From NCBI RefSeq assembly GCF_005930475.1, contig NZ_SJEW01000035.1, positions 1 through 50,425 on the forward strand: a DNA stretch of 50,425 bases, read 5' to 3'. Under the pieces are notes generated by a model. That model saw only the letters and a list, made by a program, of their open reading frames with translations. It ran no database searches and was not told the origin of the DNA. The DNA comes from Modestobacter altitudinis (lineage in GTDB: Bacteria; Actinomycetota; Actinomycetes; Mycobacteriales; Geodermatophilaceae). Shown in pieces: positions 1 through 50,425 of this stretch (position 1 is its first letter; each line of letters begins with the position of its first letter). A program made the position numbers and the translations under genes.

Positions 1-12
1 CGTGTCAGCCAT
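1..12 (-). CDS. 5' end of the next suf gene, probably sufD (partial)
   Basis: An ATG at base 12 overlaps the sufB stop in an ATGA arrangement and opens a frame reading Met-Ala-Asp-Thr before the window ends. In actinobacterial suf operons the gene after sufB is sufD, so this is its probable start. Only four codons are visible; identity rests on position and translational coupling. Confidence 0.4.
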
Positions 13-1451
13 CAGCCGACGGCACCTTCCATCTGCAGCTCGATCAGGCGGTTGAGCTCGAGGGCGTACTCCATCGGGAGCTCCCGGGCGATCGGCTCGA
101 CGAAGCCGCGGACGACCATCGCCATCGCCTCGTCCTCGGACAGGCCGCGGCTCATCAGGTAGAAGAGCTGGTCGTCGCTGACCCGGGAGACGGTCGCCTC
201 GTGACCCATCGCGACGTCGTCCTCGCGGACGTCGACGTAGGGGTAGGTGTCCGAGCGGCTGATCGTGTCGACCAGCAGCGCGTCGCACTTCACCGTCGAC
301 TTGGAGCCGTAGGCGCCCTCGTCGATCTGCACGAGGCCGCGGTAGGAGGTGCGGCCACCGCCCCGGGCGACCGACTTCGACACGATCGTCGAGGAGGTGT
401 GCGGCGCGGCGTGCACCATCTTGGCGCCGGCGTCCTGGTGCTGGCCCTCACCGGCGAAGGCGATGGACATGACCTCGCCCTTGGCGTGCTCACCGGTCAT
501 CCAGACGGCGGGGTACTTCATCGTCACCTTGGAGCCGATGTTGCCGTCGACCCACTCCATGGTCGCGCCCTCGTGGGCGACGGCCCGCTTGGTGACCAGG
601 TTGTAGACGTTGTTCGACCAGTTCTGGATGGTCGTGTACCGGCAGCGCGCGTTCTTCTTCACGATGATCTCGACGACCGCGGAGTGCAGCGAGTCGGTCT
701 TGTAGATCGGCGCGGTGCAGCCCTCGACGTAGTGCACGTAGGCACCCTCGTCGATGATCATGAGGGTCCGCTCGAACTGGCCCATGTTCTCGGTGTTGAT
801 CCGGAAGTAGGCCTGCAGCGGGATCTCGACGTGGACGCCCTTGGGCACGTAGATGAACGAGCCGCCGGACCAGACCGCGGTGTTCAGCGCGGCGAACTTG
901 TTGTCCCCGGCCGGGATGACCGAGCCGAAGTACTCGCGGAAGAGCTCGGGCTGCTCGCGCAGCGCGGTGTCGGTGTCCAGGAACAGGACGCCCTGCTCCT
1001 CGAGGTCCTCGCGGATCTTGTGGTAGACGACCTCGGACTCGTACTGGGCCGCGACACCGGAGACCAGCCGCTGCTTCTCGGCCTCCGGGATGCCCAGCTT
1101 GTCGTAGGTGTTCTTGATGTCGTCGGGCAGGTCGTCCCACGAGGCGGCCTGGGCCTCGGTCGACCGCACGAAGTACTTGATGTTCTGGAAGTCGATCCCG
1201 GACAGGTCCGAGCCCCAGTCGGGCATGGGCTTCTTGCCGAAGATCTTGAGCGCCTTGAGACGCCGCTCGAGCATCCACTCGGGCTCGTTCTTGCGACGGG
1301 AGATGTCGCGGACGACGTCCTCGTTGATGCCGCGGGTCGCCGAGGCACCGGCGACGTCGGCGTCCGCCCAGCCGTACTTGTAGCGGCCGAGGGAGTCGAT
1401 CGCCTCGTCCTGCGTGAGCGGGGTGCTCACCGGCTGCTGGGTGCTGGTCAT
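12..1451 (-). CDS. sufB: Fe-S cluster assembly scaffold protein SufB
   Basis: The 479-residue product matches SufB over its full expected length. SufB is the scaffold subunit of the cytosolic SufBC2D complex, on which iron-sulfur clusters are built with sulfur delivered by SufS/SufU and ATP hydrolysed by SufC. The protein has the SufB core with the late conserved segment containing [10 protein letters not shown] and [16 protein letters not shown]. The ATG at 1451 overlaps the stop of the upstream regulator gene (ATGA), and a purine-rich GAGAGGA lies about 8 bases before it, so translation is probably coupled. Its own stop overlaps the start of the next frame, again as ATGA. The order regulator-sufB-(sufD) is the usual actinobacterial suf operon. 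Nothing is truncated or unusual. Confidence 0.97.
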
Positions 1452-2278
1452 GCGGGGGTCCTCTCCCGGTCGATCGAGGGGGTGCTGCTCGTGCTGGCGC
1501 CGGCGTCGTGCGCCACGGCGCTACCAGCAGGTACAGGGCGTGCAGGGGTGGCTTTGTTCCGAGATGTCGGGGTGAGCTGGGCGGGGATGTGGGTGGTGCA
1601 GATCCCGTCGCCGTGGGCGATCGTGGCCAGCCGCTGCACGTGGGTGCCGACGAGCTTGCTGATCACCGCCGTCTCAGCCTCGCACAGCTGCGGGAACTCG
1701 GCCGCGACGTGGGCCACCGGGCAGTGGTGCTGGCACAGCTGGCCACCGCTGGAGATCGCCGAGGCGGTCGCGGCGTAACCCTCGGTGGTCAGCGCGGTGG
1801 CCAGCACCTGCGCGCGGTCGACGGGTGCGGTGGCGCCGTCCCGCTCGGCGTCCGCCAGGGCGTCGTCGACGGCGGTCGAGCACCGCTCGGCCAGCCCGGA
1901 CAGCTGCTTCTCCGCCACCGCCCGGACGGCATCGGGGCCGCCGTGCTCGGCCACGAAGCGCAGCGCGGTGAGCGCGAGGTCGTCGTAGGCGTGCGGGAAG
2001 GAGGAGCGGCCGGCGTCGGTGAGGGCGAAACGGCGGGCCGGCCGGCCCCTGCCGCGCTGGCCACCGGGGGCCACCCGCTCGTCCACCCGGCCGGTGGCGA
2101 CCAGGCCGTCGAGGTGCCGGCGGACCGCGGCCGGGGAGATGCCCAGCCGGGCGGCCAGCTCCGCGGCGCTCTGCGGACCGTGCTCGAGGAGCAGCCCGCT
2201 CACCCGGTCACGGGTGCGCCCGTCCTCGGCCGGCACGGCCGGCGAGGGGACGGCGGCACGCACCGCAGCGGTTTCCAC
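1448..2278 (-). CDS. sufR: SufR-type Fe-S-sensing transcriptional repressor of the suf operon
   Basis: The 276-residue protein begins with a winged helix-turn-helix (about residues 25-65, including [19 protein letters not shown]) of the ArsR/DeoR-like type. Around residues 178-225 is a Cys/His cluster ([16 protein letters not shown] and ICTTHIP) that matches the cluster-ligand region of SufR. SufR proteins bind an iron-sulfur cluster and repress suf genes when cluster supply is adequate. It is first in the operon and overlaps sufB by four bases. A GTG at 2278 is the start; an ACAC-N4-GTGT element lies two bases upstream. The last 40 or so residues after THIPA are low in complexity and look like an extension running up to the sufB start. 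Confidence 0.9.
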
Positions 2279-2279
2279 A

Positions 2280-2291
2280 ACACGATTGTGT
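2280..2291 (-). promoter_or_regulatory. Candidate SufR operator before sufR
   Basis: An inverted repeat ACAC-N4-GTGT sits immediately before the sufR GTG, inside a wider CAACAC/GTGTGC near-palindrome. SufR proteins in cyanobacteria and actinobacteria bind CAAC/ACAC-type inverted repeats in their own promoters, so autorepression is the likely role. Position and symmetry are seen; binding is inferred. Confidence 0.45.
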
Positions 2292-2300
2292 GCTTATTCA

Positions 2301-2340
2301 GGGAGCCCGCAAGCAAGGCGGACCTTACTTGCGGGCTCCC
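2301..2340 (-). terminator. Strong hairpin after the clpC-like gene
   Basis: Thirteen-base perfect arms (2301-2313 and 2328-2340) continue, after one C/A mismatch, into four more pairs and a CGGA loop. It begins 21 bases beyond the stop of the clpC-like gene and ends before the sufR promoter. It fits an intrinsic terminator without a U-run, as is common in high-GC actinobacteria. Confidence 0.7.
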
Positions 2341-2361
2341 TGTGCTCCCCCGAGAGGGAAG

Positions 2362-4920
2362 TCACACGGCGGCGGGCGTCTCCGCCTCCGCGACGGTGTT
2401 CGGCTGCCGGTCGGCCACCTGGAGGTCCAGGTCGCCGTCGACGACGTCGATCGTCACCTGCTGGCCGGGCCGCAGCTCACCGCCCAGGACCAGCCGGGAC
2501 AGCCGGTTGTCGACCTCCCGCTGGATCGCCCGGCGCAACGGCCGAGCACCGAACTGCGGCTCGTGCCCGCGCTCGGCCAGCCAGGTCACCGCCTCCGGGG
2601 AGACCTCGACGGCGATGTCCTGGGCGGACAGCCGGCGCCGGGTCTCGTCCAGCAGCAGGTCGGTGATCCTCGCCAGCTGCTCGGCCTCGAGCTGCCGGAA
2701 GACCACGATCTCGTCGATCCGGTTGAGGAACTCCGGCCGGAACGAGTCCCGCAGCCGCCGCATCACCTGGTCACGCAGGTCGTTGCCCGCGTTGCCGTTG
2801 GCGGTGAACCCGAGCGGGCCCCGGCCGGCGTTCACGATGGCCTCCGACCCCAGGTTGCTGGTCATGATCACCACGGTGTTGCTGAAGTCGACCGTGCGGC
2901 CCTGGGAGTCGGTGAGCCGGCCGGCGTCCAGCAGCTGCAGCAGCGTGTTGAACACGTCCGGGTGGGCCTTCTCGATCTCGTCGAGCAGCACCACCGAGTA
3001 GGGACGGCGCCGCACCGCCTCGGTCAGCTGACCGGCGTCCTCGTACCCGACGTAGCCGGGAGGCGAGCCGACCAGCCGGCTGACCGTGTGCCGCTCCTGG
3101 AACTCGCTCATGTCCAGCCGGACCATCCGGTCCGAGTCGCCGAACAGCGCCTCGGCCAGCGCCCGCGCCAGCTCGGTCTTGCCGACGCCGGTGGGGCCGA
3201 GGAACAGGAAGCTGCCGATCGGCCGGTCCGGGTCGCCCAGGCCGGCGCGCGAGCGGCGGATCGCCTCGGCGACCACCTCGACCGCCTCGTCCTGGCCGAC
3301 GACCCGCTCGTGCAGGACGTCCTCCAGCCGGAGCAGCCGGTCGCGCTCCTCCTGGGTCAGCTGGGCCACCGGGATGCCGGTCGCCCGGGAGACCACCTCG
3401 GCGATCTCGGCCACCCCCACCTCGGGGATCCCGCCCCCGCCACCGGACCGGGCCCCGTCCAGGTCGGCCTGGGCGGTGGCGATCTCGTCGCGCAGACCGG
3501 AGGCGCGCTCGTACTGCTCGGCCGCGACCGCCTGGTCCTTCTCCCGCTGCAGCTCCTGGACCCGCTGCTCCAGCTCCCGCAGGTCGGTGGTCGGCCGCTT
3601 GACCCGCAGCCGGGTGCGCGCACCGGCCTGGTCGATCAGGTCGATCGCCTTGTCGGGGAGGTGCCGGTCGGTGATGTACCGCTCGGACAGCTCGGCTGCG
3701 GCCACCAGCGCCGCGTCGGTGAACCGGACCTGGTGGTGCGCCTCGTACCGGTCGCGCAGCCCGCGCAGGATCTCGACCGTGTCCAGCGTGCTCGGCTCGG
3801 GGACCAACACCGGCTGGAAGCGGCGCTCCAGGGCGGCGTCCTTCTCGATGGTGCGGCGGTACTCGTCCAGCGTCGTGGCGCCGATGATGTGCAACTCGCC
3901 GCGGGCCAACGCCGGCTTGAGCATGTTGCCCGCGCCGGCCGACCCCTCGGAGCCACCGGCGTTGACGACGGTGTGCAGCTCGTCGATGAAGACGATCACC
4001 TCGTCGCTGTGCTCGCGGATCTCGTCCATCACCTTCTTCAACCGCTCCTCGAAGTCGCCGCGGTAGCGGGTGCCCGCGACCAGGCCGGTCAGGTCGAGCT
4101 CGACCAGCCGCCGGCCGCGCACCGACTCGGGGACGTCGCCGTCCACGATCTGCAGGGCGATGCCCTCCGCGATCGCGGTCTTGCCGACGCCGGCCTCACC
4201 GATGAGGACGGGGTTGTTCTTGTTGCGCCGCGACAGCACCTCGATCGTCTGCTCGATCTCCTGCGCCCGGCCGATGACCGGGTCGATCTTGCCGTCGCGG
4301 GCCATCGCCGTGAGGTCACGGCCGTACTCGTCCAGGGTCGGGGTGTTCGACGGCGGCTGCTCGCCACCACCGCTCCCGGCCCCGGCCGGGACGGGCCCGC
4401 CGGCCGCAGCGCGCTGCAGCGCCTCGGGGGTCACGCGCGCGGCGCCCAGCACCCGACCCGCACCGGAGTCGGGGTTGAGCGAGAGCGCGAACAGCAGGTG
4501 CTCGGGGCCGATGTAGGTCGAGCCGCTGGCCCGGGACACCTGGTGGGCATCGAGCAGGGCCCGCTTGGCCGCGGGCGTCAGCGCCGGGGCCTGCCCGGTC
4601 GGCTCGCCCCGGGTGAGCAGGCCGGCGAGATCGCTCTTCAGCCGGTCGGGGTCCGCACCGCTGCGGGACAGCAGCGTGCGGGTGGGCTCGTGGCCGGCCA
4701 GCGCCCAGAGCAGGTGCTCGGTGTCCAGGTCCGGGCTCCCCCACTCGGCGGCCTGCCGCGCGGCGGCGGACACCACCTCACGGGAGTGCGAGCTGAGCAG
4801 CTGGGTGATGTCCACCCGCTGCATGCCCCGGCGTGCGCCGGGGCCGCCGAGGAAGGCCTGGAAGAAGTCGTCGAAGGGGCCGCCGTCGCCGAAGGGCGCG
4901 CCCGGGAATCCGCTGGTCAT
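2362..4920 (-). CDS. ClpC-type AAA+ chaperone / Clp protease ATP-binding subunit
   Basis: The 852-residue protein is a class I Clp ATPase. In order it has a Gly/Phe-rich leader (residues 1-33, rich in [11 protein letters not shown]), a Clp N-domain with two repeats (about 35-175), a first AAA+ module (Walker A GEAGVGKT near 240), a UVR-like middle segment near 455-475 ([15 protein letters not shown]) and a second AAA+ module (Walker A GPTGVGKT near 570). The short UVR middle region, and not a long ClpB coiled coil, marks it as ClpC-like. A PLGF tripeptide loop near residue 690 fits docking to ClpP. It would unfold substrates for ClpP. The frame stays open far upstream, but the ATG at 4920 begins the recognisable protein. 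The Gly/Phe-rich leader before the N-domain is unusual, so this is probably a second, divergent ClpC paralogue. Confidence 0.88.
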
Positions 4921-5078
4921 GTCTGAGGGAGACCTCTCGTAGGAACGGGTCGACGCCCATGTGCCCACCGCGGACGCTGCGCACTGCTCCGACTGTGTGT
5001 CGGGCTCGTCGGTCTGCGCGCGTCGGGCGGTGCCGCCGGCCGGCTGATCGGACCGGGGGGCGGGGGCGCCGGGGTAAG

Positions 5079-5084
5079 TAGCAT
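5079..5084 (+). promoter_or_regulatory. -10 element (TAGCAT) before ctaA, possible leaderless start
   Basis: TAGCAT fits the actinobacterial TANNNT -10 consensus and ends seven bases before the GTG at 5092. That would place the transcription start at or next to the start codon. Confidence 0.4.
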
Positions 5085-5091
5085 CGGGAGC

Positions 5092-6030
5092 GTGTCGGTT
5101 CTTCCCGCGTCGTTCCGCTCTCGGATGAACCCGTCCGTCGTCTCCCGGACAGCCCTGGCCAACGTGGTCGCCAACGGCGTGATCGTGGTGACCGGCGGCG
5201 CCGTCCGGCTCACCGGCTCCGGCCTGGGCTGCCCCACCTGGCCCGAGTGCACCGACGGGAGCATCCGGCCCACCCCGGAGCTGGCCGGTCACGGGCTGAT
5301 CGAGTTCGGCAACCGGATGCTCACCTTCGCGCTGGTGGTGGTGGCTGTCGCGACCGTCGTCACGGTCTTCGCCTCGGCGCGCCGGGACCTGCGGCGGCTG
5401 GCGGTGCTCAGCCTGCTGGGCATCCCCGCGCAGGCGCTCCTCGGTGGGGTGACCGTGCTCACCGGGCTCAACCCGTGGACGGTCGCTGCGCACTTCCTGC
5501 TCTCCATGGTGCTGGTCGCGATCGCGACGGTGCTGTGGCTGCGCTCCCGCGAACCGGGCGTCGGCCAGCTGGTGGTCCGCCGTCCGCTCGCGCTGCTGGC
5601 GACCGGGATCGCCGCCGCGGTGGCCGCCGTCCTGGTGGTGGGCACCGTGGTCACCGGCAGCGGCCCGCACAGCGGCGACCCGGAGGCCGGGCGCACCGGC
5701 TTCGACCCCGAGCTGGTCAGCCAGCTGCACGCCGACGTCGTGTTCCTGCTGATCGGGCTGACGGTCGCGCTGCTGGTGGCGCTGGCCGCCACCGACTCCC
5801 CCGGCCGGGTCCGACGCGCGGCCCGCGACCTGCTCGTCGTGGAGCTGCTGCAGGGCGTCATCGGCTACGTGCAGTACTTCACGCACCTGCCCGCACTGCT
5901 GGTGCTGCTGCACATGGCCGGCGCGGTGCTGATCACCGTCTACACGGCCCGGCTGCTCTGGTCGGTCCGCGGCCCGGCGTCCGAAGTGCCCCTGGACGCG
6001 GCGCCGGTGGCGAGCACCGCCGTCCGGTGA
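5092..6030 (+). CDS. ctaA: Haem A synthase (COX15/CtaA family)
   Basis: The 312-residue integral membrane protein matches CtaA, which oxidises the C8 methyl group of haem O to give haem A for aa3-type cytochrome oxidase. The N-terminal loop contains the conserved cysteine pair in GLGCPTWPEC. Conserved helix residues include EFGNR, AHFLL, QLHAD and LHMAG, whose histidines are the expected haem ligands, and about eight membrane segments are visible. The actinobacterial EFGNR variant replaces the EFxHR form of Bacillus CtaA. The start is GTG 5092 if the transcript is leaderless (see the -10 box); the in-frame ATG at 5125 is a real alternative. ctaB lies convergently downstream. Confidence 0.95.
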   Translation: MSVLPASFRSRMNPSVVSRTALANVVANGVIVVTGGAVRLTGSGLGCPTWPECTDGSIRPTPELAGHGLIEFGNRMLTFALVVVAVATVVTVFASARRDLRRLAVLSLLGIPAQALLGGVTVLTGLNPWTVAAHFLLSMVLVAIATVLWLRSREPGVGQLVVRRPLALLATGIAAAVAAVLVVGTVVTGSGPHSGDPEAGRTGFDPELVSQLHADVVFLLIGLTVALLVALAATDSPGRVRRAARDLLVVELLQGVIGYVQYFTHLPALLVLLHMAGAVLITVYTARLLWSVRGPASEVPLDAAPVASTAVR

Positions 6031-6037
6031 CGACGAC

Positions 6038-6062
6038 GGGAGGCTGAGGCACGAGGCCTCCC
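6038..6062. terminator. Hairpin after ctaA
   Basis: A seven-base stem GGGAGGC/GCCTCCC starts eight bases after the ctaA stop. It is a modest intrinsic terminator candidate in the 188-base convergent gap between ctaA and ctaB, which otherwise shows no gene. Confidence 0.45.
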
Positions 6063-6218
6063 AGAGGAGTCACTCGACCGCCAGCCGACCTGGACGGACG
6101 CGCCACCGGCGCGGCGAGGACGACGGGAGGCCCGGAGGGTCTCCCCGAGGAGGAGCAGGACGGGCTCGACGCCACTGGCACCGGCACGTGGCCGCGGTGG
6201 GAGGCCGGAGGCCGACCA

Positions 6219-7142
6219 TCAGACCAGGACGTCGGCGACCAGGGCGATCGAGAGCAGCGTCATGTAGGTGATCGACACCGAGAACAACCGCATCGGCCGG
6301 TCGGGCACACCCGCCCTGATCCGGTTCAGCCAGGCGTGCGCCTCCGCGACGTACCAGGCGCCCAGGCCCAGGGTGGCGATGCCGGTGATCCAGCCCAGCT
6401 GCGGCGTCACGGGCACCATCAGCAGCGAGACGCCCAGCGTGCCCCAGGCCCAGGCCACCGACTGCCGTCCGACGCTGACCGGCCCGGCCACCACCGAGAG
6501 CATGGGCACCCCGGCCCGGAAGTAGTCGTAGCGGAACCGGCTGGCCAGCGCCCAGAAATGCGGCATCTGCCAGCAGAAGACGATGCCGAAGAAGACCAGC
6601 GCCGGCCAGTCCAGCGACCCGGTGACCGCGGCCCAGCCGATGAGCACCGGGGCCGCGCCCGGCAGGCCGCCGAAGACGGTGTTGTGGTGGGTCCGGCGCT
6701 TGAGCACCATCGTGTAGAGCACCGAGTAGGCCAGCACCGCGGCGGCGGCCAGCGCCGTGGCCAGCGGCGTGGTGAACAGGCCGAGCAGGACCAGCGACAC
6801 CCAGGCCAGCAGCACGCCGAAGACCAGCGCGTTGCGGGGGCGGATGACCCCGCTGGGGATCGGCCGGTCCCGGGTCCGGGACATCAACCGGTCGATGTCC
6901 CGGTCGTACCAGCAGTTGATGGTGTTGGCGGCTCCGGCGGCGAGCATGCCGCCGACGAGGGTGGCCAGGACCAGCCCCGTGCCCGGCCAGCCCCCGGCGG
7001 CGAGCATCATCGCCGGCAGCGTGGTGACCAGCAGCAGCTCGACGAGCTTCGGCTTGGTCAGCGACACGTAGGCGGCCACCGTCGCGCGGCCCGAACGGAG
7101 CGTCCGGGCGCGGTCGACGCCCCGGTCGGCGATGGCCGTCAC
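6219..7142 (-). CDS. ctaB: Protohaem IX farnesyltransferase (haem O synthase)
   Basis: CtaB is a UbiA-superfamily membrane prenyltransferase that attaches farnesyl to haem B, giving haem O, the substrate of CtaA. The protein carries the Asp-rich active-site motif NCWYDRDIDRLMSRT, the second conserved region around LKRRTHHNTVFGG, and about nine hydrophobic segments. I chose the GTG at 7142 (307 residues, beginning MTAIADRG), which matches the usual length. The longer frame back to GTG 7223 is unlikely because that codon lies inside a TAGAGT box (7222-7227) that looks like this gene's own -10 element. It faces tkt divergently. Confidence 0.95.
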   Translation of the reverse strand: MTAIADRGVDRARTLRSGRATVAAYVSLTKPKLVELLLVTTLPAMMLAAGGWPGTGLVLATLVGGMLAAGAANTINCWYDRDIDRLMSRTRDRPIPSGVIRPRNALVFGVLLAWVSLVLLGLFTTPLATALAAAAVLAYSVLYTMVLKRRTHHNTVFGGLPGAAPVLIGWAAVTGSLDWPALVFFGIVFCWQMPHFWALASRFRYDYFRAGVPMLSVVAGPVSVGRQSVAWAWGTLGVSLLMVPVTPQLGWITGIATLGLGAWYVAEAHAWLNRIRAGVPDRPMRLFSVSITYMTLLSIALVADVLV

Positions 7143-7221
7143 CGGGTGCCCGGGAGCGCGGCGTCGCGCGGGCAGCAGGGCACCACGAGGTCCTTCTCCG
7201 CCGGGGATGGGTTGCCCTGCC

Positions 7222-7267
7222 ACTCTAGCCCCGCCCCTCTCCGGGAATGGGCAGGCACCACTAGGGT
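7222..7267. promoter_or_regulatory. Divergent promoter region between ctaB and tkt
   Basis: Two TANNNT boxes face away from each other: TAGAGT on the minus strand (7222-7227) for ctaB and TAGGGT on the plus strand (7262-7267) for tkt. They predict a leader of about 70 bases for ctaB and about 190 bases for tkt. No clear -35 hexamers are seen. The whole 7143-7462 gap holds only these signals and the tkt leader. Confidence 0.4.
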
Positions 7268-7384
7268 TTGATCACGTTGACTCTGCCTCTGAAGCGGGTA
7301 GGGCCGAGGTCGAGGACGACGTCGCGCCCACGCTTCCGACTCTCCGACCGCGCCGACCGGGGCGGCCGTGGTGTGCACCGTCGT

Positions 7385-7422
7385 CCGCCCGGGGTGGGAT
7401 GCCCCCCGTGCCACCCGGGCGG
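7385..7422 (+). promoter_or_regulatory. Stem-loop in the long tkt leader
   Basis: CCGCCCGGGGTGG can pair with CCACCCGGGCGG with a single bulge, about 40 bases before the tkt ATG. It could be an mRNA-stabilising or regulatory hairpin. No known riboswitch class was recognised. Confidence 0.35.
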
Positions 7423-7462
7423 GTCCGACTCCGACCGATCCCCGAGGAGCACCGAGCGCCAC

Positions 7463-9694
7463 ATGACCAGCGACAGCAGCAGCAACACCGAGAGCACCGA
7501 GGCAGAGGCCCCGGCCGAGGCGGCCAGCGACACCGACAAGGCGTTGCCGCGCCAGCCACACCCGACGCTGCCCGACGGCTTCACCGACCTCGACCGCCGC
7601 GCCATCGACACCGCGCGCGTCCTGGCGATGGACGCGGTGCAGAAGGTCGGCAACGGCCACCCGGGCACCGCGATGAGCATGGCACCGACGGCCTACCTGC
7701 TCTTCCAGAAGTGGCTGAAGCACGACCCGAGCGACCCGCAGTGGACCGGTCGCGACCGGTTCGTGCTGTCGATGGGCCACTCCAGCCTCACGCTGTACGT
7801 CCAGCTCTACCTCTCCGGCTACGGCCTGGAGCTGTCCGACCTGCAGGCGCTGCGCACCTGGGGCTCACTGACGCCCGGCCACCCCGAGGTCAACCACACC
7901 CCCGGCGTCGAGACCACCACCGGCCCGCTGGGCCAGGGCGTGGGCAACGCCGTCGGCATGGCCATGGCGGCCCGCCGCGAGCGCGGTCTGTTCGACCCGG
8001 ACTCCCCCGAGGGCGAGAGCCTCTTCGACCACACCATCTGGGCCTTCGCCTCCGACGGCGACCTGGAGGAGGGCATCAGCGGCGAGGCCTCCTCGATCGC
8101 CGGCACCCAGCGCCTGGGCAACCTCGTCCTCGTCTACGACGACAACAAGATCTCGATCGAGGACAACACCGAGATCGCCTTCACCGAGGACGTCGGCCTG
8201 CGCTACGAGGCCTACGGCTGGCACGTCCAGCACGTGGACGACGGTGAGGACCTCGCCGGCCTCGACGCCGCGTTCGCCGCGGCCAAGGCGGAGACCAACC
8301 GCCCCTCGATCATCGTGCTGCGCACGGTCATCGGCTGGCCGGCGCCGAACAAGCAGAACACCGGGGCCGCGCACGGCTCGGCGCTGGGCGACGACGAGGT
8401 CACGGCGACCAAGGAGATCCTCGGCTTCGACCCGGCGCAGACCTTCGAGGTCACCGACGAGGTCATCGGCCACACCCGCGAGGTCGTCGAGCGCGGCCGG
8501 GCCGCCCACGCCGAGTGGGAGAAGGGCTTCCAGACCTGGGAGCAGAGCAACCCCGAGGGCGCGGCGCTGCTGGCCCGGATGAAGACCCGCACGCTGCCCG
8601 AGGGCTGGGCGGAGAAGCTCCCGAGCTGGGACGCCGACCCCAAGGGCGTTGCCACCCGCAAGGCCTCCGGTGAGGTCCTCGCCGCCATCTACTCCGAGCT
8701 GCCCGAGCTGTGGGGCGGTTCGGCCGACCTCGCGGAGAGCAACAACACCGCGGTCAAGGGCGAGCCGTCGTTCCTCCCGGCCGACCGGCAGACGAAGATG
8801 TGGAGCGGTGGCCCCTACGGCCGCACCCTGCACTTCGGCGTCCGCGAGCACGCCATGGGCGCGATCATGAACGGCATCGCGCTGCACGGCGGCACCCGCG
8901 TCTACGGCGGCACGTTCCTCACGTTCTCCGACTACATGCGTGGTGCGGTGCGGCTCGCGGCCCTCATGCAGATCCCGGTCACCTACGTGTGGACCCACGA
9001 CTCGATCGGCCTGGGCGAGGACGGCCCGACGCACCAGCCGATCGAGCACTACGCCGCGCTGCGCGCCATCCCGGGGCTGGACTTCGTGCGCCCCGCCGAC
9101 GCCAACGAGACCGCCATCGCCTGGCGGACCATCCTGGAGAACAACGACCGGCCGGCCGGCCTGGCGCTCTCCCGGCAGAACCTGCCCACCTTCGACCGGT
9201 CGGTCATGAACTCGGCCGAGGGCACCGCCAAGGGCGGCTACGTGCTGGCCGAGGCGTCGACGGGCACCCCGGAGGTCATCCTCATGGGCACCGGCTCCGA
9301 GGTGCAGATCGCCGTCGCCGCCCGCGAGGTGCTCGAGGCCGACGGCGTCCCGACCCGCGTGGTGTCGCTGCCCTGCTGGGAGTGGTTCTCCGAGCAGGAC
9401 GAGGCCTACCGCCTGGAGGTGCTCCCGTCCTCGGTCCGCGCCCGGGTCAGCGTCGAGGCCGGTGTGCCGATGGGCTGGCGCGATTTCGTCGGCGACGCCG
9501 GCCGGATGGTCGGGCTGAACCACTACGGCGCGAGCGCCAGCTACTCGAAGCTGTACGAGGAGTTCGGTCTCACCGCCGAGGCCGTCGTCGCCGCTGCCCG
9601 CGAGAGCATCGAGGCCGCGAAGGCGACCCCGGTGCCCCCGACCGGCCCCGGCGTCTCGGTCGGCGGGCTCGACAGCCCGACCGGCGACCGCTGA
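7463..9694 (+). CDS. tkt: Transketolase
   Basis: The 743-residue thiamine-diphosphate enzyme moves two-carbon ketol units between pentose-, hexose- and tetrose-phosphates in the non-oxidative pentose phosphate pathway. GHPGTAMS lies near residue 65, the ThDP/Mg motif beginning DGDLEEG near 198, then the pyrimidine-binding and C-terminal domains with FGVREHAMG and [16 protein letters not shown]. The frame is open from 7268, but the ATG at 7463 follows GAGGAG (from 7444) and opens a short acidic leader before the conserved core. It heads the run tkt-tal-zwf-opcA-pgl on one strand, although hairpins between the first genes suggest more than one transcript. Confidence 0.97.
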
Positions 9695-9701
9695 GAAAGG
9701 A

Positions 9702-9750
9702 CCCCGTCCTCCCCACCCTTCGCGAGCTCAGGGCGGGACCCGGGACGGGG
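9702..9750 (+). terminator. Hairpin between tkt and tal
   Basis: CCCCGTCC (9702-9709) pairs with GGACGGGG (9743-9750), with further partial pairing inside. It lies 8 bases after the tkt stop and ends 15 bases before the tal ribosome binding site. It probably reduces read-through into tal. Confidence 0.5.
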
Positions 9751-9779
9751 CCATCACACACCTCTGGAAGGACATGGCA

Positions 9780-10886
9780 ATGGCCCAGAACGAGAACCTG
9801 GCACAGCTGTCCGAGGCGGGGGTCGCCGTCTGGCTCGACGACCTCTCCCGCGACCTCATCCGCAGCGGCGACCTGCAGCAGCTGGTCGACGAGCGCAGCG
9901 TCGTCGGCGTCACCACCAACCCGACGATCTTCGCCGCGTCGATCAGCGGGTCGAAGTCCTACGACGACCAGCTGCACGCCCTCGCGGTGCGCAAGGTGAG
10001 CGTCGAGGAGGCGCTGCGCACCATCACCGGCGCCGACGTCCGGGACGCCTGCGACCTGCTCGCACCGATCGCCGCGGCCCGACCCGGTGACGGCCGGGTC
10101 TCCCTGGAGGTCGCGCCGGGGCTGGCCCACGAGACCGACGCCACCGCCGCCGAGGCGGCGCACCTGTGGTGGCTGGTCGACCGGCCCAACCTGTTCATCA
10201 AGATCCCGGCCACCGTCGAGGGACTGCCCGCGATCACGACGACGATCGCCAAGGGCATCAGCGTCAACGTCACGCTGATCTTCAGCCTCGAGCGGTACCG
10301 CGCCGTCATGGAGGCCTACCTGGCCGGGCTGGAGCAGCGGCTGGCGGAGGACCCGGACGCCTCCTTCGAGGGCATCGAGTCCGTCGCCTCGTTCTTCGTG
10401 TCCCGGGTGGACACCGAGATCGACAAGCGGCTGGACGCCGCCGGGGCCGACGCCTCGCTCAAGGGCAAGGCCGGCGTCGCCAACGCCCAGCTCGCCTACC
10501 AGGCCTACGAGGAGGTCTTCACCTCCGACCGCTGGAAGGCCTTGGAGGCCAAGGGCGCCCGACCGCAGCGCCCGCTGTGGGCCTCGACCGGGGTCAAGAA
10601 CCCGGAGTACAGCGACACGATGTACCTGTCGGAGCTGATCGCCCCCGGCACGGTCAACACCATGCCGCCGAAGACGATGCAGGCCTACGCCGACCACGGC
10701 CAGGCCGGCACCGCGGTGCAGTCCTCCTACGCCGACGCCGAGAAGGTCATGCAGTCCGTGGCCGACGCCGGCATCGACCTCGACGACGTCTTCCGCGTCC
10801 TGGAGGTCGAGGGCGTGCAGAAGTTCAGCGACGCCTGGGACGAGCTGACCGGCTCGGTCAAGGAGCAGCTCGAGGACAAGGCCTGA
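9780..10886 (+). CDS. tal: Transaldolase
   Basis: The 368-residue protein is an actinobacterial-type transaldolase, transferring dihydroxyacetone units between sugar phosphates. The Schiff-base lysine lies in FIKIPAT near residue 141. The N-terminal DDLSRDLI and GVTTNPTIF and the later [10 protein letters not shown] are family landmarks. Two in-frame ATGs exist, at 9774 and 9780. GGAAGG at 9766-9771 is only 2 bases from the first but 8 from the second, so the start is placed at 9780. It lies between tkt and zwf on the same strand. Confidence 0.96.
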
Positions 10887-10939
10887 CGGCCTGAGCCCCC
10901 GTGCCGCCCCGGCGGCGCCAGCACCACCCGGAACACCCC

Positions 10940-10976
10940 TCCCGCCGTCCGGTCCAGCGAGCCGGACGGCGGGAGT
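10940..10976 (+). terminator. Perfect 14-bp hairpin between tal and zwf
   Basis: Arms 10940-10953 and 10963-10976 are fully complementary around a 9-base loop. Only 28 bases separate it from the zwf ATG. It would end most tal transcription or act as an attenuator for zwf. Confidence 0.7.
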
Positions 10977-11004
10977 TCCTGCGAGCACATCGAGGACGGA
11001 AACC

Positions 11005-12522
11005 ATGCCCACCAACCCGCTGCGGGACCCGCGGGACCGGCGGTTGCCCCGGGTGCCGGAGCCCTGCGCCCTGGTCGTCTTCGGGATCACCGGGGACCTG
11101 GCGCGCAAGAAGCTGCTGCCGGCGGTCTACGACCTGGCCAACCGCGGGCTGCTGCCCACCAACTTCGCGCTGCTGGGCTTCGCCCGCCGCGACTGGGGTG
11201 ACGTGGAGTTCTCCGAGCTCGCCCGCTCGGCCGCCCGGGAGCACGCCCGCACCCCGTGGCGCGAGGAGGTCTGGGAGCGGCTGGCCAACAGCGTGCGCTT
11301 CGTCCAGGGCTCCTTCGACGACGACAACGCCTTCGACGAGCTGGCCAGCAACCTCTCCGAGCTGGAGGGCACCCACGGCATCGGCGGCAACGCCGCGTTC
11401 TACCTCTCCATCCCGCCGGCCATGTTCCCCACGGTGCTCAAGCAGATGGAGCGCACCGGGATGGCCGAGAGCACCCCGGACCGGTGGCGGCGGGTGGTCG
11501 TGGAGAAGCCCTTCGGCAACGACCTGCAGTCCAGCCGCGAGCTGAACGCGCTGGTCGACTCGGTCTTCACCGCCGACGACGTGTTCCGCATCGACCACTA
11601 CCTGGGCAAGGAGACGGTCCAGAACCTGCTGGCCCTCCGCTTCGCCAACGAGCTGTTCGAACCGGTCTGGAACGGCCACCACGTCGACTCGGTGCAGATC
11701 ACCATGGCCGAGGACGTCGGCATCGGCGGCCGGGCCGGCTTCTACGAGAAGACCGGTGCCGCGCGCGACGTGCTGCAGAACCACCTGCTCCAACTGCTGG
11801 CACTCACCGCCATGGAGGAGCCGGTCGAGTTCTCCGCCGAGGAGATCCGCACCGAGAAGCTCAAGGTGCTGCGTGCGGTGTCGGTGCCCGAGGACAAGGC
11901 CCGGTTCGCCATCCGCGGCCAGTACGAGCAGGGCTGGCTGGCCGGCCAGCGGGCCACCGGCTACCGGCAGGAGGAGGGCGTCAGCCCGGACTCCACCACC
12001 GAGACCTACGCCGCCGTCCGGCTGGGCGTGGAGACCCGCCGCTGGGCGGGCGTCCCGTTCTACCTGCGCACCGGCAAGCGCCTGCCCCGCCGGGTCACCG
12101 AGATCGCGCTGGTCTTCAAGCGCGCCCCGCACCTGCCCTTCGCGCCCACGGACACCGAGGAGCTGGGCCACAACCAGCTGGTGATCCGCGTCCAGCCCGA
12201 CGAGGGCATGACGCTGAAGTTCGGCTCCAAGGTGCCGGGCAGCGTGATGGAGGTCCGCGACGTCGCGATGGACTTCCTCTACGGCGAGCAGTTCACCGAG
12301 GCCAGCCCCGAGGCGTACGAGCGGCTGCTGCTCGACGTGCTGCTCGGCGACGCCACCCTCTTCCCCCGCAACGCCGAGGTGGAGGCCTCCTGGGCGGTCA
12401 TCGACCCGCTGGAGGAGTACTGGGCCGACACCACGCCGCACTCCTACCGGGCCGGCGAGTGGGGGCCGCGCGCAGCGGAGGACATGCTCGCCGCCGAGGA
12501 GCGCCAGTGGCGCCGTCCGTGA
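11005..12522 (+). CDS. zwf: Glucose-6-phosphate dehydrogenase
   Basis: The 505-residue enzyme oxidises glucose-6-phosphate to 6-phosphogluconolactone with NADP+, entering the oxidative pentose phosphate pathway. The Rossmann motif GITGDLARKK lies at about residues 27-36 and the active-site signature RIDHYLGKE near 195. The later FYLRTGKRLP segment is also conserved. GAGGAC precedes the ATG. opcA follows after 34 bases and pgl overlaps opcA, so zwf-opcA-pgl is one operon. Supply of NADPH and pentose phosphates is the shared role. Confidence 0.98.
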   Translation: MPTNPLRDPRDRRLPRVPEPCALVVFGITGDLARKKLLPAVYDLANRGLLPTNFALLGFARRDWGDVEFSELARSAAREHARTPWREEVWERLANSVRFVQGSFDDDNAFDELASNLSELEGTHGIGGNAAFYLSIPPAMFPTVLKQMERTGMAESTPDRWRRVVVEKPFGNDLQSSRELNALVDSVFTADDVFRIDHYLGKETVQNLLALRFANELFEPVWNGHHVDSVQITMAEDVGIGGRAGFYEKTGAARDVLQNHLLQLLALTAMEEPVEFSAEEIRTEKLKVLRAVSVPEDKARFAIRGQYEQGWLAGQRATGYRQEEGVSPDSTTETYAAVRLGVETRRWAGVPFYLRTGKRLPRRVTEIALVFKRAPHLPFAPTDTEELGHNQLVIRVQPDEGMTLKFGSKVPGSVMEVRDVAMDFLYGEQFTEASPEAYERLLLDVLLGDATLFPRNAEVEASWAVIDPLEEYWADTTPHSYRAGEWGPRAAEDMLAAEERQWRRP

Positions 12523-12556
12523 CCTGCACGTCCCTGCGTACGTCCGAGGAGAAGTC

Positions 12557-13759
12557 ATGACCACGCTGTGGGACACCACCGGATCCGCGGTGGTCAAGGA
12601 GCTGGCGGTCCAGCGACGCACCGGCGGTGCGGTGATGAGCGGCGTCGCGCTGACCCTGGTGGTCGTCGCGGACGAGGGCCGGGTCACCGAGGCCGAGCAG
12701 GCCGCGACCGCCGCCGCCGAGGTGCACCCGTGCCGGCTGCTCGTCGTCGTCCGCCGGCAGATCGAGGCACCGGTCCCCCGGCTGGACGCCGAGGTGCTCG
12801 TAGGCGGCCGGCTGGGCCCCGGCGAGGCGGTGGTCATGCGGATGTACGGCCGGCTGGGCCTGCACGCCGAGTCCGTCGTGCTGCCGCTGCTGGCCGCCGA
12901 CGCACCGGTGGTCACCTGGTGGCACGAGGCGCCGCCGGACCAGATCGCCCGCGACCCGCTGGGCGTGATCGCCGACCGCCGGATCACCGACGCCTCGATG
13001 GCCGCCGACCCGATGGCAGCGCTGCGCGTGCGCGCCGAGGACTACGCGCCCGGTGACACCGACCTGGCATGGACCCGCAGCACCCCGTGGCGGGCCACGC
13101 TCGCCTCCACCCTGGACTCGGTGTCCGGCCGCCGCGGCGAGCCGGTGCGGGTGCAGGGCGGTCAGGTCGAGGGCGACCCGGAGAACGCGACGGCCCAGCT
13201 GGTCGCCGGCTGGCTGGCGTCCCGGTGCGGCTGCCCGGTCCCGGTGGTCCCCGGCAACCGGGCGCCCGGCGCGTCCGGCATCGACTCCGTGCTGCTGCGG
13301 CTGGACCAGGACGAGGAGGTCCGGTTGCAGGACGACCGCAAGGGCGGCGCCGTCATCGACCAGCCGTTCCGGCCCGAGTCCGTCGTCGCGCTGCCCGACC
13401 GCAGCCTCGGTGAGCTCATCGGCGAGGAGCTGCGGCGGCTGGACTCCGACGAGCCGTACAGCGAGGCACTGGAGTCGGTGACCGGCACGGCCGGGCTGTC
13501 CGACCGGTCGGCCTGCCGCGACCACGTCTGGTACGACCCGATGCGGCCCCAGCAGACCGAGGAGCCGACGAACGGGGAGGGCCGGACGGGGGGCGACACG
13601 GCCGCCGCGCAGCCCGCGCCGACGGTCCCCGACGTCCCTGGTGACACCGACGAGGTCGCACTGAGCGGGGAGCACGACTCCCCTGCCGACGACTCCGACG
13701 AACAGCAGGCCGTCCAGGCGCCCGACGCCCCCGCGACCGAGGAGGCCGGCACCCGATGA
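12557..13759 (+). CDS. opcA: Glucose-6-phosphate dehydrogenase assembly protein OpcA
   Basis: OpcA is the partner of Zwf in actinobacteria and cyanobacteria, needed for its assembly or allosteric state. The protein follows the family from its N-terminal LWDTTGSAVVKEL through the central ADAPVVTWWHE. At 400 residues it is long: roughly the last 75 residues, after YDPMRPQQ, form an acidic, Pro/Ala-rich, probably disordered tail. GAGGAG lies just before the ATG. The stop overlaps the pgl start (ATGA), so the two are translationally coupled. Confidence 0.93.
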   Translation: MTTLWDTTGSAVVKELAVQRRTGGAVMSGVALTLVVVADEGRVTEAEQAATAAAEVHPCRLLVVVRRQIEAPVPRLDAEVLVGGRLGPGEAVVMRMYGRLGLHAESVVLPLLAADAPVVTWWHEAPPDQIARDPLGVIADRRITDASMAADPMAALRVRAEDYAPGDTDLAWTRSTPWRATLASTLDSVSGRRGEPVRVQGGQVEGDPENATAQLVAGWLASRCGCPVPVVPGNRAPGASGIDSVLLRLDQDEEVRLQDDRKGGAVIDQPFRPESVVALPDRSLGELIGEELRRLDSDEPYSEALESVTGTAGLSDRSACRDHVWYDPMRPQQTEEPTNGEGRTGGDTAAAQPAPTVPDVPGDTDEVALSGEHDSPADDSDEQQAVQAPDAPATEEAGTR

Positions 13760-14568
13760 CCCAGTTCGGACCCGGCGAGCAGGTCGAGGAGGCGCTGGCC
13801 GACGAGGGCCTGCCGACGCCGGACGTGGTGATCGAACCGGACGCCGACCGGCTGGCCCGGGCGGTGTCCTCGGCCCTGGTGGCCCGGCTCGCCGCCGCTC
13901 AGGCCGTGCACGGGACGGCGTCGGTGGTGCTCACCGGCGGTGGCATCGGCACCGCCGTGCTGCAGCGGGTCGCCGACCTGGCTGCGGAACCCGAGCACGC
14001 CGTCGTCGACTGGCAGCTGGTCGACGTGTGGTGGGGCGACGAGCGATTCGTCCCGGCCGACTCCAGCGACCGCAACGAGCTCGGTGCCCGCGAGGCGTTC
14101 CTCGGCCGGGTCGGGCTGGCCCCCGAGCGCATCCACCCGATGCCCTCCTCCGACGCCGGCTTCGACGAGCCCGAGGAGGCGGCTGCCTGGTACGCCGAGC
14201 AACTCGCCGCCGGGGCGGAGGACGGCCGGTCGTTGCCCCGCATCGACGTGCTGATGCTGGGGATGGGCCCGGAGGGCCACATCGCGTCGATCTTCCCGGA
14301 CTCCCCGGCCGTCTCCGACGAGCGCCCGGTCGTCGCGGTGCGCAACTGCCCCAAGGCGCCCCCGACCCGGGTCAGCCTCGGTTTCTCCGCGATCACCTCC
14401 GCGGAGGAGGTCTGGTTGCTGGTCAGCGGCGAGGGCAAGGCCGAGGCCGTCGCCCGCGCGCTCGGTGGAGCCGCGCGCTCGGACCTGCCGGCCGTCGGTG
14501 CCCGGGGACGCCGGGCCACCCGCTGGCTCCTCGACGAGGCGGCCGCGAGCGCGCTGCCCCGCAGATGA
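13756..14568 (+). CDS. pgl: 6-phosphogluconolactonase
   Basis: The 270-residue protein matches the DevB/SOL family that hydrolyses 6-phosphogluconolactone, the product of Zwf. Visible landmarks are VLTGGGIGTAVL near residue 55-66, WWGDERFVP near 94-102 and MGMGPEGHIASIFP near 170-183. It overlaps opcA by four bases and ends the zwf-opcA-pgl operon just before a strong terminator. The GGIGT form replaces the more common GGSTP loop. Confidence 0.95.
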   Translation: MTQFGPGEQVEEALADEGLPTPDVVIEPDADRLARAVSSALVARLAAAQAVHGTASVVLTGGGIGTAVLQRVADLAAEPEHAVVDWQLVDVWWGDERFVPADSSDRNELGAREAFLGRVGLAPERIHPMPSSDAGFDEPEEAAAWYAEQLAAGAEDGRSLPRIDVLMLGMGPEGHIASIFPDSPAVSDERPVVAVRNCPKAPPTRVSLGFSAITSAEEVWLLVSGEGKAEAVARALGGAARSDLPAVGARGRRATRWLLDEAAASALPRR

Positions 14569-14571
14569 GGG

Positions 14572-14604
14572 AGGACCCCCTCCCCGGGCCGGGGAGGGGG
14601 TCCT
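14572..14604. terminator. Bidirectional terminator between pgl and rbpA
   Basis: A perfect 14-base stem (14572-14585 with 14591-14604) around a 5-base loop lies three bases after the pgl stop and three before the rbpA stop. It can serve both convergent genes. There is no U-run. Confidence 0.85.
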
Positions 14605-14607
14605 GCG

Positions 14608-14949
14608 TCACGCGCCTCGGCGGGCGCGGAGGCGGCTCAGTGCCTCCTCGAGGAGGGCGTCGCCGTCCTCGTCGCTGCGCCGCTCACGCACGTAGGCCAG
14701 GTGCGTCTTGTACGGCTCCGTGCGCGGAGCCGGCGGCGGGTTCTGCTGGTCGGTCCCGGCCGGGAGACCGCAGCGCGGGCAGTCCCAGGTCTCCGGGACC
14801 TCGATGTCGGCCGCGAAGGCGATCCGCGACTCGTGTCCGTTGGCGCACCAGAAACCGATCCGGTTCCGGGGCGCCGTCTCGCCGCGCTCCGCTTCTCCCA
14901 TCGGCCCCGCACCGACCCGGCTCCCCCGGATCGCGTTCCCACCAGCCAC
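14608..14949 (-). CDS. rbpA: RNA polymerase-binding protein RbpA
   Basis: RbpA is an actinobacteria-specific general transcription factor that binds the principal sigma factor and stabilises open complexes; in some species it affects rifampicin tolerance. The 113-residue product has the core domain with the Cys/His zinc site (FWCANGHE and WDCPRCGLPAG), a basic linker containing EPYKTHL, and the C-terminal sigma-interaction helix ending in ALSRLRARRGA. The GTG start at 14949 is preceded by AGGGGG. A TAGACT -10 box lies about 57 bases upstream. Confidence 0.97.
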   Translation of the reverse strand: MAGGNAIRGSRVGAGPMGEAERGETAPRNRIGFWCANGHESRIAFAADIEVPETWDCPRCGLPAGTDQQNPPPAPRTEPYKTHLAYVRERRSDEDGDALLEEALSRLRARRGA

Positions 14950-15005
14950 GAGCGGCCCCCTGATCGTCGGCTTCGATCGCGGTCCCAGTTGATCACCGCT
15001 CGGGC

Positions 15006-15011
15006 AGTCTA
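15006..15011 (-). promoter_or_regulatory. -10 element (TAGACT) of rbpA
   Basis: TAGACT matches TANNNT and predicts a leader of about 50 bases for rbpA. No convincing -35 is seen; CCTGAG lies 17 bases upstream. Confidence 0.4.
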
Positions 15012-15074
15012 GGGCCTCTCCGGCCGGTCTCAGGTCACGATGCGGACACCCTGCGTACCGGCACGCGTCCGGCC

Positions 15075-15105
15075 GTCAAAAACTTGCCCTGGCACTGAGT
15101 GCCTG
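15075..15105 (-). terminator. Weak terminator after secG
   Basis: On the minus strand a short hairpin (GGCA/TGCC with flanking CC/GG) is followed 7 bases later by TTTTT. This is one of the very few T-runs in the window and lies about 55 bases after the secG stop. The stem is short, so the call is tentative. Confidence 0.35.
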
Positions 15106-15159
15106 GTCAGACGGGGGGTCGACCGTCCACCCGCGCTGACAGGCAGCGCCGGTGGGTCT

Positions 15160-15393
15160 CTACACCTTGAGCAGGATGCCCAGACCGACGATGCAGATCG
15201 CCCAGATCAGGCCGGCGAAGACGGTCAGCCGGTTGAGGTTCTTCTCCACCACGGAGCTGCCGGACAGCTGGGAGGAGACCGCGCCACCGAACATCGACGA
15301 CAGACCGCCACCCTTGCCGCGGTGCAGCAGGATGAGCACGATCAACAGCACGCTGGTGAGGACCAGCAGCACGTTGAGGACCAGCTCGATCAT
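15160..15393 (-). CDS. secG: Preprotein translocase subunit SecG
   Basis: The 77-residue product is SecG, a small partner of SecYE that eases SecA cycling during protein export. It has two hydrophobic helices (about residues 4-22 and 56-75) joined by a glycine-rich loop containing HRGKGGGLSSMFGG. The ATG at 15393 follows AGGAGA. secG normally lies directly after tpiA in actinobacteria; here a solute-binding protein gene and a tandem repeat lie between them. Confidence 0.96.
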   Translation of the reverse strand: MIELVLNVLLVLTSVLLIVLILLHRGKGGGLSSMFGGAVSSQLSGSSVVEKNLNRLTVFAGLIWAICIVGLGILLKV

Positions 15394-15504
15394 CGTCAGT
15401 CTCCTGTCCTCATGCCCACGGGGTGTGGACTCGCACCCGGTGGGCCGGGGGCACGACTGACCAGCCTAGCCGACGGGTTGCCCGCACCCGTGGGAGCGCC
15501 CCCA

Positions 15505-15683
15505 TCAGCTGCCCCTGCCCACACGTCAGCTTCCGCGCCCCGGTCCGCTCCTCGGTCGCTGGCGCTCCCTGCGATGCTCCCGCGGCTGTCAGCTGACCCT
15601 GCCCACACGTCAGCTTCCGCGCCCCGGTCCGCTCCTCGGTCGCTGGCGCTCCCTGCGATGCTCCCGCGGCTGTCAGCTGACCC
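15505..15683. repeat. 84-bp tandem direct repeat (2.1 copies)
   Basis: Two 84-base units plus an 11-base partial third copy run from 15505 to 15683; within them only one internal position differs (15512 against 15596). Each unit boundary carries TCAGCTG, which forms the perfect palindrome GTCAGCTGAC at 15588-15597 and 15672-15681. The repeat overlaps the last two codons and stop of the solute-binding protein gene and fills much of the 279-base gap before secG. No gene is seen in the rest of the gap. Confidence 0.9.
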
Positions 15684-17442
15684 CGGCGGTCACGACGTCG
15701 TACCCGCCGTAGGGCTGCATGACGACCCCGTTGCGCAGCCGCTGGCCGGCCAGCAGCTGGACGCGGTTCTCGGCGAGCGGGACGTAGACGTGCGTCGCGT
15801 CCACCGCGGTCACCACCTGACGCCAGGCACCCGCCGCGGCGGCCGGGTCGGTCGCCGCCCGGGCAGCGTCGACCAGGCCGTTGACGCCCGGGTCGGCCAG
15901 CCGGGCGTAGTTGGTGTTGCCGACCGCGCGGAGGGAGCGGCCGTCGACCAGCGGGACGAGGAACGACGCGGAGGTCGGGAAGTCCGCGGTCCAGGTGGCC
16001 AGCACGATCCCGTAGCCCTGGGCGGTGACGTTGCCCGGGTCGCCGACGTCGGAGGCGTAGTAGGTCGAGGGGTCCAGCGGCCGCACCTCCGCGGCGATGC
16101 CGACCTCGGCCAGGTCGTCGGCGATCGCGTTCGCCACCGCCACGGTGTTCGGGGCGTCCGGGACGGCGAGGACCGTGCTGAAGCCGTCGGGCTTCCCGCA
16201 GGCCGTCAGGGACGCCCGGGCCGCCGCCAGGTCCGGGCCGGGGTCGGGGTCCTCCGGACCGCCGGCCAGCGCACGCGGCCACAGCAACGACGAGCGGACG
16301 ACGTTGCCCGGCCCGCCGAGCGCCTCCTGGACGGCGCCCCGGTCGACGGCGGCGGCCACCGCGGCCCGGCAGTCGGCGTTGTCCATCGGCGCCACCGTGG
16401 TCGGCAGGGCGAGCAGCCGCAGCGACCCGGTGGTCACGTCGTCGATCCGTCCCGTCAGCTCGTCACCGTCCAGCCGGCTCGTGGTGACCTGCTGCACGCC
16501 CGTGCCGGAGAGGTCGGCGTCGGCCGACCCGGCGAGGAGCGCCTGGTCCCGCGCCACAGCGGACAGCCCGCTGCGCACGACGACCTGGTCGGGCAGCGCG
16601 GTCCGGACGGCGTCGGTGGCCGGGTCCCACTGCGGGTTGCGGTCCAGCACGACGCCGATCGAGGGGTCGGCGGAGGTGACCACGTACGGGCCGGAGCTGA
16701 CCGGGTCGCCGCCGTAGGCCGCGCCGGCGTCGTTCTCCACCGGGACCGGGCTGCTGGAGGGCAGCGCCATGACGAAGGGGAAGTCCGGCGTCGGGGTGCT
16801 GAGCGTGAAGGTGATCGTCGTGTCGTCGGGGGTGGCGATGGAGCTCAGCCCCAGCTTGTCGGGCGCCTCGTCCTGGTACGGCCCGGCGTAGACGTCCTCG
16901 GTGTCCAGCAGGTCCAGCACGTAGTTGGGACCCCCGGTGATCACGTCGGAGGCGAAGGACCGCTCGATGCCGTACTTGACGTCACGCGAGGTGATGTCCC
17001 GGCCGGTCTCGAACCGGACCCCGGCCTTGAGCGTGAACGTCCAGGTCCTGCCACCGTCGGGCGTCGTCCCGAGGTCCGTGGCCAGGTCGGGGACCAGCTC
17101 GTCGGTCCTCCCGGGCTCGGACGAGTAGGTGACCAGGGTGCGGATGTACAGCCGCATCAGGTTCCACACGCCGGGCACGTACGAGCGCTGCGGGTCCAGG
17201 CTGTCGATGTCCCCCGCCACCAGGCGCAGCGTGCCGCCGGTCGCCTCGGAGGGCGCCCGGACGCCGTCGACCCCGCTGTCGGCCTCACCGGTCTGGGTGG
17301 GCACCCCGGCCGCGCCGCTGTTGCCGCTCCCGCAGCCGGTCAGCAGCGCGAGGAGGGCGACCACGGCCAACACGACGGCCGGCCGCCCCGCTCCCCGGAG
17401 GTCGCGGCGGCGAGCCGGCCGTCGTTCCGTGCTGGTGCTCAA
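15673..17442 (-). CDS. ABC transporter solute-binding lipoprotein (peptide/nickel type, SBP_bac_5)
   Basis: The 589-residue protein has a basic N-terminus, a hydrophobic signal helix and a lipobox LLTGC with the lipidated cysteine at residue 37. The mature part is a family 5 extracellular binding protein: GTLRLVAGDIDSLDPQRSY at the start, then RTWTFTLKAGVRFETG and DVKYGIERSF, which are typical of DppA/OppA-like proteins. It would capture a peptide or similar solute outside the cell. No permease or ATPase genes are nearby, so it is an orphan component. The gene lies between tpiA and secG, and its last codons form the edge of the 84-bp tandem repeat. Confidence 0.9.
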   Translation of the reverse strand: MSTSTERRPARRRDLRGAGRPAVVLAVVALLALLTGCGSGNSGAAGVPTQTGEADSGVDGVRAPSEATGGTLRLVAGDIDSLDPQRSYVPGVWNLMRLYIRTLVTYSSEPGRTDELVPDLATDLGTTPDGGRTWTFTLKAGVRFETGRDITSRDVKYGIERSFASDVITGGPNYVLDLLDTEDVYAGPYQDEAPDKLGLSSIATPDDTTITFTLSTPTPDFPFVMALPSSSPVPVENDAGAAYGGDPVSSGPYVVTSADPSIGVVLDRNPQWDPATDAVRTALPDQVVVRSGLSAVARDQALLAGSADADLSGTGVQQVTTSRLDGDELTGRIDDVTTGSLRLLALPTTVAPMDNADCRAAVAAAVDRGAVQEALGGPGNVVRSSLLWPRALAGGPEDPDPGPDLAAARASLTACGKPDGFSTVLAVPDAPNTVAVANAIADDLAEVGIAAEVRPLDPSTYYASDVGDPGNVTAQGYGIVLATWTADFPTSASFLVPLVDGRSLRAVGNTNYARLADPGVNGLVDAARAATDPAAAAGAWRQVVTAVDATHVYVPLAENRVQLLAGQRLRNGVVMQPYGGYDVVTAGVS

Positions 17443-17479
17443 CGTGGCTGCTGCTCCGCCCGGTCAGTGCCGGCGGCGG

Positions 17480-18289
17480 TCAGCTCCCACCGGCAGCGGT
17501 ACGACAGATCTGTGCGAACTCGTCGGCGTCCAGGCTGGCACCGCCGACGAGCGCTCCGTCGACGTCCGGCCCGGCGAGGATGCCGGCGGTGTTGCCGGCC
17601 TTGACCGACCCGCCGTAGAGGATACGGATCGCCGCCCCCGTCTCCGGGCCGTAGCGCTCGGCGAGCCGCGCCCGGAGTGCCCCGCAGACCTCCTGCGCGT
17701 CGTCCGGGGTGGCCACCTCGCCGGTGCCGATCGCCCAGACCGGCTCGTAGGCGACGACCAGGTCGGCGACCTGCTCGGCGGTCAGGCCGGCCAGCGCGAG
17801 GTCGAGCTGGTCGGTGCAGTGCGACACGTGCGCCCCGGCCCGCCGGACGTCCAGCCCCTCCCCCACGCACAGCAGCGGGACCAGGCCGTGCCGCAGCGCG
17901 GCCTGCACCTTGGCCGCGACCACGGCGTCGTCCTCACCGTGCAGCGTGCGCCGCTCGGAGTGGCCGACCAGCACGTACCGGCAGGCCAGCGCGGCGAGCA
18001 TCGCCCCGCTGACCTCGCCGGTGTACGCGCCGGAGTCCGCTGCTGAGAGGTCCTGCGCGCCATAGCCGATCTCCAGCTTGTCGCCGGCCACCAGCGTCTG
18101 CACGCTGCGCAGCGCGGTGAACGGCGGGACGACGACCACCTCGGCGGCGTCCAGCTGGGGCTCGGTGAGCGAGAACGCCAGCTTCTGGACCAGGCCGATG
18201 GCCTCCAGGTGCGTGAGGTGCATCTTCCAGTTGCCGGCGATCAGCGGCCGGCGTCCCTCGCGGGGCGGCCTCGGCTTGCTGCGTGCCAT
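17480..18289 (-). CDS. tpiA: Triosephosphate isomerase
   Basis: The 269-residue protein interconverts dihydroxyacetone phosphate and glyceraldehyde-3-phosphate. All catalytic positions are visible: lysine in GNWKMH near residue 22, histidine in GHSERR near 110 and glutamate in [11 protein letters not shown] near 183. About 14 basic residues precede the core. GAGAGG lies before the ATG. It follows pgk after 12 bases and is the last gene of gap-pgk-tpiA. Confidence 0.98.
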
Positions 18290-18301
18290 CGTCGTCGCCT
18301 C

Positions 18302-20592
<2,291 letters not shown>

Positions 20593-20650
20593 CTATCGGC
20601 CCGCGGGCCCGCTCCCGACCGCGCGTCCGGGTCGTCCCGGCCCGTCCGAC

Positions 20651-20701
20651 AGACGTCCGCGACGTCTCCCCCGACGTGCGGAGGAGACGTCGCGGACGTC
20701 T
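20651..20701 (-). terminator. 19-bp perfect hairpin after whiA
   Basis: Arms 20651-20669 and 20683-20701 are perfectly complementary around a 13-base loop, starting seven bases beyond the whiA stop. Each arm also repeats GACGTC internally. This isolates whiA from gap. Confidence 0.85.
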
Positions 20702-20708
20702 CGGGTGC

Positions 20709-21686
20709 TCAGGTGAGCATGTCGTCGGTGACGACGGACTCCGTGTCCGGGATGCCGAGGTCCTTGGCCCGCTTGTCCGCCATGGCCAGCAGACGCCTGA
20801 TGCGCCCGGCGACGGCGTCCTTGGTCATCGGCGGGTCGGCGCGCTGGCCGAGCTCCTCCAGCGACGCCTGGCCGAACTCCAGCCGCAGCCGGCCGGCCAC
20901 CAGCAGGTGCTCGGGGGCCTCGTCGGCCAGGATCTCCAGCGCCCGTTCGACCCGGGCGCTGGCCGCGACCGCGGCGCGGGCGGACCGGCGCAGGTTGGCG
21001 TCGTCGAAGTTGGCCAGCCGGTTGGCGGTGGCCCGGACCTCGCGGCGCATCCGCCGCTCCTCCCAGGCGAGCACCGCGTCGTGGGCGCCCATCCGGGTGA
21101 GCAGGGCGCTGATCGCGTCACCGTCCCGGACGACGACCCGGTCGGTGCCGCGCACCTCGCGGGCCTTGGCCGCGATGCCCAGCCGGCGGGCAGCGCCCAC
21201 CAGGGCCATCGCTGCCTCGGGCCCGGGGCAGGTCACCTCCAGCGACGACGACCGCCCCGGCTCGGTCAGCGACCCGTGCGCCAGGAAGGCACCGCGCCAC
21301 GCCGCCTCGGCGTCCCCGATGCCGCCGGAGACCACCGACGGTGGCAGCCCGCGCACCGGCCGGCCGCGCTGGTCGACCAGCCCGGTCTGCCGGGCCAGGC
21401 CCTCGCCGTGCTTGGCGATCCGCACGAGGTAGCGCACGCCGCGGCGGATGTTGCCGCCGGCGAGCACGCTCACCCCGCTGGTGTAGCCGTAGACCTCGCT
21501 GATGTCGCGCCGCAGCCGTCTGGCCACCGAGCCGGTGTCGAGCTCGGCCTCGATGACCACGCGGCCACCCACGATGTGCAGGCCGCCGGAGAAGCGCAGG
21601 AGCGCGGTCACCTCGGCCTTGCGCTCGGAGGTCTTCGTGCACTCCACGCGGGAGAGCTCGTCCTTCACCATCGCTGTCATGGCCAT
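20709..21686 (-). CDS. whiA: Sporulation/division transcription factor WhiA
   Basis: The 325-residue product matches WhiA, which has an N-terminal LAGLIDADG-like domain and a C-terminal helix-turn-helix (region [22 protein letters not shown] onward). In Streptomyces WhiA works with WhiB on division and sporulation genes; in other Gram-positives it affects division and metabolism. Several frame starts are possible; the ATG at 21686 gives the usual length and N-terminus ([15 protein letters not shown]), with AAAGGAA about 10 bases upstream. It follows yvcK after 73 bases in the conserved uvrC-rapZ-yvcK-whiA order. Confidence 0.96.
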
Positions 21687-21759
21687 GCGTGCTGTTCCTT
21701 TCCCCCTGTGTGCCGACAGGCGCCCCGGTCGTCCCGGGAACCCGCCCGGGTCCGTCCGG

Positions 21760-22794
21760 TCACCGCGCACCGACCACGGAGGCCAGTGCGGCGGCGAGCC
21801 GCTGAGGATCGTGTCGTGGTGCCCCGTCGGGCGCAGCGACCGGCGCGAGCACCAGTTCCGCACCACATCCCTGCACAGCAGACAGCAGACCACGTCGGTC
21901 AACAACCGCAGCCGCATCGGCGATGACGGTGTGCAGCGACACGCCTTCGCAATGGGCCAGCAGGACCCCCAGGTGCTCCTCGGGTGAGAAGCCGTCGGTC
22001 TCCCCCGGCTGCGGTTCGAGGTTGAGGACGACGACCACCCGGGCCGTGGCCTCGGCCAGCGCCTGGCGCAGTCGCGGCACCAGCAGGTGGGGCAGCACGG
22101 AGGTGTACCAGGAGCCCGGCCCGAGGCTGATCACGTCCGCCGCGGCGATCGCCCGCAGCACCTCGACGGGCACCGGCGGGTCGGCCGGCGAGACCCGGAT
22201 CTCCCGGACCCGGCCCGGGGTCGACGCGATCGCCACCTGACCGCGGATCCGCCGGGTGTCCTGCGGGTCGTCGGGATCGGTGCTCTCCACCGTCGCCACC
22301 AGGTCCAGCGGCACCTCGGCCATGGGCAGCACCCGCCCCTGGGCGGCGAGCAGCTGCTCCAGCGCGCCCAGGGCCCGCACGCTGTCGCCACCGTGCATCT
22401 CGGTGAGGCCGGTGAGCATCAGGTTCCCCACCGGGTGCCCGGCGAGGACCCCGCTGCCGCCGAAGCGGTGCTGCAGCAGCCGGGCCATCTCCTGGGTGCG
22501 GGGCTCCTCACCGGCCAGTGCGGCCAGCGCCATCCGCAGGTCACCAGGCGGCAGCACCGGCATCTCGCGCCGGATCCGGCCCGACGAGCCGCCGTCGTCG
22601 GCGACGGTGACCACCGCGGTCAGCTCACCGGTCAGCCGCCGCCAGGCGGTCAGCGCCGCGGCGAGGCCGTGCCCGCCGCCCAGCGCGACCACCCGCAGCC
22701 GCTCGCGCCCGGTCCGGCGCTCGCCGCCGGTGGGCGCGGGCACCGGCGGCGGTGCGGTGATCCGCACCGGGCCGGCGTCGAGCACGGGCTCCAC
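21760..22794 (-). CDS. yvcK: YvcK/GlmR-family protein (gluconeogenesis factor, CofD-like fold)
   Basis: The 344-residue protein has a proline-rich N-terminus and then the family core beginning [14 protein letters not shown], with the later [16 protein letters not shown]-type and [12 protein letters not shown] motifs. YvcK proteins bind UDP-GlcNAc and link carbon metabolism to cell-wall synthesis; the mycobacterial form is CuvA. The GTG at 22794 shares its first G with the rapZ TAG stop (TAGTG), implying coupling. Later in-frame GTGs within the next 30 bases are possible starts. Confidence 0.93.
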
Positions 22795-23747
22795 TACTCC
22801 CGCCCCAGGTCGCGGTGCCGGGCGTTGGCCGCGACGCCCTCGGCGGTGAGCCGCCGCGCGAACTCCTCGGCGATCGCCACGCTGCGGTGCTTCCCGCCGG
22901 TGCAGCCGACGGCGAGGGTCAGGTAGCGCTTGCCCTCCCGCCGGTAGCCGGGCAGCAGCAGCTCCAGCACCTTCATGTACTCGTCGAGGAACTCCGACGC
23001 GTGGTCCTGGCCGAGCACGTAGTCGCGGACCTCGGCGTCCCGGCCGGTCATCGGCCGCAGCTCCGGCACCCAGTGCGGGTTGGGCAGGAACCGGGCGTCC
23101 ACCACCAGGTCGGCGTCCAGCGGCAGGCCGTACTTGAAGCCGAAGCTGAGCACGGTCGCCACCACCTGGGGTGGCGCGTCGTGCTCCACGAACGCCGCCT
23201 CGAGGGTGGCCCGGAGCTGGTGCACGTTGAGGTCGCTGGTGTCGACCCACAGGTCGGCCTCGCCGGCGATCCCGGTGAGCAGCTCCCGCTCGGCGTCGAT
23301 GCCGTCGACGAGCCGTCCGCTGCCCTGCAGCGGGTGCTCGCGGCGGTTGGACTCGTAGCGCCGGATGAGCACCTCGTTGCGGGCGTGCACGTAGACCACG
23401 CGGGGTCGGTGGCCGGCCTCTGCGAGCAGCCGGATGGACTCCTGCAGGTCGCTGGAGAACGCCCGGCTGCGCACGTCGACCACGGCGGCGAACCGGCGGA
23501 CGTCGCCGCGGGCGCCGAGCTCCACCATCGGCTGCAGCAGCGCCGGCGGCAGGTTGTCGACGACGAAGAAGCCCAGGTCCTCCAGCACCCGGCCGGCGCT
23601 GTTCTTGCCCGCCCCGGACAGCCCGGTGACGACGACGACGTCCAGCGGCGCCGAGTCGGTGCTCGTCGCCTCCGCGGCGGGGGCGACGTCGCCCGGCGAG
23701 CCGGTCCCGTCGGCGACCGGCTCGCCGGCGCGCTCCTCGACGGTCAT
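22794..23747 (-). CDS. rapZ: RapZ/YvcJ-family nucleotide-binding protein
   Basis: The 317-residue protein has an N-terminal P-loop kinase-like domain and a C-terminal domain with the conserved [10 protein letters not shown]. In E. coli RapZ is an RNA-binding adaptor controlling GlmZ; in actinobacteria the role is not settled. The Walker A loop reads [11 protein letters not shown]: the lysine is kept, but the usual Ser/Thr after it is asparagine. A low-complexity leader of about 35 residues precedes it. The ATG at 23747 overlaps the uvrC stop (ATGA), and the gene is linked to yvcK downstream. Confidence 0.94.
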
Positions 23748-25810
23748 CGGCCGCGCACCTCCGCCTGGTGGACCCGGCCGACCTCGGCGGTGTCGCCGGC
23801 CGCCGCGCCGTGCACCGGCCGGACGGGGGCGGCCGCGCCCACAGGGGCCTCCAGCTCCACCGCGTCCTCGGCCACCCGGTCGGGGTCGGCTCCGGCCGCG
23901 ACGGGCTCGGCGACGGCCGCCAGCACCGCCTCCGCGGTGCGCCGACCGATGCCGGGTACCGCGGTGAGCTCCTCGACCGTGGCCGCACGCAGCCGCTTGA
24001 GGGATCCGAACTGCTTCATCAGCGCCTTTCGCCGGGTGTCGCCGAGCCCTGGGACGTCGTCCAGCAGCGACACGAGCATCGTGCTGGATCGCTTCTGCCG
24101 GTGGTAGGTGATCGCGAACCGGTGTGCCTCGTCGCGGACCCGCTGCAGCAGGTACAGCGCCTCGGAGGTGCGCGGCAGGATGACCGGGTCGGGGTCGTCG
24201 GGCAGCCACACCTCCTCCATCCGCTTGGCCAGCCCGCAGACCGCGACGTCGACGACGCCGAGCTCGGCCAGCGACCGGCTGGCGGCGGCGACCTGGGGCT
24301 GCCCGCCGTCGACGACGAGCAGGTTCGGCGGGTAGGCGAACCGGCGCGGCCGGCCCTCCTCCGCGGCGATGCCCTGCTCGTCGCGGCGGTCCGCCTCCTC
24401 CTTGAGGTGCCGGGCGAAGCGGCGGCGGACGACCTCGGCCATCGCGGCGGTGTCGTCGGTGCCCTGGGCCACGGAGAAGCGCCGGTAGTCCGACTTCTTC
24501 GCCATGCCGTCCTCGAAGACGACCATGCTGGCCACCACGTTGGTGCCCTGCACGTGCGAGATGTCGATGCACTCGATCCGCAGCGGGGCCTCGGGCAGGT
24601 CCAGCGCCTCCTGGATCTCCGACAGCGCCATCGACCGGGCGGTCAGGTCGCTGGCCCGCTTCACCCGGTGCCGGGCGAAGGACTCCTTGGCGTTGCGCTC
24701 GACGGTCTCCATCAGGCTGCGCTTGTCACCGCGCTGCGGGACCCGCAGCGACACCCGGGAGCCGCGCAGCTCGCTCAGCAGCTCGGCGTAGACCTCGGCG
24801 TCGTCGGGCAGCTCGGGGACGAGCACCTCGCGCGGCACCGCCTCCCCCGCCTCGCCGGTGCCCGTCTGCTCGTCGACCCCGCCGTACACCTGCAGCAGGA
24901 ACTGCTCGACGAGCTGGCCGGTGGTGACCTCCTCGACCTTGTCGATGATCCAGCCGCGCTGGCCGCGGACCCGGCCGCCCCGGACGTGGAAGACCTGGAC
25001 GGCGGCCTCCAGCTCGTCCTGGGCGAAGGCGACGACGTCGGCGTCGGTGCCGTCACCGAGGACGACGGCCTGCTTCTCCAGCGCCCGGCGCAGCGCACCG
25101 AGGTCGTCGCGCAGCCGGGCGGCCTTCTCGTAGTTCATCTCCTCCGCGGCCTCGGCCATCTGGCGCTCGAGCCGGCGGATCATCTGCTCGGTGCGGCCGC
25201 CCATGAAGTCGCAGAAGTCGTCGACGATCTCCCGGTGCTCCTCGGCGCTGACCCGGCCGACGCAGGGCGCGGCGCACTTGCCGATGTAGCCGAGCAGGCA
25301 GGGCCGGCCGATCTGGCTGGCCCGCTTGAACACGCCGTTGGAGCAGGTGCGCGCCGGGAAGACCCGGGTCAGGGTGTCCAGCGTCTCCCGGATCGCCCAC
25401 GCGTGGGCGTAGGGCCCGAAGTAGCGGACGCCCTTGCGCTTGGGCCCGCGCATGACCTGCAGCCGCGGGAACTCCTCGTTCAGCGTGACCGCCAGCGACG
25501 GGTAGCTCTTGTCGTCGCGGTAGCGGACGTTGAAGCGGGGGTCGAACTCCTTGATCCAGTTGTACTCGAGCTGGAGCGCCTCGACCTCCGTGCCGACGAC
25601 GGTCCACTCGACGCTGGCGGCGGTGGTGACCATCTGCCGGGTGCGCGGGTGCAGGCCCCACACGTCGGCGAAGTAGCTGTTCAGCCGCTGCCGGAGGCTC
25701 TTCGCCTTGCCCACGTAGATGACCCGGCCGGCGGGGTCGCGGAACTTGTAGACGCCGGGGTCCTCGGGGATGCTGCCGACCGCTGGGCGGTACGTGGACG
25801 GGTCGGCCAT
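23744..25810 (-). CDS. uvrC: Excinuclease ABC subunit C
   Basis: UvrC makes both incisions around bulky DNA lesions in nucleotide excision repair. The 688-residue product has the GIY-YIG nuclease domain near residues 17-40 ([21 protein letters not shown] region), a UVR motif near 205-240 ([20 protein letters not shown] region), the RNase H-like C-terminal nuclease with [10 protein letters not shown] and VVDGGQPQV, and helix-hairpin-helix motifs ([16 protein letters not shown]). A C-terminal tail of about 60 residues follows. A TAACCT box six bases before the ATG suggests a leaderless transcript. The partner uvrA lies 4.6 kb away. Confidence 0.98.
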
Positions 25811-25816
25811 GGGCCC

Positions 25817-25822
25817 AGGTTA
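25817..25822 (-). promoter_or_regulatory. -10 element (TAACCT) of uvrC, leaderless type
   Basis: TAACCT on the minus strand ends six bases before the uvrC ATG, so transcription should begin at the A of the ATG. No Shine-Dalgarno sequence lies between. Confidence 0.55.
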
Positions 25823-25884
25823 GGTCCGACCGCCGACACTCCGGGCGGGGTGTCCCTGACCTGCGGGAACGCGTCGCACCGGGT

Positions 25885-26668
25885 TCAGCCGGCGAGCCGG
25901 GCGTCGATCCAGGCGAGCAGGCCGGCGACGACCTCGTCCCGGTTGGTCTCGTTGAACACCTCGTGCCGGGCGTCGGGGTGGACGTGCTGCTCGACCGGCA
26001 GCCCCCGGTCGCGGAGCAGCCCGGCCAGGGCGGTGACGTGCCCGGCGTCGACCCCGCCGACGGGGTCCCGCTGCCCGGACAGCAGCAGCACCGGCAGCCC
26101 GTCGGGGAGCTCGGCGACGCCCTCGGCGGTGGTGGCCCGGACGTTCGTCCCGAAGACGCCGGCGGCGTAGTCGCAGGTCAGCGGCTGCTCGCCGAGCCCG
26201 GCCGCCACCGCGGCCTCCAGCCGGGTGACTGTGTCGGTCAGCGCCGGGTCGGCGCCCAGCGGCCCGCACAGCACCAGACCGGCGAGGTCGCCGCCGTCGG
26301 CCTCGGCGGCGGCGAGGGCGAGCCCATCGAGTGCCCGAGGAGCAGTCGCGGCAGGCCGGGGTGCTGCTCGGCGGCGACCAGGTGCAGCGCCCGGACGTCG
26401 TCCAGCACGCCGCCCACGCCCGGAGCCCCGAATCGGCCGGTGCCGGTGCCCTCGGCCGTCCGGCCGTGACCGCACAGGTCCGTGGCGTACACGGCCAGTC
26501 CCCGGGCGGTGAGCGCACTCGCCAGCCGCTCGTACCGGCCGGAGTGCTCGCTGGCGCCGTGCACCACCTGGACGGTCGCGCGCGGGTCGCCGGTGGGCAG
26601 CCACCGCCGGTGGGTCACGTGCACCCCGCCGACGCCTCGATGACGTGCCGCTCGCCCACCGTCGTCAT
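25885..26668 (-). pseudogene. Alpha/beta hydrolase (monoacylglycerol lipase-like) broken by two frameshifts
   Basis: Pieces of one lipase-like protein lie in successive frames. An ATG at 26668 with GGGAGG upstream starts MTTVGERHVIEASAG and then runs into a stop. The next frame continues as VHVTHRRW from about 26624, through VVHGASEHSGRYERLA and the nucleophile elbow GHSMGS. From about 26320 a third frame supplies LALAAAEADGGDLAGLVLCGP to the end, including the acid (SGQRDPVGG) and histidine (ARHEVFNE) regions. One extra base near 26625 (in a run of G) and one near 26322 would restore a single frame of about 260 residues. It lies 34 bases after uspA in the tct operon. This is either true decay or two single-base errors in the sequence. 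Confidence 0.85.
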
Positions 26669-26702
26669 GTCCGCGCCTCCCGGGCCCGCGCGGGCCGACC
26701 GT

Positions 26703-27113
26703 TCACCCCGCGTGCGGCGGGCCCTTGACCGCCAGCACCGGGCAGTCGACGTCCAACAGGATCCGCTGGGCTGCGCTGCCCATGAGCAGCTTGCCGACCG
26801 CGGAGCGCCGGCGCAGCCCGATGACCACCAGCTCGGCCGAGGTGTCGCTGACCACGTCGGCGAGCTCCTCGGCGACGTCCCGGCCGCGCACCGGCTGACG
26901 TAGCTCGAACGGCACCCCGGAGTCGCCGAGCTGCCGCTCCAGCTGCTCCAGCGCCGCGCCGCGCACCACGTCCTCGTCGACCAGCGCGTCGCCGCGGGAG
27001 GCGTTCAGCACGACCAGGCGGGCGCCCCGGCGCCGGCACTCCTGCAGGGCGTGCTCGAGGGCCGCGTCCCCCCGCGGGTTGGGCACGTACCCGACCACCA
27101 CGGCAGCCGTCAT
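26703..27113 (-). CDS. Universal stress protein (UspA family)
   Basis: The 136-residue protein is one USP domain: [15 protein letters not shown] at the N-terminus and the ATP-loop-like segment around [24 protein letters not shown] near the C-terminus, followed by CPVLAVK. The G-x(n)-GS(A) arrangement suggests nucleotide binding. The ATG overlaps the tctA stop (ATGA), so it is co-translated with the transporter. Single-domain USPs linked to carboxylate transporters recur in bacteria, but a specific role cannot be read from the sequence. Confidence 0.93.
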
Positions 27114-28687
27114 GACCTGTCCTCCCGATCGGCACCCGTGGGGACGGCCTCGTCACGGTCGCGGTGCTCGAGGTGACCGTCGGCCTGCAGCTGCTCGGGC
27201 GTGGACCGCGGGCCCTTGACGAGGCGGAGCACGATCGGGCCGACCAGCGCGATCAACGCCAGCGCGAGCACGATGCGGCTGAACCAGGTGTCGACCAGCA
27301 CGCCGAGGTCGCCGTCGCTGATCGCCAGCGCGCGGCGCAGGTTGGTCTCGGCGATCGGCCCGAGGATCAGCCCGATGACCGCCGGGGCGACCGGCCAGCC
27401 GTACCGGCGCATCAGGAACCCGAGCAGCCCGATCACCAGCAGGATCACCAGGTCCAGCGGGTCGGCGTTGACCGCGAACGAGCCGAGCGAGGCGAACACC
27501 AGGATGCCCGCGTACAGGTAGGGCCTCGGGATCCGCAGCAGCTTCACCCACACCCCGACCAGCGGCAGGTTGATCACCAGCAGCATGAAGTTGCCGATCA
27601 GCAGCGAGGCGATCAGCGTCCACACCAGCGGGCCCTCGGTGGTGAGCAGCGTCGGTCCGGGCTGGATGCCGTAGCCCTGGAAGGCGGCCAGCAGGATCGC
27701 CGCCGTCGCCGAGGTGGGCAGCCCCAGCGTCAGCAGCGGGACGAGCACGCCGGCCGCCGAGGCGTTGTTGGCGGCCTCCGGCCCGGCGACCCCCTCGATC
27801 GCGCCCTTGCCGAACTCCTCCGGGTGCTTGGTGAGCTTCCGCTCCGCGGCGTAGGAGAGGAACGTCGGGATCTCCGCGCCACCGGCCGGCAGCGCGCCGA
27901 GCGGGAAGCCCAGCGCGGTGCCGCGCAACCAGGGCTTCCAGGAGCGCCGCATGTCCTGCCTGGTCAGCCAGCCGGCGCTGGCGTCGAGCACCTGCACCGA
28001 CCCGCGGCGCAGCCGGGAGGCGACGTAGAGCGCCTCGCCGACGGCGAACAGCGCCACCGCGACCACGACGACGTCGATCCCGTCGGACAGCTGCGGGATG
28101 CCGAGGGCGAAACGCTCCTGACCGGTGAGCACGTCCGTGCCGACCAGCCCCAGGTACAGCCCGATGCAGAGCGAGGCCAGCCCGCGCAGCGGCGAGGAGC
28201 CGAGCACGGTGGCGACCGCGACGAAGGCGATGACCGCCAGGGCGAAGTAGTCCGCGGCGGTGATGCCGATCGCCAGGTCGACCACGGTGGGCGCGACCAG
28301 GGCGAGCAGCACGGTGGCGATGGTGCCGGCGACGAACGAGCCGATCGCGGCGGTGGCCAGCGCGGCCGAGCCACGCCCGGCCTTGGCCATCTTGTTGCCC
28401 TCCAGCGCGGTCATGATCGAGCTGGACTCGCCGGGGGTGTTGAGCAGGATCGACGTCGTCGACCCGCCGTACATGCCGCCGTAGTAGATGCCGGCGAACA
28501 TGATGAACGCGCTGGTCGGCTCCAGCACGTAGGTGACCGGGAGGAGCAGCGCGACGGTCATCGCCGGGCCGATGCCGGGCAGCACGCCGACGGCGGTGCC
28601 CAGCAGCACCCCCAGCAGCGCGAAGAGCAGGTTGAGCGGGGTGAGGGCGTCGGCGAACCCGCCGGCGAGGTCGCCCAGGGCGCCCAT
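27110..28687 (-). CDS. tctA: Tripartite tricarboxylate transporter, large permease TctA
   Basis: The 525-residue protein has about 12 membrane helices and TctA-family signatures: [21 protein letters not shown] near the N-terminus, [18 protein letters not shown], and [15 protein letters not shown] in the middle. Together with TctB it moves a carboxylate such as citrate across the membrane, driven by an ion gradient and fed by the periplasmic binding protein TctC. The C-terminal 40 residues are charged and cytoplasmic. It overlaps tctB upstream and uspA downstream, each by ATGA. The substrate cannot be deduced. Confidence 0.95.
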
Positions 28688-29250
28688 CAGAACCAGCTCG
28701 TCAGGTACTCGAGGACGACGCCTCCGGGCAGGGCCACGTTGAGCGCCTTGACGAAGACGATCCAGACGATGCAGGCGGCGGTCAGCCCGATGAGGAACGG
28801 CCGGACGACGCCGACCGCGCCGAGCGCCCAGGCCACCGCGGCGAACATCAGCGCCGCCGCCAGCGGCCAGCCGATCACGTTGATCAGCACCGCGTGCGCC
28901 AGGAAGGCCACGGCGATGACGGCGACGGCGCGCCAGTCGGTCGGGGCGTCGAGGTCGACGTCCTCGCTGTCGTCGGAGGGGCCGCGGTCGCCGCGCAGTG
29001 TCCGGATGGCCAGCGCGGTGCCGGTGGCCACGGTCAGCCCGCCCACCGCGTAGGGGAAGAAGCGTGGGCCCACGGTGTTCGACGAGCCCGGCACCGCGAT
29101 CGCCCCGGCGTCGACGAGCAGGTAGACGCCGAGCGCCGCCAGCAGCAGCGACATCACCATCTCGCCGGTGTTGCGCTCGCGTCCGGCGGCGGGTGGAGCG
29201 GCCGGCTGCCCGGTCGCGCGCTCGGTCGGCGGCCCGGCTGCCGTGCTCAC
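28687..29250 (-). CDS. tctB: Tripartite tricarboxylate transporter, small permease TctB
   Basis: The 187-residue protein has about four hydrophobic helices, with the conserved [12 protein letters not shown] segment after the first one, and matches the TctB small subunit. A 30-residue Pro/Ala-rich leader comes first. The frame is open further upstream, but the GTG at 29250 overlaps the tctC stop as GTGA, which fits the coupling pattern of the operon. It acts with TctA in the inner membrane. Confidence 0.9.
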
Positions 29251-30230
29251 GGGATCAGCCCGATCTCGGTCAGGATCTGCCGCACGCGGGTCTCCTCCTC
29301 GGCGAGGAACTCGCCGTACTCGTCCCCGGTCTGAAAGGTGTCCAGCCACCCGTTGTTCTCCAGCGCCTCGGCCCACTCGTCGCTGTCGTGCGCGTCCTGG
29401 ACCAGCGCGATGAGGTCCTCCCGGGCGTCCTCGCTCATCCCGGGGCGGGCCATCAGGCCGCGCCAGTTGGTCACCTCGACGTCGAAGCCGGACTCGATGA
29501 TCGTCGGGACGTCGGGGACCTGGCCGGACCGCTCGGCCGTGGAGACGGCGAGGCCCTTGAGCGTGCCGGAGGTGACCTGCTCGCCGTAGTCGGCGGTGCC
29601 GGAGATGCCGGCGGCGACCTGGTTGCCGAGCAGGGCGGCGAGCGACTCGCCCCCGCCGGAGTACGGGATGTAGTTGACCTGCACGGGGTCGATGCCGGCC
29701 GCCTGGGCGAGCAGGCCGGCCAGGATCTGGTCGGTGCCGCCGGCCGAGCCGCCGGCGATCGGGGTGCCGCGGGGGTCGGCAGCCCAGGCCGCGACGAAGG
29801 AGGCCAGGTCGTCGTGCGGTGACTCCGCGGGGACGACGATCAGCTCGGTCTCGCCGATCAGCTGGGCGATCGGGGTGACGTCGGTGAGCCGGGTCGTGGA
29901 GTCGTTGGTGTCGACCGCGCCCACCATGACCAGGCCCATCATCATCAGCAGCGCGTCGTCGTCGTCGCGGGCGAGCTGGCCCAGGCCGATCGTGCCGCCG
30001 GCACCCTCGACGTTGAACACCTGCACGTTGCGGGCCACGCCCGCCTGCTGGATCACCCGCTGCAGGGTGCGGGCCGTGGTGTCCCAGCCACCACCGGGGC
30101 TGGCCGGGACCATCATCCGCAGCCGGGAGAGGTCACCGGGCTGGACGACGGTGCCGGCACAGCCGGCCAGCGCCGCGAGGGCCGGGGCAGCGACGGCGCC
30201 GGCGAGGAAGGACCTGCGACTCATCGACAC
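29247..30230 (-). CDS. tctC: Tripartite tricarboxylate transporter substrate-binding protein TctC
   Basis: The 327-residue protein starts with a twin-arginine-like SRRSFLAG signal followed by a lipobox (LAALAGC, cysteine at about residue 24), so it is predicted to be a Tat-exported lipoprotein. The mature part matches Bug/TctC receptors: [17 protein letters not shown] at the start, [11 protein letters not shown], and [11 protein letters not shown] near the end. AGGAG lies 7 bases before the GTG at 30230 but 13 before the ATG at 30224, so GTG is preferred; the difference is two residues. It is the first gene of tctC-tctB-tctA-uspA. Confidence 0.93.
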
Positions 30231-30343
30231 CGGACGGCTCCTGCCGGAGCTGCGTTGCTCACCTGCCCAGTCGACCACAGCGGGCGCACAACGGGAACGG
30301 CCCGGCGAGGATCGACGCCGGAGCGCGACCTCTCCCCCGGACG

Positions 30344-30379
30344 ACGACCGGGGCGGGTCCGCAGCCCCTCCCCGGTCGT
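30344..30379 (-). terminator. Hairpin after uvrA
   Basis: ACGACCGGGG (30344-30353) pairs with CCCCGGTCGT (30370-30379), a 10-base stem beginning four bases beyond the uvrA stop. It separates uvrA from tctC. Confidence 0.7.
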
Positions 30380-30383
30380 TCCG

Positions 30384-33311
<2,928 letters not shown>

Positions 33312-33507
33312 GTGATCCCTGTCGGTCGCAGTGTGCTGGTGCTGGTGCTGGTCGGTTCGCGGCGGGGCGAGGACCAGTGGTGCGGGGCGGAGCGGTGGCC
33401 GCGTGTCGTTCATCGACCAGTCGAACGGTGTGCCAGGAGGCGGGCTTCCCGGCGCGGCGTGTCGCCCGGGTCTCCCGGGCAGGCAGGCCCGCCCGAGGTG
33501 GGCAGGG

Positions 33508-34938
33508 TCAGCCGGAGCGGCTCCCGGCCGGCTGGTCAGGGACGAAGACGGGTGCGTGCCGGCGCCAGGGCAACCGGCGCTCCACCTCCCCGGACAGCCA
33601 GAGTAGCCGCGTCTCGGAGCCGGCCGGGCCGACGAACTGCACCGAGCTGGGCAGGCCCGCCCGGCCTGGACCGGCGGGCAGCACCAGGGCCGGCAGCCCG
33701 GCCAGGTTCCAGGCGGAGGTCCACGGCGCCCAGCGCGCGTTGGCCGTGGTGTTGGCCAGGAACCCCCGCTCGTGCCACGGCCGGGCCGGCAGCGGCGGAC
33801 CGGCGACCACCGGGGTGAGCAGCACGTCGACGTCGGCGAAGAAGCTCGTCATCCGCCCCCGGAACGCCTCCGCCGTGCGCGGCCGCACCAGCCCGGCCCG
33901 GCGCACCCAGCGGCCCAGGCGGGCGTGGGTGCGGCTGCGCGGCTCCATCCCCACCGGGTCGAGGCCGAGCGCCTCGGCGTCGGCGTCCGCCCCGGCCAGC
34001 CACCGGACGACGGTGCCGAGCGCGGCCCCGGGGAGAACCACCGGGTCCTTGCGCAGCACGGTGTGCCCGGCCGCCCGCAGCTCGCCGACGACGGCGTCGA
34101 CCGCGGCCCGGCCGGCGGCGTCCAGCCGCACCCCGGGGACCGGCGACCGGGTCGAGACGGCGATCCGCAGCGGGGCCACCGGCGCCTCCGGCTCGGCCAC
34201 CGGCCGGCCGGCGAGGACGGCCAGGCCGGCGGCCAGGTCGGCGGTGGTGGTCGCCAGGACGCCGTGCTCCGCCATCCCGAACCAGGAGTTGGCGCCGACC
34301 GGGCCCGGCACCACCCCCCGCCCCGGCTTCAGCGTGACCAGCCCGCAGGCCGCCGCAGGCAGCCGGAGCGAGCCCATCCCGTCGTTGCCGTGGGCCAGCG
34401 GCACCACGCCGGCGGCGACCGCGGCCGCGCTGCCACCGGAGGACCCCGCCGGGGAGCGGGCCGTGTCCCACGGGTTGCGGGTGACGGTGCCGGGGGCATC
34501 GGTGGCGGCGTAGATGCACAGCTCGGGGACCCGGGTGATGCCGACGACGACCGCGCCGGCGGCCCGGAGCCGGGCGACGACGGGGTGGTCCGCCGTCGCC
34601 GGGCGGGGGACGTGCGCCCGCGAACCGTCCGTGGCGACCTCGCCGGCGACCGCGACGTTGTCCTTGACCGCGACCGGCACGCCGGCGAGCGGCAGCTCGG
34701 CGCGCCGCGGGGAGCTGTCGACGGCGGCCGCCTCGGCGAGCGCGGCGGCGGTGCGCACCACCCGGAAGGCGCCGATCCGCGCCTCGACGTCGGCCAGGTG
34801 GGCCAGGTGGGCGCGCACCACCTCGACGGCGGACAGCCCCCCGGACCGGACCCGGGCGGCGATCTCCGTGGCCGGCAGCCCGACGAGGGACCGGTCGGCG
34901 ACTTCAGAGGCCGGCAGCCGGTCTGCACTAGCGTCCAT
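33508..34938 (-). CDS. Amidase-signature family amidohydrolase
   Basis: The 476-residue protein belongs to the amidase signature family (GatA/aryl-amidase type). Its catalytic triad is visible: lysine in AVKDNVAV near residue 90, cis-serine in [12 protein letters not shown] near 164 and nucleophilic serine in [10 protein letters not shown] near 187. It could hydrolyse a carboxylic amide; nothing nearby fixes the substrate, and it is not a GatA in context. The start is the ATG at 34938, seven bases after a TAGGTT box; a GTG at 34962 is an alternative. It diverges from the MBL-fold gene. Confidence 0.9.
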
Positions 34939-34945
34939 GCGGTCG

Positions 34946-34951
34946 AACCTA
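34946..34951 (-). promoter_or_regulatory. -10 element (TAGGTT) of the amidase gene, leaderless type
   Basis: TAGGTT on the minus strand ends seven bases before the ATG at 34938. No Shine-Dalgarno sequence is present, so a leaderless transcript is likely. Confidence 0.5.
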
Positions 34952-34985
34952 TCCGGGGTCACCGACAGTCTCAGATCGGAGCGCG

Positions 34986-35648
34986 ATGAGCGGGCAGTCG
35001 TACACCGGGGACGTGCAGGTCGGCGGGCCGGCCGACGTCCGGGAGCTGCCCGGGCTGACCATCGCGAAGCTGGCCGTCAGCGAGATGGCCAACAACGCCT
35101 ACCTGCTCACCTCGGGCACCGGCGAGGCGCTGCTCATCGACGCCGCGGCCGAGCCGGAGGCGCTCCTGGCGCTCGTGGAGGGCGCCGACGTGCGCACCGT
35201 GGTCACCACGCACGGGCACTGGGACCACCACCGGGCGCTGCCCCAGGTCGTCGAGGCGACCGGCGCGCAGACCGTGGCCCAGCCGGCCGACGCGGCCGAC
35301 CTGCCGGTCGCGGTCACCCGCCCGGTCGAGCACGGCGACACGGTCGCCGTCGGTGACCAGGTGCTCGAGGTGGTGCACCTGCGCGGGCACACGCCCGGCA
35401 GCATCGCGCTGGTCTGGCGCGGCCCCGAGGGCGCCGGCACCCACGTCTTCACCGGGGACAGCCTCTTCCCGGGCGGTCCTGGGAGGACGACGACTCCGGA
35501 GGACTTCACGTCGCTCATGGACGACCTGGAGGAACGGGTCTTCGGCCGGCTCGACGACGACACGTGGTTCTACCCCGGGCACGGCAAGGACTCGACCCTC
35601 GGTGCCGAGCGCCCGCACCTGGCGGAATGGCGCGAGCGCGGCTGGTGA
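34986..35648 (+). CDS. Metallo-beta-lactamase-fold hydrolase (glyoxalase II-like)
   Basis: The 220-residue protein carries all metal-binding motifs of the MBL fold: THGHWDHH near residue 75-82, HLRGHTPGS near 132, FTGDSLFPGG near 155 and YPGHGKD near 198. This is the glyoxalase II-like subgroup, often thioester or small-molecule hydrolases; the substrate is not known. GGAG lies before the ATG. A decayed copy of its C-terminal half lies 1.2 kb downstream, beyond the lipase-like gene. Confidence 0.92.
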   Translation: MSGQSYTGDVQVGGPADVRELPGLTIAKLAVSEMANNAYLLTSGTGEALLIDAAAEPEALLALVEGADVRTVVTTHGHWDHHRALPQVVEATGAQTVAQPADAADLPVAVTRPVEHGDTVAVGDQVLEVVHLRGHTPGSIALVWRGPEGAGTHVFTGDSLFPGGPGRTTTPEDFTSLMDDLEERVFGRLDDDTWFYPGHGKDSTLGAERPHLAEWRERGW

Positions 35649-35988
35649 GCAGCGTCCGACGGTGTCCGTGAAGGCGGCTCCAGGGACGGAGCGAGTGCAG
35701 GGACGCCGCTGAGCCGGAGTGTGGTCCTGCCGTGCCGGCGAGGTGCTTGTCTCAGCACCGGAGGTCGCGTTCGTGCCGTCGACGGACCTAGCCGGGTCGC
35801 GACGCTGCACGAGGGGATCCTCGGCTGCCCGTGGTCGAGCAGGATCGCGTCGCCGCCGTCCTCGACGCACGCCACCTGACCGTGCGGGTGACGCACGTCG
35901 GCCCTGGGCTCACGGTCCAACCGTTCCCGATGCTGGCCGGGCAGCTCGGCGACATCCGCAGTGCGGCGCGGCTGCTGCCGGTCAGGGG
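35649..35988 (+). other. Gap with a frameshifted protein-like fragment
   Basis: No intact gene is seen. From about 35790 one frame reads RVATLHEGILG. After an apparent one-base slip near 35831 the next frame reads LPVVEQDRVAAVLDARHL and ends QLGDIRSAARLLPVRGCWAR, stopping at about 36003. Composition is protein-like, but I do not recognise the family. It may be the end of a lost gene. Confidence 0.4.
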
Positions 35989-36765
35989 ATGCTGGGCCAG
36001 GTGATCACCACCACGCGCGTCCGCTCCCTGGCCCGGCTCGCGACCGAACCGCCGCGAGCCGCGTTGGACGTCGCTGCCCTGGCGGCTGTGTGGCCGGTGC
36101 TCGCCACAGCGCGCCGCGGTGACGGCCAGCCCGTGCTGGTGCTGCCGGGATGGCTGACCGGCGATGCCGCCACGATGCCCCTCCGCACCGCTCTGCGAGC
36201 TCTCGGACATGACGTGTCCGCGTGGAGCCTCGGCAGGAACCGCGGCCCCACGGGGCGGGTCGTACAGGAACTGCGCTCGCGCCTCGACCTGTTGCACCGG
36301 AACTCGGGACGGCGGGTCAGCCTGGTCGGGTGGAGTCTCGGGGGGCTGTACGCCCAGGAGCTGGCCAGGGCCGCGCCGGCCAGCGTCCGCGGGATCGTCA
36401 CGCTGGGCAGCCCAGTGACGCGGCGGGCCCCGTGGATGCGCAGCGCCTCCGGCATGGTGGACCGCGGCCCTCGCCTGCCCCGCGGGGTCGACGCCGTGCC
36501 CCGGCCCTGGGCCGAGCGCGGCTCGCTGCGCGTGCCCGCGACGTCGGTGTACAGCCGGTCGGACGGCATCGTGCCCTGGTCGTCGTGCAGGTACGAGCAC
36601 CGGCCTCGCCGGGAGAACGTCGAGGTTCGTGGCAGTCCCCTGGGCCTCGGGTACAACCCTGCCGTGCTGTGGGTGCTGGCCGACCGGCTCGGGATGGCCG
36701 AGGGGGCCTGGAGACCGTTCGAGCCACCAGCCGCCCTTCGCCCGTTCTTCCCCCACAGTCGGTGA
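35989..36765 (+). CDS. Lipase-like alpha/beta hydrolase, possibly inactive
   Basis: The 258-residue protein has the alpha/beta hydrolase elements of triacylglycerol lipase-like esterases: oxyanion region LVLPGWLTGD, nucleophile elbow VGWSLGG near residue 113, and the acid region YSRSDGIVPW. Homologues normally have a catalytic histidine in a SHxGLGxNP motif near the end; here the matching segment reads GSPLGLGYNP with no histidine. The enzyme may be inactive or use another residue. The ATG at 35989 is chosen; GTG 36001 is possible and the frame is open upstream. It lies between an intact MBL gene and the remnant of another. Confidence 0.75.
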   Translation: MLGQVITTTRVRSLARLATEPPRAALDVAALAAVWPVLATARRGDGQPVLVLPGWLTGDAATMPLRTALRALGHDVSAWSLGRNRGPTGRVVQELRSRLDLLHRNSGRRVSLVGWSLGGLYAQELARAAPASVRGIVTLGSPVTRRAPWMRSASGMVDRGPRLPRGVDAVPRPWAERGSLRVPATSVYSRSDGIVPWSSCRYEHRPRRENVEVRGSPLGLGYNPAVLWVLADRLGMAEGAWRPFEPPAALRPFFPHSR

Positions 36766-36828
36766 ACGGGGGCGATGGGACGGGTGTCCCTGGTGGGGCG
36801 CTCAGGGGTAGGAGCGCGTGCGCGGTCA

Positions 36829-37000
36829 GGCACCGCGATCACCAGCGACAGCCTCTTCCCCGGCGGTGCCGGCGACACCCAGCAGGACGCCGCCCGGTTC
36901 AGCAGCCTGGTCGACGACGTGGGGACCCGGCTGTCCGGCGAGCTCCCGGACGACACGTGGGTCCACCGGCCCGCAGCCGGACGCACGGTTGCGGTCGGCC
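36829..37000 (+). pseudogene. Remnant of a second MBL-fold hydrolase gene
   Basis: The frame reads ITSDSLFPGGAGDTQQDA, then FSSLVDDV and LPDDTWVHRP. It aligns with FTGDSLFPGG...TSLMDDL...LDDDTWFYPGHG of the intact gene at 34986-35648. The metal-binding histidine motif PGHG has become PAAG, and GDS has become SDS. The N-terminal half with the HxHxDH motif is absent. The rest of the 36766-37095 gap shows no gene. Confidence 0.75.
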
Positions 37001-37095
37001 GGTTCGATTGCACACCACCGGGTAGGAGGCGACCGATGCCGCACGGCGTCCGTCGCGGCTGACGGCTGCGACCCGACCGACCCGAGGAGAGCCCC

Positions 37096-37344
37096 ATGTC
37101 CATGACGAGCAACGACGCCGCCACCGGTGGCCGGGACATCAAGTCCCACGACACCACCAGCTTCGCCGACCTCGGCAAGGAGATGTGGTCCTACCTGACC
37201 GGCAAGGGCGCGGCGATCAACTACCAGTTCGTCGACATGGTGGTGGAGGTGCCGCGGGAGACCGGCTCGGACGCCCCGCGTGCGACCTGGCGACTGAACG
37301 GCACGCTGCGGATCACCACCGCCGAGAACGCCGCCCAGGGATGA
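37096..37344 (+). CDS. Small conserved-looking protein of unknown function
   Basis: The 82-residue product has no signal peptide, membrane helix or known motif that I recognise. It is hydrophilic at the start and contains SFADLGKEMWSYLTGKGAAI and then a beta-rich stretch (MVVEVPRE, ATWRLNGTLRITT). GAGGAG precedes the ATG with good spacing, and codon use fits the genome. Its stop overlaps the next start (ATGA), so the two are one transcription unit. Confidence 0.75.
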   Translation: MSMTSNDAATGGRDIKSHDTTSFADLGKEMWSYLTGKGAAINYQFVDMVVEVPRETGSDAPRATWRLNGTLRITTAENAAQG

Positions 37345-37778
37345 CCGCGGAGGTGACCCGCCTCGACGTGACCGCCGACCTGTCCCTCGTGGTCGACGGC
37401 GCGCCCGTGCGGGTCACCGCCCAGGGCGGTGACCTGGACGTGGTCGCCGACGACGTCCGCGGCTTCGTGCTCGCCCTCCGGGCGGCGGCCACCGCGCGGA
37501 CCGGCGTCCGGCCGGGAAGGGCCGACGTCGGTGGCCTCGCCGACGCGCTGGCCGACGCCGGGCTCACCGCCCGGCTGCGCTCCCCCGCCCAGGACGTGGT
37601 GACCGTCGGCGCCGGCGTGGACTCCGCCCTCGGCGGTCTGCTGCTGGGCACCCGCCGGGCACGGCCCGACGCGCTCGGCATCGTCCGGGCCAGCGGTCGG
37701 GCACGCGCCGTCGAGGTGGCGCTGGCCGGCACCCTGGTCCTCGTCGGTGTCGCGTCCCTGCGCCGTCGGCCGCGCTAG
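37341..37778 (+). CDS. Unknown protein with a C-terminal hydrophobic segment
   Basis: The 145-residue product is translationally coupled to the small gene before it. The first part is beta-rich and hydrophilic (LDVTADLSLVVDGAPVRVT). The end has a hydrophobic stretch (VEVALAGTLVLVGVASL) followed by RRRPR, resembling a C-terminal membrane anchor. No family is recognised. Its TAG shares the palindrome CTAG with the stop of the convergent gene. Confidence 0.7.
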   Translation: MTAEVTRLDVTADLSLVVDGAPVRVTAQGGDLDVVADDVRGFVLALRAAATARTGVRPGRADVGGLADALADAGLTARLRSPAQDVVTVGAGVDSALGGLLLGTRRARPDALGIVRASGRARAVEVALAGTLVLVGVASLRRRPR

Positions 37779-38053
37779 TCCTCGAACAGCTCGACGAGCT
37801 CGGCCGCCGTCCCGGCGACGTGCAACGGCACGACCGACACCGTCCACTCCGGGCGGCGGTCGTCGAGGTCGACGGCCAGGTCCCAGGCGGCCCGTGCGGT
37901 GAGCGGCCCGAAGCACGCATCATCCCCGTCCTCACTGACCGCGATCTCGACCAGCCAGGTGTCGGACAGGTCGGCGGCGAGCTCGTCGAAGTCCGGCTCG
38001 CTCTCCTCGTCGGGCTCGGGGGCATCGGCCTGCACGGGGTAGATGAGCGCCAT
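37775..38053 (-). CDS. Small acidic protein of unknown function
   Basis: The 92-residue product is strongly acidic (PEPDEESEPDFDELAADL near the start) with a central WLVEIAVSEDGDDACFGPLT and a C-terminus ending in ELVELFED. No known domain is recognised. The ATG at 38053 follows a TAGCGT box by six bases, supporting a leaderless promoter and a real gene. It converges with the preceding gene and shares CTAG with it as stop codons on both strands. Confidence 0.7.
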   Translation of the reverse strand: MALIYPVQADAPEPDEESEPDFDELAADLSDTWLVEIAVSEDGDDACFGPLTARAAWDLAVDLDDRRPEWTVSVVPLHVAGTAAELVELFED

Positions 38054-38059
38054 CCGTGC

Positions 38060-38065
38060 ACGCTA
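38060..38065 (-). promoter_or_regulatory. -10 element (TAGCGT) of the acidic protein gene, leaderless type
   Basis: TAGCGT on the minus strand ends six bases before the ATG at 38053, placing the transcription start at the ATG. Confidence 0.5.
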
Positions 38066-38122
38066 GGCCCCCTGCGGGGATGCGGGAACGAGGACGCCCC
38101 CGACTTCCTCCCGGACGGCGGG

Positions 38123-38881
38123 TCAGAGCTGGATGCCCCGGGTCAACGCGCCGTCGACCACCAGGTTCGTGCCCGAGATCCGGCTCGCGACCGGACTGCT
38201 GAGGAAGACGACCGCCCGGGCCGACTCCTCGGGCGTGCCCATCTGCCCGGTCGGGTTCAGACCCAGGGCCGTGCTGAAGAGGTCGGCGTCCCCCCGCTCG
38301 ATCTGCTGCCAGACGCCGCCGTCGAAGTAGGTGTTGCCCGGGGACACGACGTTGGCCCGCACCCGGCCGGCCAGCTGGAGCGCCAGGCCGGAGACGTACC
38401 CGATGATGGCCGTCTTCATCGTCCCGTACGGGCCGGAGGCGAAGTCGGCCTCGCGGCCCGAGACGCTGGAGATCGCCACGACCGACCCGTCGTCGCTGGC
38501 CTCCAGGTGCGGCAGGGCCGCGGTCACCAGCCGCACGGTGTGCATCAGGTCGACCTCGAACGAGGTGTACCAGTTCTCCTCGGTGTCCGGGATGGCGAGC
38601 GCGCTGATGTTGGCCACGACGGCGTCGAGGCCGCCCAGCCGCTCGGCCGCTGCGGCCACCCACGCGGTCAGCGCGGCGCCGTCGCGGACGTCGAGCTGCA
38701 CGCCGCGCAGGCCGGCGCCCCGGCCGGCCAGCGCCTTCTCGGTCGCCTCGATCTCGCCGGCGTCGCGGGCGCAGAACTCCACGGCGGCGCCCTCGTCGAC
38801 GAACGCCTCGACGATCGCGCGCCCGATGCCGCGGGTGCCACCGGTGACGAGCACGCGGGAGCCGGTCAGCTGCAGGTCCAT
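38123..38881 (-). CDS. Short-chain dehydrogenase/reductase
   Basis: The 252-residue classical SDR has the cofactor motif TGGTRGIG at about residues 13-20, the catalytic serine in AISSVSG and the YxxxK pair in YGTMK near 150. The C-terminus VDGALTRGIQL is typical. The usual NNAG motif reads VANIS. It would oxidise or reduce an alcohol/carbonyl with NAD(P)H; the substrate is unknown. It follows the formamidase-like gene by 12 bases and is probably in its operon. Confidence 0.92.
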   Translation of the reverse strand: MDLQLTGSRVLVTGGTRGIGRAIVEAFVDEGAAVEFCARDAGEIEATEKALAGRGAGLRGVQLDVRDGAALTAWVAAAAERLGGLDAVVANISALAIPDTEENWYTSFEVDLMHTVRLVTAALPHLEASDDGSVVAISSVSGREADFASGPYGTMKTAIIGYVSGLALQLAGRVRANVVSPGNTYFDGGVWQQIERGDADLFSTALGLNPTGQMGTPEESARAVVFLSSPVASRISGTNLVVDGALTRGIQL

Positions 38882-38893
38882 GGTCGGTCCGAT

Positions 38894-39895
38894 CTAGCGG
38901 AGGGTCGCTGCGCGGGCGCGCAGGTCGTCGTGCAGGCCGCCGTAGGCCGCCGCCCTGGGCAGCAGCGACTTGCGCGCCTTGACGACGGCGCTGTAGTTCG
39001 CGTCGACGACGTTGGCGATCGGGACCTCGGTGATCTGCGAGAGCAGCTGGTAGGCGTCCATCGGGGCCAGGCCGTAGAGCTCGCCGAACCAGCGGACGAG
39101 CTCGACCTGGCCGATCCGCCAGGCGTCCTCCAACGGGCGGCTGGAGCCGACGGTCATCCAGTGGGTGTCGTCCTCGAGCCGGGGCCAGGCCGGGGCGCCG
39201 CCCTTGATGAGGTCGACGATCAGCGTGGTCGTCATGGCGCCCTCGACGGCGGTGCCGCAGGCCTCCCCCTCGCCCTGCCGGTAGTGCCCGTCCCCGAGGG
39301 AGAACAGCGCGCCCTCGACGTTCACCCCGAGGAAGCAGGTGGTGCCGGCCCGCATCTGCGGGGTGTCCATGTTGCCGCCGAACCGCTCGGGCACCAGCGA
39401 GCTGCGCGCCTCTCCCCCGGGCGGTGCCACGCCCACCGTGCCGAGCATCGGCTCGACCGGCAGGTCCACCGTGAAGTCGCTGGAGCCGGCCACGAAGGTG
39501 ACCGTGTTGCGGGCACGGTCGAGCTCGTAGATCCAGGTCGTGTCCGGCAGCGGGTCCTGGAGGGTGGCGACCCGGTCGGTGCTGGTGAGGCCGCCGAAGA
39601 ACGGGATGGCGGCCGAGGCGCCCCAGTCGCGCGCGGGCTCGAGCGCCACGAGGTGCAGCGCGAGCGTGTCACCGGGTTCGGCGCCCTCCACGTGGAAGGG
39701 GCCGGTCTGCGGGTTCACGAAGCGCAGGTCGACCTTGTCGCTGGAGCGGTCCGCCACCGAGCGCAGCGCGCCGCAGAACGCGTCGTCGGACCACAGCCGC
39801 AGCGCCGTCCCCGGTCGGACGCGCATCAGCGGTGCGACGCCGCCGAAGGTGAACGCGTACTGATCGAACGACGGGGTGACCTCGACGACGTCCAT
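38894..39895 (-). CDS. Acetamidase/formamidase-family protein
   Basis: The 333-residue protein matches the FmdA/AmdA family, metal-dependent amidohydrolases acting on short amides. Family features include the GPFHVEGAEPGDTLALHL region near residue 65, ARDWG, the GDGHYRQGEGEACGTAVE segment near 220 and the DAYQLLSQ segment near the C-terminus. The frame is open to 39976, but the ATG at 39895 begins the domain; a TAGGGT box lies five bases before it. An SDR gene follows closely, and an lldD-like gene lies upstream on the same strand. Confidence 0.88.
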   Translation of the reverse strand: MDVVEVTPSFDQYAFTFGGVAPLMRVRPGTALRLWSDDAFCGALRSVADRSSDKVDLRFVNPQTGPFHVEGAEPGDTLALHLVALEPARDWGASAAIPFFGGLTSTDRVATLQDPLPDTTWIYELDRARNTVTFVAGSSDFTVDLPVEPMLGTVGVAPPGGEARSSLVPERFGGNMDTPQMRAGTTCFLGVNVEGALFSLGDGHYRQGEGEACGTAVEGAMTTTLIVDLIKGGAPAWPRLEDDTHWMTVGSSRPLEDAWRIGQVELVRWFGELYGLAPMDAYQLLSQITEVPIANVVDANYSAVVKARKSLLPRAAAYGGLHDDLRARAATLR

Positions 39896-39900
39896 GACGC

Positions 39901-39906
39901 ACCCTA
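39901..39906 (-). promoter_or_regulatory. -10 element (TAGGGT) of the formamidase-like gene
   Basis: TAGGGT on the minus strand ends five bases before the ATG at 39895. A leaderless or nearly leaderless transcript is predicted. Confidence 0.4.
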
Positions 39907-39988
39907 TGCGGACCTGCCTGCTCCCCACGAGTCGCTCCGCGACCCGCGGGCCCCTGCAGGCAGGCCGCTCCAGCACGTCACCCCCAGG

Positions 39989-41203
39989 TCAGGAGCGCAG
40001 CCGGGCCCGTTGCGGGGTCAGCTCGGCGACGCTCGCGACCCCGAGCAGCTGCATCGTGCGGGTGACCTCACGGGTCAGGATGTCGACCGCCCGCTGCACC
40101 CCGCGCTCACCGCCGGCCATCAGCCCGTACAGGTAGGCCCGGCCGACCAGGCAGGCGCGGGCCCCGAGGGCCACCGCGGCGACCACGTCGGCGCCGTCGA
40201 GGACGCCACCGTCCACGTACACCTCCGCCCGGTCCCCGACCGCCGCCGCGACGGCGGGCAGCTGCTCCAGCGGCGTGGGTGCGCGGTCGAGCTGCCGGCC
40301 GCCGTGGTTGCTGACGACCACGGCGTCGGCTCCCGCGTCCACGACCGCCCGCGCGTCGTCCACCCCCTGCACGCCCTTGACGACCAGCGCGCCCGGCCAC
40401 GACGCCCGCAGCCGCTCGACGTCGGCCACCGTCGCCGCCGGCTCGAAGACCCGGTCGACCAGGTCGGCGATCGTGCCGCCCCAGGAGCGCAGCGAGGCGA
40501 ACTCCAGCGGTGGGGTGGTGAGCAGGTCGACCCACCAGCGCGGGTGGACGGCGGCGTTCGCCACGGTGCGCACGGTCAACGCCGGCGGGATAGAGAACCC
40601 GTTGCGGACGTCGCGCAGCCGGGGCCCGGCGACCGGGGTGTCGACGGTGAGCACCAGCGCCTCGTAGCCGGCCACCCGAGCCCGCTCGACCAGGGCCGCG
40701 CTGGCGTCCCGGTCGCGCCACAGGTACAGCTGGAACCACCTCCGGGCCGCCGGCGCCGCCGCGGCCAGCGCCTCGACCGACGTCGTCCCCATCGTCGACA
40801 GCGCGTACGGGACGCCGACCCGCTGCGCCACCCGGCCGACGGCGGACTCGCCCTCGGTGTGCATCAGCCGGGTGAAGCCGGTCGGCGCGAGGACCAGTGG
40901 CAGGGCCGACGGGGCGCCGAGCAACGTCGTCGAGGCGTCCACCGCGCTCACGTCGCGCAGCACCCGCGGGCAGAACTCGACGCGCTCGAAGGCCTCGCGC
41001 GAGCGCCGCAGCGAGATCTCCGCACCGGCGGCGCCGTCGGTGTAGTCGAAGACCGCGCGCGGCACCGTCCGGCGGGCCAGCTCGCGCAGGTCGCCGATCG
41101 TCGCCGCCCGCGCCAGCCGGCGGTCGATGGCGTCGCCCGGCAGCCGGCGGGGCCGGACCAGCTCGGAGAACTCCGACCAGCGAGGGACCCGGCGCTCGAC
41201 CAC
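39989..41203 (-). CDS. lldD: FMN-dependent alpha-hydroxy acid dehydrogenase (L-lactate dehydrogenase type)
   Basis: The 404-residue flavoprotein closely follows the actinobacterial LldD pattern along its length: RAVFDYTDGAAGAEISL at about 50-66, APTGFTRLMHTEGE, WFQLYLWRDRD, VTVDTPVAGPRLRDVRNG, the active-site SNHGGRQLD near 300 and GARACLVGRAYLYGLMAGGE. Members oxidise L-lactate to pyruvate and pass electrons to the respiratory chain; other hydroxy acids are possible. The GTG at 41203 has no strong Shine-Dalgarno sequence. The FmdA/SDR pair follows after a 93-base gap. Confidence 0.92.
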   Translation of the reverse strand: MVERRVPRWSEFSELVRPRRLPGDAIDRRLARAATIGDLRELARRTVPRAVFDYTDGAAGAEISLRRSREAFERVEFCPRVLRDVSAVDASTTLLGAPSALPLVLAPTGFTRLMHTEGESAVGRVAQRVGVPYALSTMGTTSVEALAAAAPAARRWFQLYLWRDRDASAALVERARVAGYEALVLTVDTPVAGPRLRDVRNGFSIPPALTVRTVANAAVHPRWWVDLLTTPPLEFASLRSWGGTIADLVDRVFEPAATVADVERLRASWPGALVVKGVQGVDDARAVVDAGADAVVVSNHGGRQLDRAPTPLEQLPAVAAAVGDRAEVYVDGGVLDGADVVAAVALGARACLVGRAYLYGLMAGGERGVQRAVDILTREVTRTMQLLGVASVAELTPQRARLRS

Positions 41204-41234
41204 GCCCTGACCCTGCCATCCCCGGGGCTCGGCG

Positions 41235-42224
41235 TCAGTACTGCTCGTCCAGGTACAGCAGCGCGTAGGCGGCCAGCCAGTGCTCGACCATGTAGTCGCT
41301 GCCGCTGACGTGCGGCAGCGCCGCCGCGGCGTGCTCGCCGGCCGAGGCCAGCAGCTCGTCGCGGGCCTCGGGCCAGACGGCCGCCAGCCGGCGCAGGCAC
41401 CACGCCCGCGAGAGGTTCAGCCCGTGCAGGTGCGCGGTCTGCCCGTCGCTCGCGTCGCCCACCACCGCGGGGGCGAACCGCGGGGCAGGGAGGAACCGGG
41501 GCAGCCAGCCCTCCGGGTCCGGCAGCACCGTCGTCATCAGCACCGCCTCCACCAGCGACGGGGACAGGAAGTCCGATCCCGACGGCTCCCAGCGCACCGG
41601 GGCGTCGGCGTCGTCGGCGAACCAGCGCAGCGCTGCGTCGACGAGGACGCCGTCGGCTCCGGCCCGGCGCGCGGCCGGCAGCGCCCTCAGCAGACCGAAG
41701 GCGCTGTTCGGGTGCAGCCCCGAGCGGACCGGGTAGGGAGCCGCCGGCAACCAGCGGGCGAAGGCGCCGAGGAAGTGGTCGGCCAGCGGCTGCAGCAAGG
41801 CGGCCCAGCGGCGGACGTCGTCCGGGGCGTCCGGCGCCGCAGCCCACGAGGCCGCCTCCTCGACCAGGGTCAGCGCCCACGCCCAGCCGTAGGGCCGCTC
41901 CCACCCCGGGTGGGCGACGGCGTGGGCCACCTCCGCCGCGATCGCCTCGGCCGTCCAGTGCTCGTGGAGCACCGCCCGGACCTCGGCGGCGGGCACTGCG
42001 GCGGGCGCCAGCCGCAGCAGCCGGAGCAGCACCCAGTGCATCTCGACCGCGGAGTGCCAGTCGTAGCTGCCGTAGAACGCCGGGTGCCGGTCGCGCGGCC
42101 GCAGCGGTGCGTCGCCCGGCCCGGTGTAGTGGACGTAGAGGCCGTTGGGGAACTCCTCGCGGACGGTGCGCAGCGCGGTGGCGGCGAGCTCCGGCGCGGC
42201 GGCGAGCAGCTGGGGCGAGGTCAC
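41235..42224 (-). CDS. DUF2891 family protein
   Basis: The 329-residue protein has the DUF2891 signature FYGSYDWHSAVEMHW near residue 45 and the later HPNSAFGLL, SGSDFLSPSLVEAVLM and GSDYMVEHWLA segments. Its helix-rich pattern resembles an alpha/alpha barrel, and members have no settled function. The GTG at 42224 overlaps the stop of the upstream peptidase gene (GTGA), so the two are co-translated and may act together. Confidence 0.85.
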   Translation of the reverse strand: MTSPQLLAAAPELAATALRTVREEFPNGLYVHYTGPGDAPLRPRDRHPAFYGSYDWHSAVEMHWVLLRLLRLAPAAVPAAEVRAVLHEHWTAEAIAAEVAHAVAHPGWERPYGWAWALTLVEEAASWAAAPDAPDDVRRWAALLQPLADHFLGAFARWLPAAPYPVRSGLHPNSAFGLLRALPAARRAGADGVLVDAALRWFADDADAPVRWEPSGSDFLSPSLVEAVLMTTVLPDPEGWLPRFLPAPRFAPAVVGDASDGQTAHLHGLNLSRAWCLRRLAAVWPEARDELLASAGEHAAAALPHVSGSDYMVEHWLAAYALLYLDEQY

Positions 42225-44278
42225 CGCACTCGCGTCGCCTCGACCGTCAGCGGCTGGGTCCGGACCGCTGCGGGCACCGCGGCCTCCGCGCCGGCCGGCA
42301 GTGCGCCCGCCGCCGAGCTGTTCCGCGAGGTCGGCAGCCACTGCCCCCACCAGCGCAGCACGTGCTCCAGCCGGGCCTGCCGGTGCTTCGGCCGGCCGGA
42401 CCGGGACAGCTCGTGGCCCTCCCCCGGGAAGAGCAGCAGCTCGGTCGGGACGTCGCGGCGCTTGAGCTCGACGAACAGCCGGGTGCCCTGCTCGAGCGGG
42501 CAGCGCCAGTCCTCCTCGGAGTGGATGACCAGCGTCGGGGTGGTGATCCGGTGCGCCGAGGCCATCGGCGACTGGGCAGCGACCCGCTCGGGGTCGGTGC
42601 CCACGTACTCGTCGGGGAAGAAGAACCCGATGTCGGAGGAGCCGACGAAGCTGACCGGGTCGTTGAAGGCCCGCTCGCTGATGCCGGCGACGAACCGGTC
42701 GGTCCGGCCGAGCAGCAGCGTGGTCATGAACCCGCCGTAGGAGCCGCCCATGATGCCGACCCGCGAGGAGTCCAGGGTCGGGTCCTCGAGCGCGGCGTCC
42801 AGGAACGCGAGGACGTCGTCGGCGTCCAGCTCGCCCATGTGCTCCTTGATGACCCGCCCGTGCGCCTGGCCGTAGCCCGAGGAGCCGCGCGGGTTGCACT
42901 GGACCACCGCGTAGCCGGCCTCGACGTAGGCCTGGGTCTCGTCGAACAGCGTCCAGCCGTACTGCGCGAACGGGCCGCCGTGCACGGTGAGCAGCACCGG
43001 GTGCGGCCCCGGGCCGGGCGGGCTGGTCACCCAGCCGTGCACCGGGTAGCCGTCGGGTGCGGTCGCCGTCGTCTCCCGCATCCGGTGCAGCCGGCCGGTG
43101 GCCTGCAGCGGCGCACCGAACCCGGTGATCAGCCGGCGGCGACCGGGGGTGATCGCGATCAGCTCCCCGGCGGACCGGTCGTGCGCCACCGTGGCGACGA
43201 CGACGCCGCCACCCACCGCGATCCCGCGCACCGTGTAGTGCCCGTCGACGAGCGGTTCGGGCGCACCGCCGGACAGCGGCACACGCAGCAGCTCGACCGC
43301 GCCGCGGCGCCGGATGCCGATGAACGCCGCCCCGCCGGCGACCACCGTCGCCGGGGTCTCGTCACCCCGGTCGTGCTCCTCGGGGTCCAGCAGCGGTTCC
43401 ACCTCACCACCGGCGGCGGACACCCGGCACAGCGTGGAGTTCCGGCCGACGAAGTCACGGCCCAGCGGGCCGAGGTCGGGCTGGGCGGTGAGGTAGATGG
43501 TGCTGCCGGCGGGGTCCTCGGGGTCGTAGGCCGGGTGGGCGACCGCGGACCGGGACCCGGTCACCTTCCGCAGCCCGGTGCCGTCCGGGCGCACGGTGTA
43601 GACGTCGGTGACCCGGTCGGTGTCCGCGCCCTCGTGCCGGGCGGAGACGAAGGCCAGCTCGGTGCCGTCCGGGCTCCAGGCGACGTCGGTGTCGTCGACG
43701 TCCCCACCGGTGACCTGGAACGGCGGCGGTGACGCGACGCCGTCGTCCTCGGTCTCGGCGGGCAGGTCCACGACGAAGACGTGGCTGCGGCGGTCGTTGG
43801 TGAAGCCGACCCCGTCGGCGCGGTACTTCAGCGTGGTGATCAGCCGCGGCGCCTCGGCCGCGGGCGGCACGTCCTCGTCGGTGCCGTAGCGACCGGCCTC
43901 GGGCACCCGCGCGGTGTAGGCGAGCCGGCGGGAGTCCGGCGACCAGACCGGCGTCCCGGCCCCGAGGTGGTGGTCGGTGAGCGCGCGTGCCACTCCCCCG
44001 GCGGTGGCCAGCACGTGCAGCTGCGGCTTGCCCTTCGGCTCGGCGGAGAGGTAGGCCAGCCAGCGGCCGTCCGGGGAGAACACCGGCTCGGTGTCCCGGT
44101 GCCCGTGGGTGAGCGGGCGGGCCGGCGCGGACCCGTCCGTCGGCACGGTCCACAGCTGGCCGCGGTACTCGTCGGCGTCGAGGTCCAGACGGGAGACGGA
44201 GACGACGGCGGTCGTCCCGTCCGGGGACACCGTCGGCACACCGGGGACGCGCAGCAGGGAGAGGTCGGTCGGCCGCAT
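42221..44278 (-). CDS. Prolyl-oligopeptidase family (S9) serine peptidase
   Basis: The 685-residue protein has an N-terminal beta-propeller with TolB/PD40-like repeats (TVSPDGTTAVVSVS, VFSPDGRWLAYLS, VWSPDSRRLAYT) and a C-terminal alpha/beta hydrolase domain. The triad is visible: serine in GGSYGG near 512, aspartate in HSEEDWRCP near 586 and histidine in GEGHEL near 620. It resembles dipeptidyl/acylaminoacyl peptidases. There is no signal peptide, so it is likely cytoplasmic. The ATG at 44278 is preceded by a TAGCGT box at seven bases, suggesting leaderless expression. DUF2891 follows in the same operon. Confidence 0.93.
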   Translation of the reverse strand: MRPTDLSLLRVPGVPTVSPDGTTAVVSVSRLDLDADEYRGQLWTVPTDGSAPARPLTHGHRDTEPVFSPDGRWLAYLSAEPKGKPQLHVLATAGGVARALTDHHLGAGTPVWSPDSRRLAYTARVPEAGRYGTDEDVPPAAEAPRLITTLKYRADGVGFTNDRRSHVFVVDLPAETEDDGVASPPPFQVTGGDVDDTDVAWSPDGTELAFVSARHEGADTDRVTDVYTVRPDGTGLRKVTGSRSAVAHPAYDPEDPAGSTIYLTAQPDLGPLGRDFVGRNSTLCRVSAAGGEVEPLLDPEEHDRGDETPATVVAGGAAFIGIRRRGAVELLRVPLSGGAPEPLVDGHYTVRGIAVGGGVVVATVAHDRSAGELIAITPGRRRLITGFGAPLQATGRLHRMRETTATAPDGYPVHGWVTSPPGPGPHPVLLTVHGGPFAQYGWTLFDETQAYVEAGYAVVQCNPRGSSGYGQAHGRVIKEHMGELDADDVLAFLDAALEDPTLDSSRVGIMGGSYGGFMTTLLLGRTDRFVAGISERAFNDPVSFVGSSDIGFFFPDEYVGTDPERVAAQSPMASAHRITTPTLVIHSEEDWRCPLEQGTRLFVELKRRDVPTELLLFPGEGHELSRSGRPKHRQARLEHVLRWWGQWLPTSRNSSAAGALPAGAEAAVPAAVRTQPLTVEATRVR

Positions 44279-44285
44279 GACCGGC

Positions 44286-44291
44286 ACGCTA
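44286..44291 (-). promoter_or_regulatory. -10 element (TAGCGT) of the S9 peptidase gene, leaderless type
   Basis: TAGCGT on the minus strand ends seven bases before the ATG at 44278, and no Shine-Dalgarno sequence is present. Confidence 0.5.
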
Positions 44292-44323
44292 GCCCAGCCC
44301 CGGAGCGCCCCAGATCGTGAGCG

Positions 44324-45664
44324 CTACTGAGGGGTGCGAGCTCCCGGGTCGCGCCGGTCCGCCCGGATGCTGCGGACCAGGCCCAGCGCACCCAGCAGCG
44401 GTAGGGCGGCGAGCACCAGCAGGCTGCGGTCGAGCCCGAGCACCTCCCCGACGCCGCCGACCACCGCCGACCCCACCCCGCCGCCGACCAGGAACACCAG
44501 CGTGGCGATGCCGAGGGCGACGCCGCGCACCTCGACCGGGACGGCATCGCCGACCGCGGCCATCAGCGCCGGCTGGCCCAGACCGAAGGCGAGGGTCACC
44601 AGGACGACGGCCGACACCAGCCCGGGCGCGGACCCGGCGGCGGCGCCCAGGGCTGCCGCCAGCAGCGCGACCGTCGCCGTGACCCCGGAGATGACCAGCG
44701 ACCGGGCCGGGCCCAGTCGGGCCAGCAGCGGGCCGGCCAGCCGGGGGGCGAGGAAGCCGGTGAGCGCGCTGGGCACCAACGCCAGGCCGATGCGCAGCGG
44801 CGTCCATCCCTCACCGGCCAGCACGGCAGGGACGGCGATCAGCAGCGCGAACCAGGCGGCCGGGACGGCCGAGGCAGCCAGCGCGCTGCGCACCACCACC
44901 GGCTCCCGGACGACGACCGTGGGCAGGAACCCCTCTGGCCGGCGGCGCACCTGCGCGGCGACCGCCGGGATGCCCAGCGCGAGGAGGGCGGCACCGACGA
45001 CGGCGATCGCCACCCCCGACGCCGGGGACTGCACCAGCAGCACCAGGCCGGCTCCGGTGCCCGCGACCAGGACTGCACCCAGCACGTCCAGCCGGGCCCC
45101 GGTCCCGTCGGTGGGGACCGCGCGCCACAGCACCGGCACCAACAGCAGCCCGAGCGCCGGCAGCACCACGACCGCGCGCCAGCCCGCGACGTCGGCGACC
45201 AGGCCACCGGCCAGCGGCCCGAGCGCGCTGACCGCCGCCGCGGTACCGGCGACCCGGCCGAGCGCGGCGGTACGCACCGCTCCGTCGTACTTGGCGCTGA
45301 CGATCGCCATGCCGAGCACCGGGACCGCTGCTGCGCCCGTCCCCTGGAGCAGGCGGGCACCCAGCAGCACCGGGTAGCTGGGGGCCAGGGCGCCGAGCAC
45401 CGCGCCCGCGGTCATCAGGCCCACGCCGACGACGAGTGGCAGCCGGATGCCGGTCAGGTCGGCGATCCGGCCGTACACAGCTGTCGCCACGGCCAGCATC
45501 AGCGCGTAGAGGCTGATCACCCAGGAGACGCCACCGGTGGTCAGGTCGAGGTCGGCGGCGATGGCCGGCAGCGTGACCGCCACCGCAGCACTGCCCATGC
45601 CGGCGAGGCCGAAGAGGGCGCCGACCAGACCGGCGATGCGGCCGGCGTCGGACGAAGAGCCCAT
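44324..45664 (-). CDS. Major facilitator superfamily transporter
   Basis: The 446-residue protein has about 12-14 hydrophobic helices. The MFS loop 2-3 motif appears as YGRIADLTGIRLPLVVG near residue 60, and the helix-4 region contains GARLLQGTGAAAVPVLG, typical of drug:proton antiporters of the DHA2 type. It probably exports a small compound. The ATG at 45664 is chosen; the frame is open for another 48 bases. It diverges from the amidohydrolase gene, with a shared 86-base promoter gap. Confidence 0.9.
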   Translation of the reverse strand: MGSSSDAGRIAGLVGALFGLAGMGSAAVAVTLPAIAADLDLTTGGVSWVISLYALMLAVATAVYGRIADLTGIRLPLVVGVGLMTAGAVLGALAPSYPVLLGARLLQGTGAAAVPVLGMAIVSAKYDGAVRTAALGRVAGTAAAVSALGPLAGGLVADVAGWRAVVVLPALGLLLVPVLWRAVPTDGTGARLDVLGAVLVAGTGAGLVLLVQSPASGVAIAVVGAALLALGIPAVAAQVRRRPEGFLPTVVVREPVVVRSALAASAVPAAWFALLIAVPAVLAGEGWTPLRIGLALVPSALTGFLAPRLAGPLLARLGPARSLVISGVTATVALLAAALGAAAGSAPGLVSAVVLVTLAFGLGQPALMAAVGDAVPVEVRGVALGIATLVFLVGGGVGSAVVGGVGEVLGLDRSLLVLAALPLLGALGLVRSIRADRRDPGARTPQ

Positions 45665-45738
45665 GACCGGCAGCCAACCACGTGCCGACCGGACCCCGCT
45701 CCTGGGCCGCATGATCCTGAGGACCGCTAAGAAAGCGC

Positions 45739-45744
45739 TAGGGT
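45739..45744 (+). promoter_or_regulatory. -10 element (TAGGGT) of the amidohydrolase gene, leaderless type
   Basis: TAGGGT ends exactly six bases before the ATG at 45751, so transcription should start at the A of ATG. CCTGAG lies 17 bases upstream of the box. Confidence 0.55.
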
Positions 45745-45750
45745 GCCCGG

Positions 45751-46995
45751 ATGACGCGACGCGTGTTCTCCGGTGGCAGGGTCCTCGACGGCACGGGCGC
45801 CCCGGCAGCGCCCGCGGACGTGCTGGTCGAGGACGGCCGGATCGTCGAGGTCGGCCCCGGGCTGGACGGCGACGAGGTGGTCGACTGCACCGGCGCGACC
45901 GTGCTGCCGGGCCTCATCGACTGCCACGTGCACGTGATGATGAGCGGCGTCGACACCCTCCGGCAGCTGCAGACGCCCTTCGGCTACGGCTACTACGAGG
46001 CGCTGCACAACCTGCGGCGCACCCTCGCACAGGGCATCACCTCGGTCCGCGACGCCGGCGGAGCCGACCTGGGCGTCGCCGAGGCGGTCCGGAGCGGGCT
46101 GATCGCCGGCCCGCGGATGCAGATCGCGATCAGCATGCTGTCCCAGACCGGCGGCCACGGCGACGGCTGGCACGTCTGCGGCGCCGACCTGCCCATCTTC
46201 GCCCCGCACCCGGGCCGGCCGGCGACCGTCGTCGACGGCCCGGACGAGATGCGGCGCACGGTGCGCCAGCTGCTGCGGGCCGGCGCCGACGTGATCAAGG
46301 TGGCCACCAGCGGCGGCGTCCTCTCGGCCCGGGACGACCCGCGGCACCCGCACTTCCGCGCCGCCGAGCTCGACGCCCTGGTCGAGGAGGCGGAGGCGGC
46401 CGGGGTGTACGTCATGTCCCACGCCCAGGGTGCCGGCGGGATCAAGGCCGCCGTGCGGGCCGGGATCCGCTCCATCGAGCACGGCATCTTCCTCGACGAC
46501 GAGGCGATCGACCTGATGCTGCAGCGCGGCACCTGGCTGGTCCCGACCCTGGCCGCGCCGCGCGCCGTGCTGGCGGCGGTGGCCGCCGGCGCCTCGCTGC
46601 CGCAGACGGTGATCGACAAGGCCCGCAACGTGCAGGCGGCCCACGACGAGTCGGTCGGCCGGGCGATCGCGGCCGGGGTGAAGGTCGCCATGGGCACCGA
46701 CAGCGGCGTCGGTCCGCACGGGGACAACCTCGTCGAGCTGGGCCTGATGGCCGACTGCGGGATGCGCCCGGAGCAGGCCTGGCACGCCACCACCCTGTCC
46801 GCGGCGGAGCTGCTCGGCGTGGCCGACCAGCTGGGCAGCCTCGAGCCCGGCAAGCGGGCCGACGTCGTCGTCCTGGAGGGTGACGCCTCCGACCTCACCG
46901 GCCTGTCCGGCCGGGTGCGCGAGGTGTGGCGGGACGGCGAGCTGGTGGCCACCGGCGGCGCGACGGTCGAGGCGGGGACCGTCGCGCCGAGCTGA
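45751..46995 (+). CDS. Metal-dependent amidohydrolase (imidazolonepropionase/prolidase-like)
   Basis: The 414-residue protein is an amidohydrolase-superfamily member. Metal ligands are visible: HVHVM after LIDC near residue 55, a candidate carbamylated lysine in VIKVATSGG near 185, histidines in SHAQGAGG and IEHGIF, and aspartate in GTDSGVG near 315. Such enzymes hydrolyse cyclic amides or Xaa-Pro-type dipeptides; no substrate can be assigned. It lies divergent from an MFS transporter, which could handle a related compound. Confidence 0.92.
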   Translation: MTRRVFSGGRVLDGTGAPAAPADVLVEDGRIVEVGPGLDGDEVVDCTGATVLPGLIDCHVHVMMSGVDTLRQLQTPFGYGYYEALHNLRRTLAQGITSVRDAGGADLGVAEAVRSGLIAGPRMQIAISMLSQTGGHGDGWHVCGADLPIFAPHPGRPATVVDGPDEMRRTVRQLLRAGADVIKVATSGGVLSARDDPRHPHFRAAELDALVEEAEAAGVYVMSHAQGAGGIKAAVRAGIRSIEHGIFLDDEAIDLMLQRGTWLVPTLAAPRAVLAAVAAGASLPQTVIDKARNVQAAHDESVGRAIAAGVKVAMGTDSGVGPHGDNLVELGLMADCGMRPEQAWHATTLSAAELLGVADQLGSLEPGKRADVVVLEGDASDLTGLSGRVREVWRDGELVATGGATVEAGTVAPS

Positions 46996-47004
46996 GCCGA
47001 CCGG

Positions 47005-47760
47005 TCAGGCGGCGGTCTCGGCGGCGTTCTCGGCCTGGGCGGGGTCCTGCCCCTGGCCGAGGAACCGCGCGTACAGGACGGCCGCCAGGACGCCACCGAG
47101 CACCGGGCCGAGCACGTAGGCCCACGCGCCGTCGAAGGTGCCGGCCACGATCATCGGGCCCAGGGCGCGGGCCGGGTTGACCGCTCCGCCGGAGAGCGGG
47201 CCGGCCACCAGCACCCCGACGGCCAGGGTGAACCCGACGGCCAGGCCCGCGGCGCCCTTGGCCACCCGGCTGTCGGTGGCCACCGAGACGATGACCAGCA
47301 CGAGGAAGAAGGTCACGACCGCCTCGATGACGAACACGGTCAGCGTGCTGACCCCGCCACCGGGCAGCGTCGCGGCCAGCGAGGCGGAGTCGCGGGCGGC
47401 GTCCCCGTAGGTGAGCCACACGGTGAGGCTGGCCAGGACGGCGCCGCCGAGCTGGGCCAGCAGGTAGGCCGGCACGTACCGCCACGGGAACGCGCCGGTG
47501 ACCGCCAGCGCCAGGGTGACGGCCGGGTTCAGGTGGGCGCCGGACACGTGGCCGAGTGCGTTGACCAGCGCCACCAGCGCGAGGCCGAAGGCCAGCGCGA
47601 TGGCCAGCGAGTCGGCCGTCCCGCCGGCGATCGGCTGGTCGAGCAGCGCGGCGGCGGCGACCGAGGTCCCGGCGAGGACCAGCAGATAGGTGCCGATCAG
47701 CTCAGCGATGGCGACGCGCGGGACGTTCTGGGTGGTGCTGCTGCCGTAGAGGCCGGACAT
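47005..47760 (-). CDS. Aquaporin / MIP-family channel
   Basis: The 251-residue protein has six membrane helices and both NPA boxes, HLNPAVTL near residue 78 and GAVNPARAL near 194. The first half has AELIGTYLLVLAGTS, typical of AqpZ-like channels. It would conduct water or small neutral solutes; water against glycerol cannot be decided by eye. A GGAGAAGAG region precedes the ATG. It converges with the amidohydrolase gene across only nine bases. Confidence 0.93.
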   Translation of the reverse strand: MSGLYGSSTTQNVPRVAIAELIGTYLLVLAGTSVAAAALLDQPIAGGTADSLAIALAFGLALVALVNALGHVSGAHLNPAVTLALAVTGAFPWRYVPAYLLAQLGGAVLASLTVWLTYGDAARDSASLAATLPGGGVSTLTVFVIEAVVTFFLVLVIVSVATDSRVAKGAAGLAVGFTLAVGVLVAGPLSGGAVNPARALGPMIVAGTFDGAWAYVLGPVLGGVLAAVLYARFLGQGQDPAQAENAAETAA

Positions 47761-47828
47761 CGAGTGGTTCTCTTCTCCCCGTCGGACGGCCGCCGGTGCT
47801 GGGCGGCCCGGGACAGTCTCAGTGACCG

Positions 47829-47857
47829 GCTCCCCGCCCGCTGGGCGAGCGGGGAGC
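47829..47857 (-). terminator. Hairpin after the second terC gene
   Basis: GCTCCCCGC (47829-47837) pairs with GCGGGGAGC (47849-47857), with three further inner pairs possible. It lies 8 bases after the stop of the terC gene and before the aquaporin gene. Confidence 0.6.
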
Positions 47858-47864
47858 GGCGGCG

Positions 47865-48941
47865 TCAGGTACGGCGGGGCTCGTCGGCCTGGGCGGCCGG
47901 GGCGGTGCGCCCGGCCTCGTCGGTGTCCACCGCTGCCTCGCCGCCGGCCACCCGCGGCCGCTCGTCGTCGTCCGGGGTCTCGCCGCGGGTCTTGAGCAGG
48001 CTGGCGACGGTGGCGATGACCAGCACGCCGAGGATCACGGTGAGCGAGAGCCAGATCGGGATCTCCGGGACCGCCTCGATGTGCTCGCCGCCGTTGATGA
48101 ACGGCAGCTCGTTGGTGTGCAGCGCCTCCATGATCAGCTTGACGCCGATGAAGGCCAGGATCACCGCCAGGCCGATCGAGAGGTAGACCAGCCGCTTGAG
48201 CAGCCCGCCGAGCAGGAAGTAGAGCTGGCGCAGGCCCATCAACGCGAAGATGTTCGCGGTGAAGACGATGAACGGCTCCTTGGTGAGCCCGAAGATCGCC
48301 GGGATGCTGTCCAGCGCGAACAGCAGGTCGGTCGTGCCCAGCGCCAGGAACACCACGATCATCGGCGTCCAGAACTTCTTGCCGTCCTGGGTGACCCGGA
48401 TCTTGCTCTCGTGGAAGTCCTGGGTGATCGGCAGGACCTTGCGCATCCGCCGGATGAGCGCGTTCTCCTCGTAGTCCTCGTCCTCGCCCCGGTGCCGGAC
48501 CAGGTTGATGGCGGTGTACACGAGGAAGGCGCCGAAGATGTAGAAGACCCAGGTGAAGCGCTCGATCACCGCGGCGCCCAGCAGGATGAAGACCCCGCGG
48601 AGCACGAGCGCGATGATGATCCCGACCATCAGGACCTCTTGCTGCAGCTTCCGGGGCACCTGGAAGCGCGCCATGATGATCACGAAGACGAAGAGGTTGT
48701 CGACCGACAGCGAGTACTCGGTCAGCCAGCCGGCGTAGAACTCGGTCGCGAACTGGCCGTTGGTGACCGCGAGGACGACCGCCCCGAAGACCAGCGCCAG
48801 GGCGACGTAGAAGACGACCCAGGCGGTCGCCTCCTTCACCGACGGCTCGTGCGGACGGCGGACGACGAGGGCCAGGTCGGCGAGCAACAGGACCGTCAGC
48901 CCCACGAACGTCGCGACCTCGAACCAGACGGGGAGCTCCAC
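47865..48941 (-). CDS. TerC/Alx family membrane protein (paralogue 2)
   Basis: The 358-residue protein has about nine helices and TerC landmarks: SVDNLFVFVIIMARF, LFALDSIPAIFGLT with acidic membrane residues, LMGLRQLYFLLGG and FIGVKLIMEALHTNEL. TerC/Alx proteins are linked to manganese export or metal loading of exported proteins. The last 55 residues form an acidic cytoplasmic tail. The GTG at 48941 follows a TAGAGT box by eight bases, so it seems to have its own leaderless promoter. The next gene upstream is a paralogue with the same topology. Confidence 0.93.
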   Translation of the reverse strand: MELPVWFEVATFVGLTVLLLADLALVVRRPHEPSVKEATAWVVFYVALALVFGAVVLAVTNGQFATEFYAGWLTEYSLSVDNLFVFVIIMARFQVPRKLQQEVLMVGIIIALVLRGVFILLGAAVIERFTWVFYIFGAFLVYTAINLVRHRGEDEDYEENALIRRMRKVLPITQDFHESKIRVTQDGKKFWTPMIVVFLALGTTDLLFALDSIPAIFGLTKEPFIVFTANIFALMGLRQLYFLLGGLLKRLVYLSIGLAVILAFIGVKLIMEALHTNELPFINGGEHIEAVPEIPIWLSLTVILGVLVIATVASLLKTRGETPDDDERPRVAGGEAAVDTDEAGRTAPAAQADEPRRT

Positions 48942-48949
48942 GGGTCACG

Positions 48950-48955
48950 ACTCTA
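48950..48955 (-). promoter_or_regulatory. -10 element (TAGAGT) of terC paralogue 2, leaderless type
   Basis: TAGAGT on the minus strand ends eight bases before the GTG at 48941, giving this gene its own promoter separate from the riboswitch-controlled paralogue. Confidence 0.45.
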
Positions 48956-49013
48956 CGGGTCACTCCCCGGGTGTACCGGCCAACGAATTCGTGCCCGCAG
49001 ACACGGACGGCAC

Positions 49014-49046
49014 GGGCCGGGGACGACGCGTCGTCGTCCCCGGCCC
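49014..49046 (-). terminator. 15-bp hairpin between the two terC genes
   Basis: Arms 49014-49028 and 49032-49046 are perfectly complementary around a three-base loop, 17 bases after the stop of the first terC gene. It should stop transcription from the riboswitch-controlled gene before the second. Confidence 0.8.
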
Positions 49047-49063
49047 AAGAGCGTGCTGTGCGG

Positions 49064-50176
49064 TCAGTCGGTGCGCGCCGAGGACGGCGCGGTGGCCCGC
49101 TCGGCGGCCGGCGCGGTGGCTGGCTCGGCGCTCCGGGTGCTCGCAGCGGTGGCCCCGCCGGTGATCCCGGAGGCAGCGGCGGCGTCCCGGACCCGCCGAC
49201 GCTCGCGGACCTTGCGGTCGTGCCGCAGGCTGGCCAGCGTCGTCACCAGCAGGGTGACCAAGATGACCGCCAGCGACAGCCAGGTCGGGATCTCCGGGAT
49301 CGCGGTGATGTGCTCGCCACCGTTGACCCAGGACAGCTCGTTGGTGTGCAGCGCGTGGATGACGAGCTTGGCGCCGATGAAGGCGAGGATCACCGCGAGG
49401 CCGTAGGCCAGGTACACCAGCCGGTCGAGCAGCCCGTCGATGAGGAAGAAGAGCTGCCGCAGACCCAGCAGCGAGAACGCGTTGGCGGCGAAGACCAGGT
49501 AGGTGTCCTGGGTCAGACCGAAGATCGCCGGGATCGAGTCGACGGCGAAGATGATGTCGGCGGTGCCGATGGCGATCAGCGCGATGGCCAGCGGGGTGAT
49601 GTACCGCTTGCCCTGCACGGTGACCGTCATCTTGTCGTCGTGGTGCTCTTCGGTCGTCGGGACGACCTTGCGCACCAGCCGCAGGACGGCGTTCTCCTGG
49701 TACTCCTCGTCGCCGTTGTGACCACCGCTGCGGGCCTGCACCCAGGCGGTGTAGATGAGGATGGCGCCGAAGAGGTAGAAGACCCAGCTGAAGTTCTCGA
49801 TCGCCGCGGCGCCGACGAGGATGAAGATCGTCCGCAGCACCAGCGCGAAGGTGATGCCGAACAGCAGCACCTTCTGCTGGGCGATCCGCGGGACGCCGAA
49901 GCTGGCCATGATGAGGACGAACACGAAGAGGTTGTCCACCGAGAGGCTCTTCTCGGTGATGTAGCCGGCGAAGTACTCACCGCCCGGGGTCGCTCCGCCG
50001 AACCAGAGCACCAGCAGGCCGAAGACGACGGCGATGCCGATGTAGACCGCCGACCAGGTGGCCGCCTCGCGCAGCGAGGGTGCGTGCGGGGTCCGGACGT
50101 GGCCGACGAAGTCGAAGACCAGCATCCCGACGATCGCGGCGATGGTGATCGCCCAGATCCAGAAGGGGACGTCCAT
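49064..50176 (-). CDS. TerC/Alx family membrane protein (paralogue 1, riboswitch-controlled)
   Basis: The 370-residue protein is a TerC-family integral membrane protein with SVDNLFVFVLIMASF, IFAVDSIPAIFGLT, LLGLRQLFFLIDG and FIGAKLVIHALHTNEL, closely parallel to the neighbour at 47865-48941. Family members are tied to Mn2+ efflux or metalation of secreted enzymes, and their genes are a classic target of the yybP-ykoY manganese riboswitch. Such an element is present in its leader. GGAGGA lies 10 bases before the ATG at 50176 and can be masked by that leader. The C-terminal tail is Ala/Arg-rich. Confidence 0.94.
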   Translation of the reverse strand: MDVPFWIWAITIAAIVGMLVFDFVGHVRTPHAPSLREAATWSAVYIGIAVVFGLLVLWFGGATPGGEYFAGYITEKSLSVDNLFVFVLIMASFGVPRIAQQKVLLFGITFALVLRTIFILVGAAAIENFSWVFYLFGAILIYTAWVQARSGGHNGDEEYQENAVLRLVRKVVPTTEEHHDDKMTVTVQGKRYITPLAIALIAIGTADIIFAVDSIPAIFGLTQDTYLVFAANAFSLLGLRQLFFLIDGLLDRLVYLAYGLAVILAFIGAKLVIHALHTNELSWVNGGEHITAIPEIPTWLSLAVILVTLLVTTLASLRHDRKVRERRRVRDAAAASGITGGATAASTRSAEPATAPAAERATAPSSARTD

Positions 50177-50185
50177 GCGTGAGTT

Positions 50186-50316
50186 CCTCCGGTGCTACTG
50201 GCAGATGCGTCAGTACCCGGAGGTCTCTCCCACCGACCTGGTCGCGGTCGGCCGGCAGCGCCGGAGGTCATGGGACCTCGTGTTGACGACGGTGCCGCGG
50301 CGGGATACTCCCCTCC
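50186..50316 (-). promoter_or_regulatory. yybP-ykoY-type Mn2+ riboswitch with RBS-masking hairpin
   Basis: On the minus strand the leader contains, in order: GGAGGGGAGTA (50316-50306), GTCAACA (50287-50281), and GAGACCTCC (50227-50219). These match the conserved loops and the 3' end of the manganese riboswitch, with GGAGG/CCTCC closing helix P1. Downstream, CCTCCGG (50223-50217) can instead pair with CCGGAGG (50192-50186), which contains the ribosome binding site; an inner TACTG/CAGTA pairing (50215-50211 with 50200-50196) helps the alternative stem. Formation of P1 would free the RBS, so Mn2+ should turn translation on. Confidence 0.8.
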
Positions 50317-50372
50317 ACGTCGAACCGGCTCCGCACGAGCGCCATCGCCCGGCGGACCGCGATTCGTCAGCA

Positions 50373-50386
50373 GGTGAACGCTCACC
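50373..50386 (-). promoter_or_regulatory. Inverted repeat upstream of the riboswitch
   Basis: GGTGA-N4-TCACC is a small palindrome about 57 bases upstream of the riboswitch P1, in the probable promoter region of the terC gene. It could be an operator; no regulator is identified. The rest of 50317-50425 shows no gene. Confidence 0.25.
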
Positions 50387-50425
50387 CGGACCCGCGAGTT
50401 CCCAACGCCCCCGCCGCCCGCCCAC

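Follow-up and report, generated by a model that had tools for sequence, protein, structure and literature searches.

A P2-less yybP-ykoY-type aptamer in the terC leader of Modestobacter altitudinis and a related aptamer before a duplicated sigE gene

The element GAGACC is among those that define the yybP-ykoY class of riboswitches, and alx, one of the E. coli genes with a leader of this family, is itself a TerC-family gene. In the Mn2+ aptamers of L. lactis and X. oryzae, L3 has seven bases and starts with UCA (UCAAUUC in L. lactis), P1.1 is the switch helix and is stabilised by the ligand, and the N7 of an L3 adenosine (A41 in L. lactis, A48 in X. oryzae) contacts Mn2+ (PMC6754395). The E. 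coli mntP and alx riboswitches belong to the same family as the leader described below; for mntP, translation initiation is said to be turned on by manganese (PMC9603457). The actinobacterial terC gene of C. glutamicum, cg2157, has an expressed yybP-ykoY leader for which a score of 49.13 bits against RF00080 is given, based on the 2013 version of Rfam (PMC3890552).

The window, i.e. the whole stretch of DNA that was analysed (50,425 nucleotides from Modestobacter altitudinis; assembly GCF_005930475.1, contig NZ_SJEW01000035.1), carries a leader of this type upstream of terC. The leader is on the minus strand (50186-50318); a preliminary description had located it correctly but had not named the strand. 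The order of elements given there was borne out, with GGGGAGTA, GTCGTCAACACG and GAGACC following each other in the minus-strand leader. Its helix P1 is present, too, with GGAGG (50316-50312) paired to CCTCC (50223-50219; P1.1), as is the 7-base complementarity of CCTCCGG and CCGGAGG. The description was silent on helix P1.2 (TCCC/GGGA), on the absence of P2, on a sigma-E-type motif at 50402-50377, and on another aptamer that the genome has outside the window. The features of the leader and its gene are given below. Counts refer to an alignment of 30 leaders from the family Geodermatophilaceae, and R1 is a covariance model built from the 30 family aptamers, the E-values of which are rough.

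50217-50318, minus: yybP-ykoY-type aptamer, as delimited by its match to R1 (116.3 bits, E 1.4e-20; not an independent score, the window sequence being among the 30 used to build R1)
50312-50316, minus: P1.1 5' strand GGAGG, partner CCTCC at 50219-50223 (paired in 30/30; L019 and L023 differ in both bases of one pair)
50306-50313, minus: GGGGAGTA, the last two P1.1 bases and the L1 5' strand (30/30 leaders)
50302-50305, minus: P1.2 5' strand TCCC, partner GGGA at 50228-50231 (paired in 30/30; CCCC/GGGG in L005, TTCC/GGAA in L019)
50279-50290, minus: GTCGTCAACACG, the end of P3.1 and L3 (A of GTCA invariant in 30/30)
50264-50279, minus: P3.2 hairpin GAGGTC-CCAT-GACCTC (96.7% of cells paired; three pairs with changes on both sides)
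50233-50251, minus: P4 hairpin CCGACC..GGTCGG (95% of cells paired; changes on both sides in 5 of 6 pairs)
50222-50227, minus: GAGACC, L1 3' strand running into P1.1 (invariant in the 30-sequence alignment)
50217-50223, minus: CCTCCGG, P1.1 3' strand and two further bases; alternative partner of the ribosome binding site (7-bp complement of 50186-50192)
50186-50192, minus: CCGGAGG, ribosome binding site (RBS), nine bases 5' of the ATG; predicted to be sequestered in the OFF state
49064-50176, minus: terC, the controlled gene, coding for a TerC/Alx family metal homeostasis membrane protein (Pfam TerC, 167 bits; NCBIfam TIGR03718 'R_switched_Alx', 374.4 bits, cut-off 246.4)

Among named relatives, the TerC protein shows 92% sequence identity to that of Modestobacter excelsi and 98% to that of Geodermatophilaceae bacterium URHA0031 (over residues 1-319).

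The aptamer resembles those of L. lactis and X. oryzae in having a seven-base L3 starting with UCA (UCAACAC in the window) and P1.1 as switch helix. Its GTCA adenosine corresponds to A41 and A48, respectively (PMC6754395), and in L1 it shares the letters GGGAGUA with the consensus of RF00080. It differs from them by its high GC content, by an RBS platform in place of a terminator, and by a three-way junction without P2. The bases between P1.2 and P3.1 are too few for a P2 hairpin, both in the window and in its alignment, so that the feature of the crystallised four-way junctions, a P2 between P1.2 and P3, is missing. The window aptamer is thus a predicted three-way junction, unlike the crystallised aptamers. 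P2 is regarded here as a subtype feature, partly because a GDT1-type leader with a sub-threshold RF00080 match (L064, 29.6 bits) also seems to leave no room for it. Compared to E. coli mntP and alx, the window leader has a sigma-E-type promoter motif upstream. In the window, the P1.1 3' strand is itself the anti-RBS strand. The difference from C. glutamicum cg2157 is that the form found in Geodermatophilaceae is under the cut-off of current RF00080 or unmatched by it.

A TerC search of 112 genomes of the family resulted in matches in 104, and 30 of the loci were used for the leader alignment. GGGGAGTA, GTCA with its invariant A, and GAGACC are found in each of the 30 leaders, and so are the L1 strands GGGGAGUA and GAGACC, which belong to the conserved core of yybP-ykoY. 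The structure consisting of P1.1, P1.2, P3.1, P3.2, and P4 has 96.9% of its cells paired, and this value falls to 35-53% when the partner strand is slid. Of 29 pairs, 13 are changed on both sides; each helix includes compensatory changes, and not one of 500 shuffles was as high on any measure. On this comparative evidence, we regard the five helices as real. Conservation and covariation in relatives support the earlier assignment to the yybP-ykoY class, and we take the window leader to be a member of this known class, in a P2-less form which is missed by the current Rfam model.

That model requires comment. The preliminary description had named a search with RF00080 as a check, and a missing hit was to count against the riboswitch. 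RF00080 matched nothing in the window or in the organism's own genome, nor anything around the leader at E up to 10; formally, this goes against that description. With membership by score set at 45 bits or more, the leader is filed as a homologue of the class only, not as a member of RF00080. The conclusion that no RF00080 match means no riboswitch was nevertheless rejected: the RF00080 consensus, as printed against the one sub-threshold match (L064), lacks the closing P1 pairs and ends without GAGACC. We thus infer from this printed consensus that the miss is a false negative which reflects a limit of the model. A permissive RF00080 scan of 16 of the 30 relatives matched a single leader (L015, 18.5 bits, E 0.54). 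Searches of 394 genomes of the class Actinomycetes and of 112 family genomes returned 10 each (at E up to 0.01 and E up to 1, respectively), none over the cut-off; these searches were strictly filtered, with 6 (class) or 21 (family) first-look candidates scored per genome, so that losses are possible. Control genomes were matched in 3 to 5 of 14 cases, 2 of these over the cut-off.

Model R1 matched 242 of the 394 class genomes (E up to 0.01), 104 of the 112 family genomes (E up to 1e-4), and 80 of 80 named terC loci (some of these genomes also having contributed to R1). The genes next to R1 matches were examined at 111 loci, composed of 31 loci and 80 rows hand-picked from the class list. The element has the position typical of its class, before genes for manganese handling (TerC/Alx, exporters): tblastn with the next 900 bases assigned terC to 95 loci, sigE to one, and none to 15, and 11 of these 15 precede an ORF in which ELGDK, the signature of GDT1 exporters, is repeated (two were tested, both Pfam GDT1). 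The four loci left without an assigned gene are L102, L115, L121, which has no Pfam match, and L126, which matches PGPGW. The current Rfam model thus overlooks most of the riboswitch class in Actinomycetes (242 of 394 genomes with R1, 10 of 394 with RF00080), and manganese regulation is therefore probably under-annotated in these organisms.

Variants of the element are also carried by further TerC-like genes, recognised by eye, and GDT1-type genes (L278-L286, L088, L108, and L134). Before GDT1 genes, the L3 region reads GTCGACAYACTG.

The complementarity of CCTCCGG and the RBS in a single terC leader is no proof of a switch, because CCGGAGG alone is not rare (31 occurrences in the 50 kb when both strands are counted) and P3 of this leader contains another CCTCCGG. 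We therefore rely on comparison. With G-U pairs allowed, a helix of 7-9 bases between the P1.1 3' strand and the RBS is possible in every one of the 30 close leaders; covariation of this OFF helix was not found within these 30. Class-wide, among 95 terC leaders, the OFF helix reaches 7 Watson-Crick pairs or more in 76; a helix of this length is absent from the other 19, several of them from the same order. Where the P1 strand is other than CCTCCGG, the matching helix is kept in 11 of 24 terC leaders, compared to 35 of 2568 swapped pairs (matched variants are CCTTCGG/CCGAAGG and CCTTGTG/CACAAGG); with G-U pairs allowed, the test is weaker (13/24 vs. 877/2568). All 111 loci were used for this test, an earlier pass having skipped 6 of them through its anchor pattern. 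With the RBS changing along with P1 across the class, the P1.1 3' strand fits two partners, which is the property needed for a switch.

By folding, the ground state is predicted to be strongly OFF. In the unconstrained fold of the window, the RBS has an unpaired probability of 0.001 and the OFF pair a probability of 0.99. The OFF fold is better than the metal-free aptamer fold by 7.0 kcal/mol in the window and by a median of 11.5 kcal/mol in the 30 leaders, under an energy model which excludes tertiary docking and metal. When the aptamer is imposed, the median probability of an unpaired RBS in the 30 leaders rises from 0.0007 to 0.23, exceeding 0.5 in only three of them. The RBS of the window itself reaches only 0.02, its partner now being the beginning of the coding sequence, and it stays paired whether P1 alone or the whole aptamer is imposed; for this reason we do not claim that the ON state is reproduced by folding. 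Of the mutually exclusive switch between P1 and the RBS put forward in the preliminary description, the helix is supported by comparison, but folding hardly frees the RBS of the window with the aptamer imposed. That the metal-bound aptamer would free the RBS is what we infer.

We consider it highly likely that translation of terC is controlled by a yybP-ykoY-type aptamer in the leader of its mRNA, with the CCTCCGG-RBS pairing as OFF and aptamer helix P1.1 as ON state. The basis of this reading is the aptamer structure shown by covariation, the matched switch helix shown by comparison, and the identity of terC. In the metal-free state, CCTCCGG of the P1.1 3' strand would pair with CCGGAGG of the RBS, in a stem that is shortly extended, and terC would be off. 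Once the aptamer is folded and stabilised (by Mn2+, as homology suggests), CCTCC would be held in P1.1, leaving the RBS usable so that TerC could be made. With the OFF fold better than the metal-free aptamer fold by about 7 kcal/mol, the choice is probably kinetic, the aptamer presumably being the first to emerge from RNA polymerase. By analogy to the described systems, the switch very probably senses manganese, and the terC leader itself would be an expected manganese riboswitch.

The same aptamer might act mainly on transcription or through Rho, with the metal-free hairpin halting or exposing the transcript and the RBS pairing being secondary. In other bacteria, yybP-ykoY works at the level of transcription or translation (PMC6754395, PMC11087558), and the 19 of 95 terC leaders without a 7-bp RBS helix would be accommodated. 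We nevertheless find this unlikely: a terminator scan of 48700-50425 gave two sites, both inside terC and none in the leader, and the OFF partner includes the RBS in 30/30 close leaders and changes along with P1 in distant ones. Even less probable, in our view, is an aptamer responding to another ion or to pH instead of Mn2+. GGGGAGTA and the L3 adenosine matching the Mn2+ contact are invariant in 30/30, and R1 matches mostly precede TerC/Alx and GDT1-type genes; these observations outweigh the missing P2 and the response of the E. coli mntP and alx switches to alkaline pH as well (PMC9603457). The absence of an Rfam match and the frequency of CCGGAGG could be taken to mean that the elements arose by chance in GC-rich DNA, or that they are a conserved coding or DNA feature and no RNA switch. 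The compensatory changes in every helix, the loss of pairing upon strand sliding, and the fact that 95 of 111 examined matches precede terC make this so improbable that it can practically be set aside. We thus prefer translational control of terC by a manganese-sensing aptamer.

The transcription of terC may be regulated as well. Upstream of the leader is found:

50377-50402, minus: GGAAC-N17-CGTT, sigma-E/sigma-H-type ECF promoter motif, 89 bases 5' of GGGGAGTA

This sequence has the features of a sigma-E-dependent promoter as known from C. glutamicum, where the sigma-H/sigma-E consensus is GGAAC-N17-18-cGTT (PMC10012870); a sigma-70 promoter scan gave nothing. Of the 30 relatives, 24 have the motif upstream (most often at -84 to -103) and 6 lack it, the controls being 2/30 on the opposite strand and a mean of 0.1/30 in mononucleotide shuffles. 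At the named loci, which overlap the 30, it was found in 41 of 62 cases from Geodermatophilaceae and in 3 of 18 from other families (random placements: 94/6200). It is a family trait at most. Sigma-E may thus govern terC at the level of transcription and manganese at that of translation, envelope stress being the signal that would act through the sigma-E-type motif.

It is a copy of sigE that makes the finding in the terC leader worth following. The R1 search of the organism's own genome revealed one further match (71.5 bits, E 4.7e-11). It lies 23 bases 5' of the ATG of a gene whose product scores 340.9 bits against NCBIfam SigE (cut-off 265):

G000:C139:43225-43323 (= L061:1501-1599), plus: the other R1 aptamer of this genome, preceding a duplicated sigE

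This leader keeps GGGGAGTA, CCCC/GGGG, GTCGTCAGTACG, and GAGACC, with P1.1 changed to GTAGG/CCTGC. It runs on into CCTGCCGAC...GTTGGAGG, a hairpin able to block the RBS; in the aptamer leaders of sigE, this RBS-blocking hairpin is CCT-CCGAC/GTTGG-AGG. Of 30 sigE loci retrieved from the family, 4 have the aptamer, and at least 8 of the 112 family genomes, from four genera, have it directly before a sigE copy (G000, which is the own genome, G092, G086, G087, G098, G107, G053, and G033; the genes in G053 and G033 run into contig ends). Covariation within the 8 sigE leaders is weak (one pair with changes on both sides; 54 of 500 shuffles as high), and the own-genome leader does not fold with unusual stability (z -0.59). 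We take these leaders as aptamers because of their R1 scores (63.7-75.9 bits) and their intact core. An in-frame ORF start (L061:1491) spans the sigE aptamer of the own genome. Measured from GTAGGGG to the start codon, four leaders give a distance of 120 and the others 123 (G107), 119 (G053), 122 (G098), and 121 (G033). The reading frame is thus kept in 5 of 8 leaders and lost in 3, which makes a coding role unlikely, if possible for the five.

The canonical sigE copies of G000, G092, G087, and G086 have no aptamer, and in 4 of 4 cases read, an RseA-like gene overlaps their stop codon. In the own genome, the RseA-like protein scores 58.3 bits against RseA, under the cut-off of 165, and is over the cut-off for Pfam zf-HC2. 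Among the two largest ORFs per locus, no RseA-like gene was found after the aptamer copies (4 of 4 read); in the own genome, the gene 3' of the aptamer sigE codes for a CPBP/Rce1-like protease. The GGAAC motif occurs upstream of 29 of 29 sigE copies without aptamer vs. 0 of 8 with aptamer, a count which covers the copies for which the core was found (no core in L178). In a tree of SigE proteins, where L178 again yielded no core, the cores are too similar to be resolved, the two copies of G000 being identical over the core; the duplication cannot be dated from proteins this similar. The tree included six aptamer copies (G053 and G033 left out), which form no group (6 changes, a number as low as this in each of 500 shuffles), and it is compatible with a single origin of the aptamer copies as well as with several.

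A manganese riboswitch before sigE looks new; we found no publication on one in a search that covered mostly titles and the beginnings of abstracts, with most subscription papers and two founding papers from 2015 outside its reach. We tentatively suggest, while giving this somewhat less than even chances, that in Geodermatophilaceae a manganese riboswitch has replaced control by protein (RseA-like neighbour, autoregulated promoter) at a duplicated sigE, and that this sigE forms a coherent feed-forward loop with terC. In such a loop, Mn2+ would promote translation of SigE2, SigE2 would transcribe terC from GGAAC-N17-CGTT, and Mn2+ would promote translation of terC. If this is true, a transcription factor is under the direct control of a metal-sensing RNA, and manganese, TerC, and sigma-E are joined in one circuit, which is testable owing to the aptamer before sigE and the sigma-E-type motif before terC. 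In B. subtilis, TerC is said to metalate secreted enzymes (PMC10550928).

The gene downstream of terC codes for a second member of the same protein family:

47865-48941, minus: second TerC/Alx gene, downstream of terC (Pfam and NCBIfam)
49014-49046, minus: GC-rich hairpin after the terC stop codon and before the second terC gene (from sequence)

The second gene has no R1 element of its own, the R1 search of the own genome having yielded two elements only (terC leader and contig C139). The gap between the two genes (48942-49063, minus) contains the GC-rich hairpin alone. In some relatives, e.g. G062 (G062:C1:2720869-2720971), the second terC gene does have an R1 element of its own. Located 3' of the second terC gene in the window is an aquaporin-like ORF (47005-47760, minus), recognised by eye from its sequence. 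A divergent arrangement is also encountered near the terC cluster, in which a TerC-like gene on the opposite strand, again recognised by eye, carries its own R1 aptamer (L189:937-1037, L186:1100-1200, and L185:3385-3484, all minus); the hosts are Geodermatophilaceae URHB0062, one Blastococcus MAG, and one Modestobacter MAG.
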